Assembly (NCBI GenBank): GCA_951813395.1
Contig: OX638356.1
Location: 3,794,501 to 3,858,500 of the forward strand
Direction: 5' to 3'
DNA from: Longimicrobiales bacterium
GTDB lineage: Bacteria > Gemmatimonadota > Gemmatimonadetes > Longimicrobiales > Gaopeijiaceae
Length of the DNA: 64,000 nt
Shown here: one piece after another, positions 1-64,000 of the stretch
Layout: every line of letters starts with the position of its first letter
Numbering within the stretch: the stretch's first letter is position 1
Translations under genes and position numbers: made by a program
The notes under the pieces: model-generated
What the model saw: the letters and a program-made list of their open reading frames with translations, nothing else
The model's database searches: none
Told to the model about the DNA's origin: nothing

Positions 1-1
1 C

Positions 2-505
2 CCGAACACCGAGGGCACCAATATTGTCGACGCGGACGACCCGGATCTGCACCGCCATCCGATTGCGTACGTCTCCGAGCCCGGGGAGTGGGCGCCCACG
101 CAGGCCGAGGTCGACAACCTGGCCGGGTACCTGGGGAAGGGCGGTTTTCTCATTCTGGACGACTTCCGCAGCGATCGCGAGTGGCGCAACGTGGAAGCGA
201 TCTTCAACGCCATCCTTCCGGGGCACCGCTTCCGGCTGCTGGAGCTGGAGGAGCCGATCTTCAACGCATTTTTTCAGATCGAGACGCTGGACCTGCCGCC
301 CCCGACCTTCGGCCAGTACCGTCCGGTGTTTCTGGGGCTCCACGAGAACGACGACCCGGACGGGCGCCTCATGGTCATCGCCAACTTCAACAACGACATC
401 GGGGACTACTGGGAGTACTCCGACAGGGGGTACTTTCCCATCGACCTGTCTAACGAAGCGTACAAGTTCGGTGTCAACTATGTGATCTATGCGATGAACC
501 GGTAG
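2..505 (+). CDS. DUF4159 domain protein, C-terminal part (5' end outside window)
   Basis: The frame is open from the window edge and stops at TAG 503-505, leaving at least 167 residues. The visible part reads as the C-terminal half of a DUF4159 domain: the segment GGFLILDDF (around nucleotides 140-168), then a region with PTFGQYRPVF and NFNNDIGDYWEY, and the closing NEAYKFGVNYVIYAMNR. In many bacteria this family is encoded just upstream of MoxR, DUF58 and BatA genes, and that is the order here. Its biochemical role is not established; the fold is thought to be glutamine-amidotransferase-like (family knowledge). The N-terminus and any signal peptide are outside the window. The 144-base gap to the MoxR gene contains a 12-base palindrome but no clear ribosome binding site. 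Confidence 0.85.
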   Translation, partial: PNTEGTNIVDADDPDLHRHPIAYVSEPGEWAPTQAEVDNLAGYLGKGGFLILDDFRSDREWRNVEAIFNAILPGHRFRLLELEEPIFNAFFQIETLDLPPPTFGQYRPVFLGLHENDDPDGRLMVIANFNNDIGDYWEYSDRGYFPIDLSNEAYKFGVNYVIYAMNR

Positions 506-649
506 CGGCACGATGGCGCACCCTGCTCCGGGTATCCGGTCACCGCCCCACCGATTACGTTTGTTTCCCACGGCACCGCACGAACGGAGCACGCCCATCC
601 GCGGACCCCGGACGTCCGGCCGATTCCTCACCTACACCACCCGCTGCCC

Positions 650-1678
650 GTGAACGAAACCCCGCAAGCCGCAACCGAACCCCAGGCCGACGTGGCCCTC
701 GCCCACCGCATCCAGGAGGGACGCGAGAAGATCCTCTCCGAGGTCCGCAAGATCATCATCGGCCAGGACGAAGCGGTCGACCAGGTGCTGCTGACCCTTT
801 TCGTGGGCGGCAACAGCCTGCTGGTGGGGGTGCCGGGACTGGCCAAAACGCTGCTGATCCACACCGTCGCCCGGGTGCTCGACCTGGACTTTTCGCGCAT
901 CCAGTTCACTCCGGACCTGATGCCGTCGGACATCACCGGCACCGACATCATCCAGCAGCGCGAGGACGGCAGCCGCGCACTCGAGTTCGCCGCGGGACCG
1001 ATATTCGCGAACGTCGTCCTGGCCGACGAGATCAACCGTACGCCGCCGAAAACCCAGGCCGCGCTCCTGGAGGCCATGCAGGAACACAGCGTCACCGTGC
1101 AGGCCAACACGTACGAGCTCGATCCTCCGTTCTACGTCTTCGCCACGCAGAACCCGATCGAGCTCGAGGGGACCTACCCGCTGCCCGAAGCGCAGCTGGA
1201 CCGGTTCATGTTCCACATCCGCATGGACCACCTTGAGGAGGACGAGGAGATGGAGGTCGTGCGGGAAACCACCGACGAGGTCGAGCCGGAGCTGACCGCG
1301 GTGGTGTCGAAGGCCGACATGATCGCTTTCCAGGACCTGGTGCGGCGCGTGCCGGTGGCCGAACCGGTGATGCGCTACGCCGTGAACCTGGTACGCGCGA
1401 GCCGGCCGAATCCGAACGGGAGCCATGACTTCGTCAAGAAGTGGGTGTCGTATGGGGCCAGCGTGCGCGCGGCGCAGTACCTGATCCTCGGCGGGAAGGC
1501 GCGCGCGCTCACCCAGGGCCGCCTGACGGTCAGCTTCGACGACATCCGCGCACTGGCGCTGCCCGTGATGCGCCACCGCATCCTGACGAACTTCCACGCC
1601 GAATCGGAGGGACGCACCACGGAAGAACTGGTCGCGATGCTCCTCGAAGCGGTGCCGGTCCCGCAGTCCGGAATGTAG
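650..1678 (+). CDS. MoxR-family AAA+ ATPase
   Basis: This 342-residue cytosolic ATPase has a full AAA_3/MoxR core: Walker A GVPGLAKT at about residues 60-67, Walker B VVLADE at 122-127 followed by INR, and the sensor region FATQNPIELEGTYPLPEAQLDRF at about 154-175 (split here as FATQNPIELEG and TYPLPEAQLDRF). MoxR proteins act as chaperones that remodel or insert cofactors into partners, typically von Willebrand factor A proteins encoded next door; the DUF58 and BatA-like genes directly downstream fit that. The start is GTG 650; no good Shine-Dalgarno precedes it. Length is normal for the family. The identity is secure; the client protein is inferred from context. Confidence 0.96.
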   Translation: MNETPQAATEPQADVALAHRIQEGREKILSEVRKIIIGQDEAVDQVLLTLFVGGNSLLVGVPGLAKTLLIHTVARVLDLDFSRIQFTPDLMPSDITGTDIIQQREDGSRALEFAAGPIFANVVLADEINRTPPKTQAALLEAMQEHSVTVQANTYELDPPFYVFATQNPIELEGTYPLPEAQLDRFMFHIRMDHLEEDEEMEVVRETTDEVEPELTAVVSKADMIAFQDLVRRVPVAEPVMRYAVNLVRASRPNPNGSHDFVKKWVSYGASVRAAQYLILGGKARALTQGRLTVSFDDIRALALPVMRHRILTNFHAESEGRTTEELVAMLLEAVPVPQSGM

Positions 1679-1732
1679 GGAGCGTCGTGTGATCGGCCCG
1701 GCCGCCATCGCGCCTCCGGCGTCCGCAGCGCC

Positions 1733-2644
1733 GTGACCGCCGCGTCGCCCGCGTCCAGAACCTCCTTCCTGGACCCCACGGTCCTGGCGAGGATCGACAA
1801 CCTGGGGTTGCTCGCGCGCACCGTCGTGGACGGGTTTCTGCAGGGGATCCACCGTTCGCCGTACCTGGGCGTGAGCATGGACTTCGCGGAGCACAGGCCG
1901 TACATGCCGGGCGACGACATCCGGAAGATCGACTGGCGGCTCTATGCGCGCACCGACCGGTTCCACATCAAGCAGTTCGAGGCGGAGACGAACGCCGATG
2001 TCGGCTTCCTGCTCGATGTCTCGGCCTCGATGGGGTACGGCTCCGGCGAGACGAGCAAGCTGGACTACGGACGCTTCCTGACCGCCAGCCTCGCGTACTT
2101 CTCGGCGGGACAGAAGGACCGCGTGGGACTGTACGCCTTCGACGACGACGTGGTGGAGCACGTCCGGCCCTCGGCGGCACACCTGGACAAGGTCCTCTAC
2201 GCCGTGGCGCGGGTGAAGGCGGAGCGGGAGGGAGGCTGGGACAAGCCGCTCGCCCGGGTCGCAAACACCTTTCGGCGGCGTGGCATTCTGGTAGTGGTTT
2301 CGGATTTCTACGCCGACCCGGACGAGATCGCGCCGGCTTTGGGCTTCTTCCGGGCCCAGGGACACGACGTGGTGGCGTTCCACGTGCTCGATCCGGCGGA
2401 GATCGACTTTCCCTTCGCGCAGGCCTCGAACTTTCAGGATCTCGAGACACGCGAAGTGCTCCAGGTGGTGCCCGAGAAGTACGTCGAGGCGTACCGCGGG
2501 CATGTAAGCACGCACATCGACGAACTGGGCAGGGGCTTTGGCCGACATGGGGTTGACTACGTCCTGCTCAACTCCGGGAAACCCCTGGACGAAGCGCTCT
2601 ACGCGTACCTCACGTTCAGGCAGAAGTCGGCAAAGGCCCGCTAG
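1733..2644 (+). CDS. DUF58 domain protein (vWA-like, Bat module)
   Basis: A 303-residue DUF58 protein. The family signature is clear at residues 48-83 (SMDFAEHRPYMPGDDIRKID then WRLYARTDRFHIKQFE). A von Willebrand factor A-like segment with a metal-ion-site-type motif DVSAS follows at 95-99. It has no signal peptide or membrane segment, so it should be cytosolic, presumably as a partner of the adjacent MoxR ATPase. It starts at GTG 1733, 54 bases after moxR, and ends 6 bases before the BatA-like gene, so it is almost certainly cotranscribed with both. The physiological output of MoxR/DUF58/Bat modules differs between organisms (envelope stress, complex assembly) and cannot be told from this sequence. 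Confidence 0.95.
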   Translation: MTAASPASRTSFLDPTVLARIDNLGLLARTVVDGFLQGIHRSPYLGVSMDFAEHRPYMPGDDIRKIDWRLYARTDRFHIKQFEAETNADVGFLLDVSASMGYGSGETSKLDYGRFLTASLAYFSAGQKDRVGLYAFDDDVVEHVRPSAAHLDKVLYAVARVKAEREGGWDKPLARVANTFRRRGILVVVSDFYADPDEIAPALGFFRAQGHDVVAFHVLDPAEIDFPFAQASNFQDLETREVLQVVPEKYVEAYRGHVSTHIDELGRGFGRHGVDYVLLNSGKPLDEALYAYLTFRQKSAKAR

Positions 2645-2650
2645 CCACCC

Positions 2651-4765
2651 GTGGGATTCCTCACGCCCCTCTTCCTGGTTGCGCTGGCCGGACTGGCGAT
2701 CCCGGTCCTGATCCACCTCACGCGCCGGGAACGCGGCAAGCCGGTCCGCTTCCCCTCGCTGATGTTCCTGGAACGGATTCCCTTCGAGGAGACCTCGCGG
2801 CGGCGCATTCGGCACTGGCTGCTCCTCATGATCCGGCTGGCCGCGCTCGCCGTGCTGGTCGCCGGGTTCGCGCGTCCCTTCGTGCGGGGCGGAAGCCTCG
2901 CGTCCATCGGTGGGCCGGGTCCGGAAGAGGTGGTGATCCTGCTCGACTTCTCCTACTCGATGGAGCTGGGCGACAACTGGGATGACGCGACCCGGCACGC
3001 GAGGTCCGTTGCCGGGTCGCTCAGGCCGCAGGACCGCGCGTCGCTCATCGCGTTCGCCGAGACTCCCGTGCTTCTGCACCGCTCCGAGAGCGACCCGGCG
3101 CGTCTCCTGGCCACGCTGGACACCCTCAGGCCGGGCTCCCTCTCCACGCGCATCGCACCCGCCGTGAAGCTGGCGGCGACGACCCTCGCGGCCTCCACCC
3201 TGTCGCGTCACCGCGTGGTCGTGATCAGCGACTTCCAGCGTACGGGGTGGCAGCCCGACCCGGACGCGACGTTCCCGGCCGCGGTGACCGTCGAACCGGT
3301 GGTGATCGGCGACGCGGATGCCGCAAATCTGGCGCTCACCGACCTGGCGCTCGGACGCCGGTCGGAGGGCGGGCGTGAACGGGTGACGGTCGAGGCACGG
3401 CTGGTCAACGCCGGCGCGGAAGACGCCACGACCGAGGTAGCGCTGTATATCGACGAGAACGAAGTCGCCACGGCAACCATCGCGGTGCCCGGCGGCGGTG
3501 CCGCCCCGGTTCGCTTCGATCCGTTCACGCTGACCGACGGTTTCACCCGCGGAGAGGTGCGCATCTCCGAGCCCGCCGGCGTCGGACTCCCGGCGGACAA
3601 CACGCTGAGTTTCGTGGCCTCGCCCGGCGGTGACCTCGCCGTGCTCGTCGTCGACCCGCTGGGCCCGGGCGAATCCAACCTGTACCTGCGCGGCGCACTG
3701 GGCATCGCCGAGGGCGCGGGCTTCACGACGACGGTCGTGCGCGGCAGCCCGAGCGCCGAACAGCTCGGCGCCGCGGACGTGGTGGTCCTGAACGCGGGTC
3801 CCTTTCCCGGCGGGGACGCGGGCAACCGGCTGCGCGCCTTCGTCGAGGAGGGCGGAGGGCTGCTGATGGCCCTTGGCGAGCGCAGCACGGTCCCCGCCGT
3901 GCACGCCGACTTCCTTCCCGCCACCGTCGGCGCGGTGTCGGACGCGGCGGGGGAACGCCGCCTCGGCTTCGTGGACTACGATCACGCCGTTTTCGAGGCG
4001 TTTCGAGGACCCCGTTCCGGGGACTTTTCCCAGGCTTCCTTCTACCGGACCCGCTCGCTGGCGGTCAACGACGGTCAGGTGCTCGCACGCTTCGCGGATG
4101 GCGCGGCCGCTCTCGTGGAGGGCCGTCGCGGAAGGGGCCGCGTGTTCGTATGGGCAACGGGCGTGGACCGCTTCTGGAACGACCTGGCGCTGCAGCCCGT
4201 GTATCTTCCGTTCGTGCACCGGATCACGAGGTACCTGGGCGGCCGCGGCGAGGCGCCGCCATGGTACCCGGCCGGTTCGACCGTGAACCTCGCCGCAATG
4301 GCCGAGGCGGCCGGGTCGGTCGAGATTCCGCCAGGCGCGGCGGCGATGGAGCCGGGGGGTGGGGCCGTGGCCGTGGATCCCCAGACCTCGCTACTGCGCC
4401 TCGACAAGCGCGGAATCTGGGAGATCCGCCCACCGGGACAGCGTCCCGATCACCCGCTCGCGCTAGCTGCGAATGTCGATATCAACGAGTCGGATCTGGC
4501 AAAAGTCGACGTGGAGGAGTTCCGGTCAGCGGTCGGGGGCGGCACGGTTGCCGAGTTGGCGACGGAAGACGCCGAAGCGATCTTGGAAGTGCCGGCGGAG
4601 GACCACGAGAAGCGGCAGTCGTTCTGGCGGTACTTGCTTGCCGCGGCATTTCTCCTGATGGTCTCCGAGACGGTGTTGGCCAACCGGCTGTCGCAGGACA
4701 GGATCAAAGAGGTGGCGGGAGGCGTCCGAGGCCGACGCCCACGAGAGGTGAAAACGGAGTCGTGA
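2651..4765 (+). CDS. BatA-like membrane protein with von Willebrand factor A domain
   Basis: A 704-residue inner-membrane protein. Residues 1-75 match the BatA N-terminal domain: a first hydrophobic segment (about 4-21), the conserved IHLTRRE and RFPSLMFLERIPFEET stretch, and a second segment (about 56-73). A vWA domain follows with the metal-site motif DFSYS at 99-103. The middle is a periplasmic beta-rich and glutamine-amidotransferase-like region (ADVVVLNAGPFPGGD, then EEGGGLLMALGE), and a last membrane segment lies near 656-677 (FWRYLLAAAFLLMVSETVL). It is longer than classical BatA (about 330 residues), in line with the long vWA/CARDB-type versions of related phyla. It begins at GTG 2651, 6 bases after the DUF58 stop, and is likely a client of the MoxR ATPase. 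Confidence 0.93.
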   Translation: MGFLTPLFLVALAGLAIPVLIHLTRRERGKPVRFPSLMFLERIPFEETSRRRIRHWLLLMIRLAALAVLVAGFARPFVRGGSLASIGGPGPEEVVILLDFSYSMELGDNWDDATRHARSVAGSLRPQDRASLIAFAETPVLLHRSESDPARLLATLDTLRPGSLSTRIAPAVKLAATTLAASTLSRHRVVVISDFQRTGWQPDPDATFPAAVTVEPVVIGDADAANLALTDLALGRRSEGGRERVTVEARLVNAGAEDATTEVALYIDENEVATATIAVPGGGAAPVRFDPFTLTDGFTRGEVRISEPAGVGLPADNTLSFVASPGGDLAVLVVDPLGPGESNLYLRGALGIAEGAGFTTTVVRGSPSAEQLGAADVVVLNAGPFPGGDAGNRLRAFVEEGGGLLMALGERSTVPAVHADFLPATVGAVSDAAGERRLGFVDYDHAVFEAFRGPRSGDFSQASFYRTRSLAVNDGQVLARFADGAAALVEGRRGRGRVFVWATGVDRFWNDLALQPVYLPFVHRITRYLGGRGEAPPWYPAGSTVNLAAMAEAAGSVEIPPGAAAMEPGGGAVAVDPQTSLLRLDKRGIWEIRPPGQRPDHPLALAANVDINESDLAKVDVEEFRSAVGGGTVAELATEDAEAILEVPAEDHEKRQSFWRYLLAAAFLLMVSETVLANRLSQDRIKEVAGGVRGRRPREVKTES

Positions 4766-4796
4766 GCGATTCCGTGACAGACTGAAGGGGGGAAAC

Positions 4797-7700
4797 ATGT
4801 CCATAGGGGACAATTGGCGCTCCAGAGACCGGATCCTGCGCGTGGTGCGGCGAGTGCGGCGCCGCTGGCGTCTCAAGCTCATGCTGCGAGGCCTCGCCCT
4901 GACCGTCGCCGGCGCCCTCGTCACGTTCCTGGTTTCGGCCTCCAGCCTCGAGTTCCTGCGCTTTCAGCCGGAAGCCGTGACCGCCTTCCGAATCGTCCTG
5001 TGGCTGGTCGTGGGCTTCTTCCTCGTTCGCTCGGTCATTTGGCCCCTGCTCCGCCCCATCCGCGACGAAAGAGTCGCTCTGTACCTGGAAGAGAACGAGC
5101 CTTCGCTGCAGGCCCGTGTCCTGGCCGCCGTGGAGTCGGCCCGCAAGGCCGACGAACTGGAGCGCTCTCCGCTGCTCCAGGAGGTCGTCAAGCGCGCCGT
5201 CACGGAATGTCGGCGCATCGATTACGGCAGCCGCGTCGAGCGGCAGTCCATTCGCCGCTCCGCGGGAGCGCTCGGCGGACTCACGCTGGCATCGGTCGCC
5301 GTTCTGCTCCTGGGCCCCGGCTTTCTTCGCCACGGCATGTCCGCGCTGTTCTTCCCGACGCGCTCGGCGGAATCCGTGAATCCCTACAGCGTTGCGGTGA
5401 CGCCCGGCGACACCACCATCTCGCGCAACTCCGACCTCCTTGTCTCGGCCTCCCTGCAAGGCTTCGCCTCGGACGATGTCGTGCTGTATACCCGAGAGAC
5501 CGGCACGAACGGCTTCGTGGACACGCGCATGATCGAGGACGGCGCGGGCGCGTTCGAGGGGCTGCTTCTGAACGTCGCCGAAGAGACCACGTACTACGTC
5601 GAGGCGAACGGCGTCCGCTCCGGGACCTTCACCCTCGGGGTCGCCGACCTCCCCGCGGTGGATCGTCTGGCCATGGTGTACCACTTCCCGCGCTACACGG
5701 GTCTCGCGCCGCGCCGTTTCGAGTACGGAGGAGACGTGGCGGCCCTCGCCGGGACCCGGGTCGAGATCGAGGTCACACCCACGATCGCCACACCCGGCGC
5801 CCTGATCGTGATGGATGCGGGCGACACGATCACCATGGAGGCTGGGCCGGAGGGGACCTTCGGCGGATCATTCACGGTGCGCGACGAAGGATTCTACGGC
5901 ATCCGCCTCCAGACCCACGAAGGGGTTTGGGTCACCGGCGCGCCGGACTACCGGATCGACGTGCTCTCGGACCAGGGACCCTCGATCTCGTTCAGCAAGC
6001 CGGGACGCGACACGGATGTCAGCGCCATCGAGGAGGTGTTCATCGAAGCGCGCGCCGACGACGATCTGGGCGTCCATGACGTGCGGCTGGTCTACAGCGT
6101 GAACGGCGGGCCATCCGACACCGTGAGGCTGCACGCCTCGGGAGGAGCACCCGTCACCGGACTGACGGCGAGTCACACGCTCTTCCTGGAGGACTTCGAG
6201 CTGGAAACGGGCGACCTCGTGGCGTATCACGGGATCGCGCGCGACAACGCCCCTTCGCCGCGCGAGGCCCTGACCGACATCTACTTCCTGAAGGTACGGC
6301 CGTTCCGCCGAGACTTCCGCGAAGCCGAGGGCGGCGGCGGCGGTGGCGGGGGTGGGGGTGGTGGCGGCGACGGGATGGATCAGGACCTGTCGGCCATCCA
6401 GCGGCAGATCATAGCGGCGACGTTCAACCTCGTGAGGGACCGGGACAGCTACACGCCGGACGTGTGGGAAGAGAACGTCGTCAGCATCGCCCTGAACCAG
6501 GAGCGGCTGCGGGAGCAGGTGCAGACGTTGAGACAGCGGATCGTGAACCGTGGCATCGCAGGTGCGGACGAGACGTTCGAGCGGATCGCCGAGACGTTGC
6601 CTGTTGCGGTTGAAGCCATGTCCGAATCCATCGACTCTCTGCGCGCGTTGAACCCCGGAGGCGCCATCGCGCCCGAGCAGCGCGGCCTGCGCCAGCTCCA
6701 GAAGGCCGAAGAGACGTACGAGCGCTTCGTATCGCTGGAAAGGCAGCAGGGCGGCGGGGGTGGCGGTGGCCAGCAGGGTCCCAGCGCCGAGGACCTCGCC
6801 GACCTGTTCGAGTTGGAGACCGACGCGCTCCGCAACCAGTACGAGACGGTTCAGCGAAGCCAGCAGGAGAGTGCCGACCAGGGCGTCGACGAGGCCCTGG
6901 AAAAGCTCCGCGAGCTGGCGAGGCGTCAGGAACAGGAGCTCGAGCGCCAGCGGCTCAGGGCGTCGGCTCAGCAGGGTGGCGGCGGTGGTGGCGGAAGCCA
7001 GGCCGCCCGGGATCTGGCTGAAGAGGCGGAAGAAGCTGCGCGACAGCTCGAACGCCTGTCGCGCGAGTCGGGCGACCGCCAGCTGGAGGAAGTCGCTCGC
7101 GGGTTGCAGCGCGCGGCGGACGCCATGCGCCGATCCGCGGCGAATCGCGGGAACACCGGCGTAACCGAAGCTCGTTCGGCGCTCGACCGGCTGCGTCAGG
7201 CGCGGGACCAGCTGGAAGGCGTGCAGGACGACCGCCTGGAACGGGATCTGGCGGACGCGCGTGAGCGTGTGGCGGGCCTGTCACGCCAGCAGGAGGATGT
7301 CCAGAACCGCATGGCGGCCATGCGGCGGGCGGGACGTCCTTCCGCCGACCAGGTCGGGAGGATCAACGAGACCAAGGAAGACATGGCTGAGGAGGTGGGT
7401 GACCTTCTGGCCCAACTGGACCAGCTCGGAGCCAGCGCAAGGCGCGATGGCGCGGCGGGAGCCAGAGAGCTGGAGGGAGCCGCCGAGACGATCCGCGAGA
7501 CGCAGTTGCGTGAGCGGATCCTCTGGTCACGGAGCCTGGTGGGACGGCGGGACCAGGAGGAATACGCCGAGGCGTTCGAGGACCAGAACGCGCAGGCCAT
7601 CCAGTCGCTCGCGAATCGGCTGGATGAAGCTGCCGACGCCGTTCGCGACCGGGTCACCGAAGACGTTGCGACGGAGGCGCTCGAGTCGGCGCGGGACCTG

Positions 7701-8363
7701 ATGCGCAGCCTGGAGTCGCTGGAGCGCCGCACTCAGAACGAGACGCGCGGCGGCGAGGGCGACCCGCAGGAGGGCGAGGGCGACCCGCAGGAGGGCGAGG
7801 GCGCCGAGGGCGGTCAGGGCGAGGGCGCCGGGGGCGGTCAGGGCGAACGCGCGGGCGACCCCGGGACGCGGCAGGGCGACACCGGAACGCGCACCGGCGC
7901 TCCCGGACCGCGGGACTACGATCCCGACCGGGTAGGCGCGGGGGGACCTCGCGCATTCGATCCCGACGCCATCCGGCAGATGCGCCGGGAGATCCGTGAG
8001 CGCGCGGGTGAGGCACGCGCACTGGCCGGTCTGGTCGAACGTGCGGGCGCGGACCCCCGCGAACTTCAGGCCATGATCGACGCGATGCGCCTCCTCGATC
8101 GGCAGGGCACCTACGCCGACCCGGAGGAAGTACTGCGTCTTCAGAGTGAGCTGGTGCAGACGATCAAACAGCTCGAGTTCAGTCTGCGGCGAGAGTTTGC
8201 CGCCGGCGACGAAGAACAGATTTTCCTTTACCAGTCCGGCGAAGTGCCCGAAGAATACCGCGCCCTGGTGGAAGAGTACTATCGGGCGCTGTCGCGCGAC
8301 GAGGGCAGTCGGTCGCGGGACGGAGCGAATCGGGGACGCGACCCCGGAAACAATCGGCCGTGA
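4797..8363 (+). CDS. Large DUF4175-like membrane protein with coiled-coil and polyglycine linkers
   Basis: 1188 residues, ATG 4797 with a strong Shine-Dalgarno run just upstream (GGGGGGA). Two membrane segments lie at about 28-50 and 63-85 and a third at about 155-175, followed by a large periplasmic beta-sandwich region up to about 505. Then comes a run of 13 glycines (512-524), a long Gln/Glu/Arg-rich helical region with further 7-glycine runs at 652-658 and 727-733, a Gly/Glu/Gln-rich repeat around 985-1015, and a C-terminal helical part. The architecture resembles the DUF4175/TIGR02302-type proteins that close MoxR-Bat operons, but I identify it by architecture and context, not by a sharp motif. 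It may form an extended periplasmic scaffold. The stop overlaps the next start by 4 bases (GTGA), suggesting translational coupling. Confidence 0.85.
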   Translation: MSIGDNWRSRDRILRVVRRVRRRWRLKLMLRGLALTVAGALVTFLVSASSLEFLRFQPEAVTAFRIVLWLVVGFFLVRSVIWPLLRPIRDERVALYLEENEPSLQARVLAAVESARKADELERSPLLQEVVKRAVTECRRIDYGSRVERQSIRRSAGALGGLTLASVAVLLLGPGFLRHGMSALFFPTRSAESVNPYSVAVTPGDTTISRNSDLLVSASLQGFASDDVVLYTRETGTNGFVDTRMIEDGAGAFEGLLLNVAEETTYYVEANGVRSGTFTLGVADLPAVDRLAMVYHFPRYTGLAPRRFEYGGDVAALAGTRVEIEVTPTIATPGALIVMDAGDTITMEAGPEGTFGGSFTVRDEGFYGIRLQTHEGVWVTGAPDYRIDVLSDQGPSISFSKPGRDTDVSAIEEVFIEARADDDLGVHDVRLVYSVNGGPSDTVRLHASGGAPVTGLTASHTLFLEDFELETGDLVAYHGIARDNAPSPREALTDIYFLKVRPFRRDFREAEGGGGGGGGGGGGGDGMDQDLSAIQRQIIAATFNLVRDRDSYTPDVWEENVVSIALNQERLREQVQTLRQRIVNRGIAGADETFERIAETLPVAVEAMSESIDSLRALNPGGAIAPEQRGLRQLQKAEETYERFVSLERQQGGGGGGGQQGPSAEDLADLFELETDALRNQYETVQRSQQESADQGVDEALEKLRELARRQEQELERQRLRASAQQGGGGGGGSQAARDLAEEAEEAARQLERLSRESGDRQLEEVARGLQRAADAMRRSAANRGNTGVTEARSALDRLRQARDQLEGVQDDRLERDLADARERVAGLSRQQEDVQNRMAAMRRAGRPSADQVGRINETKEDMAEEVGDLLAQLDQLGASARRDGAAGARELEGAAETIRETQLRERILWSRSLVGRRDQEEYAEAFEDQNAQAIQSLANRLDEAADAVRDRVTEDVATEALESARDLMRSLESLERRTQNETRGGEGDPQEGEGDPQEGEGAEGGQGEGAGGGQGERAGDPGTRQGDTGTRTGAPGPRDYDPDRVGAGGPRAFDPDAIRQMRREIRERAGEARALAGLVERAGADPRELQAMIDAMRLLDRQGTYADPEEVLRLQSELVQTIKQLEFSLRREFAAGDEEQIFLYQSGEVPEEYRALVEEYYRALSRDEGSRSRDGANRGRDPGNNRP
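6330..6368 (+). repeat. Polyglycine codon run (13 Gly) inside the DUF4175-like gene
   Basis: Thirteen consecutive glycine codons with mixed third bases separate the beta-rich half of the protein from its coiled-coil half. Two shorter runs of seven glycine codons lie at 6750-6770 and 6975-6995. The mixed codon use argues for selected flexible linkers, not pure replication slippage. Confidence 0.9.
7754..7801 (+). repeat. 21-base tandem repeat encoding an acidic Gly/Glu/Gln segment
   Basis: Two identical 21-base units (starting GAGGGCGACCCGCAGGAGGG) followed by a partial third unit, encoding the repeated peptide EGDPQEG. It lies in the low-complexity C-terminal part of the large membrane protein. 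Confidence 0.85.
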
Positions 8364-9178
8364 AGAACGGATCGGCCGCAGCCCCGGGCACGCGCACCAT
8401 CGCGCTGTCCGTCGACATCGCCTCGTCGCCCGAGGCGGTGTGGCAGGCGGTTTCGGAGGGCGACCGCCTGGCGAACTGGTTCGCGCCCATTGCCTCGGTC
8501 GAGCCGGGCGAGGGAGGCGCCGTCACGGTGGGCTGGGCGGAGGGAGCGGACTGGACAAGCGTCATTTCGGTGTGGCGCCCTGTCGAGCACTTGCAGCTCG
8601 TCGACGAGCCACCCGCCGAGGCAGCCGCGGAGGGCGCGGTGCCCATGGTCCTCGACTATCACCTGGAGCCTCGCGAGGGCGGCACGCGCGTGCATCTCGT
8701 CAATTCGGGACTGTCGGCAAGCAAGGACTGGGACGACGCGTTCCACATGATGACCAACGGCTGGCGCTTCTTCCTCTGGAACCTGAAACACTACCTGGAG
8801 CGGCACTCCGGTACGGGCCGCAACATGATCAGCGAGCGGCCCTGGGTGACGGGACCGCGAGAGGATGTCTGGGACACGATCTTCGGGGCGGAGGGGCTCG
8901 GGATGGTGCCCACACGGCCGGGTGAGGCGTTCAGCCTGCGCCTCGATGGCGGCACGGCGCTGGAGGGAACGACCATTCTCTCCGACCGGCCCTGGGCCTT
9001 CGCCGGAATGGTGAGTTCGCTGAACGACGGTATCCTGCACGTCGAACTCGAAGGGACGGGCGAGCGATGGAAGATGGGAGTGTGGATTTCGGCCTACGGA
9101 GTGGAAGAAGAGCGATGCAAGCGGACCGGCGAGGCCCTCGGGCGAACGATTTCGCGGCTCTTTCCCGGGCAGGGATGA
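8360..9178 (+). CDS. SRPBCC/AHSA1-family protein
   Basis: A 272-residue cytosolic protein with an activator-of-Hsp90-homologue-like START fold: the N-terminal part has the pattern SVDIASSPEAVWQAVSEGDR followed by LANWFAP, and the middle has DYHLEPREGGTRVHLVNSGL and WRFFLWNLKHYLE. These features are typical of AHSA1-type ligand-binding proteins. The second half (about 155-272) looks like another, degenerate helix-grip repeat. GTG 8360 overlaps the upstream stop by 4 bases, and the gene's own stop overlaps the next gene's ATG by 4 bases (ATGA), so it is the central link of a coupled operon. The ligand is unknown. No catalytic residues are recognisable. Confidence 0.85.
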   Translation: MKNGSAAAPGTRTIALSVDIASSPEAVWQAVSEGDRLANWFAPIASVEPGEGGAVTVGWAEGADWTSVISVWRPVEHLQLVDEPPAEAAAEGAVPMVLDYHLEPREGGTRVHLVNSGLSASKDWDDAFHMMTNGWRFFLWNLKHYLERHSGTGRNMISERPWVTGPREDVWDTIFGAEGLGMVPTRPGEAFSLRLDGGTALEGTTILSDRPWAFAGMVSSLNDGILHVELEGTGERWKMGVWISAYGVEEERCKRTGEALGRTISRLFPGQG

Positions 9179-12100
9179 GGGCGACCACAACGCAACGGCG
9201 GGTTGGGCTGCTCCTGGCGACGGCCTTCTGCACTGCCGGACTCGCCCCTCCCATCACCGCCCAGGAAGCCGAAGAGGACGACGTCCACCCCCAGCAGGAA
9301 GGCCTCCCGCTCGCCCCGGGCCGTACCATCTCCACCAGCTTCACCGAGGGGTCCTGGATGTCCGTCGACGTCAGCCCTGACGGAGAGACCCTGGTATTCG
9401 ACTTCCTCGGCGACCTCTACACGGTGCCGATCACCGGCGGCACTGCGACGCCGCTGACCCGGGGCATGGCCTTCGACGGACAACCCCGCTTCAGCCCGGA
9501 CGGCACCCGCGTCGTCTTCACCTCGGATCGTAGCGGCGGCGAGGCCATCCACATCATCGCGCTGGACAAGAGCGACACGGTGCAGGTCACCAGGGGCAAG
9601 TCGAGCTCCTATCAGTCTCCCGAATGGACCCCCGATGGCGACTACGTGATCGCCACGAAACAGGGACCGGGCCAGGGCAAGCTCTGGCTCTATCACGTCG
9701 ACGGCGGCACCGGAATCCAGCTCATCGACGAGCCCGCCAACCGCCGCACCACCGGCGCGGCCTTCGGCGCTGACGGCCGCTACATCTGGTACGCGTACCG
9801 CACCGGCAGCTGGGAGTACAACTCCGGCATGCGGCAGTACCAGCTGGCCGTCCAGGACCGCGAGACCGGCGAGTCGGCCACCCGCTCCTTCCGCTACGGC
9901 GGCGCCTTCCGCCCCACGCTCAGCCCCGACGGGCGCTGGCTGGTCTATGGCTCGCGCCACATCGGGGACACGGGCCTCCGCCTCCGCGACCTCGACACCG
10001 GCGACGAGCGCTGGCTCGCCTTCCCCGTCCAGCGCGACGACCAGGAGTCCCGCGCCACGCGCGACGCCTACCCGGGCATGTCCTTCACGCCGGATTCGGA
10101 TGCCGTAATCGCCTACTACGGGGGCGGCCTGTGGCGCGTCCCCATCGACGGCTCCGACCCCACACCCATCCCCTTCCGCGTCGATGTCGAGATGGCGATC
10201 GGCCCCGAGGTCGACTTCGACTACCGCATCGAGGATACGGAGACCTTCGTTGCCAAGCAGGTCCGCGACGCGGTGCCGTCGCCGAGCGGCGACCGCATCG
10301 CCTTCTCGCTACTGGCCCGCGTCTACGTCATGGACTGGCCCGACGGCTCACCCGAACGCCTCACCGAGTCGCAAGCCAACGAGCACATGCCCACCTGGTC
10401 GCCCGACGGTGACGCCATCGCCTACACCACCTGGGACGACGCCACCGGCGGGCACCTGTACCGGGTCGACGCGGGCGGCGGCGACCCCACCCGCCTCACC
10501 ACCTCGCCGGCGCTCTACAACAACCCCGTGTGGTCACCCGACGGCGACCGCATCATCGCGGTTCGTGGTCCCGGGCGCGCCTACGACGAGGCCCTGACGC
10601 GCGGCGTCCCCGGCGGCGCCGACGACCTCGTCTGGATCCCGGCCACGGGCGGCGAGGCGACGGTCATCGCCCCCGCGCGCGACCGCAACCACCATTTCAC
10701 CACCAATCCCGATCGCATCCACGCATACAACCCCGGCGACGGCCTCGTCTCCTTCCGCTGGGACGGCACCGACCGCAAGCAGCACGTCCGCGTGGTGGGC
10801 GCCGGGCCGCCGGGGTCCAGCACGCCCCCCTCCGCGTCGCTCGTCACCATGGCCCCGCGCGGCGATCAGGCGCTGGCCCGCGTAGTCAACCACCTCTACA
10901 CCGTCACCGTCCCGCTCGTCGGCGGCGACGTCCCCACGATCAACGTCGGCAACCCGGACAACGCGTCCTTTCCGGCCCGCCAGCTTACCGAGATCGGCGG
11001 CGAGTTTCCCGCGTGGGGCCACGACGGCCGCAAGATCCACTGGACGATCGGCAACGCGCACGTCGTGTACGATCTCGACGCCGCACGCGCATTCGAGGAC
11101 TCGGTCGCCACGGCCCGTGAGGCAGACGAGTCGGACGAAGCCGAAGACGATCCCGACGCGCCCGACGCCGGGGACGACACCGAAGCCGAAGATCCCCGCT
11201 ACGCGCCGGAGGAAGCGCGCATCCGCGTCGAGTTCCCCCGCGACATCCCGACGGGCGTTGTCGTCCTGTCGGGAGCGCGGGTCGTGACCATGAACGGCGA
11301 CGAGGTGATCGAGCAGGGCGACATCGTGGTGCGCGACAACCGCATCGCCCGGATCGGAGCCACCGGTTCGGTCACGCACCCGGCCGACGCGGCGGTGATC
11401 GATCTCGCCGGCAAGACCATCGTGCCCGGCTTCATCGACACCCACGCTCACCTGAGGGCCCAGGTCAACATCCTCCGCACCCAGCCCTGGTCCTACGCGG
11501 CCAACCTGGCCTACGGCGTCACCACCACCCGCGATCCCCAGACCGGCACCACCGACGTGATCAGCTACGAGGACCTGGTGCGCGCGGGGCGCATGCTGTC
11601 GCCGCGGATCTACTCGACCGGCCCCGGCGTCTTCTCGTCCGAGAACGTGCAGGACCTCGATCACGCCCGCGACGTCCTGCGCCGCTACAGCGACTACCAC
11701 GACACCAAGACGATCAAGATGTACGGCGCGGGGAACCGCGAGCAGCGCCAGTGGATCATCGAGGCGGCGCGCGAACTGGAGCTGATGCCCACCACGGAGG
11801 GCGGCCTCGACACCAAGGGCAACATGACCATGGCCATCGACGGCTATTCCGGCATGGAGCACAACATGCCGGGCTTCCCGATGTACGCCGACATGGTCGA
11901 ACTCGTGGCCCGGTCCACGATGGCCTACACCCCCACGATCCTCGTCACCTACGGCGGCCCCTGGGCCGAAAACTGGTTCTACGCGACCGAGGACGTGCTC
12001 GGCGACGAGAAGCTCGCCCGCTTCACGCCCACGGAGGAGATTCTGCAGAAGGCCCTGCGCCGGCCCGGAACGGGACCGGGGCCGTCCGGCTGGTTCCACC

Positions 12101-12513
12101 CCGAGGTGCACACCTTCGACCAGGTGTCGGCGTTCGTGCGCGATGTGATTCGGGCGGGAGGAAGGGCCGGCGTCGGCAGTCACGGCCAGCTTCAGGGGCT
12201 CGGATACCACTGGGAACTGTGGGCTACCCACGCCGGCGGAATGACCGAGCACGAGGCGCTGCAGGTGGCCACGATCATCGGCGCGCACTCGCTCGGCCTG
12301 GACCGCGATCTCGGTTCCATCGAGGTTGGCAAGCTGGCAGACCTGGTCGTCCTCGACGGCAACCCTCTCGACGACATCCGCAATACCAACACCGTCGACC
12401 AGGTCATGATGAACGGCCGACTCTACGATGGCGACACCCTGGACCAGGTCTGGCCCGACCAGGTCGCGGCCGGGCCCTTCTATTGGCTGCGGGAAGCGCC
12501 GCCGGGGCGGTGA
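9175..12513 (+). CDS. Secreted TolB-type propeller / amidohydrolase fusion
   Basis: 1112 residues from ATG 9175. This start is chosen because it overlaps the previous stop as ATGA and opens a clean signal peptide (MRATTTQRRVGLLLATAFC, cleaved after PPITAQ); the frame is open further upstream, inside the SRPBCC gene. Residues up to about 660 contain repeated PD40/WD40-like blades (SPDGRWLVY, SPDGTRVVFTSDRSGG, SPDGDAIAYTTWDD). The C-terminal part is a metal-dependent amidohydrolase with FIDTHAHLRA (the HxH metal ligands), GVTTTRDP and the closing VGKLADLVVLDGNPLDDI. The family is thought to act on peptides or cyclic amides outside the cytosol; the substrate is unknown. A paralogue lies at 47156-50518 (-). 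The stop overlaps the DUF1343 start by 4 bases. Confidence 0.93.
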   Translation: MRATTTQRRVGLLLATAFCTAGLAPPITAQEAEEDDVHPQQEGLPLAPGRTISTSFTEGSWMSVDVSPDGETLVFDFLGDLYTVPITGGTATPLTRGMAFDGQPRFSPDGTRVVFTSDRSGGEAIHIIALDKSDTVQVTRGKSSSYQSPEWTPDGDYVIATKQGPGQGKLWLYHVDGGTGIQLIDEPANRRTTGAAFGADGRYIWYAYRTGSWEYNSGMRQYQLAVQDRETGESATRSFRYGGAFRPTLSPDGRWLVYGSRHIGDTGLRLRDLDTGDERWLAFPVQRDDQESRATRDAYPGMSFTPDSDAVIAYYGGGLWRVPIDGSDPTPIPFRVDVEMAIGPEVDFDYRIEDTETFVAKQVRDAVPSPSGDRIAFSLLARVYVMDWPDGSPERLTESQANEHMPTWSPDGDAIAYTTWDDATGGHLYRVDAGGGDPTRLTTSPALYNNPVWSPDGDRIIAVRGPGRAYDEALTRGVPGGADDLVWIPATGGEATVIAPARDRNHHFTTNPDRIHAYNPGDGLVSFRWDGTDRKQHVRVVGAGPPGSSTPPSASLVTMAPRGDQALARVVNHLYTVTVPLVGGDVPTINVGNPDNASFPARQLTEIGGEFPAWGHDGRKIHWTIGNAHVVYDLDAARAFEDSVATAREADESDEAEDDPDAPDAGDDTEAEDPRYAPEEARIRVEFPRDIPTGVVVLSGARVVTMNGDEVIEQGDIVVRDNRIARIGATGSVTHPADAAVIDLAGKTIVPGFIDTHAHLRAQVNILRTQPWSYAANLAYGVTTTRDPQTGTTDVISYEDLVRAGRMLSPRIYSTGPGVFSSENVQDLDHARDVLRRYSDYHDTKTIKMYGAGNREQRQWIIEAARELELMPTTEGGLDTKGNMTMAIDGYSGMEHNMPGFPMYADMVELVARSTMAYTPTILVTYGGPWAENWFYATEDVLGDEKLARFTPTEEILQKALRRPGTGPGPSGWFHPEVHTFDQVSAFVRDVIRAGGRAGVGSHGQLQGLGYHWELWATHAGGMTEHEALQVATIIGAHSLGLDRDLGSIEVGKLADLVVLDGNPLDDIRNTNTVDQVMMNGRLYDGDTLDQVWPDQVAAGPFYWLREAPPGR

Positions 12514-13769
12514 GCGAGCGGGCGGCGACACGGCCCGCGGTCCGCCCGGGCATCGACGTCTTCCTGGATAGTGCCGGCGCCGGGCTCCGCGACGCGCGTC
12601 TCGGCCTGATCGCACACCCCGCCTCGGTCACCTCCGACCTCGTCTTCGCCGCCGACGCCATCCGCGCGGCCGGCTTCGACCTCCGCGCCCTCTTCGGCCC
12701 GCAGCACGGCGCGCGCGGCGAGAAGCAGGACAACATGATCGAGTCGGACCACTACACCGATCCCGTGACCGGCCTTCCCGTCCACTCGCTCTACGGCGAC
12801 GTCCGCAAGCCGACACCTGCCATGCTCGCCGGCCTCGACGCCGGCCTCTTCGACCTGCAGGACGTGGGCGTGCGCGTCTACACCTTCATGTGGACGATGG
12901 CCCTGGGCATGGAGGCGTGCGCCGACGCGGGCGTGCGGTTCGTGGTCCTGGACCGTCCCAACCCGATCGGCGGCGTGCGGCGCGAGGGTCCGGTCCTGCG
13001 AGAGGGCTACCGGTCCTTCGTCGGCCTCCACCCGGTCCCCCTCCGGCACGGCCTGACCTGCGGCGAGATGGCGCGCTGGCTTAACGAGGAACGCGGCATC
13101 GGCTGCGACCTGACAGTCATCCCATGCGACGGGTGGCGCCGCGACATGTCATGGCACGACACCGGCCTGCCCTGGGTGATGCCCAGCCCAAACCTGCCCA
13201 CGCCCGATTCCTGCACTGCCTACCCGGGCATGGTGCTGCTCGAGGGCACCAACCTGTCCGAGGGACGCGGCACCACACGGCCCTTTGAGCTCTTCGGCGC
13301 GCCCTGGCTCGACCCGCCCGCTCTCGTCGCCCGACTCGGCCGCGTCGGCCTCCCCGGCGTCCTGCTGCGCCCCTGCCACTTCGAGCCGACCTTCCAGAAG
13401 CACGCGCGCGCGCTCTGCGGGGGTGCGCAGCTGCACGTCACGGATCCGGACGCCTTCGAACCGGTGCGGACCGCGGTGGAGATCCTCGTCGCGGCCCGCG
13501 CGCTCGCCCCGGACGACTTCGCCTGGGGTGCACCGCCCTACGAGTACGAGGAGACCCATCCGCCCATCGACATCCTGTGGGGCGGCCCGTCGCTGCGGGA
13601 GGGCGTGGACGCAGGCGCGACGGCGGCCGGGATCCTGGCGGGCGTGGACGGCGAACTGGAGGCGTTCGGCGAGTCGGTGGAGCGGTACTTGATGTACCAG
13701 GCTGGAACTGAGCCACAAGCGTCCCCTCCCCCTCACCTCCCCCCGAAATCCACGACCAACGGCAAGTGA
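12510..13769 (+). CDS. namZ: DUF1343 / NamZ-type exo-beta-N-acetylmuramidase
   Basis: 419 residues from GTG 12510, which overlaps the amidohydrolase stop as GTGA. The DUF1343 signature is clear: GLIAHPASVTSD, ALFGPQHGARGE, FDLQDVGVRVYTFMWTM, FVVLDRPNPIGG, PLRHGLTCGEMARWLN, PSPNLPTPDSCTAYPGM and LEGTNLSEGRGTTRPFELFG. Members of this family were shown in Bacillus subtilis (NamZ, GH171) to release N-acetylmuramic acid from peptidoglycan ends, so a role in murein turnover or scavenging is likely. With this start there is no signal peptide, so it may be cytosolic unless translation begins further upstream. Its 3' end overlaps the convergent nuclease-fold gene by 37 bases. Confidence 0.93.
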   Translation: MSERAATRPAVRPGIDVFLDSAGAGLRDARLGLIAHPASVTSDLVFAADAIRAAGFDLRALFGPQHGARGEKQDNMIESDHYTDPVTGLPVHSLYGDVRKPTPAMLAGLDAGLFDLQDVGVRVYTFMWTMALGMEACADAGVRFVVLDRPNPIGGVRREGPVLREGYRSFVGLHPVPLRHGLTCGEMARWLNEERGIGCDLTVIPCDGWRRDMSWHDTGLPWVMPSPNLPTPDSCTAYPGMVLLEGTNLSEGRGTTRPFELFGAPWLDPPALVARLGRVGLPGVLLRPCHFEPTFQKHARALCGGAQLHVTDPDAFEPVRTAVEILVAARALAPDDFAWGAPPYEYEETHPPIDILWGGPSLREGVDAGATAAGILAGVDGELEAFGESVERYLMYQAGTEPQASPPPHLPPKSTTNGK

Positions 13770-15322
13770 TCCGACTTTTCCGTGTCCGACTCCAGGATCC
13801 CCAGCGTCTCCCGCCCTGCCGCCGAAAGGTCCGCAGCGTCGAAGAGGAACGCCCGCTCGACCCGTAGCGCCGCTGGGCGGTACAGCAGGTAGTCCAGCCT
13901 GCCGGGCGAGAACGGGTCATCTCCCCAGGTGCTGCGCCAGGTGGCCAGGGAACGGTCGCGGAGCCGCTCCGGGCGCGCCACCTCCAGATCGCGCCCGCCA
14001 ACGCCCAGGCCACGTCGCAACGCATCCAGCGGACGCGCGGATCCCACCAGGTTGAGGTCGCCGGCCACGACCAGGCCCGCGCCGGGTCGATCGTCCACCG
14101 CCGCGGCGATGGCGTCTTTCAGCGTTCGGGCCTGCAGCTCGCGCAGCCGGTCACGGGGCGACCCGTCGTATCCCGCGCTCTGCAGGTCCACCGGCACGAA
14201 GAGGACATCGCGTCCGTCCACCGTCACCCAGGCTCCGGTAGCCGAGAGACCGCCCTCCGCTTCGACGCGCGCCAGGACCGACGGCCGTGCCATGCCGGGG
14301 ACCTCCGGCTCATCCCCCACCTCGGCCAGCCAGCCCTCCAGCGCGCCGGGCGGGTAGCCGATACTGCCCATTCCGCTCTCCCCCCTCACCTCCCTGCCGC
14401 TGGCCCCGACAGCAGTCCGCTGCCGTCCGCCGCCCGAGGCCAGCCACCACGTCCAACCCTCCCCATCCGCCGCGAGGCCCTGCGAGAAGCGCACAAGATC
14501 CTCCGGTGTCACGGTGAAATGGATTTCATCGAGGAGGAGGACGTCGGGCGCCAGCGCGGCCACCACACGGCGAAACGCATCCTGGTTGTTGAGAAAGCTC
14601 TGGCTGGAGACGTTCCAGGCCACGACGCGGAGCGCTCCCGGACCCCTGGCGACCGCATCGGCGCCCAGCAGAGCCGGCTCTTCACCCGGCACGGTGGCAA
14701 GCCAGTGCCTGAACACGGCAGTCTCGTCCACCATCACGCCCGCCCGCAGATAGCGCAGCCTGCCGGCCACCGCGTCCCCCGCCCCACCAACCGCGGCCCG
14801 GTCCAGCCGCACCTCGAACCGGTCGGACGAGTGCGTGGGCGACACCAGCACGCCCACCCCGGACGCTCGCTCCACCTCGCCCGCACCATCCGGCCCTATC
14901 CGGCGAATCCCCACACCCGCGCCATGGCCATCGCGCTCCGGCTCGGGCTGGCGCGTCAGGATGACCACCAGATCGGCGCCGTCCACACCGCCGTACCGCC
15001 CGCCCGTGCCCACATCTCCGTCTGCGTCCAGCACCAGCTCGACCGAACCCCGCATGCCCTGCACGGTCACCGTGTGGCCCAGCTCGATCAGGAAGTGGAG
15101 GAAGCGCGGGTCGTCCTGTACGGAAACGGCACCCAGGTCCACCGGCGAGCCGGCCGGGACGTCGCCGATTGGATCGGCCACCAGCGCCGCAACGCCTTTC
15201 CAGTCGTCGAAGTCGCCGTCGGTCCAGACAGGGGGCGGCTCAGCGGGCGGGTCGACAGCACACGCCGCCACAAGGGCGGCAAGGGCGGTCGCGATGACCA
15301 AACAAGCCGCATTCGACCCCAT
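13733..15322 (-). CDS. Endonuclease/exonuclease/phosphatase-family lipoprotein
   Basis: 529 residues from ATG at 15322, within a TGATG junction with the upstream gene's stop. The N-terminus has a lipoprotein signal (MGSNAACLVIATALAALVAAC). Residues 25-200 form a beta-rich domain comparing with carbohydrate-binding or DOMON-like modules (DGDFDDWKGVAALVADPIGD). The second half is a DNase I-like EEP domain with LAPDVLLLDEI, VVAGDLNLVGSARPL, a DYLLYRP stretch and the diagnostic SDHLPLVVDF near the C-terminus. The reaction could be phosphodiester or phosphomonoester hydrolysis; the substrate is not determinable. Coupling to the FG-GAP lipoprotein upstream suggests the two act together at the cell surface. 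Confidence 0.9.
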   Translation of the reverse strand: MGSNAACLVIATALAALVAACAVDPPAEPPPVWTDGDFDDWKGVAALVADPIGDVPAGSPVDLGAVSVQDDPRFLHFLIELGHTVTVQGMRGSVELVLDADGDVGTGGRYGGVDGADLVVILTRQPEPERDGHGAGVGIRRIGPDGAGEVERASGVGVLVSPTHSSDRFEVRLDRAAVGGAGDAVAGRLRYLRAGVMVDETAVFRHWLATVPGEEPALLGADAVARGPGALRVVAWNVSSQSFLNNQDAFRRVVAALAPDVLLLDEIHFTVTPEDLVRFSQGLAADGEGWTWWLASGGGRQRTAVGASGREVRGESGMGSIGYPPGALEGWLAEVGDEPEVPGMARPSVLARVEAEGGLSATGAWVTVDGRDVLFVPVDLQSAGYDGSPRDRLRELQARTLKDAIAAAVDDRPGAGLVVAGDLNLVGSARPLDALRRGLGVGGRDLEVARPERLRDRSLATWRSTWGDDPFSPGRLDYLLYRPAALRVERAFLFDAADLSAAGRETLGILESDTEKSDHLPLVVDFGGR

Positions 15323-16920
15323 CAGTCGCCTTGCCGCACGATCAGCCAGGCGCCCCGGTAATCCGGCGGGAAGACACCCTCGCGCACCACGGTCGTCCTG
15401 CGTCCACCAACGACGTAGGTCACCCGGACATCGACGCGCTCGACACCCGCCGGAATCCCGAAGTGCGCCAGCGTCGCGCCCTGGGAGCAGTAGCCGCCGC
15501 CGGTGTCCACGAGGCGCGTGCCCAGAATCCGTCCGGTGTCGTGGTCGACAAGCTGCACTTCGGCGCCGGGGACCATGGTTTGCCCGTCCGCGCCAGTCGC
15601 CGCGACCTGCAGCGAGCGCGCCGCCACCTCGGGCGGAAGCAGATTGCGGTACAGGTGGTGGGTGCCGCCGCTCTGGTCGTTGTTGGCGATCGCGAGATCC
15701 ACGTCGCCGTCGCGGTCGAAGTCCGCCCATGCGACTCCGTGGCTCGGGCCATGTTCCAGGAGGTTGGCCGGAAGCGCATTGGCGAACCGCCCGCCGCCCT
15801 CGTTCATGAAGAGGTGGTCCTCCACGGCGGCGATGCCCGACAGGTAGGACGTAACGACCAGGTCGGGCAGGCCATTGTGGTCCACATCCGCCCAGGCTGC
15901 CGTTGTGGAGTGATAATCGGCGCCCAGGGTGGCCGGATCGGTGACGTCCGCAAATGTGCCGTCGCCGTTGTTGCTCCACAGGATGTCGGGACCGTAGGTC
16001 GCGATGAACAGGTCGAGGTCGCCGTCGTTGTCGTAATCGGCGACCGCGGGGGCCACGCTGCCGTATTCGTCGCCGCGGTCCGGATGATTCATCCCGAGCG
16101 CGGGCGCCACGTCCATGAACGTCCCGTCGCCCTCGTTGCGGTAGAAGGCGTCCTCGTCCCCGTTCTGGTTCGATACGTGGACATCCAGGTCGCCATCGCG
16201 GTCGTAGTCGAACCACACCACGCCCACCGCGCGGCGGGGATCGCCCAGACCCGACTCATCGGTCACGTCGGTGAAGGTCCACGCGGGGTCCCCGGCGGCG
16301 ATCTCGCGCCCCGGACCGTCGTTGCGAAAGAGCCGGTTGGGCTGGTCGCGCATGGCCACGAACAGGTCCAGGTCGCCATCGCCATCGTAGTCGATCCAGG
16401 TGGGCTGACGCGTATTGCCCAGCAGGCCCACACCGAGCCCCCCCGTCACGTCCACGAAGACCTGATCGTCGTTGCGATACAGGCGGTTGGGTGTCCCGGC
16501 GACGGCGGAATGCCCGACGTAGAGGTCCAGATCGCCATCGCCGTCGTAGTCGCCCCACGCGGCAGCGCGCGTGTCCTCCAGGTCGGCCAGACCAAGCTGC
16601 GGCGCTACGTCGACAAGGGTTCCGGCGTCGTTCCGGTACAACCGGTTTTCGGAGTACCGCATCCCCACGAAGAGGTCCAGGTCCCCGTCCCGGTCAAAGT
16701 CGGCCCACGCGTTGGGCTGGGCGCCGGGCGCAGCGAAGAGCTCGGGCTGCACGCGCTCGAAGGCGGGTGCGGACGACAGGTCTTCATTCGGGCCGCCACA
16801 CGCCGTCAGGCAGGCAGTGGCGAGCAGCAGGCAAGGCATCGCACCGGACCGTGCCCTGTCCGAGCCCGCGATTGTCTTGCACCAGGGCCTGCCGACCCCA
16901 TACTCAGTCCGAATCCCCAC
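15322..16920 (-). CDS. FG-GAP/VCBS-repeat lipoprotein with ASPIC/UnbV C-terminal domain
   Basis: 532 residues from GTG 16920. That start is favoured by an excellent Shine-Dalgarno (AAGGAGG, 6-base spacer) and gives an Arg-containing leader with lipobox ACLTAC near residue 41; an internal ATG at 16839 would leave no charged n-region. Seven FG-GAP-type repeats carry calcium-binding motifs such as DFDRDGDLDLF, DYDGDGDLDLY and DVDHNGLPDLV. The C-terminal 100 residues match the ASPIC/UnbV domain (GAEVQLVDHDTGR, then GIPAGVERVDVRV). Such proteins are predicted calcium-stabilised beta-propellers on the cell surface, probably for adhesion or polymer binding. The stop overlaps the downstream start by one base. 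Confidence 0.92.
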   Translation of the reverse strand: MGIRTEYGVGRPWCKTIAGSDRARSGAMPCLLLATACLTACGGPNEDLSSAPAFERVQPELFAAPGAQPNAWADFDRDGDLDLFVGMRYSENRLYRNDAGTLVDVAPQLGLADLEDTRAAAWGDYDGDGDLDLYVGHSAVAGTPNRLYRNDDQVFVDVTGGLGVGLLGNTRQPTWIDYDGDGDLDLFVAMRDQPNRLFRNDGPGREIAAGDPAWTFTDVTDESGLGDPRRAVGVVWFDYDRDGDLDVHVSNQNGDEDAFYRNEGDGTFMDVAPALGMNHPDRGDEYGSVAPAVADYDNDGDLDLFIATYGPDILWSNNGDGTFADVTDPATLGADYHSTTAAWADVDHNGLPDLVVTSYLSGIAAVEDHLFMNEGGGRFANALPANLLEHGPSHGVAWADFDRDGDVDLAIANNDQSGGTHHLYRNLLPPEVAARSLQVAATGADGQTMVPGAEVQLVDHDTGRILGTRLVDTGGGYCSQGATLAHFGIPAGVERVDVRVTYVVGGRRTTVVREGVFPPDYRGAWLIVRQGD

Positions 16921-17093
16921 TCCGTACCTCCTTCAAGGCGAACTGCGACATGCTCGATCCGGGAAGGAAGATAGCGGAGGGGTACCTGGGGGCCCTCTGA
17001 GGCGGAGATTCACGACCAACTCATGGGTCGGCCCCTCAAGGCTTGACACACAGCGAGACGCTGCAGACAAGCCAGGATTTCCCGGAGGCAGAC

Positions 17094-18299
17094 CTACTGG
17101 GTACCCGACGCTGTCCCTTCCGAGCGGTCCAGCGACCAGAGCTGAATGGACTCCACGCCGAGCTCGTCAGCGACCCGGCCAAGGATGTAGTCCTCGCCAA
17201 TCTCGTAGATCTGCAACTTCTCCGGCGTTTCGACAAACCGCAGCACATGTCCTTCGGGATCAAAGACGGTCCAGAGCGTGCCGGGCCGGTCCTCACCCGG
17301 GTACTCGTATTCCTGCACCCACAGGTGCCCGGTGGCGTCACCCAGGACCGAGGAGAATGCCGGGAAGTAATCCGCGAACGGGATGCGGTGGAATTGTGTG
17401 CGTGCCATTTCCACCATCTGCTCGGGCAAGCCGGGAGTAGCCAGGATGTGCGCCATTCCCTCTTCGACATAAGCCTCGCGATGGGCCTCGCTCGGCGAGC
17501 GAAGTACATGGTTTCGTCTCACAACCCGGTGCAGGCCCCCGTCCCCTCGAAACGCATGGATCTCGTAGTGCGTTGTGGGGCTCACAACGACGAGGTCACC
17601 CCAGAATCCCGTGACGAGTTGCCGTCCGTAACCGAGGGGTTCGTTGTACTGCGCCCCACGCCCGTCCGTGATAGCAACTCTCTCTACAGCAGGGTGCGTT
17701 CCCAGTGACACGGACAGAACTCCGTCCCCATCCCAGATCTCGACGATGGCCGAATCCGCTTCATCATCTGGCCTCACGGACAGAATTGACCCGGCTGCCA
17801 TACCGACGGGCCGAGGCCCACCAACGCTTTCTCCATTCCGCAGCGCGAAGGTGCGTCCGAATCTCCCCTGGCCATCGTACACAGCGATCCCCGCAGACCC
17901 GGTGTACCATGCCGCAATCGAGTCGCCAGGCCATGTCTCCACATGCACCAGCCGGGAGAAGTCGGAGGGTCCTTCTCCGGCGCGTCCCCAAGTGGCGAGG
18001 TGCTGCCCACTGGGGTCGAACACCCTCAACTCCGCACTTCCCGCATTGGCCACCACAACCCGGCCATCGCCCAGCCTGGTCGCGTCGGCAATCTGGTCCA
18101 GCATGTGGGGCTCATCGCCTTCCGGCACCCCAATCGATAGCGATGGCTCGGGGCCGATTGTCCATCCCGGCCGCAACCCCTCCGGCGGCCTGGCATTCTC
18201 GACAATGCGAACCCCGGCGCTATCGCGGACGGCACTCTCCGGGCCTGCACGATCTTGCCAGTCACCCTGGCAGGTCAGCGCACCAAGCGCGAGCACCAA
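17094..18299 (-). CDS. Six-bladed beta-propeller lipoprotein (NHL/6-bladed type)
   Basis: About 401 residues, with a lipoprotein signal ending LALGALTC. The start is uncertain: TTG 18299 leaves a very short leader, while the frame stays open to 18368, and an upstream CTG (18344) would give a more normal leader containing arginines; no ATG or GTG is available. The body shows the six-bladed-propeller pattern GRVVVANAGSAELRVFDPSG, then LATWGRAGEGPSDFSRL, with further weaker blades. It belongs to the group of secreted propellers repeated at 37581 and 43437 in this window. Function is unknown; likely ligand binding at the periplasmic face. It follows the beta-barrel receptor gene by about 110 bases on the same strand. 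Confidence 0.8.
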   Translation of the reverse strand: MVLALGALTCQGDWQDRAGPESAVRDSAGVRIVENARPPEGLRPGWTIGPEPSLSIGVPEGDEPHMLDQIADATRLGDGRVVVANAGSAELRVFDPSGQHLATWGRAGEGPSDFSRLVHVETWPGDSIAAWYTGSAGIAVYDGQGRFGRTFALRNGESVGGPRPVGMAAGSILSVRPDDEADSAIVEIWDGDGVLSVSLGTHPAVERVAITDGRGAQYNEPLGYGRQLVTGFWGDLVVVSPTTHYEIHAFRGDGGLHRVVRRNHVLRSPSEAHREAYVEEGMAHILATPGLPEQMVEMARTQFHRIPFADYFPAFSSVLGDATGHLWVQEYEYPGEDRPGTLWTVFDPEGHVLRFVETPEKLQIYEIGEDYILGRVADELGVESIQLWSLDRSEGTASGTQ

Positions 18300-18408
18300 T
18301 CCGACGATACGAGTCTCTATGCGAAGTCCGTTCGTGCGTGTCAGCGTCGATTCTCGCTCGATTGCCAGCTACTGGACGCCATCGTCAGCGGCTCGGACGC
18401 GCAGCCAC

Positions 18409-21234
18409 CTACCGCCTCCCGCCGCGCCCACCTCCCCGTCCCCCGCGGCCGCCCATCCGGTTCCCCAGCCTGTACATGACCCTGAGCATGAAGTACTGCC
18501 CCAGCGACTCCGTGCGCGACTCCTCGATGTAGTTCGCGGAATTGGTCACGGCGACGCCCTGATTCTGATTCAGCAGATCGTAGGCCTGCAATTCGATCTC
18601 GGCACGGCCGTCGATCACGCGCCGGGTGATGGCGGCGTCCCAGCGCGCCACGTTCCGCGATTCCGCGAACAGACCCTGGTCATAGGTGCGATAGCGGAAG
18701 TCCGTTCCCAGCTCCCAGGCGCCGAGATACCAGGTGCCCTCGGCTTCGTACTCGCTGTTCACGTAGTTCCGATTCAGTTCCTGGTTGAGCGAGTACTTGA
18801 CATCGTTGAGGTTGAAGCTCGCCGAAACTTCCACATCGAACCGGTTCTTCACGCGGTTGTCCACGCCGATCTCGAAGGTGTTGCGCAGGATCCGGCTCTC
18901 GTTGGCCGCGAGATTGACGAGCTCCGTGCCCTCGGAATACGAGACCCTGTACTCCAGATCGAGGTCGATGCCGAGCCTCCGGACCGGGGTGCCGAAATTC
19001 GCTCCCAGGTTGCCGGACCATTCGCCGTCGGTGTTCACCGGCATCCGCGTCTGGAACCCCCGCTCGTCGAAGAGGCGCGAAGTCGAGATGCTGTTGTGGT
19101 TGTAGGTGAAGCCGGCGAAGGTGAAGAGATTGATGAAGCTGAACTGGTCGAAGAAGCGGTAGTCGGCGTTGACACGGTGCACGTATTCGGGGCGCAGATC
19201 CGGATTGCCCGAGTAGACGTTGAGCGGATCGCGGTTGTCCGGGTAGGGCTGGAGCTGCGTCAGCGACGGCTCGCGGCTGGTTCCGCGGTACCGGAACTCC
19301 AGGTTCTGTCCTTCCTTGATCTCGTTCTTGAACTGGGCGTTTGCCAACAGGTGCGTGTAGCCGTTCTCGATCGTCTGGTCACGGTCCAGGATGACGCCGT
19401 CCAGCTGCGACCGCTGCAGTTCGAGTCCGACCGTCAGCCAGGAACGCTCGTTGTTGCGGCTGTAGCGCGCTCCGCCCCGCAGGTACGTGTACGCGCGTTC
19501 GAACCCGGAACTCAGCCGGTCGTTGAAGAGGGGCGCACCGTCCACAAGGTCGTAGACCGAGTTGTTGCGATCCTCATTCGTCGAATTGCGCTGGCCGAAA
19601 AGCTCCATGGTATGGCCCTCGGCAAGCGGCTGCGTCAGCGACAGCCGCGCGGAGTTGTTCCAGGTCCGCCCCACCCGCGTCTGCTCCTGCAGGATCTCCT
19701 CCGAACCGCCGACGCGTTCCCGCTGGCCCCGCACCTCGCCCGTGACCACCGACGACAGATCGGAGGACAGATCCGAGTCCTGCACGCCGCTTCTCAGCTC
19801 GGCAACCAGGCTGCGGCCGTCCTCATTCAGCCGCTTCCGCCACGTGAGGCGTCCGTTCCCGCCCAGGTCGTCCCCGTCCACGAGATAGTCCGTGATGGCC
19901 GAATTGAGCATGCTGCCGCTCAGCGTGTGCGTCTGCCGGTCCGCGAAGGAGGTGTGCGACGAAGCGCGCGTGTTCCCGTCCATGCGCAACCGCAGGTCGT
20001 GGCCTTCCGAGAAGGTGACCTGGGCGTTGAGGTTCACTCGCTGGTTCAGATTGCCGGTCTCCTGGTTGCTGGTCTGGTCGACAAACGACGCGACATCCGA
20101 CCCGAAGAGCGCCTGCTGCTGCAGGGTCCGGTCCTGGAGATTGTCGAGCTGGCTGACGAAATAGCTTCCCCTCACCCATGTGTCGTCGCCGCCGCCGAAG
20201 TCGCGGCTCGCGTTGAGTCCCACGCTCATCGTCTCGGTAAAGCCGTCGTTGCCCCCACCTCCGCGCCCGCCGCCACCCGCAAAGTCCGCGAAGTCGCGCC
20301 AGTTGAAGCCCGCGCGATTGACGTTGTTCGCGTTCGCGGTCAGCGCGAGCTGCGTGTTGGGCGAAAACCGGTTCAGCGTCAGGGAACCGTCGTAGCGCGC
20401 TTCGTTGCCGATCGGTCCCGCGAGGCGGGACTGAGCATTGACATCGCCGCCGACGCCGCCCCTGGCCCGGCCGAAGTACCCGCGCCGCGCCTCCTCCCTC
20501 AGCCTGAGGTCGATCGTGCGCTCGTCCTCGCCGTCCGGGATGCCGGTGAACTCGGCCATGTCGGACTGCTTGTCGTACACGTCCACCTGCGCCACCGCAT
20601 CGGCCGGCAGGTTCTGCGTCGCAACCGTCGCGTCGCCGCCGAAGAACTCCCTGCCGTCGACCAGGACATTCTGGACCTCCTCGCCCTGCGCCGTGATCGT
20701 ACCGTCAGACTCGACCTGAATCCCGGGCAGCCTGCGCAGTAGGTCCTCGACGGAGGCGTTGGGAGGCGTGGGGAAGGCCAGCGCGTTGTAGCTGAGCGTG
20801 TCGCGCCGATTCACGAACGGGACGTGCTCGACACTGACAACGAGCGAGTCCATTTCCAGCGCCGTGACCGACATTACGACCTCCCCGGCGTCCACGTCGG
20901 CGCCCGCAACGTCGAAATCGCGGCGCAGCGTCCGGTATCCGATGAGGGTGACCTGCAGGATGTACGCGCCCGGAGACAGCCCCGGGATCGTGAAGGCGCC
21001 GTCGCCCGAGCTGAGCGTGTACCTGGTCAGTACGGAATCCGGCCGCGTCAGGGCGACCACCATCGCGTTCTGAAGGCCCGTGCCCAACGAGTCGGAAACG
21101 ACCCCCTGCACGCTGTACTCCTCCTGGCCCATGACCGGCGCGGCGGCGGCAAGGAGCGCCATCGCCCCCACCACCCCCCGCAGCGCCGACCGAAAAGTCG
21201 CGCCTCGGGGGCGCATCGTACCGTCTGCCTTCAT
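18409..21234 (-). CDS. TonB-dependent-receptor-like outer-membrane beta-barrel protein
   Basis: 941 residues from ATG 21234 (a second ATG lies at 21216). A signal peptide ends at PVMGQ. A carboxypeptidase-regulatory-like domain follows (about 35-125: QGVVSDSLGTGLQNAMV to ALEMDSLVV), then a plug domain with FPTPPNASVEDLLRRLPGIQ, NVLVDGREFFGGD and FTGIPDGEDERTIDL, then a long barrel rich in aromatic-ended strands. The last strand reads SLGQYFMLRVMYRLGN and is followed by an unusual Gly/Arg tail (MGGRGGRGGGRGGRR), so the protein does not end in the usual aromatic residue. It probably imports or binds a polymer or peptide ligand across the outer membrane. It is preceded 20 bases upstream by the GLPGLI gene, a pairing familiar from Bacteroidota. 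Confidence 0.92.
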   Translation of the reverse strand: MKADGTMRPRGATFRSALRGVVGAMALLAAAAPVMGQEEYSVQGVVSDSLGTGLQNAMVVALTRPDSVLTRYTLSSGDGAFTIPGLSPGAYILQVTLIGYRTLRRDFDVAGADVDAGEVVMSVTALEMDSLVVSVEHVPFVNRRDTLSYNALAFPTPPNASVEDLLRRLPGIQVESDGTITAQGEEVQNVLVDGREFFGGDATVATQNLPADAVAQVDVYDKQSDMAEFTGIPDGEDERTIDLRLREEARRGYFGRARGGVGGDVNAQSRLAGPIGNEARYDGSLTLNRFSPNTQLALTANANNVNRAGFNWRDFADFAGGGGRGGGGNDGFTETMSVGLNASRDFGGGDDTWVRGSYFVSQLDNLQDRTLQQQALFGSDVASFVDQTSNQETGNLNQRVNLNAQVTFSEGHDLRLRMDGNTRASSHTSFADRQTHTLSGSMLNSAITDYLVDGDDLGGNGRLTWRKRLNEDGRSLVAELRSGVQDSDLSSDLSSVVTGEVRGQRERVGGSEEILQEQTRVGRTWNNSARLSLTQPLAEGHTMELFGQRNSTNEDRNNSVYDLVDGAPLFNDRLSSGFERAYTYLRGGARYSRNNERSWLTVGLELQRSQLDGVILDRDQTIENGYTHLLANAQFKNEIKEGQNLEFRYRGTSREPSLTQLQPYPDNRDPLNVYSGNPDLRPEYVHRVNADYRFFDQFSFINLFTFAGFTYNHNSISTSRLFDERGFQTRMPVNTDGEWSGNLGANFGTPVRRLGIDLDLEYRVSYSEGTELVNLAANESRILRNTFEIGVDNRVKNRFDVEVSASFNLNDVKYSLNQELNRNYVNSEYEAEGTWYLGAWELGTDFRYRTYDQGLFAESRNVARWDAAITRRVIDGRAEIELQAYDLLNQNQGVAVTNSANYIEESRTESLGQYFMLRVMYRLGNRMGGRGGRGGGRGGRR

Positions 21235-21254
21235 TCCAGCCACCAGTCCACCCC

Positions 21255-22034
21255 TTACTCGCGGTCGCCACCTCGGCGCCGATTCAGTTGTTCGAGTTCT
21301 TCCAGCTTCTCCGCCACGATCCCTTCGTACTCCTCCCTCGAGACCTCGTCGCCGTCCTCGGGCGCGCGGATCAATCCCTCCTCGACGCCCTCGAGCACGA
21401 TTTCCGACGCGAAGTACTGGGTACGCCCACCGTCCAGCGACAGCACCAGGATCATGCCCGGCAGGCCCCCGTAAGAGGCGGGGCCGCCCGAAACGGGGAT
21501 CTCGGGAGTGAACCACGCCTCGATCGACGTGCCGTCGTGCTCCGCCGTGGCCTTGATCACCATGCGGCCCAGGTGCTCCGCCTGCTCGCTGGTCAGACGC
21601 CACGCGTATGTCGGCGGCGAGCCCCCGATCCTGAACATCCGCCCCATGAACTCGCGCGTCTCGACGAGCGCCCCCTGCTCGTAGTCGACCCACGTATCGC
21701 GCACGATCTCCTGATCGCGCCGAGAGGCGGATTGCCTCTTGATTCTCAGCAACCGCCCGAGCCACCGATCCGAGATCATCCGGCCCCCGGAACCGGCGGA
21801 TTCGCCCCCCTCGCCGGGCACCGCGGTCATGAGCGAGGCCGACGGGCCGAAGTGAAGGAGCACGATGCCCGTTTCGGAGTCCGGCATCATGTCTTCCCAC
21901 CCTTCGGGAACCTCGAAGTCGTACTGGTGCGAAAAGGTATAGGCGATCGTGCCCTGCTGAGCGGAGAGCGCGACCGGGAAGAGCAGCGCAACCGCGAAGC
22001 CCGTCATCGTGAACGGCGACGCGAGGCGCCCCAT
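21255..22034 (-). CDS. GLPGLI family protein
   Basis: 259 residues from ATG 22034, the start that opens a standard signal peptide (MGRLASPFTMTGFAVALLF, cleaved after ALSAQ). Upstream in-frame starts at 22076, 22082, 22088 and TTG 22115 would only add a non-hydrophobic leader. The family motif is present as YGGLPGMILVLSLDGG in the last third, after a conserved alternating-strand region (IKATAEHDGTSIEAWFTPEI). The family was defined in Bacteroidota, where members are secreted and often lie next to carboxypeptidase-regulatory-like TonB receptors, as here. Molecular function is unknown. The gene sits between the M14 peptidase and the receptor with short gaps on both sides. Confidence 0.88.
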   Translation of the reverse strand: MGRLASPFTMTGFAVALLFPVALSAQQGTIAYTFSHQYDFEVPEGWEDMMPDSETGIVLLHFGPSASLMTAVPGEGGESAGSGGRMISDRWLGRLLRIKRQSASRRDQEIVRDTWVDYEQGALVETREFMGRMFRIGGSPPTYAWRLTSEQAEHLGRMVIKATAEHDGTSIEAWFTPEIPVSGGPASYGGLPGMILVLSLDGGRTQYFASEIVLEGVEEGLIRAPEDGDEVSREEYEGIVAEKLEELEQLNRRRGGDRE

Positions 22035-22154
22035 ACCCGACGCCGACGCGATGCGGATCGGTGGTGCGGAGTCCATGCCCATGTTCATACCGATACGACA
22101 GGGGACTCGTTCCAAACGTTGCCGACGGACGCGGTCGGCGGAGGTCTGCAGACG

Positions 22155-24932
22155 CTATTTCCCCTCTGCTTCCTCCTCATCTTCGGGCGCTTCCCAGAAG
22201 TCCGGATTGGCCGGTCCCGCCGCCGCGACCGCCGCTCCGTAGAGCGCCGCGTTGAAGACGATCCGGAAGTTGCCGAACGGCTGGGCGCGCCATTGCGGCT
22301 TCATCCCGAGCAGGATCACGCGGCCGTCGCCGTGTTGCACGTCCAGGGCGGCCGCATAGCCCTGCAGGTGCTCCTCGCCCAGCAGGTATCCGGAGAGCAG
22401 CGGAGAGCCGTCCGCGGGGTACTTTGCGAGGACCGCGCCCTCGAAGCCCTCGTCGGTAGTGAAGACGGGACTGCGCTCCACCACGACTTTCGACCGCGCG
22501 GGCATGCCCGACATCACCGGGTGCGACGGGTCGACCTCCATCTCGACGATCGAGCCGCTCATGAAGTACTCCGCCGCGTCCAGATCCGCGATCACGTTCT
22601 TCACCGGCAGGTGGAACTGCGCGATCGCGAACATGCTGGCGTTGTTGAACGTCACCAGCGTTCCGCCGCCCCGCACGAATTCGTCCAGGGCACGCACGCC
22701 CACCGCGCCGATCCCGCCCTCGTAGCGCGGCGGCACGGTCCCCTTGGCGAAGCCGTTCAGGATCTGGCCCGCGCCCATGTCGGCGATGATGATCACGTCG
22801 TAGCGGTCCCGCAGGCCGCCCGCGAGCACGTCCGGATTGCGGAGGCTGGTGAACTCGAAGCCGTAGCGCTCCAGCAGCCAGCGCGTCCACCCTTCGTCCA
22901 TCGACGGGTTCCAGGGGCGATAGAGGCCGATTCGGGGCTGCGAAAACCGCGTGCCTGTGGCACCCGCCCGCTCGGTCCGCAACCCCAGATCCGTGACCAG
23001 CGCGCTCCTCGCCGATCCGGACAAGCCGGTGATCAGGTAGTGGCCGGTAGCGCCCGCACCACCGTCCTCTCCCGCGGATCCCGGCACGAAGCTGACCTGG
23101 GCGCCCGCGCTCCAGGCCCGGTTCAAGGCCTTGAACGTGTTGTTTTGCGCCGGATCGACGGCCAGGCCACTGCCGCCGCCGTCCGTACCCGCGGGGGGAA
23201 CGATGGCCGCGGCGACGGGGTGACTGTCGAAGCCGACGCCGGTGGGCGAGTCGAAAGGAGCCGCATCGTCGACATCGGCATCCCACCCGAGCATGGCGCC
23301 GCCCGTGCCCAGCACGGTCATGGCCCCCCTCACGTCGTCCCCGAGCGGCGACGCAGCCTCGACCACCCGCACGCCCATCATGTACGGCAGCGTCCAGCCC
23401 GCCACGTCGTACGGCTGGTCCGGCGGCCCCTCGGGGTACTGGCGCAGGTCCGGGTAATCCTGCACGGCGAAGAGCTGGCGCGCGAAGTTGGCGAAGGGCT
23501 GGTCCATGGCGATCACCCAGGTCCCGGCCGGGTGCGCGATCCCGTCGTGCGTGACCGGCTCGCTCAGCTGGTGCACTTCGATCCCGTTGTAGGCAAGGCG
23601 GCGCAGCATCTCGACCGCCGCCACCGGGTCGTCCTGCCCCTGCGGCACGAAGTACCCGTACGGCGGCCCGTCCGTGTACTGCGCGATGATGTCGCGTCCC
23701 GCCTGGTAGCGGTTGAAGAGAAGGTCCCGCCGGTACTTGGCCGCGAAGTCCAGCACCGAAACCGACGCCGTGAGCATGTAGTCCACCGCGTCGCGCAGGC
23801 GCCACCACCCACCCTCCCAGGGACTGCTGTAGAGCGACTGCGGCCGCAGTTCGCGGGTGCGCGGCGGAAAGTCCTGCAGCGTGTAGAAGCCGGGCGTCGC
23901 GTAGCGGTAGAGTCCGGTCTCGGTCAGGAACGACGCGACGTTGTGAAAGTTGTTGGCGTGGTCCATGAAGCCGGGATACCAGTTGTCGAATCCGGTCCCC
24001 ATGTGCATGGCGCCCCTCTGGCCGCGCTCCTCCAGCGCCTGCGCCATGGACATCCCGATCAGGTTGACCGTGCGCCACATGAGCGGGTGGACGTGCGGCG
24101 AGATCGGCTCGGCAAACGGCGGAATCCAGATGCGCGTCGGGAAGGGCGAACTCTGGTGGTGGTTGTACAGGATCTGCGGCTCCCACTCGCGCGCCACCCG
24201 CGTGGCCATCCGCGACTCGATCTGATTGATCATGTAGCCGTCGCGGTTGTTGTCGTGCCCGATGTACTTCTGGTAGAGGAACGGCGCCGGCGCGACCTCG
24301 TACGACGTGCCCAGGTTGGAGCGGTACCACTCGGCGATCATCGTCTGCCCGTCGGGGTTGATCGACGGCCACAGCATGAGGATCACGTTGTCGAGAATGG
24401 CACGGGTTTCGGGGTCGTCGTCGCCGGTTACAAGGTCGTAGGCGAGCTGGATCGTGTGCTGCGCGTGCGCAACCTCGGTGGCGTGCAGCCCCCCGTCGAT
24501 GTGGACGAGCGCGCGGCCCTCCTCGGCGAGCGCACGGGCCTCGTCGTCGGACAGGCCACGAGGGTGCGCAAGCCTCAGCGCGATATCCCGGTGCCGGTCG
24601 AGTGCCCGCAGGTTCTCGGCGCTGGAGATGAGCGCGATGTACACGGGCCGTCCGAACGAGCTGCGCCCCACCTCCCGCAGTTCAAGGCGGTCGCTGGCCG
24701 CTTCGAGCTGCCGGAAATAGTCGATCGACTCTTCGAAAGTGGCGAGGAAGAAGTCCGCGCCCACGCGCTGGCCGAGCACGGACTCGGGCGTCGGGATCTG
24801 TGCGGCGAGGGGGTTGGTGGGGTTGGTGAGGGCGATGGCGGCTGCCAGGGCCGCCAGGCCGCACGGAATCGCCTGCCGCGCCACGCGGCCCCGGATGGAA
24901 TGCGGACCGGGTCCGACCGGTTTCGTTCTCAT
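22155..24932 (-). CDS. Secreted M14-family zinc carboxypeptidase
   Basis: 925 residues from ATG 24932 (GTG 24941 is possible). A signal peptide ends near NPLAAQ (residue 45). The M14 catalytic domain follows: HIDGGLHATEVAHAQ supplies His150 and Glu153 of the HxxE zinc site, with later conserved segments LWPSINPDGQTM, HDNNRDGYM and LYNHHQSSPFPTRIWIPP. The C-terminal 400 residues contain a region resembling class I glutamine amidotransferase folds (GVRALDEFVRGGGTLVTFNN). Large M14 proteins of this architecture occur in several scavenging phyla; they probably trim peptides outside the inner membrane. A paralogue is at 40758-43400. It is divergent from the vapBC pair (170 bases between the start codons). 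Confidence 0.92.
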   Translation of the reverse strand: MRTKPVGPGPHSIRGRVARQAIPCGLAALAAAIALTNPTNPLAAQIPTPESVLGQRVGADFFLATFEESIDYFRQLEAASDRLELREVGRSSFGRPVYIALISSAENLRALDRHRDIALRLAHPRGLSDDEARALAEEGRALVHIDGGLHATEVAHAQHTIQLAYDLVTGDDDPETRAILDNVILMLWPSINPDGQTMIAEWYRSNLGTSYEVAPAPFLYQKYIGHDNNRDGYMINQIESRMATRVAREWEPQILYNHHQSSPFPTRIWIPPFAEPISPHVHPLMWRTVNLIGMSMAQALEERGQRGAMHMGTGFDNWYPGFMDHANNFHNVASFLTETGLYRYATPGFYTLQDFPPRTRELRPQSLYSSPWEGGWWRLRDAVDYMLTASVSVLDFAAKYRRDLLFNRYQAGRDIIAQYTDGPPYGYFVPQGQDDPVAAVEMLRRLAYNGIEVHQLSEPVTHDGIAHPAGTWVIAMDQPFANFARQLFAVQDYPDLRQYPEGPPDQPYDVAGWTLPYMMGVRVVEAASPLGDDVRGAMTVLGTGGAMLGWDADVDDAAPFDSPTGVGFDSHPVAAAIVPPAGTDGGGSGLAVDPAQNNTFKALNRAWSAGAQVSFVPGSAGEDGGAGATGHYLITGLSGSARSALVTDLGLRTERAGATGTRFSQPRIGLYRPWNPSMDEGWTRWLLERYGFEFTSLRNPDVLAGGLRDRYDVIIIADMGAGQILNGFAKGTVPPRYEGGIGAVGVRALDEFVRGGGTLVTFNNASMFAIAQFHLPVKNVIADLDAAEYFMSGSIVEMEVDPSHPVMSGMPARSKVVVERSPVFTTDEGFEGAVLAKYPADGSPLLSGYLLGEEHLQGYAAALDVQHGDGRVILLGMKPQWRAQPFGNFRIVFNAALYGAAVAAAGPANPDFWEAPEDEEEAEGK

Positions 24933-25071
24933 GCAAATCACGCTTTCTCGCGCTGGACGCCGGATGGGGTCCTCGTGCGGACTTCCACGGTCGCGCCAGG
25001 CGCATCGGGTTGATCCTTCAGGGAGTTGGACGATACCCGAAGCCCGTCAGCCGACGCAACGGGGTTTGCCG

Positions 25072-25100
25072 CATATATGGTTACCATATACCATATATGG
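25072..25100. promoter_or_regulatory. Double-palindrome operator/promoter of the vapBC pair
   Basis: An AT-rich island in GC-rich DNA. TATATGG (25074-25080), a TTA spacer and CCATATA (25084-25090) form one inverted repeat; the perfect 10-base palindrome CCATATATGG (25091-25100) follows directly and ends one base before the antitoxin ATG. A -35-like TTGCCG (25066-25071) and -10-like TATACC (25087-25092) overlap the repeats. Ribbon-helix-helix antitoxins bind such tandem palindromes to repress their own operon. With a start site expected near 25099-25102 the message would be leaderless, which matches the lack of a ribosome binding site. Confidence 0.75.
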
Positions 25101-25101
25101 C

Positions 25102-25395
25102 ATGACAACGATCAAGACCACCGTGTACCTGAACGCGGCGGACTACCGCAAACTGAAGTCGCTGGCGGCCGATGAGGGACGCTCCGCGGCCGAGCTCGTG
25201 CGCGAGGCGGTGGCGGAATACACGGCACGGGCGACGGAACTGCCATGGCCACGGTCCATCGGGATCATGGACAGCGGTATCCCGGATCTGGCAGAGAGGT
25301 ACGAGGAGATGATGGACGGATTCGGTGCGGAGGGGCTCGACGAGCCGCACACCGCCATCAAGCCGCAACTTCATCCTCGGCACTACGATGATTGA
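25102..25395 (+). CDS. vapB: Ribbon-helix-helix (CopG-type) antitoxin
   Basis: 97 residues from ATG 25102, placed immediately after the operator palindromes. Residues 1-43 form a ribbon-helix-helix DNA-binding domain: the strand TTIKTTVYLNAADYRKLKSL, then a helix-turn-helix-like ADEGRSAAELVREAVAEY. The C-terminal half (PWPRSIGIMDSGIPDLAER and following acidic residues) is the likely toxin-neutralising tail. It is followed 20 bases later by a PIN-domain toxin gene. Expected role: neutralise the toxin and autorepress the operon through the adjacent palindromes. Confidence 0.92.
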   Translation: MTTIKTTVYLNAADYRKLKSLAADEGRSAAELVREAVAEYTARATELPWPRSIGIMDSGIPDLAERYEEMMDGFGAEGLDEPHTAIKPQLHPRHYDD

Positions 25396-25415
25396 GCTGA
25401 ACCGGACACGTCCAC

Positions 25416-25829
25416 GTGATCGTCGCTGACACGAGCGCCGTTCTGGCACTTCTGGATGCCGGCAGCCCAAGTCATGCGACAATCCGACGGATCTTTCGAG
25501 ATTTTCGAAGGAACTGGGTATTGCCGTGGGCGATATTGCCCGAACTCGACTACATGGTGTCGCAAAGAGGCGGTCCGGTGGCGGCTCAAGCCATGCGGGT
25601 CGACCTCGCGGAGGGCCGGTACCTTGTCGAATGGGGCGGGGCAGCGGATTTGCATCGGGCATTGGAACTCGACCGAACCTACCGGGACCTCTCACTGGGC
25701 CTTGTAGACGGCATCGTCATGGCCGTGGCGGAGCGGCTCGAAGCCCGCGCGATCGCGACGTTCGATTTACGCGACTTTGGAGCAGTCGCCCTCAAGGGCC
25801 GGCCGGAACTCTGGCCGCGGGATCTGTAG
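25416..25829 (+). CDS. vapC: PIN-domain ribonuclease toxin
   Basis: 137 residues from GTG 25416, a normal length for VapC. The acidic PIN residues are all present: Asp5 in IVADTSAV, Glu43 in LPELDYMV, Asp98 in GLVDGIVMAVAERL and Asp117 in ATFDLRDFG. VapC toxins are magnesium-dependent site-specific RNases that cleave tRNA or rRNA; the target cannot be predicted here. It is cotranscribed with the ribbon-helix-helix antitoxin (20-base gap). It ends 15 bases before the convergent GH109-like gene. Confidence 0.94.
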   Translation: MIVADTSAVLALLDAGSPSHATIRRIFRDFRRNWVLPWAILPELDYMVSQRGGPVAAQAMRVDLAEGRYLVEWGGAADLHRALELDRTYRDLSLGLVDGIVMAVAERLEARAIATFDLRDFGAVALKGRPELWPRDL

Positions 25830-25844
25830 GCGAGCGGTTGCACC

Positions 25845-27254
25845 CTACGCCCCCACCACCGGCCAGGGCGTCCACTCCCTCCACTTCCCACGCGTGAAGT
25901 CGGGGAACTCGACGGGCGCGCTCCCGTTGGCCACGCTGATCTCGGACAGCTCGCACACCGCGCTGAGCGCCGCCGCGTCGTAGACGTTCATGTCCAGGGG
26001 CAGACCCTCGCGCAGGCACTTGATGAGCCGGTAGTCCTCCATGAAGTCCATGCCGCCGTGACCCGCGCCGATCGAGGCCTCGCGGAGGGCGCGCCACAGG
26101 GGATGCTCGAAGCCGTCGTAGTAGACGTCAGCTTCCTCCCAGCGGTGCGACGGACTGCGGCCCTCGATGTACACGCGGTCGGGATAGCCCTGGAAGATCC
26201 CTCTCGTTCCCTGAACCTTGTTGATTCTGTCGTAGGGACGCGGGAGGTTCGTGTCGTGGGCCACGTAGATCGTCTTGCCGAGCGCGGTCTGGATGAGGCT
26301 CCCGTTGACGTCGCCCAGCGCGAAGGTTTCGGCGCGCTTCGGGTGGTCTTCCGGGTAGTTGGCGGCCGCCCACTCCTGCAGGCCGCGCGAGGGACTGCTC
26401 ATGGAGACGAGGAAGGCGAAGCGGTCCCCGCGGTTGATGTCCATGCAGTTGGCCACCGGGCCGAGTCCGTGCGTGGGGTAGAGGTTTCCGTTCCGCGTCC
26501 ACGAGTGATCGCGGCGCCAGAGTCCCTCGCCCTCGTCGGCGAACTTGATGCCGCGCAGGTCGTGCAGGTAGCCGCACTCGGCGTGCAGGATCTCACCCAG
26601 CAGGCCCTGCCGCACGAGGTTCAGGCAGAGGAGCTCGGCGCGCCCGTAGTTGACGTTCTCCATCATGGCGCAGTGGCGGCCGGTTCGCTCGGCCGTCTCC
26701 ACCAGGCGCCAGCAATCTTCCAGCGTGTACGCGGCGGGGACCTCGGTGGCCGCGTGCTTGCCGTTCTCCATGGCCGCGACGCAGACGGGGACGTGCCAGC
26801 GCCAGGGGGTCGCCGTGTAGACGAGGTCGACGTCGGCCTCGGCGCAGAGACGCTCGAAGTCGGTTTCGCCATTCGTGTAGAGGGCCGGACGGGGGTGGCC
26901 CGCCTCCTCGATGATGTCGGCTGCGCGTTCCGCGTGGGCTTCGCGGACGTCGCAAACGGCCGATACCACGCAACCGTCGATCCGCACCAGGTTCCGCACG
27001 TGCGCCGTGCCCATGCCGCCGACGCCCACGTAGCCGATCCGCACGTGGTCGATGGGCGGGGCGGCGAGGGGGTGGTCGGGCGGGGCCGGGAGGTTTTCCG
27101 GCACGGCTGCCGCCCGTTCCGTCGCGCCCTGACCCGATCCGGGGTCGCCGCAGCCCGCAATCGCGCCTGCCGCGACGCCCAGGGCGCCGGTCTTGAGGAA
27201 ATCCCGGCGGTCGAGGCCGGCGGAAGCAGGCATGTGGTCGCGGTCGTTTCTCAT
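25845..27254 (-). CDS. Tat-exported GH109-like NAD-dependent glycosidase (Gfo/Idh/MocA fold)
   Basis: 469 residues. The N-terminus has a twin-arginine signal (DRRDFLKTGALGVAAGAIAGC) with a cysteine that could be a lipobox. The Rossmann motif is GYVGVGGMGTAH. The region NGNLYPTHGLGPVANCMDIN plus RGDRF and LVSMSS is the hallmark that separates GH109 (alpha-N-acetylgalactosaminidase-type, NAD-dependent glycosidases) from other Gfo/Idh/MocA proteins. Such enzymes use tightly bound NAD for a redox-elimination mechanism, which suits export in folded form by Tat. The sugar specificity is inference. It lies just downstream of an MFS transporter on the same strand, a plausible pairing of periplasmic hydrolysis and uptake. 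Confidence 0.88.
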   Translation of the reverse strand: MRNDRDHMPASAGLDRRDFLKTGALGVAAGAIAGCGDPGSGQGATERAAAVPENLPAPPDHPLAAPPIDHVRIGYVGVGGMGTAHVRNLVRIDGCVVSAVCDVREAHAERAADIIEEAGHPRPALYTNGETDFERLCAEADVDLVYTATPWRWHVPVCVAAMENGKHAATEVPAAYTLEDCWRLVETAERTGRHCAMMENVNYGRAELLCLNLVRQGLLGEILHAECGYLHDLRGIKFADEGEGLWRRDHSWTRNGNLYPTHGLGPVANCMDINRGDRFAFLVSMSSPSRGLQEWAAANYPEDHPKRAETFALGDVNGSLIQTALGKTIYVAHDTNLPRPYDRINKVQGTRGIFQGYPDRVYIEGRSPSHRWEEADVYYDGFEHPLWRALREASIGAGHGGMDFMEDYRLIKCLREGLPLDMNVYDAAALSAVCELSEISVANGSAPVEFPDFTRGKWREWTPWPVVGA

Positions 27255-27318
27255 CGGTCGCCGTCCTTCAACTGAGGGGAATCCCGGTGCCGCAAGGTTG
27301 TGAGACGTTCGTGCCCGG

Positions 27319-28593
27319 TCAACGCGATCGTCCCGTCGGCAACCACCTCAGACCGGGGTGCAGAGCCAGCAGGGCCGCGATCCCCGCCACCGGCATCGAC
27401 ATCAGCGCCGCGGCGTGCGGGCCCGTCACGTCCGCGACCGCCCCCGTACCCATCACGCCGATCGAGCCGACCGTCCAGGCCAGCCCCATCACGATGCCGG
27501 AACTCGCGCCGGGCGCACGCGGAAGCATCTCCTGCGCCATGACCACGATGGGCGGCAGGGTCGCCATTCCCAGAAACCCCGCCGCCCCGATCGCGACGAA
27601 GCCGAGGCCGCTCCAGGGCCCCAGCCAGACCGCCGCCAGGTGGGCCGGGAGCGCGAATGTGCAAAGAAGAAACAGGAGACGCGGACGGTCCATCCGGTCG
27701 GCGAGAAGCCCGCCCGCCAGCGTGCCGAAGGCCTGCGAGCCCAGGTAGACCGACAACGCTGCCGCGCCCAGGGCCTCGGACCCGCCCATCTCGGCGACGA
27801 TGATCGGTTCCATGGTCAGAAACGCCCGCTGCACGAAGGTCATCACCGCGCTCACGCCGAAGATGATCCCCAGGGGGCCGACAAGTTTGCGGACGATGTA
27901 GGAGGGCGGCGGTGCCGGCGACGCGTTTTGCACTTCGCGCCGTCCACTGGGGAGGCCCAGGAAGAAGAGCGGAGCGAGCAGGAGTGCCGGAATCATCGCG
28001 ACCCACAGCCGCTCCATCCCGCCCCAGGCGACCAGTCCCACCGCTACCAGCGGCCCCGCCGAGTAGCCGATGGCTCCGCCGAACGAAAAGATCGAATAGC
28101 GGCCGCCGCCACCCTTCCCCGCGGTCAGCCGGACCGCGTAGGACGCGCCGGGCGGGTGGAAGGCCGCGCCTCCGAGTCCCCCCACAACGAGGAGCAACAT
28201 CAGGACCCAGTAGGACGACGCGAACCCCATGAGGGACACGAAAACCCCGCTCACGACCACGCCACCCACGGCCAGCGCCCGGCGGCCGAAGCGGTCGGCC
28301 ACGTACCCGAAGAACGGCTGCGGGAGCGCCGTCGCGATGGCAAACGCCACCCCCAGTGAAGCCGCAGCCGCGATGGAAATCCCCATTCCGTCCATGATGC
28401 GCGGCAACAGGGGATGCACGAACGCGGCGTAGGCATCGTTGATCCCGTGCGCCAGCGCAATGATGACGGTGATCCGGAGGGTGGAAACGCCCGCGGACCG
28501 GGCGTTCGGGTCCAGCGCGCCCGCCGCGAGGGCGGTATCAGGAGTCTTCAGGGCCGGGAACGTCTCTTCGAGGGTTCGCGCTTCCAGGGTCAC
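27319..28593 (-). CDS. MFS transporter, fosmidomycin-resistance (Fsr)-like
   Basis: 424 residues from GTG 28593 (the frame is open upstream to 28683, but that extension is not membrane-like). About twelve hydrophobic segments are visible. The first helix reads LAHGINDAYAAFVHPLLPRI and the loop 2-3 motif is GYVADRFGRRALAVGG; both resemble the Fsr group of the major facilitator superfamily, which contains drug exporters and sugar-related transporters. Substrate unknown. It is separated from the GH109-like gene by 64 bases and is divergent from the LVIVD gene at 28799. Confidence 0.88.
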   Translation of the reverse strand: MTLEARTLEETFPALKTPDTALAAGALDPNARSAGVSTLRITVIIALAHGINDAYAAFVHPLLPRIMDGMGISIAAAASLGVAFAIATALPQPFFGYVADRFGRRALAVGGVVVSGVFVSLMGFASSYWVLMLLLVVGGLGGAAFHPPGASYAVRLTAGKGGGGRYSIFSFGGAIGYSAGPLVAVGLVAWGGMERLWVAMIPALLLAPLFFLGLPSGRREVQNASPAPPPSYIVRKLVGPLGIIFGVSAVMTFVQRAFLTMEPIIVAEMGGSEALGAAALSVYLGSQAFGTLAGGLLADRMDRPRLLFLLCTFALPAHLAAVWLGPWSGLGFVAIGAAGFLGMATLPPIVVMAQEMLPRAPGASSGIVMGLAWTVGSIGVMGTGAVADVTGPHAAALMSMPVAGIAALLALHPGLRWLPTGRSR

Positions 28594-28798
28594 GGACCGC
28601 GCAGTGTCAGCTTTCTCAAAGCGGCCCGTTCGGTCAAGTCCCCGGGATCCGGCGCAGCCCCGGCAACTGGAAACCCCCGGCACTCGTGCCTAGTATGGTT
28701 GTCCGAGGCGACGCCGGGCGTCGCGAAGCGATTCCAACGCACCGGCTTGTCCGTTGGTCTTTAGGAGTAAGTCGAATCACCACATCCAGGGCATGGCA

Positions 28799-30850
28799 AT
28801 GACACCGACCGCAGTCCCGACCCGCATCTCTCGCACTCCCGCGCAAATTGGCGCGCTTCTCACGCTCACCGGCCTGCTCGCGACCCTGCCCGGGTGCGCC
28901 TCGCAGCCGGGCGGCGCTCCCGGCATGGCCACCGAAATGGCCCCGGCGGCCCCGGCCACCTTCGCCAATCCCGCCGGCCTCCACGTCAACCCGCCCACCC
29001 CCGACCCCCGCGTCGGCCTGGCGCCCGGGCTCTTTGACGCCGGCGAGGCGATCTGGAACCTCCGCCTCGTATCGACAACACCTCCCCAGGAGGACTTCGT
29101 CGGCACGTCCAACTCCGACCTGGCCTTCACGGGCAACTATGCCATCCAGGGCAACTACGACGGCATCCAGGTCTGGGACATCTCCGATCCGGCGAACCCC
29201 GTGTCGGTCGTCACCTACGTCTGCCCCGCGTCCCAAAGTGACGTTTCGGTCTACGACAACCTGCTGTTCGTCTCCGGCGAGGGCTTCGGCGGACGGCTGG
29301 ACTGCGGCGATCAGGGCGTCGAGGAAGCCGTGAGCCACCACCGGCTGCGCGGCATCCGCATCTTCGACATCTCGGACATCGCGAACCCGGAGTACGTCGC
29401 CAACGTGCAGACGTGCCGGGGATCGCACACGCACACGGTGCTCAAGCACCCGGCGGATGACGACAATGTCTACATCTATGTGTCCGGATCCGCTCCGGTG
29501 CGCCCGGCCGACGAACTGGCAGGCTGCTCCGGCGGAATGCCGGATGAGGATCCGAACACCGCTCTCTTCAGGATCGAAGTCATCCGGGTCCCCCTGGACA
29601 ACCCGCAGGCGGCAGCGGTCGTGAGTTCGCCGCGGATCTTCCAGGACCTGGTGGCGCCGCCCACGCACGGACTGTCTCCGGCGGATCTGGAGGAACTCGA
29701 AGCGGCCCGCGCGAGAGGTGCATTCGTGATCGAGTTCGGAGGCCAGGCGCAGGTGCTGCCCGAACAGTTTGTGCGTCCGATGCTCGACAGCATTGTGGCC
29801 GAGCGCGGGGGCGAGGGGCCTCCCACGGCGGCCGACAGCACCGCGCTACGCGACTACATCAACCAGATGATCGCCCAGATGGCGGGGCAGGCGCCCGGCG
29901 ATGACGACGGCCCGGGTCCCGGTCCCACCCAGTGCCACGACATCACGGTCTACCCGGCGATCGGGTTGGCCGGCGGCGCCTGCGGCGGTTACGGGCTCCT
30001 GCTGGACATATCCGATCCCGCCGATCCGTACAGGCTCGCCGCGGTGGCCGACTCCAACTTCGCGTACTGGCACTCGGCAACCTTCAACAACGACGGCACC
30101 ACGATCATGTTCACCGACGAATGGGGCGGTGGCGGCGGACCGAAGTGCCGCGCCACGGACCCGATGGAGTGGGGCGCCAACGCCATCTACACGATCGAAG
30201 ACGGCGAAATGGTCTTCCAGAGCTACTACAAGTTGTCAGCCGCGCAGACCTCGCTGGAGAACTGCGTCGCCCACAACGGGTCGCTCATACCGATCCCGGG
30301 ACGCGACATCATGATCCAGGGCTGGTATCAGGGCGGGATCTCGCTGATCGACTGGACCGACCCCGAAAGCCCCGTCGAGATCGCGTTCCACGACCGTGGC
30401 CCGGTCAATGCCGAACGCATGCAGAGTGGCGGCAGCTGGTCCGTCTACTGGTACAACGGCGTCATCGTCAATTCCGAGATCGCGCGCGGGCTGGACATCT
30501 TCGAGCTCGTGCCCAGCGACATTCTCACACAGAACGAGATCGACGCCGCCAACTCGGTGGTGCTGAGGCAGCTCAACTCGCAGGGCCAGCCGATCTTCGA
30601 GTGGCCGGCGACATTCTCGCTGGCGAAGGCCTACCTCGACCAACTGGAGCGCTGGCACGGGATGACGGCGTCGCAGGTCGCGGCCGCGCGCAGCGCGCTG
30701 GCGTCGGCCGAGGCCGCTTCCGGGTCCGCGCGGGCCGACGCCCTGAGTGGGCTGGCCGCGACACTCCGGGGGCAGGCGTCCGGAGCAGCGGACTCCGAGA
30801 AGGTGGAGATGCTGATCGACGCGGTTCAGCGCCTCGCGGACGTGGGGTAG
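28799..30850 (+). CDS. LVIVD-repeat lipoprotein, copy 1
   Basis: 683 residues from ATG 28799, favoured over ATG 28793 because AGGG lies 7 bases upstream. A lipoprotein signal ends at ATLPGC. The body has LVIVD-type blades (GIQVWDISDPANPVSVVTYV, GIRIFDISDIANPEYVANVQ, GYGLLLDISDPADPYRLAAV, GGISLIDWTDPESPVEIAFH, GLDIFELVP), predicted to form a beta-propeller outside the cytosol. Conserved His and Cys residues occur in CRGSHTHTVLKH and PGPTQCHDITVYP. A linker with a low-complexity insert separates the two propeller halves. It is the first gene of a three-gene cassette with a DUF305 gene and a close paralogue. The function of this architecture is unknown. Confidence 0.9.
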   Translation: MTPTAVPTRISRTPAQIGALLTLTGLLATLPGCASQPGGAPGMATEMAPAAPATFANPAGLHVNPPTPDPRVGLAPGLFDAGEAIWNLRLVSTTPPQEDFVGTSNSDLAFTGNYAIQGNYDGIQVWDISDPANPVSVVTYVCPASQSDVSVYDNLLFVSGEGFGGRLDCGDQGVEEAVSHHRLRGIRIFDISDIANPEYVANVQTCRGSHTHTVLKHPADDDNVYIYVSGSAPVRPADELAGCSGGMPDEDPNTALFRIEVIRVPLDNPQAAAVVSSPRIFQDLVAPPTHGLSPADLEELEAARARGAFVIEFGGQAQVLPEQFVRPMLDSIVAERGGEGPPTAADSTALRDYINQMIAQMAGQAPGDDDGPGPGPTQCHDITVYPAIGLAGGACGGYGLLLDISDPADPYRLAAVADSNFAYWHSATFNNDGTTIMFTDEWGGGGGPKCRATDPMEWGANAIYTIEDGEMVFQSYYKLSAAQTSLENCVAHNGSLIPIPGRDIMIQGWYQGGISLIDWTDPESPVEIAFHDRGPVNAERMQSGGSWSVYWYNGVIVNSEIARGLDIFELVPSDILTQNEIDAANSVVLRQLNSQGQPIFEWPATFSLAKAYLDQLERWHGMTASQVAAARSALASAEAASGSARADALSGLAATLRGQASGAADSEKVEMLIDAVQRLADVG

Positions 30851-30860
30851 GGAGGTAGCG

Positions 30861-31649
30861 ATGACGAGTCGGCACGCCATGATCGATAGCCACAGCGGCC
30901 GCCCCGCTCAGCCGGCGATCGTCGCCCTCCTGGCGTGGGTCATTGCCGGGTGCGCGGGCGCCGCGGGCACCGCGCCCGGGTCCCCGGCACCCGCCAGCCA
31001 GCAGCCGTCGATGCCCGCCGCGGCCGATGCCCGCACGGCTGACCAACCCCCGGCCCCCACCCGTCCCGACGCGGAGAGGATCGCCGAGCTCGAGGCCATC
31101 TACGAGCAACGCTTTCAGAGCACTCTCACGGGTCACCACGAGGCCGACGTGCACTTCATGACCGGCATGATCGGCCACCATGCCCAGGCGCTCGTGATGT
31201 CTGGGTTCGCACCGGAAAACGGCGCCAGCGAGACCATTCAGGTCCTCTGCGCGAGGATCATCAACGCGCAGCAGGACGAGATCGACGTCATGCAGGCGTG
31301 GCTCCGGGACCGGGGCCTCGAGGTCCCGGAAGTGCACATCGCTGACGGCAGGCTCATGATCCACGGCCCCGAGCACGCGATGCACATGCCCGGGATGCTC
31401 AGCCCCGACCAGCTGGAGGAGCTGCGCCACGCGCGCGGGCCGGATTTCGACCGGCTCTTCCTGAGGTACATGATCCAGCACCACAAGGGTGCGGTGACGA
31501 TGGTGGACGAACTTTTCGCCACCGACGGCGCCGCCCTGGGCGACTTTGTCTTCAAGCTCGCCTCCGATATTCAGGCCGACCAGACTTCCGAGATCAAGCG
31601 CATGGAACTGATGCTCCAGGCGATGACCTCCGGTGGATCGGGCGGCTGA
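30861..31649 (+). CDS. DUF305 lipoprotein, probable metal (copper)-binding
   Basis: 262 residues from ATG 30861 with GGAGG 5 bases upstream. A lipoprotein signal ends WVIAGC, followed by a Pro/Ala-rich linker to about residue 70. The DUF305 helical domain has the paired His/Met motifs HFMTGMIGHHAQALVMSGF and FLRYMIQHHKGAVTMVDE, plus a His/Met-rich HGPEHAMHMPGM segment. In cyanobacterial CopM, a DUF305 protein, such residues bind copper in a four-helix bundle, so a periplasmic copper-binding or copper-handling role is the best inference. It is sandwiched between two LVIVD paralogues, starting 10 bases after the first. Confidence 0.9.
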   Translation: MTSRHAMIDSHSGRPAQPAIVALLAWVIAGCAGAAGTAPGSPAPASQQPSMPAAADARTADQPPAPTRPDAERIAELEAIYEQRFQSTLTGHHEADVHFMTGMIGHHAQALVMSGFAPENGASETIQVLCARIINAQQDEIDVMQAWLRDRGLEVPEVHIADGRLMIHGPEHAMHMPGMLSPDQLEELRHARGPDFDRLFLRYMIQHHKGAVTMVDELFATDGAALGDFVFKLASDIQADQTSEIKRMELMLQAMTSGGSGG

Positions 31650-31693
31650 AACAGCGTATTCCAGGGCAGTACCCCCATTTCAGGACGAGTGAC

Positions 31694-33766
31694 ATGACAC
31701 TGATCGCCCGCGCGGACGACCGTTCGCAGACCCCCGTGCGCCATCCGGTGCTCCTTCCCTTTGTGGCTCTGACAGTCGTCCTCGCGGCGTGCGCCACGCC
31801 GCCGATGGCGGAGGCACCCGCGCCTGCCGCCCCCACCGAGGCGCCGATGGCCGAAGCCGAAGCCCCACCCGCCACCTTCGAGCACCCTGCGGGCCTCCGG
31901 GTCAACACGCCCAGTCCGGATCCACGCGTGGGCCTGGCGCCCGGACTGTTCGACGCGGAAGAAGCCATCTGGAATCTGCGGATGGTGTCGACCACGCCTC
32001 CGGAAGCGCCATTCGTGGGCCGGACCAACTCCGACCTCGCCTTTACCGGCAACTACGCCATCCAGGGCAACTACGACGGCGTCCAGGTCTGGGATATCTC
32101 CGACCCGCGCAACCCGACGTCGGTGGTGACCTACGTCTGCCCGGCGTCCCAGAGCGATGTGTCCGTCTACGAGAACCTGCTGTTCGTATCCGGCGAGGGG
32201 CTCGGCGGGCGGCTCGATTGCGGCGGCGAGGGCGTCCAGGAGGCGGTCAGCCACGACCGCCTGCGCGGCATACGCATCTTCGACATTTCCGACATCAGGA
32301 ACCCGGTGTACGTCGCGAACGTGCAGACCTGCCGGGGCTCTCACACGCACACCGTGCTCAAGCACCCCGGCGACGACGACAACGTCTACATCTACGTGTC
32401 CGGTTCGTCGTCGGTTCGCCCGCCCGAGGAGCTCGCCGGATGCTCGGGTCTCTCGCCCGATGAGGACCCCAATTCAGCCCTCTTCCGGATCGAAGCCATC
32501 CGCGTCCCCCTCGACGACCCGCAGTCCGCCGCGATCGTCAGTTCGCCCCGGATCTTCCACGATCTGATTGCACCGCCCACCCACGGGCTGTCGCCCGCGG
32601 ACATCGAGGAGATCGAGGCCGCCCGCGAGCGCGGCGCCATCATCGGCTACCGCCGCGGACAGCCCAGAGTCATGCGGGAGCGGGCCGCCACGGCCATGCT
32701 GGACAGCGTCGTCGCCGCGCGCGGGGGATCCGGAGAGCCCACCGCCGCCGACCGCGCCGCACTGCAGGCAGCGCTCGACGAACAGGGCCGGATCCAGGCC
32801 GAGCGGGCCGCGCAACAGCCCGACGAGCCCCGCCCCGGCCCCACCCAGTGCCACGACATCACCGTCTATCCCGCCATCGGCCTCGCCGGCGGCGCCTGTG
32901 GAGGCTACGGCCTGCTGCTGGACATCTCCGATCCCGCCAACCCGACCCGCCTCGCGGCGGTCGCCGACTCGAACTTCTCCTACTGGCACTCGGCCACGTT
33001 CAACAACGACGGCACCACGATCATGTTCACCGACGAGTGGGGTGGTGGTGGCGCGCCCAAGTGCCGCGCGTCCGACCCGATGGAGTGGGGGGCCAACGCG
33101 ATCTTCACCATCGAAGACGGCGAAATGGTCTTCAAGAGCTACTACAAGATGCCGGCGCCCCAGACCTCGCTCGAGAACTGCGTGGCCCACAACGGCTCGT
33201 TGATCCCGATCCCGGGCCGCGACATCATGATCCAGGGCTGGTACCAGGGCGGAATCTCCCTCATCGACTGGACCGACCCCGCGAATCCCGTCGAGATCGG
33301 CTTCCACGACCGCGGTCCGTCCGACGGCACCCGCCAGGGGTCCGGCGGCAGCTGGTCGGTCTACTGGTACAACGGCGTGATCGTCAACTCGGAAATCTCA
33401 CGCGGTCTGGACATCTTCGAGCTCGTGCCGAACGAGTCGCTCACGCAGAACGAGATCGACGCCGCAAACTCGGTCGTGCTGACCCAGCTGAATTCGCAGG
33501 GGCAGCCGATCTTCGAGTGGCCGGCCACGTTCGCGCTGGCACGCGCCTACCTGGATCAGCTGGAGCGCTGGCACGGGATGACGGCCGGCCGGATCGCGTC
33601 GGCGCGTGACGCATTGGCACGGGCTGAGGGCATGTCAGGCCGCGGGCGCACCGACGCTCTCCGGACACTGGCGGCAGAACTCGGTGCACAGGCGGACGGA
33701 GCTGCGGATCCGGACAGGACGGCCAGGCTGGTTGACGCCGTTCAGCGCCTGGCGGCCGGGGGTTAG
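31694..33766 (+). CDS. LVIVD-repeat lipoprotein, copy 2
   Basis: 690 residues from ATG 31694 with AGGA 8 bases upstream. A lipoprotein signal ends VVLAAC. It is collinear with copy 1 over its length, with long nearly identical stretches (RGIRIFDISDI, VQTCRGSHTHTVLKHP, PGPTQCHDITVYPAIGLAGG, MEWGANAI, QNEIDAANSVVL). The main differences are the N-terminal linker and the insert between the propeller halves (about residues 310-380). This indicates tandem duplication around the DUF305 gene followed by divergence. Predicted extracytoplasmic beta-propeller of unknown function. Confidence 0.9.
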   Translation: MTLIARADDRSQTPVRHPVLLPFVALTVVLAACATPPMAEAPAPAAPTEAPMAEAEAPPATFEHPAGLRVNTPSPDPRVGLAPGLFDAEEAIWNLRMVSTTPPEAPFVGRTNSDLAFTGNYAIQGNYDGVQVWDISDPRNPTSVVTYVCPASQSDVSVYENLLFVSGEGLGGRLDCGGEGVQEAVSHDRLRGIRIFDISDIRNPVYVANVQTCRGSHTHTVLKHPGDDDNVYIYVSGSSSVRPPEELAGCSGLSPDEDPNSALFRIEAIRVPLDDPQSAAIVSSPRIFHDLIAPPTHGLSPADIEEIEAARERGAIIGYRRGQPRVMRERAATAMLDSVVAARGGSGEPTAADRAALQAALDEQGRIQAERAAQQPDEPRPGPTQCHDITVYPAIGLAGGACGGYGLLLDISDPANPTRLAAVADSNFSYWHSATFNNDGTTIMFTDEWGGGGAPKCRASDPMEWGANAIFTIEDGEMVFKSYYKMPAPQTSLENCVAHNGSLIPIPGRDIMIQGWYQGGISLIDWTDPANPVEIGFHDRGPSDGTRQGSGGSWSVYWYNGVIVNSEISRGLDIFELVPNESLTQNEIDAANSVVLTQLNSQGQPIFEWPATFALARAYLDQLERWHGMTAGRIASARDALARAEGMSGRGRTDALRTLAAELGAQADGAADPDRTARLVDAVQRLAAGG

Positions 33767-33800
33767 CGCCAGCTCCCCGCTTGGCAGGGGCGCGGCCGCG

Positions 33801-34541
33801 TCAACGAATGCCGATCGAGACGCCAACCCGGTAGGTCACGAGGTTCGCGTCGCTGACGACGGGATTGGCCCTCCAGCCACCGCGGGGGAGCGCGCGCAGG
33901 TTCTGCGCGCCGTCGGTCAGGTACTCGGTCAAGCCGTTGTGCTGATAGTGGGCCGCGAGGTCCAGCGAGACCGGATTCTCCCCCTCGCGCAGCGACACGG
34001 CGAGCCCGCCGCCCGCGGCAAGGGCCAGGTTGAAGTCGTCGAAGTTGGTCGTGGACGCGAACGGCTCATCGTACTCGGTGCCGCTGACGCTGGTCTCGGT
34101 GACGAAGTACGAGAACCCCGCCGTGCCGAAGAAGTACGGCCGGAGCGGACCGCTGCCCAGATAGACCTGCGGGCCCACGCCCAGTGCCAAGATCGAGTTG
34201 GTTGTCGCTACGTCGACATCCACGAAGGGAACCGTGGGGCTCAGTGAGGTCCTGTAGGACTCGTGTCCGTACACTACGAACGACCCGTCCGCGCGGATGG
34301 CCGCATAACCACGCTCGTCCAGAAACAGCAGCCCGCCGATTGCGCCGCCGCCACCCAGGTTCACATGGTCGCCAAACTCCCCCACCGGCACCGCCAGCCC
34401 GGCGTGAAAGTGGACCTCGCCCCTGAGCGGCTCCGGGCCGCTTGCAAACCGGCCGTCGTTCCACTGGCCCGACGCGCCCCGCGGCAACAGGATCACGGCC
34501 AGCGCAACCGCCCCCGCCATTGCAATCGTTTTCGGTCTCAT
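33801..34541 (-). CDS. Small outer-membrane beta-barrel protein
   Basis: 246 residues from ATG 34541, chosen over GTG 34550 because GGAGG lies 9 bases upstream of the ATG. A signal peptide (MRPKTIAMAGAVALAVILL, cleaved near GASGQ) precedes alternating beta strands: GEVHFHAGLAVPVGEFG, LALGVGPQVYLGSG, RPYFFGTAGFSYFV, FNLALAAGGGLAVSL, and the last strand TYRVGVSIGIR. This fits an eight- or ten-stranded OmpA/OmpW-like barrel. No specific ligand can be assigned. It ends 34 bases from the convergent LVIVD copy 2 and begins just downstream of the deacylase gene. Confidence 0.75.
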   Translation of the reverse strand: MRPKTIAMAGAVALAVILLPRGASGQWNDGRFASGPEPLRGEVHFHAGLAVPVGEFGDHVNLGGGGAIGGLLFLDERGYAAIRADGSFVVYGHESYRTSLSPTVPFVDVDVATTNSILALGVGPQVYLGSGPLRPYFFGTAGFSYFVTETSVSGTEYDEPFASTTNFDDFNLALAAGGGLAVSLREGENPVSLDLAAHYQHNGLTEYLTDGAQNLRALPRGGWRANPVVSDANLVTYRVGVSIGIR

Positions 34542-34556
34542 CGTCGCCACCTCCGG

Positions 34557-36293
34557 CTATTCGCTCACGCCCCGGCTCCGCGCATCCCTCTCGCGCCGGT
34601 CGAGCACTTCTCCCGGCAGGGCACCCGTGGGCTCACCCCCGTCGACCGTGAACTTTCCATTCACGAGCACAAACTCGATACCCGTCGGGTAGAGGTCCGG
34701 TTCCATGATGGTCGCGGGCGAGCCGATGGCATCGTAATCGAAGACCACGATGTCCGCCTTGTAGCCTTCCCGCAGGTACCCCCGGTCCCTGAGCCCGATG
34801 ATCTGCGCGGCCAGCCCCGTCGACGACCGGATGGCGAAGGGCAGTGTGATCACGCCGCGTTCCTTCACGTAGTGCGCGATCTTGCGCGGGAAAGCGCCGT
34901 ATGACCTTGGATGCTGCCCCGGCCGCGTCTCGAGCGACACGAAGCCGTCGGTCGATGTCGCGGTGTACTCCTGGCGCATGTAGTTCTCGACGTCGAAGCG
35001 GTGGCCTGCCACGGGCCGAAAGCGCACGCCGGCTGGCGCGAGCGCCGTCGACTCGAGAGCGAAGTGAACGAGTTGTTCGAAGGGCGACCGCCCCGCCTCG
35101 GCGGCGATCTCGGCGAGGTGCCGGCCCACCGTCCGGGGAAAGTCGGGGGCGGAGACGACGATGTGCCTGTCCGCGCCGCCCTGCAGGCGCAGAATGTACT
35201 CGGTGTCGCGTCGCAGTTCCTCCGCGGCGACCGGATCGGCCAGGTTGGCGCGCAGGTTGCCCTTCGGGTCGCTCATCAGCGCCGGGTCGCGCCAGAGCGG
35301 CGAATCGAGACCGCCGGAGCGATCCGTTCCCGGCGGTGCGTAGCCCCAGTCGGGGATGACGTCGACGGGCCCGCCGCCGAAGGTCTCGTAGGGGTACTGG
35401 TCGAGGTATACGTCCACCCCGTCGCGCCGCGCGGCCTCGATCATGAGGATGTCGGTCTGCGAGTGGCCCCAGGTGTCGGTGCCCTTGGCCTTGATGTGGG
35501 TGCCGACCACCCGGATCCCCGCCGCACGGCCGATCTCGATCGTCTCGCGCATGCCCTCGGTGCCGGTCAGCGGCTGGCCGTCCACGATCGACGGGATCTG
35601 CCAGAGCGGGAGCGGGGACTGGCTGCGCTGATGCGAGTAGTAGAAGCCGTCGTAGGGCGCAACCTCCTTCGCCAGCGCGATCAGTTCCCCGGTGGTGCTG
35701 AAACGCCCGGGCCGGTACTCCGGGCCCGCGCCGAGTCCCCAGGCGCCGTCCTCCATCCCGGCCCGCACCAGTTCCGCCATCCGCTCGATCTCGCCAGCCG
35801 TCGCGGGGCGTTCGTAGTCGTCGCCCATGACCATGCCGCGCACGGTGCCGTGTCCGACCATCGGCACCACGTTCGTGGCGACCCCGGGTTCACGGTACGC
35901 GTCCATCTCGGCGGCGATCGGCCACTCGGGATTGCGCCCGTCCGGCCCGAAGACCGAGGTCGTGATGCCCTGCATGACCAGGTTGTGCGCCCGCCTCCCC
36001 TCGATGTTGTCGGAAGCGAAAAGACGGTCCGCGTGCGAGTGCATGTCGATGAAACCGGGCACGACGTACTTGCCGGCGGCATCGATGACGCGAGCGGCGG
36101 TGGCGTCCGGGAGCCGGCCGATGGCAACGATCTCGCCGCCGTTGATGCCGACATCGGCGTTGAACGCAGCGCTGCCCGAGCCGTCCAGGACCATGCCACC
36201 CCGGATGAGGAGGTCGAACTGCTGGGTGGAGGCGGGCTCGGGGAGGGCGAGGGCGGCGAGCAGGATGAGGACTGGTGCGACTCGGTGTGACAT
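34557..36293 (-). CDS. Secreted N-acyl-D-amino-acid deacylase (D-aminoacylase family)
   Basis: 578 residues from ATG 36293, which opens a signal peptide (MSHRVAPVLILLAALALPE, cleaved near ASTQ); the frame is open 45 bases upstream. It is a metal-dependent amidohydrolase: FDLLIRGGMVLDGSGSAAF, VPGFIDMHSHADRLF (the HxH ligands), ITTSVFGPDGRNPEWP, GTHIKAKGTDTWGHSQ and the C-terminal GYKADIVVFDYDAI. These match D-aminoacylases, which hydrolyse N-acyl-D-amino acids; an extracytoplasmic version would scavenge D-amino acid derivatives from peptidoglycan or lipopeptides. The exact substrate is inference. It is 15 bases upstream of the barrel gene on the same strand. Confidence 0.92.
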   Translation of the reverse strand: MSHRVAPVLILLAALALPEPASTQQFDLLIRGGMVLDGSGSAAFNADVGINGGEIVAIGRLPDATAARVIDAAGKYVVPGFIDMHSHADRLFASDNIEGRRAHNLVMQGITTSVFGPDGRNPEWPIAAEMDAYREPGVATNVVPMVGHGTVRGMVMGDDYERPATAGEIERMAELVRAGMEDGAWGLGAGPEYRPGRFSTTGELIALAKEVAPYDGFYYSHQRSQSPLPLWQIPSIVDGQPLTGTEGMRETIEIGRAAGIRVVGTHIKAKGTDTWGHSQTDILMIEAARRDGVDVYLDQYPYETFGGGPVDVIPDWGYAPPGTDRSGGLDSPLWRDPALMSDPKGNLRANLADPVAAEELRRDTEYILRLQGGADRHIVVSAPDFPRTVGRHLAEIAAEAGRSPFEQLVHFALESTALAPAGVRFRPVAGHRFDVENYMRQEYTATSTDGFVSLETRPGQHPRSYGAFPRKIAHYVKERGVITLPFAIRSSTGLAAQIIGLRDRGYLREGYKADIVVFDYDAIGSPATIMEPDLYPTGIEFVLVNGKFTVDGGEPTGALPGEVLDRRERDARSRGVSE

Positions 36294-36395
36294 GGTTCGT
36301 GACCGGTGAAGGATGGCTGGAGGCAGTGCGGGCCTCATGGGACGCAGCCTACCATAGCACCGGTGCGGGATAGCGCGCGATCATCTCGTCCGGCT

Positions 36396-36410
36396 GCGCG
36401 GGCTCCGCGC
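36396..36410 (-). terminator. Hairpin downstream of queG
   Basis: GCGCGG, a GCT loop and CCGCGC form a perfect 6-base stem with a 3-base loop, a few bases past the queG stop at 36417. No T-run follows, so it may only slow or partly terminate transcription. Confidence 0.4.
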
Positions 36411-36416
36411 GTAGCG

Positions 36417-37496
36417 TTATGGATGTACAGATTCAATCCGCTCGAGCGACCACCGCGCGTGCTCGCGGACCAGCTCCGAGTTGTCGCGGGCGGCCCGCTC
36501 CAGCACCGGGATGGCCGCTTCCGCGCCCCAGTTGCCGAGCGCGACGCAGACGTTGCGGAGGAGGCCGTTGCGACGGGCGCGCGAGACGGGCGAATCGCGG
36601 AATTCGCGCAGGAATGCCTTGCCGGACATGTCCAGCAGCCGCGCGGCGAGATCGAGGAGGGAGGCGCCGTCGAGACCGTCGCGGGGCGAATAGGCGGGCT
36701 CGGCCGTGGGCTCCGAGAACTTCTCGTTCCAGGGACAGACTTCCTGGCAGATGTCGCAGCCGAAGACGCGGTTGCCGATGGCGGGACGCAGTTCCTCGGG
36801 GATGGGGCCCTTCAGTTCGATCGTCAGGTACGAGATGCACAGGCGCGCGTCCATGACCGGCGCGCCCCGCTCGTCGCGTCCGAGAAGGGCGCCGGTCGGG
36901 CAGGCGTCAAGGCAGCGCCGACAGGTGCCGCAGTGGTCCTCGCGGAACGGGACGCCGGGTTCCAGTGGCAGATCGGTGAGCAGCACGCCCAGAAAGAAGT
37001 ACGAACCCCGGCGCGGGTGGATGAGCATGGTGTTCTTCCCGAACCAGCCCAGGCCGGCGCGGGCGGCGAGTTCCCGTTCGAGAAGCGGCCCCGTGTCGAC
37101 GTACGCGCGGCGCCGGACAGGGCGTCCCGCGAGGTCTTCGAGACGGTCGGCGAGGACCTCCAGCCTGTCGCGGACGACGTGGTGGTAGTCGCGGCCCCGC
37201 GCGTAGCGGGCGACGATGGCGCGGGCGGGGTCGCCGGGTGAGGTGGCGGGCTCGTCGCCGCCGTACGAATGGGCGACCACAAGCGCGCTCCGGAAGCCGG
37301 GCATGATGCGGCCGAGGTCGGACCGGCGGCTCACCGCCTCGGCGCGCGCAAGGTAGGCCATCTCGCCGTGCAGCCCCGAGTCGACCCACGTCCGAAAGTG
37401 AGCCATGTGATCGCTGTCGTGCCGGGTGAGGACGCCTGCCATGTCGAATCCGACCGCGCGGGCTTCGGCAACGGCGTGTAGAGTGTCCAGGGTCAT
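36417..37496 (-). CDS. queG: Epoxyqueuosine reductase QueG
   Basis: 359 residues from ATG 37496 (the longer open frame to 37559 overlaps the divergent gene region and lacks family similarity). QueG performs the last step of queuosine synthesis, reducing epoxyqueuosine in tRNA wobble position 34 with a cobalamin and two 4Fe-4S clusters. Both ferredoxin-type cysteine sets are present: CGTCRRCLDACPTGAL and CDICQEVCPWN. The N-terminal DUF1730 domain (RALVVAHSYGG-like segment, YARGRDYHHVVRDRLE, GWFGKNTMLIHP) and C-terminal HEAT-like repeats (LRNVCVALGNWGAEAAIPVL) complete the family plan. It is an ordinary cytosolic housekeeping gene. Confidence 0.96.
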   Translation of the reverse strand: MTLDTLHAVAEARAVGFDMAGVLTRHDSDHMAHFRTWVDSGLHGEMAYLARAEAVSRRSDLGRIMPGFRSALVVAHSYGGDEPATSPGDPARAIVARYARGRDYHHVVRDRLEVLADRLEDLAGRPVRRRAYVDTGPLLERELAARAGLGWFGKNTMLIHPRRGSYFFLGVLLTDLPLEPGVPFREDHCGTCRRCLDACPTGALLGRDERGAPVMDARLCISYLTIELKGPIPEELRPAIGNRVFGCDICQEVCPWNEKFSEPTAEPAYSPRDGLDGASLLDLAARLLDMSGKAFLREFRDSPVSRARRNGLLRNVCVALGNWGAEAAIPVLERAARDNSELVREHARWSLERIESVHP

Positions 37497-37580
37497 GCTA
37501 CCATTGTTCGTCGGTTGGGTCCCGGGCCGCCATGTTCGACGGATTGGCGCGTCGCCCATCCTCAGTCCGAAGGAGAAACG

Positions 37581-38771
37581 TTGCAGCCTGCTTCAGGGTC
37601 CTGGGCGTCCCGATGCATTGCCGCCTCCCGGTGCGTTTTTGAGGCCTCCGTCTGGATCGCCGCCTTCGTGTTTTCTTCCGCGTGCGATGCATTCGAGCGG
37701 GAATACGACATCTGGGTCGACACGCTCTCCACCGGCCTTGTCCGCGTATACAACCGGGACCTCCTCAGGTCCAGCCCGGAGCCGGACTATGTCCTGGTCG
37801 AGGAGCTGCGACTGGGGCAAGCCTCCGGCCGGACCGCCCCCGACGACCCTGAAGTCCTCGGCGATGTCGTCGGTCTGGCAGTAGACGAGGTCGGGAGGAT
37901 CTACCTCGCGGACGGGGCGAGTCAGGAAGTCCGGGTCTTCGATCGACAGGGGGACTTCCTGCGGCGTTTCGGCCGGAGGGGAGAAGGCCCCGGCGAGTTC
38001 CGGAGTCTGGCGGGAGTGGCCTGGCATCCCTCGGGGGTCCTTCTGGCCATGGATCTCGGTGCGCGGCGTGTCACCGCCTTCGACTCTGTCGGGACGGTTC
38101 TTTCAAGCACCGGACACCATGAGGGCACCGACAATCCCGGCTCGGCCTGGCGGACCGACGTCGACACGCTGGGGTTCCTTTACGAGCCGGATCGGGATTC
38201 CCCGTCCTGGGCCCGGCGTGTTCTCAAGCACCGGCTCCTCGCCGACTTCACGCTGGCCGCGGTGGACACGATCGCGCTCGCCCGGCGGGGACCCCATTTC
38301 GATTCGATCCCGACCAACTGGCGGCCGCTGTGGTCGGCAGGCTCCGACGGAAGCATGTGGCACGGGAACACCAACAGGTTCCATTTCCTCAAGGTCACCG
38401 ACCGGAACGATACAACCCTGGCCGTGGAGTTGCGCCGCCCGACCCCTCGCCTGCAAGGCCGCGAGAGGGACAGCCTGGGCACCGCATGGGGACTGCCGTC
38501 GAGTTCGCTCCCCAGGTACAAGGCGGTGCTGGAGTCCCTTCACGTCGCGCGGGACGGGAGAATCTGGATATGGAACCCGCACGTGGGCCAGACGTGGGGA
38601 AGGTGGGAAGTGCTCGCCGGTAACGGCTACCATCTGGGGCAGGTGGCGACGCCCGTATTGCTGGCCGCAGAACCACCCCCGGTTTTCGGGCAGGGCACGA
38701 TTACCGGGGTCACCCGGGATGACGCGGGAGGCCGGTACGTGGTGCGCCTGCGCGTGCCCGCGATGGACTGA
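37581..38771 (+). CDS. Six-bladed beta-propeller lipoprotein
   Basis: 396 residues from TTG 37581. This unusual start is chosen because AAGGAG lies 5 bases upstream and because it yields a lipoprotein signal with lipobox FVFSSAC; no ATG fits. The propeller pattern is visible: VVGLAVDEVGRIYLADGAS, QEVRVFDRQGDFLRRFGRRG, EGPGEFRSLAGVAWHP and GVLLAMDLGARRVTAFDSVG. It is one of three such lipoproteins in the window (with 17094 and 43437). Function unknown. It is transcribed divergently from queG with 84 bases between the starts. Confidence 0.82.
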   Translation: MQPASGSWASRCIAASRCVFEASVWIAAFVFSSACDAFEREYDIWVDTLSTGLVRVYNRDLLRSSPEPDYVLVEELRLGQASGRTAPDDPEVLGDVVGLAVDEVGRIYLADGASQEVRVFDRQGDFLRRFGRRGEGPGEFRSLAGVAWHPSGVLLAMDLGARRVTAFDSVGTVLSSTGHHEGTDNPGSAWRTDVDTLGFLYEPDRDSPSWARRVLKHRLLADFTLAAVDTIALARRGPHFDSIPTNWRPLWSAGSDGSMWHGNTNRFHFLKVTDRNDTTLAVELRRPTPRLQGRERDSLGTAWGLPSSSLPRYKAVLESLHVARDGRIWIWNPHVGQTWGRWEVLAGNGYHLGQVATPVLLAAEPPPVFGQGTITGVTRDDAGGRYVVRLRVPAMD

Positions 38772-38787
38772 GTCGAGACGACACGCC

Positions 38788-38801
38788 TCCGGGGCGCCGG
38801 A
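38788..38801. terminator. Bidirectional hairpin between convergent genes
   Basis: TCCGG, loop GGCG, CCGGA: a perfect 5-base stem exactly filling the gap between the two convergent stop codons (38771 and 38802). No T-run on either strand, so termination efficiency is uncertain. Confidence 0.4.
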
Positions 38802-39302
38802 TCAGTTCGAGAGAACGTCCCTCAGGTCTTCGATCCGGGCCGCCGTCACGTCCCGGAGGTCTTCGATCCTGCCCGCCGTCACGTCTCGAAAGTCTTCGAC
38901 CCTTGCCGCCATGAATCCCTGCATGTCGTCGAAGCGCGTACCGATCCGTCGTTCGACGTCCCTGATGCTCTCACCGATCGCTGCGTGCGCATCCCGGCTT
39001 TCGGCGCGCACCAGACCGATTTCGGCCTTCACCTCGTTGAAACGCCGGTCCATGGAGCACTGCATGTCGTCGAAGCGCCGGTCCACGGCCTCGAAGCGCT
39101 TGTCCACCGCCTCGAAGCGCTGATCCAGGCCCTTGAACCGCTGGTCCACGCCCTCGAAGCGCTGGTCCACGCCCTTGAACCGCTGGTCCAGGTAGCGATG
39201 CATGTCGTCGAACCGCCTGGACATCCACACGGCGATGGCCGTCAAGCCAGCGAAAAGCAGGACTATTTCGGCTGCAAATCCGATCCACTCGGTCGTAGGC
39301 AC
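38802..39302 (-). CDS. Membrane-anchored heptad-repeat coiled-coil protein
   Basis: 166 residues from GTG 39302. One N-terminal membrane segment (about residues 6-27, WIGFAAEIVLLFAGLTAIAV) is followed by a highly regular coiled coil: six successive seven-residue units of the type DQRFKGV / DQRFEGV / DKRFEAV / DRRFDDM (about 36-77), a less regular middle, and a C-terminal 11-residue repeat (ARVEDFRDVTA, GRIEDLRDVTA, ARIEDLRDVLS). No enzymatic domain is visible. Phenylalanine at a fixed core position is striking. Similar short DUF1640/DUF4164-like or phage-tail-associated coiled coils exist, but I cannot assign a family. Likely an oligomeric membrane-tethered rod. Confidence 0.75.
   Translation of the reverse strand: MPTTEWIGFAAEIVLLFAGLTAIAVWMSRRFDDMHRYLDQRFKGVDQRFEGVDQRFKGLDQRFEAVDKRFEAVDRRFDDMQCSMDRRFNEVKAEIGLVRAESRDAHAAIGESIRDVERRIGTRFDDMQGFMAARVEDFRDVTAGRIEDLRDVTAARIEDLRDVLSN
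38816..38914 (-). repeat. 33-base tandem repeats (3 copies), C-terminal coiled coil
   Basis: Three imperfect 33-base units at 38816-38848, 38849-38881 and 38882-38914 encode the 11-residue repeats at the end of the coiled-coil protein. The first two units are nearly identical; the third has diverged. Confidence 0.85.
39081..39185 (-). repeat. 21-base tandem repeats (5 copies), heptad coiled coil
   Basis: Five units of 21 bases at 39081-39101, 39102-39122, 39123-39143, 39144-39164 and 39165-39185, of the general form GTCCACGCCCTTGAACCGCT plus one base. Each encodes one heptad on the minus strand. Divergence at synonymous and nonsynonymous sites indicates growth by duplication. Confidence 0.88.
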
Positions 39303-39520
39303 CGTCCGCTACCCCCTCCTCCCCTCGTCCACGCTTGTGATCCAGTTACGTCACACGGGCAAGCCGAGCATGAAAGGTCGCACTCCGAGCGAGAAACACC
39401 CATGGTTGAATGGGACAATCCGATGTTGGAATCGCGCTCTACCGGCAAAATGCCGATTGTAGGCGCGGACGCAAGCCCGGAGTGCGGCTCCGGGGCACGC
39501 AACTCGAACCGCCGGTACGA

Positions 39521-40645
39521 ATGACCCTCGACCACATCCGCGGCGAATTCCCGATTCTCGGGCGCCGCAACTACCTCAATTCCTGTTCGCTGGGAGCGCT
39601 CTCGCATCGGGCGGAGGGCCGGCTGGCCGACTTTGTCGCCAAGTGGCACGACTTCGGGGCCTCGGCCTGGTACGAGCACTGGTGGGGCGCGCTCGGCGAG
39701 CTGCGCGGCCGCGTCGAGAACCTTTTCGGCGCCCCCTCCGGAACCGTCGCGCTCATGCCCTCCACCTCGGCGTGTCTGGCCGCGATCTCGTCAAGCCTGG
39801 ACTGGTCGAAACGCAACCGCATCGTCACGACCGAGCTGGACTTCCCCACCCTGCTCTACCAGTGGAAGGTTCGCCCGGATGCCGAGATGGTCGTGCTGGA
39901 AAGCCGCGACGGGGTCCACATCGACCCGCAGCAGTTCGCGGACGCGGTGGACGACCGCACGCTCGCGATCGCGACCAGCCACGTCTTCTTCACCACCGGC
40001 GCGATCCAGGATCTGACAGCCATCGCCGACATCGCGCGGCGGGCGGGTGCGTTGAGCCTGATCGACGGGTACCAGGGGGCGGGCCAGGTGCCGGTCGACC
40101 TGCCCGCGACCGAAGTCGACTTCTACACCTCGGGGCCGCTCAAGTGGCTCTGCGGAGGGCCTGGCCTGGCCTACCTCTACGTCCGGGACGCCCTCGTCCA
40201 CGACCTCGAACCCACGATCACCAGCTGGTTCGCCACCGAAGACCAGTTCCTGTTCAACCCCGGCGAGTTCCGCTACCACGGCGACGCGCGTCGCTTCGAG
40301 CTGGGGACGCCGGCGCTGGCCACGGTGCACACGGCGCTCGGCGGGCAGGAGATCGTCGACGAGGTCGGGATGGGCCGGATCCGGGCGCAGAACGTGGCGC
40401 TGACCGAGCGGTTGGTTGAACGGTGCACGGCTGCGGGGTTCTCGCTTCGCGTCAGCGACCGGACGGAGACGCGTTCGGCGATCGTGCTGGTGCGTCACGA
40501 AGATCCCGGGGGCGCAGTCGCCCACCTGGCTGAACGGGGAATCATCGTCGACAACCGCCCCGGCGTGGTGCGCGCGAGCCCGCACTTCTACAACACGCTG
40601 GACGAGGTGGACGCGTTCGTGGAGGCGCTGGCGGAGACGGTCTAG
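39521..40645 (+). CDS. Class V aminotransferase-fold PLP enzyme
   Basis: 374 residues from ATG 39521, cytosolic. It has the fold type I class V layout: NYLNSCSLGALSHRAEGRLA near the N-terminus, VALMPSTSACLAAISSSL, LSLIDGYQGAGQVPVDLPAT for the PLP aspartate region, and the lysine candidate in YTSGPLKWLCGGPGLAYLYV. The C-terminal ending GIIVDNRPGVVRASPHFYNT is typical of kynureninase and isopenicillin-N-epimerase-like members. The reaction (aminotransfer, desulfuration or kynurenine cleavage) cannot be chosen from sequence alone. The 218 bases upstream hold no other gene. The M14 peptidase follows about 110 bases later on the same strand. Confidence 0.9.
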   Translation: MTLDHIRGEFPILGRRNYLNSCSLGALSHRAEGRLADFVAKWHDFGASAWYEHWWGALGELRGRVENLFGAPSGTVALMPSTSACLAAISSSLDWSKRNRIVTTELDFPTLLYQWKVRPDAEMVVLESRDGVHIDPQQFADAVDDRTLAIATSHVFFTTGAIQDLTAIADIARRAGALSLIDGYQGAGQVPVDLPATEVDFYTSGPLKWLCGGPGLAYLYVRDALVHDLEPTITSWFATEDQFLFNPGEFRYHGDARRFELGTPALATVHTALGGQEIVDEVGMGRIRAQNVALTERLVERCTAAGFSLRVSDRTETRSAIVLVRHEDPGGAVAHLAERGIIVDNRPGVVRASPHFYNTLDEVDAFVEALAETV

Positions 40646-40757
40646 CCGCGACCGGCAAGGCGGGACGCGCGCGGCATGGCGGTCGTGCGCGCCGTCGCGG
40701 GCATCGTGCAGTAGGTTAGTCCTCGTCCATCCGTTCCCCGAACCGGGAGATGCTCCC

Positions 40758-43400
40758 GTGCTCGCCACGCTCGCGCTCGCCACAGCGATCCAATTGCCCG
40801 CTCAGGTGCCGGAACTGGCACCCGGGACCCGCTACGACCCGGCCATCCCCACGCTGGAGCAGGTGGTGGGTCACGACTTCGGTGAGGTCATCACACCGCC
40901 CCACGACGTGATTCGGTACATGGAGGCGCTGGCCGCCGCCGCGCCGGAACGCACTCACCTCATCCGCTACGCGGAGAGCTGGGAGGGCCGCCCACTCGTG
41001 GTCCTCGTGATCGGTTCGCCGGAGCGCCTGGCGGCGCTGGACGACGTGAAGGCGGATCTCGCGCGTCTCGCCGACCCGCGCGGGCTGTCCGACTCCGAGA
41101 CGGAAGCGCTGCTGGCCGAACTCCCGGTCGTCACCGCGCTCATGCACGGGATCCACGGCAACGAGATCAGTTCGAGCGGCGCGGCCATGGCGGAAGCCTA
41201 TCACCTGCTCGCGGCGATCGGGGATGCCGATGTCGACCTCATCCTGTCCGAGTCGCTGGTCCTGATCGATCCCATGGAGAACCCGGACGGACGGAACCGC
41301 TTCGTCTACCAGAACGAGGTGGCCGAGGCCAGGTGGCCGGACGAGGCCGCGGTGTCCGCCGAGCACGACGAACCGTGGCCGGGCGGACGGGGCAACCACT
41401 ACCTCTTCGACCTGAACCGGGACCTGTTCATTCAGAGCCAGCCCGAAACGCGGGGGAAGGTGGACGTCTTCCTCGAATACCGGCCGCACATCGTCGCGGA
41501 CCTGCACGAGATGGGCGGGGACGCGACCTACTTCTTCCCGCCGACCGCGCCGCCCTCCAACCCCTGGTACGGAGAGCGGCAGATCGCGCTCATGGACGTT
41601 TTCGGGTCGGCGATCGCGGCGCGCTTCGACGAACGCGGCTTCGCCTACTTCAACCGGGACGTCTACGACCTTTTCTACCCCGGCTACGTCGACATGTGGC
41701 CCATGGGGCACGGCGCGCTCGGCATGACCTACGAGCAGGCGAGCGCCCGCGCGTTGCGGCTGAGGCAGTCGGACGGGGACCTGCTCACCTACGCCGACGG
41801 CGTGCTGCACCACTTCACGTCGGCGCTCGAGACGGCGCTGACCGCCGCGCGGAACCGCGAGAGGATCCTGCGCGACTACCTCGCGTTCCGGCGAGAGGGC
41901 GTGGCAGCGGGGCAAACGGGCCCGGCCGAGCTGGTGCTCCATTCGGCGCACGACCCCGGAATGGCGGAGCGCCTTGCCCTGATGCTGGTCGAGAACGGCA
42001 TCGAGGTGTTCCGCGCCTCGGGGCCCGTGACGGTCGACGGTCGCACGCTGTCCGCCGGCTCCAGCTTCATCGTGCCGCTGGACCAGCCCACGCACGGCTT
42101 CGTCCACAACCTCCTCGACGCCAACGTGCCCATGGAGGAGGACTTCGTGCGGCGGCAGATCGAGCGCCGCGCGAACCGGCAGCCGGACGAAATCTACGAC
42201 CTCACGGCGTGGAGCCAGTCGCTGCTCTGGGACGTGGAGGCGATCGAGACCGAAGCGACCGGCGCGCGGGGCCAACCCGTGGCGCCCGACGAAGCCGCCG
42301 CCCGTCCGGAGGTGCGCGGTGGCGACGCCGGAAGCGAGCCGGCGACCGCTCTGCCCGAAGCGATTGTCGGCTACCTGATTCCGTGGGGCACCAACGGGGC
42401 AGCCGCCGTCGTCGAGGCGTTGCGGGAGGGTATCCGTGTCCGGGCGGCGGGCGCGGAGTTCACGCTGGACGACCGGCGGTACGGGACCGGCACGGCGATC
42501 ATCCGCGTGGCCGAGAACGGCCCGGATCTGCGCACCCGCCTGGCCGGGATCGCGGCCCGCCACCGGGCCGAAGTCGTCCCGATCGACGGCGCATACGTGC
42601 GCGAGGGAATGTCGCTGGGAAGCCGACGGGTGCGGGCGTTGCGGGAGCCGCGCGTGCTTCTCGTCTACGATGCTCCCGGGCAGAGCTACTCCGTGGGTTG
42701 GGCCCGGTACGTCCTTGAACGGCGCTACGGACAGCGCACGACGGCCGTGCGGGCTTCGAGCCTCGGCCGGGCACGGCTGGCCGACTACGATGTGGTCGTC
42801 TTTCCGAGCGGCAACTACGGCAACGCGGTGGGCGAGGGGCTGGTGGACCGTCTGCAGGCCTGGATGCGCGACGGCGGCACCGTGATCACGATGGCCGAGT
42901 CCTCGCGCTGGGCGTCACGGGCGGGGCTCCTGGCCACCGAGACGGAGCGACGAGGCGGGCGCGCCACGGGCGACGACCCACCCGATCCCGGCACCCCGGA
43001 GCAGCCTATCCGGTACCTCGACGCGATTTCCCCCGGCGACGAATCCCCCGAGGGCGTCCCGGGAGCCATCCTGCGCACCGTGCTCGACACCGAGCACTGG
43101 CTCTCGGCGGGCACGGACGGCGAAATCGGCGTCCTGGTCGAGGGCTCACGCGTTTTCCGCCCGATAACCCTCGACAGTGGCACGAACGTCGGTCGCTACG
43201 CCGAGGTCGACAATCTAGTCCTCGGCGGGATCGTGTGGGAGGAGTCGCGGCCTCAACTGGCCAGCAAGGCCTTCCTCATTCACCAGCCCGTCGGCCGCGG
43301 GCAGCTGGTGGCGTTTGCGGAGGATCCGAACTATCGGGCCTATGCGGAGGCCACCCAGCTGCTGTTCATGAACGCGGTGTTGCTGGGGCCGGGGCGGTAG
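40758..43400 (+). CDS. Secreted M14-family zinc carboxypeptidase, second copy
   Basis: 880 residues from GTG 40758, which gives a short signal-like leader (LATLALATAIQLPAQ); the frame is open further upstream without a better start, so the N-terminus is uncertain. The zinc site is in HGIHGNE (His133, Glu136) followed by ISSSGAAMAEAYHLL, with later segments DPMENPDGRNRF, HYLFDLNRDLF and HIVADLHEMGGDATYFFPP. The C-terminal half contains a Rossmann-like or glutamine-amidotransferase-like region (DVVVFPSGNYGNAVGEGL, RDGGTVITMAESSRW). It is parallel in architecture to the M14 protein at 22155-24932. Probable role: peptide trimming outside the cytosol. Confidence 0.9.
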   Translation: MLATLALATAIQLPAQVPELAPGTRYDPAIPTLEQVVGHDFGEVITPPHDVIRYMEALAAAAPERTHLIRYAESWEGRPLVVLVIGSPERLAALDDVKADLARLADPRGLSDSETEALLAELPVVTALMHGIHGNEISSSGAAMAEAYHLLAAIGDADVDLILSESLVLIDPMENPDGRNRFVYQNEVAEARWPDEAAVSAEHDEPWPGGRGNHYLFDLNRDLFIQSQPETRGKVDVFLEYRPHIVADLHEMGGDATYFFPPTAPPSNPWYGERQIALMDVFGSAIAARFDERGFAYFNRDVYDLFYPGYVDMWPMGHGALGMTYEQASARALRLRQSDGDLLTYADGVLHHFTSALETALTAARNRERILRDYLAFRREGVAAGQTGPAELVLHSAHDPGMAERLALMLVENGIEVFRASGPVTVDGRTLSAGSSFIVPLDQPTHGFVHNLLDANVPMEEDFVRRQIERRANRQPDEIYDLTAWSQSLLWDVEAIETEATGARGQPVAPDEAAARPEVRGGDAGSEPATALPEAIVGYLIPWGTNGAAAVVEALREGIRVRAAGAEFTLDDRRYGTGTAIIRVAENGPDLRTRLAGIAARHRAEVVPIDGAYVREGMSLGSRRVRALREPRVLLVYDAPGQSYSVGWARYVLERRYGQRTTAVRASSLGRARLADYDVVVFPSGNYGNAVGEGLVDRLQAWMRDGGTVITMAESSRWASRAGLLATETERRGGRATGDDPPDPGTPEQPIRYLDAISPGDESPEGVPGAILRTVLDTEHWLSAGTDGEIGVLVEGSRVFRPITLDSGTNVGRYAEVDNLVLGGIVWEESRPQLASKAFLIHQPVGRGQLVAFAEDPNYRAYAEATQLLFMNAVLLGPGR

Positions 43401-43401
43401 C

Positions 43402-43446
43402 GGGGGGCGAGTCAGGGGTACCGCGAGGCCCCCGACTCAGTCCCCC
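43402..43446. terminator. Bidirectional hairpin between convergent genes
   Basis: GAGTC (43409-43413), one mismatch, GGGG (43415-43418), a 10-base loop, CCCC and GACTC (43434-43438) form a stem between the stops of the M14 gene (+) and the propeller lipoprotein (-). Flanking G and C runs (43402-43407 and 43442-43446) can extend it. No T-run. Confidence 0.45.
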
Positions 43447-44504
43447 ACCCGCAGCCTGTACTTCGCGATCCGCCACGGCGGGATGTCCGGATTCTGAAGG
43501 ACGTACAGGTATCGGCCACCGCCGAGGACCTTTACGCCGTCGGGCAACGGCACGTCCTCGAAGAGCTTGGTGCCGGTGTGGCGGTCGTAGACTTCGAGTC
43601 GGGTGTGGAGCACCCTGAAGGGGAAGAACGTCTTCGTTTCGTCAAGCTCACCCACCGTGAAGATCAGGTAGTCACCGGCGACCACATCAATACGGGGGAC
43701 AAGGTCGAACGTGCCCAGCACATCGCTGGCATCCTGGCCTCCAGGAGACGTCGTGGCGAACGCACCCGGCTCGATCTCCGGAACCCTGCGGAACGAGAGT
43801 GATGGCGTGCCAATCGTACCCACCGAGTCGCCTGCTCCGTTCAGAATCGTTGCAGGGTAGAGCAGCATGGCCATGGCGAAGATCGAGTCACCAGCGACCG
43901 CGCCAACCACATCTCCAAAGCCGCTCCAGTAGGGCTTTCCAAAAATCGGCGTAGTCCAACTCGACCAGGCTACACCACCGTCAACCAGCCGGTGGAAGTA
44001 GCCGTTCTGTACCGCAACGTCGTGAATCGACCTCGCCATTCCGATTCCGTAGAACACGATGTCCGGTCCAAAGGAAAACACCTCAAAGACCCAATTATCG
44101 CCGGTTCCCACCAGAGTATCCGGACTCAGATCGCCATTCAGATACGTGAGCCACCGCTTGCGTGGACTTGATACGACGATCTGCCCGGAGGCTGTCTCCG
44201 CTACGCCGCCGATTCGGCGCAGTTCCCAGGGGCCATCGCCGAAGCGCCCGAATCCGGCTTGCAGCGAGCCGTCCCTCGCGTAGGTCCGCACGCGCGGCAA
44301 GAACCGGTCACCGACAATGAGACCGCCATCCCGCCGCTCCACGAACATGCCGATCTCGGCGATCGAATCGGTTGGATCTTCGCCGAGTTCGATGACTTCC
44401 GCGAGTTCGAACACCTCGAGAAACGGCGGGGAGGCGACGGTCTGCGGGGGCTGATCGCAGGACGCAAGAAACAGAATCTGGCTCAAGCCAGCGATCATGG
44501 TCAT
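43437..44504 (-). CDS. Six-bladed beta-propeller lipoprotein
   Basis: 355 residues from ATG 44504 (ATG 44498 is also possible). The lipoprotein signal is MTMIAGLSQILFLASC, preceding EVFELAEVIELGEDPTDSI. Blades include GGLIVGDRFLPRVRTYARDG, LQAGFGRFGDGPWELRRIGG, GQIVVSSPRKRWLTYLNGD and the closing GGRYLYVLQNPDIPPWRIAK. It shares the overall plan of the lipoproteins at 17094 and 37581. The base composition seems slightly less GC-biased than that of the neighbours (several AT-rich codons), which may indicate looser constraint or transfer. Function unknown. Confidence 0.8.
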   Translation of the reverse strand: MTMIAGLSQILFLASCDQPPQTVASPPFLEVFELAEVIELGEDPTDSIAEIGMFVERRDGGLIVGDRFLPRVRTYARDGSLQAGFGRFGDGPWELRRIGGVAETASGQIVVSSPRKRWLTYLNGDLSPDTLVGTGDNWVFEVFSFGPDIVFYGIGMARSIHDVAVQNGYFHRLVDGGVAWSSWTTPIFGKPYWSGFGDVVGAVAGDSIFAMAMLLYPATILNGAGDSVGTIGTPSLSFRRVPEIEPGAFATTSPGGQDASDVLGTFDLVPRIDVVAGDYLIFTVGELDETKTFFPFRVLHTRLEVYDRHTGTKLFEDVPLPDGVKVLGGGRYLYVLQNPDIPPWRIAKYRLRVGD

Positions 44505-44602
44505 CCAGGGACCGGATTTGGATCGGATCACCAGCTGGTCTCCAATGACAGCCTGCAGAGTCTTTGAGGATCGTCCGTCAAGCACGCGCGCGCCGCCCCA
44601 CC

Positions 44603-47083
44603 TCAGCTCACCGGTCGCGGCCGCTTTTTCAGGACGAACAGCCCCTCCTGCATGCTGGTCACGATCACGGTGCCGCTCTCGAAGTACGGGTAGTTGCTCC
44701 AGGCGCCGCCGAAGCCGGGGCCCTCCTTGTACGGCGCCGTGTCGAAGGCGGCGACCTCGCGCGGGTTCTCGGGGTCGGAGATGTCGAGCACGTGCAGGCC
44801 GTAGAGGTAGTTGGCCTGGTACATGAGGTTGTCCTTGATGTACAGGTTGTGGGCGCTGGCGGGTTGCGAGCCCATGAATTCCTTGATGAGCACCGGGTCC
44901 TCGATGTCGCTGAGGTCCCAGATGAGGGTGCGGGTGGTCTCGACGTTGCCCGCGATGACATCCGCCTCGTCGTCCTGGTAGAAGTAGCGATGGTCGGGGG
45001 TGAGCCAGCCCTGGTGGATGTAGGCCGGGTTCGGCGAAGAGGCGCTCGACACCTCGACCGGGTTCTCCTTGTCGGTGACGTCGGTGATCTGGAAGACGCG
45101 GCCGTTCGAGTTCAGGCAGAGTTCGCGGCCGTGGTAGCGCTCGTCGGGGCCCTCGTAGTTGACGCACTGCGAATCGTGGATCCCGTCCGAAGAGCCGCAA
45201 CCGGCGAACTCCGGGTTCCTGGGATCCTGGATGTTGATCATGTGGAGGCCGCCCCCGCACCCCTCGCCGCCGCTCCCGCTGCCGACCGCGTAGGCGAAGC
45301 CGGTCTCCTCGTTGATCACGATGTTGTGCGAGCTCGCGATCTCGGTGTAGTGGACGTCGGGCTCGAAGAGCGCGGGCATCTCGCCGGGCGAGATGTCGCG
45401 GAGCCGGGTGAGGTCGAAGACCTGCATGCCGTGCTCCCCCGCCCCGTCGGCCACGATGAACGCGTGGTCCCTGTACGTCTTGATGTCGCGCCAGAGCTGG
45501 GACGGCGGGGTGTCCGGGGTCTTGGGGAGGTCGCCCACGAGCACCGGGTTCGTCGGGTCGGTGACGTCGATGAACGACGTGCCGTCGTTGCGTCCCACCA
45601 GCGCATACTCGCGTCCCGTTTCCGGGTCGGTCCAGCCCCAGTTGTCGTTGGCGCGGACCCCGCGCGCGCTACCCTCGGCCCTGAGCAGCGAGGCCGGGAT
45701 GTATGCGAGCAGTTCGACCTCGTTGCAGTCGAACAGGCCGACGCGGCCCTCGGTGCAGCGGCGCTCCTCGCCCACCATCGCGCCCATGGCGTCGGGCGCG
45801 CTGACGAGCATGCCCGCGTCGTCCCAGCTGTCGCCGTCGCGTTCGAAGAGGTGGACCGAGCCCGCCTGGTGGTGCATGCCGGGCGCGCCGACGGCGACGA
45901 TGCCGGCGTCCGCGACGACCAGGCCGCCGAAACGGTCGCTCTCGACCGTCTCCGCGCGGGGGAGCCGGATGCGGCGCGGCGCGGTGGGCAGCGAGCCGCC
46001 CGCCGCGGCTTCGTACACGAAGACGGAGCCGGTCTCGTAGCCGCGCGTGGTGGGGGCGCCGACCCACACGTCGTCTCCGGCGAAGGACACGGCCGCGCCG
46101 AAGCGGTCGCCGCTCTCGCCGTCTTCGAAGGTGAGCCGTGCGTCGCCGGGAACCCACCGGGTGAGGTCGGCGTTCCAGGAATGCGTGTAGACGGCGCCAC
46201 GGCTGTCGTCCGTTCCCGGCGCCCCGACCAGCACCCTGTCACCGGAAGCCGCGAGGGCCGACCCGAAGTTGGCGTTGGCCTCGGGCGCCGCGTCGAGGGC
46301 GCCGACCTCCTCCCAACCCCCTTCTGCAAGGCGGTAATGATACACTCGCCCCGCGGCCTCGAGGCCTTCCAGATCGCTGGTGGGGGCGTCCCACCGGGGT
46401 GCGGAGATCAGTGCGCCGTGGGCGGTGACGACGATCGCCGAACCGAATCCGTCGCCGCTCGTGCCGTCGCCGGGCTGGAGGACTCCCCGCTGCACCCAGT
46501 CGCCCGATGCGTCTCGCTGATACGTGTGGACGGCACCCTGGGCCGGGGCTTCCGCGGACTCGCCGGGGCGCTGGCGGCGGCGAGGGTCGGGGGCGGCACC
46601 GGGAACGCCGACCAGGAGCCAGTCGCCGTCCGCGGCCAGGCTGAGGCCGAAGTCGGTGCCGCAGTAGCCGTCGTACCGGCAGGCCGGGGACTGTCCGGCG
46701 ATCTCTTCGTCGTCGATGGTGCCCGCGGCTCCCCACGCGCCGCCTTCGCGTTCGAAAACGTGGAGCGGGCCGCCCCGCTGGCCGATGAACAACGTGTTGC
46801 CGGCCCTGGCCAGGAGCGTGCCGAAGCCGTCGGCGCGCTCGGAGTCGGGGGCGTGCAGGACGGCGGACTCCCGCCAGGCGCCACCGGCCTCGCGGTACAC
46901 GTACACGGCCCCGGCCCGGAAGCTGGTCGTAGGCTCGGCGATGAGGATTTCGTCGCCGTCGATCACCACGGCGTGGCCGAAGGCGCCGGACTGGGCGGTG
47001 AGCGGGGGGGCGGCGAGCGCGGCGGCGGCGGCGACCAGGAGCGTGAGCCCGGCGAGGGCGCGGGCGGTTTGTGCGCGGATCAT
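44603..47083 (-). CDS. Choice-of-anchor B family protein: FG-GAP repeats plus LVIVD propeller
   Basis: 826 residues from ATG 47083, with GGAG 8 bases upstream. A signal peptide ends near PPLTAQ. Residues about 33-420 hold seven FG-GAP-like repeats (GFGTLLARAGNTLFIG, DFGLSLAADGDWLLVGVPG, NFGSALAASGDRVLVGAPG, RFGAAVSFAGDDVWVGAP and others). From about 430 to the end are LVIVD-type blades (GTSFIDVTDPTNPVLVGDLP, GLHMINIQDPRNPEFAGCG, GLHVLDISDPENPREVAAF) ending GLFVLKKRPRPVS, the layout of choice-of-anchor B proteins. It should be a surface-exposed tandem propeller. It lies 72 bases downstream of the propeller-amidohydrolase on the same strand. Confidence 0.92.
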   Translation of the reverse strand: MIRAQTARALAGLTLLVAAAAALAAPPLTAQSGAFGHAVVIDGDEILIAEPTTSFRAGAVYVYREAGGAWRESAVLHAPDSERADGFGTLLARAGNTLFIGQRGGPLHVFEREGGAWGAAGTIDDEEIAGQSPACRYDGYCGTDFGLSLAADGDWLLVGVPGAAPDPRRRQRPGESAEAPAQGAVHTYQRDASGDWVQRGVLQPGDGTSGDGFGSAIVVTAHGALISAPRWDAPTSDLEGLEAAGRVYHYRLAEGGWEEVGALDAAPEANANFGSALAASGDRVLVGAPGTDDSRGAVYTHSWNADLTRWVPGDARLTFEDGESGDRFGAAVSFAGDDVWVGAPTTRGYETGSVFVYEAAAGGSLPTAPRRIRLPRAETVESDRFGGLVVADAGIVAVGAPGMHHQAGSVHLFERDGDSWDDAGMLVSAPDAMGAMVGEERRCTEGRVGLFDCNEVELLAYIPASLLRAEGSARGVRANDNWGWTDPETGREYALVGRNDGTSFIDVTDPTNPVLVGDLPKTPDTPPSQLWRDIKTYRDHAFIVADGAGEHGMQVFDLTRLRDISPGEMPALFEPDVHYTEIASSHNIVINEETGFAYAVGSGSGGEGCGGGLHMINIQDPRNPEFAGCGSSDGIHDSQCVNYEGPDERYHGRELCLNSNGRVFQITDVTDKENPVEVSSASSPNPAYIHQGWLTPDHRYFYQDDEADVIAGNVETTRTLIWDLSDIEDPVLIKEFMGSQPASAHNLYIKDNLMYQANYLYGLHVLDISDPENPREVAAFDTAPYKEGPGFGGAWSNYPYFESGTVIVTSMQEGLFVLKKRPRPVS

Positions 47084-47155
47084 GTTCGTATCTCCGACAA
47101 GGGTTGCTATCGTGCGAGAATCTCGGCGTTCATGTCAGTCGTTGGCGCGGTACCC

Positions 47156-50100
47156 CTACCGGTTCACCGGCCGCGGGCCCGACCTCCAGACCTCCTCGTG
47201 GATCCAGGGGCGTGCGCCGTAGGGCCGCTCGTTTGGCCACGTTTCGTCGAGGGTCATGCCGTCGTAGAGAATCCCGCCCTTCATGACGAACATGATATCG
47301 GTCGTGTTGCGGATGTTGTCGAGCGGGTTGGAGTTCAGGATCATCAGGTCGGCGAGCTTGCCGACGGTGAGAGTGCCCACGTCGTCCGAGGCGCCGAGGA
47401 AGTATGCCCCCTCGACGCTTGCCAGCTCCAGCGCGCCCATCGGCCCCATCGCCGATTCCGCGATCCACACCTCCCAGTGGGACGCAAGACCATGCTGCTG
47501 CCCGTGCGCGCCAATGGCTCCATGGGCCCCCTCGGCCATCCAGTCGGCCAGCACCTGGGCCAGCATCGGGTAGCTGTAGTCCGTGAAAGGCCGCTGGAAG
47601 ACACGGCGGGCGTGCGGCACGAGCTGCTTCCACGGCATCCACAGGCGCAGCTTCTCGTCGCGCCAGACCTCTGTCTCCTGGAAGAACCACTCGTCGTTCC
47701 AGGGGCCGGGGCCGCCGACCACGAAGGTTGGGGAATACACGGTTTCGGCACGCCCGAAGAAGCGGGCCGCGTCCGAGTACATCGGCACGTAGCTGATCGG
47801 GTGCTCCCACGCGGTCTGGCCATCCATGATCATGCCCATGTTGTAGGCCAGATCGCTGCCTTCGGAAGTGACCATCAAGCCGCGGTCGCGCGCGATGTCG
47901 GACACCCATTGGCGCTGATCCCGGCGCGGCTGCATGTACTGCTTGAGCGACACCGCCCCCCATGACTGGAGGCGCGCGATGTTGTCCTCGGTAACCTCGT
48001 AGCTGGTCAGTTCGTTCTGGCGCACGGCGTCGCCCCGGTAGAGCGGGTCGCCCGTGGTGTAGGTGCGGGGACCGACCAGAACGCCGGCCTCGATCATCTG
48101 CGCCGCCGGGAACACATCCTGCGACCACTGCGAGTTGTCGAGGTTGCTGGTGACACCGTAGGCCAGGGCGACGGCCATCTCGAAGGCGTTGGGCGGGATG
48201 ATGCCCCGGTACTCGCGGAAGAAGTGCGAGTGCATGTCGATGAAGCCGGGGATCACGGTCTTGCCGCTGCCGTCGATGGTGTGATCGGCTCCGGTCGCGT
48301 CGCATTCGGCCATTGCGCCGACGCACGTGATCCTGCCATTCGTGGCGATGAGCGTGCCGTTCTCGATGACCTGGCGGTTCTCGAGGGTGATGATGCGCGC
48401 GCCGGTGATGGCGACCGCGCCCATGCCGAGCGAACCGCGCGGAACGTCGAGCGCTACCGCGAAGGTGTCAGTGGTCTCGGACTCGACATCGTGCGTGTAG
48501 TAGCTCGCCGCGCTCCCGAACTCGACGGTGTTGGCGTCGCGCCACCCGGGGAAGATGCCGCCCTGGCGGCTCAACTGCCGCACGGGGAGCTTCCCGTTCT
48601 TCTTTGCAACCGCAACCGCGCCGCCGATCCCCGCCGCCGCGCTCGGCACCGGGACCAGGTACGCGTTGTCGCCCTCGTTGAAGGCGGCGTGGCGTCCGTC
48701 GGGCGAGATCATGACCTCGTCGGCGTAGGGGAGGACGAGGTGGGTGCGGGGGTCGGAGCCGTCGCGCGCGACCGAACGCAGCCGGGTGGAGTCGCCCATC
48801 GTGCGGTAGTAGATGCGCCCGCCGGGGCCGAAGGAGCCGCGCACGAACTGGGTGCGGGTGGGGAGGGTGTTGCCCGGGACGCGGACGACCTGCCGGCCTG
48901 CGGATCCCATGGCCGCCTCGTCGCCGGTCTCGGCTCCGCCGCCGGGTCCGGCCGCCGGGAAGAGCACCAGGTCGTACCAGGGGTTGTGCGCGACCGAACG
49001 GTAGCGGACCGTGGCCCCCGAACCGCGCGTCGCCAGGATCTCCGAGCCGTCCGGGCTCCACAGGGTGTGGGCGTACTCGCCGGGCTCGGCGCTGACCTGC
49101 CGGGGGTTGCCACCGTCGACGCCGACGGTCATGACGTGCCCGGTGCCGTTCTCGTCCACGGTCGTGTAGGCGATCGATCGGCTGTCGGGCGACCAGGACG
49201 GCGAGTATTCGAAGCGCTTTTCCGCATCGGAGGTGAGGCGGCGCGGCGTCCCGCCGGGCAGGTCCATGACCCAGACACGGCCGGCGGCGGCAAAGGCGAG
49301 CCGCTCACCGTCGGGCGAGCCTGTCGTCCAGCGCGTGAAGTTGATGGGGACAGGACCGTCGTCGATGCGGAACGGCTGGTAGGCCTGCTCCGAAATCACC
49401 CTGTGGACGCGCGCGGTGAAGGGAATGGTCGACACCTCGCCGCTGCCCACGTCCAGTCGCCTGAGCTTCCCTCCCTGCGCGATCACGATCGATGCGCCGT
49501 CGGGCGCCCACGCGTAGCCCGGCAGCACCCGGATCGTCTTCATCCCCTCGGACATGTCCTGCGTGATCGGGTCCATGACGATCCGCTCGGCGCCCGTCTC
49601 GAGGTCACGGACCCAGAGCGCGGTGCTGGGGCCGAACTCGTGGCCCTTCCATTCGATCGTCGCGTCCGGGAGACGGCGCGCGAAGGCGATGTGGCGTCCG
49701 TCCGGGGATATCTCGCCCGAGAAGCCGCCTCCTCCCGAGAGCCTGTACTGACGCGAGGGCACGCCGCTCGTGATCTTGACCACTTCGCCCGTCCCCAGGT
49801 CCATGCGGCGCAGGTTCATGGTGCCCTGCATGGCGTCGCGCACCAGCCGGTCGTCCAACATGCCGGTTTCGATGTCGTCCAGCGCCCATGGCACGGTCTG
49901 CCCGGGGGTGCGCACGTGGTAGAAGACGTACCGTCCGTCTTCGGATACCGACGGCCACGAGGCGGAGCCGTCGTCGCTGGACACGACCTCGACGCCCGTG
50001 CCGCCGTCCTGGTGATACATCCAGATGCCCCCGCCCTGCGCCACCAGGATGTACTCGCCGTCGGCCGTCCATTCGGGCATCGTCACGCGCGTGTCCATGC

Positions 50101-50518
50101 TGGACTGCACCTGATGCGGGTTCGAGCCGTCCGCGTCCATGACCCAGAGATTGCTCTGGCCGGCCCGGTCCGAGATGAAGGCGATGCGCGTGCCGTCGGG
50201 GGAGTACCTGGGGTGGTAGTTGACCGCGACGCCGCTCTCCTGAGTGAGGCTCTCGGCCTGCCCACCCTCCGCGGGGACCCGGTAGACGTGCGCGAGGAGG
50301 TCGAAGACGATCCACCGTCCGTCGGGCGACATGTCCACCGACATCCAGGTGCCCTCGTCGGTCTCGAAGTCGATCTCGCGGGTGTCGCCCCGGGCGAGGG
50401 TTACGTCCCAGTTCGAGTCGCCGGAGCCGTCCGCGTCCTGTGCGAGGGCGGGGAGGACGGCGGCGGCCGCCAGGGCGAGGGCGACAGTGAGGGAAACGCT
50501 GGCTGCGACGCGGGACAC
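47156..50518 (-). CDS. Secreted TolB-type propeller / amidohydrolase fusion, second copy
   Basis: 1120 residues from GTG 50518, preferred over GTG 50554 because GGAGG sits 5 bases upstream and the signal peptide starts cleanly (MSRVAASVSLTVALALAAA, cleaved near PALAQ). PD40-like blades dominate the first 700 residues (MSPDGRWIVFDLLAHVYRV, YSPDGTRIAFISDRAGQSN, TSDAEKRFEYSPSWSPDSR). The amidohydrolase domain has IPGFIDMHSHFFREY (HxH ligands), AYGVTSNLD and VGKLADLMILNSNPLDNI. Domain order and length match the protein at 9175-12513. An apparent N-terminal extension of the frame reads antisense through the tRNA-Asn region and is not real. Substrate unknown; probably peptides or amides in the periplasm. 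Confidence 0.93.
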   Translation of the reverse strand: MSRVAASVSLTVALALAAAAVLPALAQDADGSGDSNWDVTLARGDTREIDFETDEGTWMSVDMSPDGRWIVFDLLAHVYRVPAEGGQAESLTQESGVAVNYHPRYSPDGTRIAFISDRAGQSNLWVMDADGSNPHQVQSSMDTRVTMPEWTADGEYILVAQGGGIWMYHQDGGTGVEVVSSDDGSASWPSVSEDGRYVFYHVRTPGQTVPWALDDIETGMLDDRLVRDAMQGTMNLRRMDLGTGEVVKITSGVPSRQYRLSGGGGFSGEISPDGRHIAFARRLPDATIEWKGHEFGPSTALWVRDLETGAERIVMDPITQDMSEGMKTIRVLPGYAWAPDGASIVIAQGGKLRRLDVGSGEVSTIPFTARVHRVISEQAYQPFRIDDGPVPINFTRWTTGSPDGERLAFAAAGRVWVMDLPGGTPRRLTSDAEKRFEYSPSWSPDSRSIAYTTVDENGTGHVMTVGVDGGNPRQVSAEPGEYAHTLWSPDGSEILATRGSGATVRYRSVAHNPWYDLVLFPAAGPGGGAETGDEAAMGSAGRQVVRVPGNTLPTRTQFVRGSFGPGGRIYYRTMGDSTRLRSVARDGSDPRTHLVLPYADEVMISPDGRHAAFNEGDNAYLVPVPSAAAGIGGAVAVAKKNGKLPVRQLSRQGGIFPGWRDANTVEFGSAASYYTHDVESETTDTFAVALDVPRGSLGMGAVAITGARIITLENRQVIENGTLIATNGRITCVGAMAECDATGADHTIDGSGKTVIPGFIDMHSHFFREYRGIIPPNAFEMAVALAYGVTSNLDNSQWSQDVFPAAQMIEAGVLVGPRTYTTGDPLYRGDAVRQNELTSYEVTEDNIARLQSWGAVSLKQYMQPRRDQRQWVSDIARDRGLMVTSEGSDLAYNMGMIMDGQTAWEHPISYVPMYSDAARFFGRAETVYSPTFVVGGPGPWNDEWFFQETEVWRDEKLRLWMPWKQLVPHARRVFQRPFTDYSYPMLAQVLADWMAEGAHGAIGAHGQQHGLASHWEVWIAESAMGPMGALELASVEGAYFLGASDDVGTLTVGKLADLMILNSNPLDNIRNTTDIMFVMKGGILYDGMTLDETWPNERPYGARPWIHEEVWRSGPRPVNR

Positions 50519-50634
50519 GGATGCCTCCGGGGCTGGAGCGGGGCGGTGGGACACCCGGTCAGAATAGGGGGCGGTGGCGCAGCGGGCCACTGGACGGCGC
50601 ACGCGGGGTGGAGCACGCGGGGGGCGCCAGGGAA

Positions 50635-50707
50635 CTCCCGCGGCAGGACTCGAACCTGCGACCCGACGGTTAACAGCCGTCTGCTCTACCAGCTGAGCTA
50701 CGCGGGA
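50635..50707 (-). tRNA. tRNA-Asn (anticodon GTT)
   Basis: 73 bases on the minus strand fold into a full cloverleaf: acceptor stem TCCCGCG/CGCGGGA with discriminator G, D stem GCTC/GAGC, anticodon stem GACGG/CCGTC around loop CTGTTAA (anticodon GTT), and T stem GCAGG/CCTGC around TTCGAGT. CCA is not encoded. It lies between ychF (upstream) and the propeller-amidohydrolase gene (downstream), both on the same strand. Confidence 0.97.
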
Positions 50708-50778
50708 AAAACGATTGAGGCCACGCAAGATCGCCCGACGGGGGCGCCGGAGTCAACCGGCAGACCGTCCGCCGGCTG

Positions 50779-51819
50779 CTACACGTTGAAGCGGACGTGC
50801 AACAGGTCTCCGTCGGCCACGACGTAGTCCCTCCCCTCTACCCGGATCAGCCCGGCTTCCTTCACCGCCTGCTCGGACCCGTACCGCGCGAATACCTCGT
50901 ACCGGATGACCTCCGCGCGGATGAAGCCTCGCTCCATGTCGCTGTGGACGGCCCCGGCGGCCTTGCGCGCGACCGTGCCCCGGCGGACCGTCCACGCCTT
51001 CACTTCGTCCTTGCCGATGGTGAAGAAGGACACCAGGTCCATCATGGCGTACGCCGCGCGGATGAAACGCGCCAGCGCCGGCTCCGACAAGCCCATGTCT
51101 TCCAGGAACTCGGCCTGGTCTTCGGGATCGAGTTGGGCGATCTCGGCCTCCACACCGGCGGACAGGACCATGGCCGCGCCTCCCATACCGCGCGCTTCCT
51201 CGGCCAGGTCGGGGTCGGGCGCTCCGCTCGCCCGCTCCTCTTCGACGTTGACCGCCACCAGCAACGGCAGGTCGGTCAACAGTCCGTAGCCCTTCAGGAA
51301 CCCCCGGTGCAGCTCGGCCTCCGAGAGCAGGCGCAGGGCCTTCCCATCCTCCAGAACTGCAGTCATTGTCTCGAAGGCGTCGATTTCGCGAATGTCGGCG
51401 CGTTCCTTCCGCGCGCGGTCGAGACGGCGCTCCACGACCGCCAGATCGGCGAGCACGCATTCGTCGTGGAAGGCGCGAAGGTCGCCGAGCGGATCCGGAT
51501 CGGTGTCGAGCGCAGGATTGAGGAAGTCCCGCAGCACAAGGCACAGGGCTTCCCGGTCCCTGATCTCCTGCAGGCTCTTCGGCGACAGGCATCGGGCACC
51601 GGCGCCGTGCTCGCCGGGGACGTCGCGGAGGTTGATGGCCGCGTACGTGGTCTTCTTTGGCGAGATGACGCCGGAAAGGAAGTCCAGGCGATTGTCGGGC
51701 ACCCGGACCGTCCCGACACGAATTCCGCCGCCGTAGCCGACCGGCACGTCGAGGCCGGTCATGGCGTTGAAAAGCGTGGTCTTCCCGGAGCCGGCAAAAC
51801 CGGCGAGCCCGAATCTCAT
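50779..51819 (-). CDS. ychF: Divergent YchF-type (Obg-related) ATPase
   Basis: 346 residues from ATG 51819. P-loop GFAGSGKTTLF (residues 7-17), switch-region DVPGEHG, and NVEE in place of the GTPase NKxD, the NxxE change that makes YchF prefer ATP. The C-terminal TGS/DUF933 domain is intact (KDEVKAWTVRRGTVARKAAG, AVHSDMERGFIRAEVI, GRDYVVADGDLLHVRFNV). YchF binds ribosomes and affects translation and stress responses. This copy differs from typical YchF in lacking the usual GLVKGASxGxGLGN stretch after the switch, so it may be a specialised paralogue. It is a little shorter than typical (about 360). Divergent from the PLP gene at 51938. Confidence 0.9.
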   Translation of the reverse strand: MRFGLAGFAGSGKTTLFNAMTGLDVPVGYGGGIRVGTVRVPDNRLDFLSGVISPKKTTYAAINLRDVPGEHGAGARCLSPKSLQEIRDREALCLVLRDFLNPALDTDPDPLGDLRAFHDECVLADLAVVERRLDRARKERADIREIDAFETMTAVLEDGKALRLLSEAELHRGFLKGYGLLTDLPLLVAVNVEEERASGAPDPDLAEEARGMGGAAMVLSAGVEAEIAQLDPEDQAEFLEDMGLSEPALARFIRAAYAMMDLVSFFTIGKDEVKAWTVRRGTVARKAAGAVHSDMERGFIRAEVIRYEVFARYGSEQAVKEAGLIRVEGRDYVVADGDLLHVRFNV

Positions 51820-51937
51820 CCGTAATCGTCCCGCCTTGCAGGTTTCGACCGCTTGCGACGGCGCGGCGTTGCTGAAACGTTGCATCGCACGGCAGATGGC
51901 GGAACCCCGGGAAGCGCGAAACCGCAGGAGCGTTCGA

Positions 51938-53242
51938 ATGACGGAAGACCCGAAGTCGGCGTGGAAGGCCGGGGCCGGCCTCTCCCGCCGCGGCTTCCTG
52001 CACGCCGGCGCGGCCGGGCTGGCAGGGGTCCCGCTCGCCGGCTGCACCGCCGCACCCGATTCCGGGGACTCCGGCAGGCGCCCCGCGTTGACCCGTCCCG
52101 AGGGTGTCGAGGACGACGCGTGGAGCCACATCCGCGAACACTTCATCCTCCAACCAGGCACCGCGTACATGAACAACGCCAGTCTGGGGATGCCGCCCGC
52201 GTCCGTCGCGGAGGCTGTGGGTGCCGGGTACGAGGCCCTGTCGCGGGACCCCCTGCGGGGCAAGAACGAGCTGGGTGCGTTCATCGCGTCGAACGTGGTT
52301 CCGCGCATGGCCGCCTACCTGGGCGCGGCGACGGACGAAATCGTGCTGACGCGCAACGCCAGCGAGGCGCTTCACATGGGGACCGTCGGCATCCGTCTGG
52401 AGCGCGGCGACGAAGTGCTGGTCACCAGCCAGGAGCATCCGGCCGGCCGCCGTCCCTGGGACTACAGGGCCGCGCAGGACGGGATCAAGGTCAACACGGT
52501 CTTCGTTCCCAGCCCCCTCGAGAGCGGGGAGCAGGCAATTGGGCTGGTCGAAGAGGCGCTCACGCCGGCGACCCGGGTTATCGCCTTCTGCCACGTGACC
52601 CGGGGAGGCCACCTGTATCCCGTTCGGGGACTGTGCTCGCTGGCGAGGGAGCGGGGGATCGTCAGCCATGTGGATGGGGCCCAGGCGGTCGGCATGTTCC
52701 CGGTGGACCTGCACGCGCTCGGATGCGACACCTATTCCGCGAGCCTTCACAAATGGCTGCTCGGACCGATGGGGACGGGAGTGTTCTTCGTCCGTGCGGG
52801 CGCCCGGGACCGGGTCGGATCGGCCTTCGCACCCGATGGCGAGGGGGGCATGGCAGCGTACCAGCCGCCCGGCACGTCGAGTCTCCCCTTGCGGGCGGCA
52901 CTGGCGGCGTCGCTGGACCTCGCCGAGGCGATGGGTCCGGGGAACGTGGCCGCGCGCACACGCCACCTCTCCGACTACCTCAAGGCCCGGTTGGCGGCCT
53001 TGCAGGGCGTCACGATTCTCAGCGGCGCCACGCCCGCCACCTCGTGTCCCGGCTCCACCATCTTCGAGCAGGAAGGCGTGGACGCGGTCGAGGCCGTGGG
53101 TCTCGTGGCCCAGCGCGGCCGGATTCACATCGACGAGCACCAGCGCGATGGTCACAACGCCATCAGGATTTCCACCCACGTCTACAACACCACCGGCGAG
53201 ATCGACCGTCTGGTCGATGTCCTGCAAACCCTCTCCCCCTGA
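51938..53242 (+). CDS. Tat-exported class V aminotransferase-fold PLP lipoprotein
   Basis: 434 residues from ATG 51938 with AGGAG 7 bases upstream. The leader has a twin-arginine motif (LSRRGFLHAGAAGLAG) and a lipobox-like PLAGC, so the protein may be exported folded and lipid-anchored. The enzyme part is class V: YMNNASLGMPPASVAEAVG, LTRNASEALHMGTVGIRL, SQEHPAGRRPW, IVSHVDGAQAVGMFPVDLHA and the lysine in YSASLHKWLLGPMGTGVFFV. This resembles isopenicillin-N-epimerase-like and cysteine-desulfurase-like proteins. A PLP enzyme outside the inner membrane is unusual but known in this subfamily. It is followed 36 bases later by the formamidase-family lipoprotein, probably in one operon. Confidence 0.9.
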   Translation: MTEDPKSAWKAGAGLSRRGFLHAGAAGLAGVPLAGCTAAPDSGDSGRRPALTRPEGVEDDAWSHIREHFILQPGTAYMNNASLGMPPASVAEAVGAGYEALSRDPLRGKNELGAFIASNVVPRMAAYLGAATDEIVLTRNASEALHMGTVGIRLERGDEVLVTSQEHPAGRRPWDYRAAQDGIKVNTVFVPSPLESGEQAIGLVEEALTPATRVIAFCHVTRGGHLYPVRGLCSLARERGIVSHVDGAQAVGMFPVDLHALGCDTYSASLHKWLLGPMGTGVFFVRAGARDRVGSAFAPDGEGGMAAYQPPGTSSLPLRAALAASLDLAEAMGPGNVAARTRHLSDYLKARLAALQGVTILSGATPATSCPGSTIFEQEGVDAVEAVGLVAQRGRIHIDEHQRDGHNAIRISTHVYNTTGEIDRLVDVLQTLSP

Positions 53243-53278
53243 CCGTGCGCACCCCGATCACTTGAAGGAGCCGTCCCG

Positions 53279-54325
53279 ATGTTTCACTCACCGTTCCAAC
53301 GCGTCCGTGGCAACAAGACCCACCGTATTCCGGAACTAATCGTGCTCGCCGCGACCGTGGCGCTGGCGTCGTGCGCTGTCGAGCCGATCCCGGAGGAGCC
53401 CGCTTCGCCGGTGCCGGCGCCCGACTTCACGCTCGGGTCCGAGAACACGCACAATCGCTGGAGCGCGACCATCCCTCCCCAGCTCACGGTGCCCTCCGGC
53501 GCCGTCGTCGAGGTGTGGACCAAGGAGGCGTCGGACGGCCAGATCACCGAGTCGACCGCCGTCGACGAACTCGCGGACGTCGATTTCGACCTGATCCACG
53601 CGCTCACGGGACCCATCCACGTTGAAGGCGCCAGTCCGGGCGACCTGTTGGCCGTAACCGTGCACGATGTCCAGGTCGAGGGGTGGGGATGGGCGACCAT
53701 CCTGCCCGGGTTCGGTTTTCTGGCCGACGAGTTCACTGAACCGTGGATTCGCGGCTTCCCCATGGAGTCCGGCGCAACGGAAGTCGCCTTCAACGAGAAC
53801 ATCACGATCCCGCTCGAGCCGTTCGCGGGCGTAATGGGTGTCGCTCCCGCCACCGATTCCATGCTGGTGACCATCCCGCCGCGGAGCAACGGCGGCAACA
53901 TGGACAACCGGCACATGAAGGCCGGCACCACCGTGTATTTTCCGGTTCAGGTCGAGGGCGCGCTCTTCTCGATCGGCGACACGCACGCCGCCCAGGGCGA
54001 CGGCGAGGTCTCGGGCACGGCGATCGAGGCCCCGATGCGGATCGTGATCGAGGTCGAAGTCATGGAGAACGCGCGCGGGATGGTCGAACCCCAGTACGAG
54101 ACCGACGACTACTACGCCGTAACCGGCTTTGCCACGACCATCGACGAGGCGGCCAGGAAGGCGACCCGCTACATGATCGACTACCTGGTCGCGGAACACG
54201 GGCTGACCCGCAACGAGGCCTACGTGCTGTGTTCCCTGGCCGGGGACCTGAAGATCTCGGAGACCGTGGACGTGCCGCACATGCTGGTCAGCATGCACAT
54301 GCCGAAGGCGATCTTCGGGGGGTGA
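53279..54325 (+). CDS. Acetamidase/formamidase-family lipoprotein
   Basis: 348 residues from ATG 53279 with AAGGAG 8 bases upstream. A lipoprotein signal ends VALASC. The FmdA/AmdA family pattern follows: NTHNRWSATIPPQLTVPSGA, VVEVWTKEASDGQIT, GPIHVEGASPGDLLAVTVHD, PPRSNGGNMDNRHMKAGTTV, VEGALFSIGDTHAAQGDGEV and AYVLCSLAGDLKISETVDVP. Family members hydrolyse formamide or short-chain amides with two metal sites; here the enzyme is predicted extracytoplasmic. Its last 106 bases overlap, on the opposite strand, the 3' end of the M28 peptidase gene. Confidence 0.92.
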   Translation: MFHSPFQRVRGNKTHRIPELIVLAATVALASCAVEPIPEEPASPVPAPDFTLGSENTHNRWSATIPPQLTVPSGAVVEVWTKEASDGQITESTAVDELADVDFDLIHALTGPIHVEGASPGDLLAVTVHDVQVEGWGWATILPGFGFLADEFTEPWIRGFPMESGATEVAFNENITIPLEPFAGVMGVAPATDSMLVTIPPRSNGGNMDNRHMKAGTTVYFPVQVEGALFSIGDTHAAQGDGEVSGTAIEAPMRIVIEVEVMENARGMVEPQYETDDYYAVTGFATTIDEAARKATRYMIDYLVAEHGLTRNEAYVLCSLAGDLKISETVDVPHMLVSMHMPKAIFGG

Positions 54326-57261
54326 GCATCCGCACGGGAGGTGTCCGCGGCTGAACTTGTGTCCGGGTCCACGCCCGCCCCGGTCGCCGTGTCGGCCGCC
54401 TGCCCAATTCCGGCCGAGTCGGCTTCCACGCCGGGCTCGACCTCGCCACCAGCGTCGGCCCCGGCATCCGGATCTCCTTCGGCCGCAGGCTCACCTTCAC
54501 CCTCCGTCCCCTCCTGACGTGTCGTCACTCTCACGTCGCCGCTGGCCAGGTCCACGGCGAACACCGTCCGGATCATGGCCCGATCCGACAACATGCGAAT
54601 GTTGGGCGCCAGTTCGGCGGGACGCATGAAGTAGCGCTGGCCCACCAGCTCGCCGGGGCGCAGATGGTGTTCCACGACCACCAGGTCCAGAGCGTCGCCA
54701 GCGGAGCCGCGGTCGAAGTCGAGAAGTATGCCGGTTTCGGGCGTTCCCCAGTGCGTGACCTGCTGCCGGCGGTCTCCACCGCGAATCGGCTTGCCGTTCA
54801 CCGCAACCAGGGACGGGCCCTGCGCAGGGAGGCGGAGCAGCAGCATCTCCGCCCCGACCTGCGACGATACGCTCACCCGAACGACCCCGTCCGCCACCGT
54901 GGTGTCGCTGACAACGGCGACCGCGGGAGCAGCCAGATCGACCGGATCCGCCGCCTTGAACGCATAGGGGATTCCCCGGGGAGTGAGGTCGCTCTGTACC
55001 ACTTCCCCGAATGGGCCCACCGCCGCGACCGCCCAGGTGACGCCCGGGTCGGAGGCGTCCCGTGTGGGGTCGGTGCCCCAGAAGGCGGACCCGGTCTCCC
55101 GGTCCAGCGCGTAGACAAGCGTCGAAGGGGCTGGGCGGGCCGCAGAGGGCGTGGCGGTCGACATTCCGACCGCGAGGAAGGCGCCCGCAAGCACGAATCC
55201 GGCGACCGGGGCCCACCATCCGTTTGGCTCGCGCACGACGTCGAGCGCGGGAAGGACAAGGATGAAGACAAGCCCGGCCAGTATCGCGATCGCCGGGGCG
55301 AGCGCCAGCCCCATGGCAAGCCAGACGCTTTCGGTAAGAGGGACGAGCACCGCAACAACAGGCAGCGTTGCGAGAAGCGCCACCAGCCAGCGCAGCACTC
55401 CCATCCGTCCATCGCCCGGCAGTCCCGCCACCGCAAGGGCTCCGATACATCCCGCCAGGACCGGCCACTGGAGGTTGACCGCGGCCATCGGGAACATCAC
55501 GGTCGTAACCACGGCAAGCAGTGTGGGCACGAACAGGGCGCCCACGGCCAGCTCCGACGGTGAACACCATCTGCGGATCAACGGAAGCGCGGTGGCGACC
55601 AATGCGAACGCGAACGCCACGATGGCCAGCACGTACCAGCCCTCGCTGTGGAAGGTACCCGTGTGAAGCGCGCCGGCTTCGACGTGCGCGCCGACCCGCC
55701 AACGGAAGAGATAGCTGGCAGCCATTGCCGCCGCGCCCATGCACCCCAGCGATGCCAGGGAACCGACCAGCATCCTGCCGGGACCTGATCCGCCGCGTCT
55801 CGCCAGGAAGAACGCCAGCGTCCAGAACGCGATCGCCGCGAAGCCGAGAATCCAGATCCACAGCCGGCCGTAGGTCACCAGACCCAGGAACCTGATCGAG
55901 ATGTAGCTGACATCCGGGGCGTTTACGGCCGCCAGGCCGGCATCTCCGAAGTGCCTGAGCATCGCGAGCGCGTGAGCGCCGTGGTGCTGCAGCGTCGCCT
56001 CGGAGAGGTTCTCGGGCGAATCATAGACCTGGTGGTACACGTGCGGCCGACCGACCCCGGCGAAGTTGAGTCCCTGCCTGCCGGCCTCCTTGAAGGGCGT
56101 GAAATCGGTGTCGTTCCGCATGCGCTGATAGATCTCGTATGCGACCGAATTCGCGGACGGATACGGATCCGCCTGGCGCAGCGCCTCGATCACCCAGCCG
56201 TTGGCCGCACCCGTCTCGAACATCATCGACGCGCCGCCGCCTCCACGCATCTCGAAGGACAGCACGACCGCCACATCCTGCATCCACGGGTGCTCGTCGA
56301 CGAAGGCGCGCGCGCCGAGAAGGCCCACTTCCTCGGCGTCGGTGAAGAGGACGATCAGGTCGTTGCGCAGGCCGGGCCCCGCGGCCAGCGCGCGCAGCGA
56401 TTCCAGGATTGCGGCCACGCCGGAGCCGTCGTCGCCCGCGCCGCGCGAAATCCCGCGGCCATCGTAGTGGGCGGTGACGAGAACCGCCCGGCCGCCGGGC
56501 TCCGACCCGGGAATACGCGCCAACACGTTGCGGACGGTGGCCGCGGTGAGGGAGCCACCACCTCCCGTCATCGACGTGGTCGTCTGGACGGTTGGCTCGT
56601 GGCCCAGGCGGCCGAGTTCCTCGACGAGGTAGCCACGCACGCCGGCATGCGCAGGAGAACCGGGAGGATGCGCCTCGGCCGCGATCCGGTGCACATGCGC
56701 CATGGCTCGGGCCGACGAAAAGAGCGTATCCGGGGCGCTTGCCGGGACCGGGTCCGGCACCATGCCGCCAGAGCGCGAGAGCCACGCAGCGACCACGAGC
56801 ACCACCAGGGTCGCCGGCCCCCGCGCCCCCCTCCAGGGGGCAGGGGTCAAGGCGGTCTTGCCGGTGGCCTTCGCGCCCGCCGGCATCTTCGAGACCGCCC
56901 CATCCTTGCGGGCCGCGTCGTCCTTGCGGGCCGCGTCGTCCGGCGGCGCCTTTCGGACCGCGTCCTCGGGTGGTGACCGCCGCGCCGCCTTGTCCTGTCG
57001 GGCTGGCCGAGCAGCCTCTCCAGAGCCCGCCACCGCCCGCCGAACCCGACCCGGACCCGGCTTCGAGGGCGCTACCGACTCCGGCGGCGGGTCACTCGGA
57101 CCTTCGGCGCCGGTTCCCTCCAGCTCCAGGTCCTCCGACTCCGATTCACCGCCCTGCTCCTCGGCCTCCTTCGCGATCTCACGCTCCAACTCCTCGATTT
57201 CATCCTCGCTGATCCCCAACTCCGCGAAGGATGGAATCCTGGGCAGTTTATCGTCACTCAT
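54220..57261 (-). CDS. Membrane M28 metallopeptidase with long cytosolic N-terminal tail
   Basis: 1013 residues from ATG 57261. Residues 1-145 are charged and low-complexity, with an acidic helix (SEDEIEELEREIAKEAEEQ) and Lys/Arg/Asp repeats (KDDAARKDG); a first membrane segment lies at 149-162. The M28 catalytic domain follows: TAHYDGRG (His265, Asp267), GAGDDGSGVAA (Asp277/278) and FTDAEEVGLLGARAF (Glu310/311), the expected di-zinc ligands. A block of about eight membrane segments follows (GRLWIWILGFAAIAFWTLAF onward), as in ER-metallopeptidase-1-like proteins, and then a periplasmic C-terminal domain with an acidic Gly/Ala tail. The tail runs 106 bases into the antisense of the formamidase gene. 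Probably a periplasm-facing aminopeptidase. Confidence 0.9.
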   Translation of the reverse strand: MSDDKLPRIPSFAELGISEDEIEELEREIAKEAEEQGGESESEDLELEGTGAEGPSDPPPESVAPSKPGPGRVRRAVAGSGEAARPARQDKAARRSPPEDAVRKAPPDDAARKDDAARKDGAVSKMPAGAKATGKTALTPAPWRGARGPATLVVLVVAAWLSRSGGMVPDPVPASAPDTLFSSARAMAHVHRIAAEAHPPGSPAHAGVRGYLVEELGRLGHEPTVQTTTSMTGGGGSLTAATVRNVLARIPGSEPGGRAVLVTAHYDGRGISRGAGDDGSGVAAILESLRALAAGPGLRNDLIVLFTDAEEVGLLGARAFVDEHPWMQDVAVVLSFEMRGGGGASMMFETGAANGWVIEALRQADPYPSANSVAYEIYQRMRNDTDFTPFKEAGRQGLNFAGVGRPHVYHQVYDSPENLSEATLQHHGAHALAMLRHFGDAGLAAVNAPDVSYISIRFLGLVTYGRLWIWILGFAAIAFWTLAFFLARRGGSGPGRMLVGSLASLGCMGAAAMAASYLFRWRVGAHVEAGALHTGTFHSEGWYVLAIVAFAFALVATALPLIRRWCSPSELAVGALFVPTLLAVVTTVMFPMAAVNLQWPVLAGCIGALAVAGLPGDGRMGVLRWLVALLATLPVVAVLVPLTESVWLAMGLALAPAIAILAGLVFILVLPALDVVREPNGWWAPVAGFVLAGAFLAVGMSTATPSAARPAPSTLVYALDRETGSAFWGTDPTRDASDPGVTWAVAAVGPFGEVVQSDLTPRGIPYAFKAADPVDLAAPAVAVVSDTTVADGVVRVSVSSQVGAEMLLLRLPAQGPSLVAVNGKPIRGGDRRQQVTHWGTPETGILLDFDRGSAGDALDLVVVEHHLRPGELVGQRYFMRPAELAPNIRMLSDRAMIRTVFAVDLASGDVRVTTRQEGTEGEGEPAAEGDPDAGADAGGEVEPGVEADSAGIGQAADTATGAGVDPDTSSAADTSRADAHPPKIAFGMCMLTSMCGTSTVSEIFRSPAREHST

Positions 57262-57355
57262 GGTCCTGGCGTCCGCTGGTGTCCTGGCGTCCCCTGGCAC
57301 GCACTTCCCGGCCAATCACTCTACGGTCCTCTACCCCGGCCGGGCTTCAAAGTGA

Positions 57356-58813
57356 CTACAAGGGGCCATCTCCCCACGGTCCCCACAAGGCGTAGGTTCC
57401 GCTCGGCCGGCGCCCGCCGCGCTCCCGGGACCCCTGCACGTTGAAGAACATGACACGCCCGTCGGGGCTGAAGCACGAGCCCGCGAACTCGCCCGGCTGT
57501 GGCGCACCCTCCGGCCGCGGCGCCCGCACCAGGTTGATGATCTTCCCCTCCCCGTCGAGGCCCCGCACGAACTGGTCGTCCTCGCCGTCTTCGCACATCA
57601 CGAGGCCGCCGCGGGGACTCAGCACGATGTTGTCCGGACTGTCGAGGACCTCCTTGGAGGGCGATTCGAAGACGAGAGTCAGCTCCCCGCCGTCCGCAGA
57701 GGTGGGCCGGTAGTGGAAGACCTGTCCGGCCCGGGCATCGCCGCCGTTCGTCGACACCACGTAGATGCCATCGTCTCCGTGGAACGCGCCCTCCAGGCGT
57801 GCAAACCGAGCCGCGCCCCTGTCGACCCCCTGCCTGAACACGGCCAGCCGATCCGCTTCGGCGTTGGCCGGGTCCGGGTCGTCGATGTCCACCCAGTGTG
57901 TCCGCAGTACCTCGCCCGGCGTTTGGCCGCGGGCGGTCAGATACCCCGGCTGGCCGGTTACCGCCATCATCTGGAGCGTCCCCCCCGCCGCGAGCACACC
58001 GGGCTGGTCCGGGATGAAGCGATAGAACCCGGCCCCGGGGAGGCGGTCGGGCACATACCACGCGTCCTCGGTCTCGTAGACGATGCCGGTCGCCGGATCA
58101 ACCGCGACAGCCTCGTGAATGAAGCGTCCCATGTCCTTCAGCGGCACGGGGCCGACTGGACCGGTAGCGTCCACGGGCACCTCGAAGATGTAGCCGTGCG
58201 GCTTGCCGAATCCGGCGTCCGGCCCGTCCGTGATCTCTTCGCAAGACAGCCAGCTTCCCCATGGAGTGGGGCCTCCGGCACAGTTCACCCGAGTCCCAGC
58301 CAGCGACACGAACTCGTCCACCAGCTCCACCGCCACCTCGCCGTTCCGCTCCCAGACGCGCACCTCCAGCGAAGTCGTGCCCCCCGCACCCCTCGCATCG
58401 TAGTAGGGCTCACCGACCGGTTGCGCTCCGTCGGCATCGTCGACCATCTCGTGGTTGCGGATGAGACGCACGTTCCCGTTGGGAAGCGGAAACGCGGCCA
58501 TGCCGTCAAAGGCGTTCGGGACGGTGAGGCCATCCCGAACCGACGACGCCACGCCACCCGAACTGATCCTCACGCAGCGAAAGCTCTCCGGGATTTCCAG
58601 CTCCGGGCAATCGACGCTCGGCACCAGTTCGCCGTACGGCTTGATGAAGGGACTCGAAGCCGCGCCAGCTCCCCGGCCACTTCCGGCGCGCACGGCTCCC
58701 TGTTGGGCACCGGCACGGCCGTGGACCGCGAGTCCGGCGAGCGAAGGCGTCAGTATTGCGCCTCCACCCGCGGTGGCCAGCCTCCTGATGAACGTGCGGC
58801 GCGCTATTGTCAT
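57356..58813 (-). CDS. PhoX-like (DUF839) Tat-exported protein
   Basis: 485 residues from ATG 58813. The leader is a Tat signal (IARRTFIRRLATAGGGAILT). The remainder has DUF839/PhoX features: FDGMAAFPLPNGNVRLIRNH, NCAGGPTPWGSWLSCEE, GRFIHEAVAVDPATGIVYET and a C-terminal CEDGEDDQFVRGLDGEGKI followed by PGEFAGSCFSPDGRVMFFNV. PhoX enzymes are calcium/iron-dependent alkaline phosphatases secreted by Tat; the propeller core and acidic ligands look conserved, but enzymatic activity is inferred from the family only. It is divergent from the epimerase gene at 59058; the 244 bases between the starts hold no other gene. Confidence 0.9.
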   Translation of the reverse strand: MTIARRTFIRRLATAGGGAILTPSLAGLAVHGRAGAQQGAVRAGSGRGAGAASSPFIKPYGELVPSVDCPELEIPESFRCVRISSGGVASSVRDGLTVPNAFDGMAAFPLPNGNVRLIRNHEMVDDADGAQPVGEPYYDARGAGGTTSLEVRVWERNGEVAVELVDEFVSLAGTRVNCAGGPTPWGSWLSCEEITDGPDAGFGKPHGYIFEVPVDATGPVGPVPLKDMGRFIHEAVAVDPATGIVYETEDAWYVPDRLPGAGFYRFIPDQPGVLAAGGTLQMMAVTGQPGYLTARGQTPGEVLRTHWVDIDDPDPANAEADRLAVFRQGVDRGAARFARLEGAFHGDDGIYVVSTNGGDARAGQVFHYRPTSADGGELTLVFESPSKEVLDSPDNIVLSPRGGLVMCEDGEDDQFVRGLDGEGKIINLVRAPRPEGAPQPGEFAGSCFSPDGRVMFFNVQGSRERGGRRPSGTYALWGPWGDGPL

Positions 58814-59057
58814 ATCGGCGACTCGAGTCCTTGCGGTTGAAGGGCCAATGACCTGACGGCGGCGGAGCGTTCACGACACCTGCACCGTTCAAGCTGGACA
58901 GTCGGAAAATACCGTGCAAGAAGAGTAGTTGTTTCGGAGAGCGAAGCGAGCCCGTACCTTTTCTACTCGCAATCGTGAAAGCGCCGGGCCCGACACCGCC
59001 ACCTGCGGGCGTCTCGGAGTGTCGGATAGCCCCGGCAGTGCAAAGGCAATCGGAAAC

Positions 59058-60230
59058 ATGCTCTTACAGAACCGTCGCGACTTCCTGAAGACGACCGCGG
59101 CCGCGGCCGGAGCCTTCGGCCTCGGCGCGGCTTGCGCCCCATACGAAGACCAGGGAGATGGCTCCCCGTCCCCCATGACCATCCTGGTACTGGGAGGCAC
59201 CGGGTTCATCGGCCCCCACATGGTCGAGTACGCCGTGTCGCGGGGACACACGGTCTCGCTTTTCAACCGCGGCCGCACCAACACCCACCTGTTCCCCGAC
59301 CTCGAGAAGCTCGTCGGCGACCGGGACGGCGATCTGGCCGCCCTGGAGGGCCGGCGCTGGGACGCGGTCATCGACAACTCCGGTTTCTTCCCCCGGCATG
59401 TGCGCGACTCGGCCACGCTCCTCGCCGACTCGGGCCGCTACATGTTCGTGTCGTCAATCTCCGCCTACAAGGACCTGACCCCGCACGGCATCACCGAGGA
59501 CTACGAGGTCGGACGGCTGGAGGACCCCACCGTGGAGGAGATGACGAACACCACCTACGGCCCCCTCAAGGCGCTGTGTGAAGAGGCCGTCCAGGAGATT
59601 TTCGGCGAACGGGCGAACATCGTCCGGCCCGGCTACATCGTCGGCCCCGGCGACGGCAGCGACCGTTGGACCTATTGGCCCGTGCGCGTGGCCGCGGGTG
59701 GCGACATGGCCGTACCCGGCCTTCCCGAGGACCCCGTCCAGTTCATCGACGCCCGCGACCTGGGGGGCTGGATGGTGCGCATGTTGGAGGACGAGGTCGG
59801 CGGCGTGTTCAACGGCGTGGGTCCGGTCGAGCCGGTGAACATGCGTCAGATGCTCGAGGCCTGCAGGGACGTGAGCGGCAGCGACGTGGCGTTTCACTGG
59901 ATCGACGCCGCGTTCGTCGAGGAGCAGGGCGTCACGTTCCCGATCTGGAACCCCACGACCGGAGACTGGGGAGGCGCGCACCTGGTCGACCACTCTCGAT
60001 CGATCGCGTCCGGGTACACGAGCCGCCCCGTCGCCGACACGATCCGGGACACGCTGGCCTGGTGGAACGGACTGACCGAAGAGGACCGACCGGGGGGCGC
60101 CCTGCGGAGCGGCTTGCGCAAGCGGCCCGAACCGGGCTCCGAAATGCGACGGGGTCCCGTGACAATGGCTGAAATGATGGAAGACGAGGCGGCACTGCTG
60201 GAGGCCTGGGCGGCGCGTGCGGAGGAATAG
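59058..60230 (+). CDS. Tat-exported NAD-dependent epimerase/dehydratase-like protein
   Basis: 390 residues from ATG 59058; the frame is open upstream to 58929 but the Tat signal (NRRDFLKTTAAAAGAFGLG, with a possible lipobox ending GAAC) begins here. An extended short-chain dehydrogenase fold follows: ILVLGGTGFIGPHMVEYAV (nucleotide-binding loop, about 43-61), SLFNRGRTNTHLFPD, DRDGDLAALEGRRWDAVIDN, RYMFVSSISAYKD and RPGYIVGPGDGSDR. The classical YxxxK is replaced by a YGPLK stretch. Closest in style to CSP41/isoflavone-reductase-like epimerase families. Substrate unknown. A paralogue starts at 63517. The STAS gene follows 18 bases later. Confidence 0.88.
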   Translation: MLLQNRRDFLKTTAAAAGAFGLGAACAPYEDQGDGSPSPMTILVLGGTGFIGPHMVEYAVSRGHTVSLFNRGRTNTHLFPDLEKLVGDRDGDLAALEGRRWDAVIDNSGFFPRHVRDSATLLADSGRYMFVSSISAYKDLTPHGITEDYEVGRLEDPTVEEMTNTTYGPLKALCEEAVQEIFGERANIVRPGYIVGPGDGSDRWTYWPVRVAAGGDMAVPGLPEDPVQFIDARDLGGWMVRMLEDEVGGVFNGVGPVEPVNMRQMLEACRDVSGSDVAFHWIDAAFVEEQGVTFPIWNPTTGDWGGAHLVDHSRSIASGYTSRPVADTIRDTLAWWNGLTEEDRPGGALRSGLRKRPEPGSEMRRGPVTMAEMMEDEAALLEAWAARAEE

Positions 60231-60248
60231 GGAGAGGAGAGGCTTGAC

Positions 60249-60599
60249 ATGCAGGTGAACTGGTCACGGAACGAAGGTGTACTGGTCGCGAAGCCCGTGG
60301 GGCGCATTTTCAGTTCGAACTACCTGGAATGGCAGGGTGCGCTGGAGGCCGGCATCAAGCCGGACGACCAGGCACTCGTGGTCGACTTCGAGCAGGTGCC
60401 CTACCTCAGCAGCGCCGGACTGCGGGTCCTGTTGACCACCGCAAGACAGTTCGAGGGACCCGGCTGCTCCTTCGGTCTTTCCACGCTCACGCGCTCCGTG
60501 CGCAAGGTGCTGGCCGCCACCGGTTTCGACCAGATGCTCGCGGTCTACGAATCCGAAGCGGAAGCCGTCGCCGCGATCAACGGCAAACCGGGTTCCTAG
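60249..60599 (+). CDS. STAS-domain protein (anti-sigma-factor antagonist type)
   Basis: 116 residues from ATG 60249, with GGAGAGG a few bases upstream. A single STAS domain: WSRNEGVLVAKPVGRIFSSN, then ALVVDFEQVPYLSSAGLRVL with the usual phosphorylatable serine position at 54/55, and RSVRKVLAATGFDQMLAVYE. STAS proteins of this length switch partner by serine phosphorylation and release anti-sigma factors. No kinase, phosphatase or sigma gene is nearby, so the partner is elsewhere. It is probably cotranscribed with the epimerase gene. Confidence 0.92.
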   Translation: MQVNWSRNEGVLVAKPVGRIFSSNYLEWQGALEAGIKPDDQALVVDFEQVPYLSSAGLRVLLTTARQFEGPGCSFGLSTLTRSVRKVLAATGFDQMLAVYESEAEAVAAINGKPGS

Positions 60600-60607
60600 T
60601 CGGGCAG

Positions 60608-60635
60608 GCGGGGCGCTCCTTCAGGCCGACCCCGC
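60608..60635. terminator. Hairpin between convergent STAS and DUF1028 genes
   Basis: GCGGGG (60608-60613) and CCCCGC (60630-60635) form a 6-base stem with a 16-base loop in the 55-base gap between the convergent stops. No T-run on either strand. Confidence 0.35.
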
Positions 60636-60654
60636 GTCCAGTCCAACCCGGCGT

Positions 60655-61503
60655 CTAGTCGGGCCCGCCCCCGGCCTTCCAGCGGTCGTACCGCATTCGC
60701 AGGGTGATCACGGGATTCGCGTTCTCGCCCTCTTCGATGTTCTCGTCGGTGACGTCGATATAGAGCGAATACTCGCCGTCGTTGAATGACTCCCCCTCCG
60801 GATCGTCCGGGTTCGCGACCAGGATGTACGCGACGTGTGAAGTCTTGCCCTCGCACGAAACATGGTCGAGCACCGGCTCCGACTCACAGGTGCAGCGAAC
60901 GTCGCCCCCGGCGCGGTCGGCGGCCTCCATGGCGGCCATGACCCGGTCCGCCATTGTGCCGCCCTCGGACTTGAATGCCTCGACCGCCAGGTGAACCACG
61001 TCGTCAGACGCCAGGATGTTGCCCTGCACCGAGAAATGGATACCGGCGTCGGGGATGCTGTCGGCGACCGCGAGCGACGCCTCTCCGTTCCCGCTCCCGG
61101 AGTGGCCCGCGCAGCGGCCCTGCAAGTCCACGATCCCGAACTGGCGGCGTTCGAAGTCCGGATCCTCCGAGAGCATTTCGATGATCTGTTCCGGGGCCGT
61201 GCCCGCCTTGAGCTCCCGGTAGATCAGCTCCTGGTTGGCCCGCGTCCGGTCGACACCCGCTTGCGCAGCCGCGACGGCCACTCCCGGAACCACGATGGCC
61301 TGGATGTCCATCAGCCCCGCGGCCGGGAAGTTGGGGAACCGCCCCTGTGCCACGCACGTCGCCGACGCGATCACCACCTGCCCGGTGCGCGTATCGATCG
61401 CGATGACGGACCAGGTGGCGGAGAGCAGGGCGGGGAAGAGCGCGAGCACAACAAGCGAAGCGAGCAGGCCGCGGGCTTGCCGTCCAAAGCCGTAGCGGGT
61501 CAT
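60655..61503 (-). CDS. Secreted DUF1028 protein, probable Ntn-hydrolase fold
   Basis: 282 residues from ATG 61503 (ATG 61506 is adjacent); GGAGG lies 5 bases upstream. A signal peptide (MTRYGFGRQARGLLASLVVL then ALFPALLSA) is directly followed by TWSVIAIDTRTGQVVIASAT, the start of a DUF1028 domain. In cytosolic DUF1028 proteins this Thr or Ser follows the initiator Met; the family is placed among N-terminal-nucleophile hydrolase folds. Here signal cleavage between Ala29 and Thr30 would expose the same Thr. Later blocks FPAAGLMDIQAIVVPG, RRQFGIVDLQGRCAGHSG and FSVQGNILASDDVV are typical. Two cysteine clusters near the C-terminus (RCTCESE, HVSCEGK) suggest disulfides. Substrate unknown. Confidence 0.88.
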   Translation of the reverse strand: MTRYGFGRQARGLLASLVVLALFPALLSATWSVIAIDTRTGQVVIASATCVAQGRFPNFPAAGLMDIQAIVVPGVAVAAAQAGVDRTRANQELIYRELKAGTAPEQIIEMLSEDPDFERRQFGIVDLQGRCAGHSGSGNGEASLAVADSIPDAGIHFSVQGNILASDDVVHLAVEAFKSEGGTMADRVMAAMEAADRAGGDVRCTCESEPVLDHVSCEGKTSHVAYILVANPDDPEGESFNDGEYSLYIDVTDENIEEGENANPVITLRMRYDRWKAGGGPD

Positions 61504-61634
61504 CATAACCTCCGTTTTGGCGTTCTTGAGTCGACAAACGTCCGAGAACGGAACCGGTCGCGCAAGGCGGCCCTGCACTCGAACCGGCTGGGAACCCGCG
61601 CCGCCAGGCCCCCCCGGCCAGGGAGCAAGCACAG

Positions 61635-63122
61635 GTGTCCGACAAGATCACCCGCAGAGACTTCGTGGACCACGGGTCCAAACTGGCCATGGGCGCGATG
61701 ATCGTCCCACGCCATGTGCTGGGAGGCCCGGGGTACCAGGCGCCGTCCGACCAACTCAACCTCGCAATCATCGGGGTGGGCGGACAGGGCACCGAGAACG
61801 CCCAGGAGTTCGGGACCGAGCACATCGCCGCGATCTGCGATGTGGACTTCGGCGTAGTGCACCGGCGGGTCCAGGAGCGGATGACCGATGGCGACGGCAA
61901 TCCGCGCGAAAAGGGCTACCGCTGGCGCGACCAGTTCTTCGAGGCGCGCCAATACACCGATTTCCGCGAACTCCTGGACCGCGAGGCCGACCTCGACGCC
62001 GTCCTCGTCGCGACGCCCGATCACCTTCACGCCTCCATCGCGAAGGCCGCGATGGAAGGGGGCAAGCACGTCTTCGTCGAGAAGCCGCTGACCTACACGG
62101 TCCACGAGGGGCGCGTGCTTGCCGAGATCGCGCAGCGCACGGGCGTGGTCACCCAGATGGGGAACCAGGGCCATTCCGGCGACGACGCGCGGCTTGTCAA
62201 CGAGTGGGTCCAGGCCGGCGTGATCGGCGACGTGACCGAGGTGCACATCTGGACCAATCGTCCGATCTGGCCGCAGGGGATCCATCGTCCGGAGCGCTGG
62301 GAGGAGGGACTGAACCCGGGCTGGTACCAGCAGTGGCACCAGGGCGCCATCCTGTCCGTCGCCGCGGACGTCATGGACGCGGGATACGCCCTGCCCGAGG
62401 GCATGGACTGGGATCTCTACCTGGGACCAACCACCAGGGAGATTCCCTACCATCCGATCTACCACCCCTTCAACTGGCGCGGCTGGGTCGACTTCGGGGT
62501 CAGCGCGCTCGGCGACATGGGTGCGCACCTGGTCGACCACCCCTACTGGGCCCTCGGACTGACCCACCCCACCACCATCGAAGCCACCTCCACCCCTTGG
62601 GGCGGCCCGCAGGACGATCCCGCTTCCTTCCCGCTGGCCATGCGCGCGCACTACGAGTTTCCGGCCCGCGGCTCCATGCCGGCAGTCGACCTGCACTGGT
62701 ACGACGGCGGCCTCATGCCCCCCCGCCCGGCCGCACTCCCCGACGATGTCGACCTCAACCGCACGGGCGGCGTGATGTTCATCGGCGACCGCGGCATCCT
62801 CATGCACGGCACCTACGGCCGGAACCCCCGGCTCTTCCCGGAGTCGCTCACAGCCGAAGCCACAGAGGTGCCCCAGACCCAGCCGCGCATCGAGGAGACC
62901 CACCAGATGAACTGGGTCAAGGCGTGCAAGGAGGGTGGCGAGGCGTCCTGCCCCTTCGACTACGCGTCCCGCCTCACCGAGGTGATGCTGCTGGGGATCG
63001 TTGCGCTGCGCACCGGCCAGGGGAAGAAGATCCGCTACGACGCCGACGCGATGCGCGTCACCAACGTCGAAGAGGCCAACCGCTACCTGACGCGCGAGTA
63101 CCGGGAGGGGTGGGAGGTGTGA
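61635..63122 (+). CDS. Tat-exported Gfo/Idh/MocA-family oxidoreductase
   Basis: 495 residues from GTG 61635. A twin-arginine leader ([20 protein letters not shown]) precedes a Rossmann fold with [12 protein letters not shown], the catalytic-type [14 protein letters not shown] motif and [20 protein letters not shown]. The C-terminal alpha/beta domain is complete ([19 protein letters not shown]). Members oxidise or reduce sugars, inositols or related polyols using tightly bound NAD(P). A bacterial precedent for Tat export is the glucose-fructose oxidoreductase of Zymomonas. The substrate is not determinable. It begins 129 bases from the divergent DUF1028 start. Confidence 0.92.
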
Positions 63123-63202
63123 GGCTCGCCGGGCCTGCGCGGCACGCGGGAGCGATCCGCTGACGGGGACTTGATGGCGCAGCAGGACCGACCGGTGTTG
63201 AC

Positions 63203-63274
63203 ATGCCTGGAATGATGGCGGACCTCAATCGGCTCGGCACCAGCCTGGAGCGGGAGGCCACCTGTGGCTGCTGA
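63203..63274 (+). CDS. Possible 23-residue peptide ending Cys-Gly-Cys
   Basis: ATG 63203 (with further ATGs at 63212 and 63215) opens a short frame MPGMMADLNRLGTSLEREAT followed by CGC and TGA 63272-63274. It is in the same frame as the 18-residue Cys-rich peptide downstream. A TTGACA hexamer at 63198-63203 precedes it, but no convincing -10 box or ribosome binding site is visible. Shown because it is in the 394-base gap between two larger genes and ends in the same Cys/Gly style. It may well be chance. Confidence 0.25.
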   Translation: MPGMMADLNRLGTSLEREATCGC

Positions 63275-63325
63275 CCGGACCAGTGCAGGACGATCGACAC
63301 GTCAACCCCAATCATGGAGGACACG

Positions 63326-63382
63326 ATGACAAACGTCTGCGGATGTTGCGGCGGCGGTTGTTGCGGCGGCGCCTGCTGCTGA
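63326..63382 (+). CDS. 18-residue cysteine/glycine-rich micropeptide
   Basis: ATG 63326 to TGA 63380-63382 encodes MTNVCGCCGGGCCGGACC: 7 cysteines and 6 glycines in 18 residues. GGAGG lies at 63316-63320, 5 bases before the ATG, one of the best ribosome binding sites in the window; the alternative ATG 63314 would put that site inside the coding region. The cysteines fall as CGCC, CC and CC spaced by glycines. No signal peptide, hydrophobic segment or protease site is visible. Possible roles are thiol-mediated metal binding, or the precursor of a modified peptide, but no maturation enzyme is recognisable nearby. I know no described family for it. A long hairpin begins 8 bases after its stop, which supports a short independent transcription unit. 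Confidence 0.6.
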   Translation: MTNVCGCCGGGCCGGACC

Positions 63383-63390
63383 GCGAGCCC

Positions 63391-63446
63391 GGCAAGCTGC
63401 AAAGGGGGTCGGCTGGCAGGATCGGCCGGCCCCCAGGGGGCTTGCC
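63391..63446 (+). terminator. Two-stem hairpin after the Cys-rich micropeptide
   Basis: Outer stem GGCAAGC (63391-63397) with GCTTGCC (63440-63446) is perfect over 7 bases. The inner stem GGGGGTCGGC (63404-63413) with GCCGGCCCCC (63425-63434) pairs over 10 bases with one G-U, around an 11-base loop. No T-run follows. It can act as a terminator, an mRNA 3' stabiliser or part of a small RNA. The next gene begins 70 bases later. Confidence 0.6.
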
Positions 63447-63516
63447 ACAGGCGTGTGCTCGCCCCGACACTGAGTAAACAGCTCGCTACCCGGAAACATG
63501 CAATCAGGAAACCAAC

Positions 63517-64000
63517 ATGACGCACACGCGCCGCCGCTTCCTCGCCGCCGCCGGAGCCGCCGCTCTCACGCCCGGCCAGGCGCTCTCCGCCGCAGCTTCG
63601 CGGCCCGGCTCCCCGTTCGGCACCGGCGCCCTCCGCCCGGCCCCCACCCCCACCCCCAACCCCCTCAGGATCCTCGTCCTGGGCGGAACCGGGTTCATCG
63701 GCCCGCACCAGGTGCGGTACGCAATGTACCGGGGCCACGAAGTCACGATCTTCAACCGCGGCCGCACCAACCCCGGCCTCTTTCCGGGAGTGGAGGCGCT
63801 GGTCGGCGACCGTGACGGGCAGCTCGACGCCCTGCGCGGCCGCACCTGGGACGCCGTCATCGACAACAGCGGCTACGTTCCCCGGCACGTGCGCGACTCG
63901 GTGGAACTCCTGCGCGATTCGGTGGGGCGCTACCTCTTCACGTCCACCGGGTCGGTGTACAGCTTCGACCAGGACGAGATCACCGAGGACGGCGTGCTGC
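63517..64000 (+). CDS. Tat-exported NAD-dependent epimerase-like protein (3' end outside window)
   Basis: ATG 63517, open to the window end (161 residues seen). A Tat leader (THTRRRFLAAAGAAALTPG) and a Pro/Ala linker precede RILVLGGTGFIGPHQVRYAM, TIFNRGRTNPGLFPGVEALV, GDRDGQLDALRGRTWDAVID, NSGYVPRHVRDSVELL and RYLFTSTGSVYSF. This is collinear with the protein at 59058-60230, clearly a paralogue. The catalytic and C-terminal parts lie outside the window. Confidence 0.88.
   Translation, partial: MTHTRRRFLAAAGAAALTPGQALSAAASRPGSPFGTGALRPAPTPTPNPLRILVLGGTGFIGPHQVRYAMYRGHEVTIFNRGRTNPGLFPGVEALVGDRDGQLDALRGRTWDAVIDNSGYVPRHVRDSVELLRDSVGRYLFTSTGSVYSFDQDEITEDGVL

Follow-up and report, generated by a model that had tools for sequence, protein, structure and literature searches.

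A repressor and a metallothionein form the smtB-smtA pair of Synechococcus, in which SmtA has roughly 55 residues. Much shorter cysteine-rich sequences are known as designed tetracysteine tags, which carry the biarsenical-binding pattern CC-x2-CC and bind the two arsenic atoms of one dye. In Anabaena, the ArsR/SmtB-family repressor AzuR controls a metallothionein gene (AzuR/NmtA; PMC8790569) and, in ars operons, the C-terminal vicinal cysteine pairs of ArsD have been tied to As(III) sensing (PMC4562236). Genes for intracellular arsenic sequestration, according to a 2025 paper, have not been found in ars operons (PMC12093948).

The locus described here lies in a 64,000-nucleotide stretch of a Longimicrobiales genome (the window) and contains a cysteine-rich ORF that, with a probability of roughly 0.5, encodes an ArsR-controlled, arsenite-binding micro-metallothionein. 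Together, arsR and the peptide gene look like a two-gene, metalloid-responsive unit because a putative operator precedes intact arsR and recurs before acr3 operons.

The peptide gene and its relatives

The ORF (63326..63382, + strand), delimited by ORF reading and orthologue comparison, runs from an ATG at 63326-63328 to a TGA at 63380-63382 and specifies 18 residues, MTNVCGCCGGGCCGGACC, of which seven (39%) are cysteine. A Shine-Dalgarno sequence, GGAGG (63316..63320, + strand), is situated 5 nt before the ATG, and the whole lies in a gap of 394 bases between the stop of an oxidoreductase gene at 63122 and the ATG of the next gene at 63517. The first-pass annotation had described this ORF, with its start, stop, gap, GGAGG and a hairpin after the stop, exactly as found. 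Genes of 18 codons are below the length caught by routine gene finders, and a tRNA was the only match in an Rfam scan of the window. The window also contains a pair of similar genes, about 4.5 kb apart (58929-60230 and 63517-64000), whose products resemble NAD-dependent epimerases and start with twin-arginine-like sequences. A GGAGG-led ATG ORF of 12-40 residues with at least six cysteines was present once in the real gap and in none of 20000 dinucleotide shuffles of it, a criterion fixed after the ORF had been seen, so that weight was placed on comparative evidence instead.

The region was present at 82-85% DNA identity in six genomes of the same genus, and a nearly identical sequence was present at the same locus in a seventh genome, G252 of genus g12. 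The entire G252 locus (L022), flanks included, resembles genus g1, which points to either horizontal transfer or a mis-binned contig. All seven same-locus relatives encode a peptide of 19 residues (MTNVCGCCCGGGCCGGPCC, MTSVCGCCCDGGCCGGPCC, MTSVCGCCCDGGCCCGPCC or MTNVCGCCCDGGCCGGACC), from which the peptide in the window differs by an in-frame deletion of one TGC codon. Residues other than cysteine vary among these peptides (N/S, G/D, P/A). In the six relatives first aligned, none of 16 columns at first and second bases of cysteine codons varied as opposed to 27 of 114 flanking non-coding columns (p 0.04), a difference that suggests selection on the cysteine codons and is only mildly significant among such close relatives. 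Three divergent members, those of G322 (MTRNDCSCCDNGCCGGGCC), G352 (MPCRSSGCCGDCGCGDGGCC) and G275 (MPNGTSGCCDECGCGGGCC), were found by an ArsR search across the family followed by reading downstream.

Thus, the peptide occurs in ten other genomes of the same GTDB family, to which G322 also belongs and which falls in Longimicrobiales, an order of Gemmatimonadota; the 11 carrier genomes, including that of the window, represent five genera. The GGAGG, ATG, stop and cysteine pattern are kept throughout, with GGAGG placed 4-9 nt from the ATG in 11 of 11 members. Each member has 7-8 cysteines in 18-20 residues, separated mostly by Gly, Asp, Asn, Pro and Ser, and in consisting of little besides cysteine and small residues all resemble the metallothionein class. 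A shifted frame was seen in none of the 11, and in the eight orthologues from the same locus every cysteine was kept except for the one codon deleted in the window itself. Conservation in the ten other genomes, the comparison that the first-pass annotation had proposed as its own test, supports a real, constrained peptide gene.

A DNA pattern derived from the known members gave exactly 11 matches in 121 genomes of the family, all at arsR or an arsR remnant; recovery of these members was expected because the pattern was made from them, and the informative part of this result is that no match fell elsewhere. The reversed control pattern gave few, scattered matches. No further true match was noted in a class-wide scan of 394 genomes. 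One match in that scan, from G175, was rejected as a member since it ends in TGG, which is admitted by TRR in the pattern and is not an ORF end. Searches of Pfam, NCBIfam and PDB with versions of the peptide that were 20 and 23 residues long, queries so short as to have little power, returned no match, and a literature search found no description of arsR-linked cysteine-rich microproteins.

The arsR partner, its putative operator and the probable arsenic context

In all 11 members the peptide ATG lies 15-52 nt behind arsR or its remnant, the gene being intact at nine loci, truncated at one (G275) and reduced to a remnant in the window. An ArsR/SmtB-family gene, or what is left of one, therefore adjoins every peptide gene, as in the smtB-smtA pair. 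Intact arsR of the seven same-locus relatives has 112 codons from a conserved ATG and ends approximately 51 nt before the peptide ATG. The product is identified as a metalloregulator by NF033788 (76 bits, cut-off 55) and Pfam HTH_5, and its CVCGE motif falls, as judged by eye, where E. coli ArsR has the cysteines of its As(III) site. At the G275 locus (L051:9246-9464), the 5' part of arsR is replaced by unrelated sequence, while the cysteine-rich peptide that follows is undamaged. In a tree of ArsR proteins the peptide-linked repressors formed two groups, and supported forks excluded a single group; the pair may thus be either an old one that was often lost or one with two origins.

Other neighbours vary from locus to locus, with an oxidoreductase and an epimerase in the window, a lipase/esterase-like gene in G352 and the GroEL region in G275, and no neighbour besides arsR was shared across the loci read. 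Since no maturation gene recurs at these loci, as would be expected beside a RiPP precursor, the earlier suggestion of a peptide that is later modified has no backing.

The hairpin (63391..63446, + strand; folding and same-locus comparison) has an inner stem at 63404-63434 and outer arms at 63391-63397 and 63440-63446. The folding energy of a 101-nt stretch containing it was -54.5 kcal/mol (z -3.0 against dinucleotide shuffles). Each of the eight same-locus genomes has stable stems after the peptide stop, as do G275 and G352, where they are written differently. The hairpin is without a U-run, and a terminator scanner called no terminator there on the + strand; its terminator-like form fits a candidate end of the arsR-peptide transcript. 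A short ORF followed by a strong hairpin inside an intergenic gap would also suit a leader peptide or attenuator, in which ribosomes translating the cysteine codons would respond to the level of cysteine or the state of cellular thiols and thereby govern both the hairpin and the gene beyond it, and metal-responsive regulatory uORFs such as CruR are known (PMC9426467). This arrangement is improbable, however, in view of the different genes found downstream at different loci and the conservation of arsR upstream; no conserved regulated gene directly follows the peptide gene at the divergent loci.

Arsenic as the probable context of the peptide gene was suggested by the distribution of a palindromic motif, TATCGTNNATNGNCGATNAACGA. 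Allowing at most one mismatch, this motif occurred at one site per genome, immediately ahead of arsR, in nine of nine carriers in which that gene is intact (in G322 it was read on both strands), and it was found in neither the genome of the window nor G275. In the non-carriers G188, G250, G338 and G332 it precedes arsR-acr3, arsR-arsA-acr3 or acr3, where the ACR3 products scored 397-409 bits, while the one remaining non-carrier match, in G012, is probably due to chance. Thus, outside the carriers, the motif occurs almost only before arsenite-efflux (acr3) operons. In G332 (L191, around 6537-6559), acr3 follows the motif at once, without an intervening arsR, a layout from which use of the palindrome in trans may be envisaged. 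Annotated plasmid relatives of ArsR are accompanied by arsN2, arsenite methyltransferase and ACR3. Since the operator is common to acr3 operons and the plasmid relatives have ars neighbours, the switch is most likely an arsenite switch, although the specificity of ArsR is not safely readable from sequence. The only detected output of this switch, besides arsR itself, is the peptide.

Soft-metal binding by the peptide, first proposed from its composition, is supported indirectly because the putative operator of its metalloregulator partner carries the motif common to arsenite-efflux operons. The preferred reading is as follows. In its intact form, the unit would comprise arsR followed by the peptide gene, with ArsR occupying the operator upstream of arsR. 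Binding of metalloid by the cysteines of ArsR would release the repressor from the operator, and arsR and the peptide gene would then be co-transcribed up to the hairpin. In the cytoplasm, the translated peptide of 18-20 residues would use its vicinal cysteine pairs to bind a thiophilic metalloid, for which As(III) and Sb(III) are the likeliest candidates, and once this was sequestered ArsR would re-repress the unit.

The same unit might instead serve another metal, such as Cd(II), Pb(II), Zn(II), Cu(I) or Hg(II), which ArsR would sense and the peptide would bind as a micro-metallothionein. Cysteine-rich peptides bind many soft metals, the repressor weakly matches CmtR, a sensor of Cd/Pb (49 bits, well short of the cut-off of 150), and Zn and Cd are the metals handled by the known pairs of an ArsR/SmtB repressor and a metallothionein (AzuR/NmtA, PMC8790569). 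An operator motif common to acr3 operons of the same family and the presence of annotated ArsR relatives in ars operons nevertheless render another metal unlikely, if still a serious competitor to arsenite.

Constant adjacency to arsR and vicinal cysteine pairs like those of the As(III)-sensing ArsD C-terminus (PMC4562236) could also indicate that the peptide is no sink but a small metalloid donor or co-factor, with ArsR or a detoxifying enzyme as the recipient of its As(III), much as ArsA is supplied by ArsD. Such a partner role is quite improbable for a peptide that persists in two genomes with arsR deleted or truncated and that has no ArsA or ACR3 neighbour at the carrier loci.

ACR3 was above cut-off in none of the 11 carrier genomes and was present in 26 of 110 other genomes of the family at E <= 1e-30. 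This apparent exclusivity of pump and peptide is not significant (one-sided p about 0.06) and follows lineage. ArsB was likewise above cut-off in none of the 11 carriers, with an ArsB-like fragment below cut-off in G352.

The damaged copy in the window

The gap in the window, in which the first-pass annotation had placed the ORF alone, also contains a 3' remnant of arsR (63212..63274, + strand; MMADLNRLGTSLEREATCGC and stop), homologous to the final 20 of the 112 codons that make up the intact gene, and a TTGACA (63198..63203, + strand) left over from the arsR promoter. Both the link to arsR and the loss of the regulator beside this copy had been missed. The deletion, with its junction at about 63209-63212, joined the TTGACATGC of the promoter to about codon 92 of arsR and removed the -10 region, the operator and about 90 arsR codons; the final 20 codons survive, as do the ribosome-binding site and the peptide. 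No second arsR of the same type was found in the genome of the window (E <= 1e-10).

Deletion of the regulator, operator and -10 region has orphaned this copy, which has lost one cysteine codon as well and may be unregulated or silent. Expression of the orphan is doubtful; it may be transcribed by read-through or be decaying. From these losses it could be argued that the ORF is non-functional in this genome, either as a relic of a once-working unit or, along with the rest of the family, as a Gly/Cys frame that arose by chance in GC-rich DNA. For the family, chance is ruled out by linkage of 11 of 11 members to arsR in two divergent groups, and the shuffles also make it unlikely. The frame, GGAGG and stop of the copy in the window are still intact, which argues against a relic, and a non-functional ORF is considered very improbable overall, although this copy taken by itself may still be one.

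Relation to known systems

A similar arrangement was noted at a Bacteroidota locus (L095, 3330-3421), the single case among about 80 loci, in which arsR is followed 32 nt on by a 30-residue ORF, MKVQSIFQKDPSPCCGTGSDCCNITDWGCC, and then by a hairpin, with an arsenate-reductase-like ORF (low-molecular-weight, by eye) beyond. This ORF contains three vicinal cysteine pairs, has no clear homology to the family peptides and gave no match in a plasmid tblastn search; it is possibly an independent case of the arsR-peptide arrangement. Other myxococcal and Bacteroidota CC..CC "peptides", at least 300 nt behind arsR, were rejected as separate genes, as by eye they read like ArsD C-termini. ORFs that end in CC-x(n)-CC in the manner of the ArsD C-terminus were noted at the Myxococcota arsR loci L060, L071, L081 and L111.

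It is tentatively proposed, with somewhat less confidence than for the ORF in the window, that these genes represent a new family of arsenite-binding micro-peptides of 18-20 residues, each being the only output of a dedicated ArsR switch. Such peptides would give arsenic tolerance to bacteria that lack ACR3 by sequestering arsenite inside the cell instead of exporting it, and the Bacteroidota ORF would be a look-alike. If true, the peptide would rank with the smallest metallothionein-like gene products found in nature and would supply the kind of gene, for intracellular arsenic sequestration, that according to PMC12093948 has not been found in ars operons. Ultra-short genes overlooked by gene finders are recoverable through strict linkage to a regulator, and the peptide offers a natural short sequence open to direct study of metalloid binding in synthetic form.

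Compared with ars operons that contain ArsR and ACR3 (TIGR00832), the unit has the same class of ArsR and the same operator motif but a peptide as output gene, with no efflux pump, reductase or methyltransferase beside arsR at the carrier loci read. Cysteine pairs a few residues apart are shared with ArsD, although the latter is a full protein of about 120 residues whereas here the cysteine stretch is the whole gene product. The likeness to tetracysteine tags, which is by analogy only, lies in the small size of the peptide and in vicinal cysteine pairs of a kind that suits trivalent arsenic, the spacing here being mostly CC-x3-CC. With smtB-smtA and AzuR/NmtA, the unit shares an ArsR/SmtB-family repressor, a small cysteine-rich peptide and an inverted-repeat operator, control by which is predicted here. 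It differs from both in a product of 18-20 residues with no detectable sequence relation to SmtA, in a repressor of the arsenic type, as judged by the common operator, and in the co-directional placement of arsR upstream of the peptide gene on one presumed transcript.
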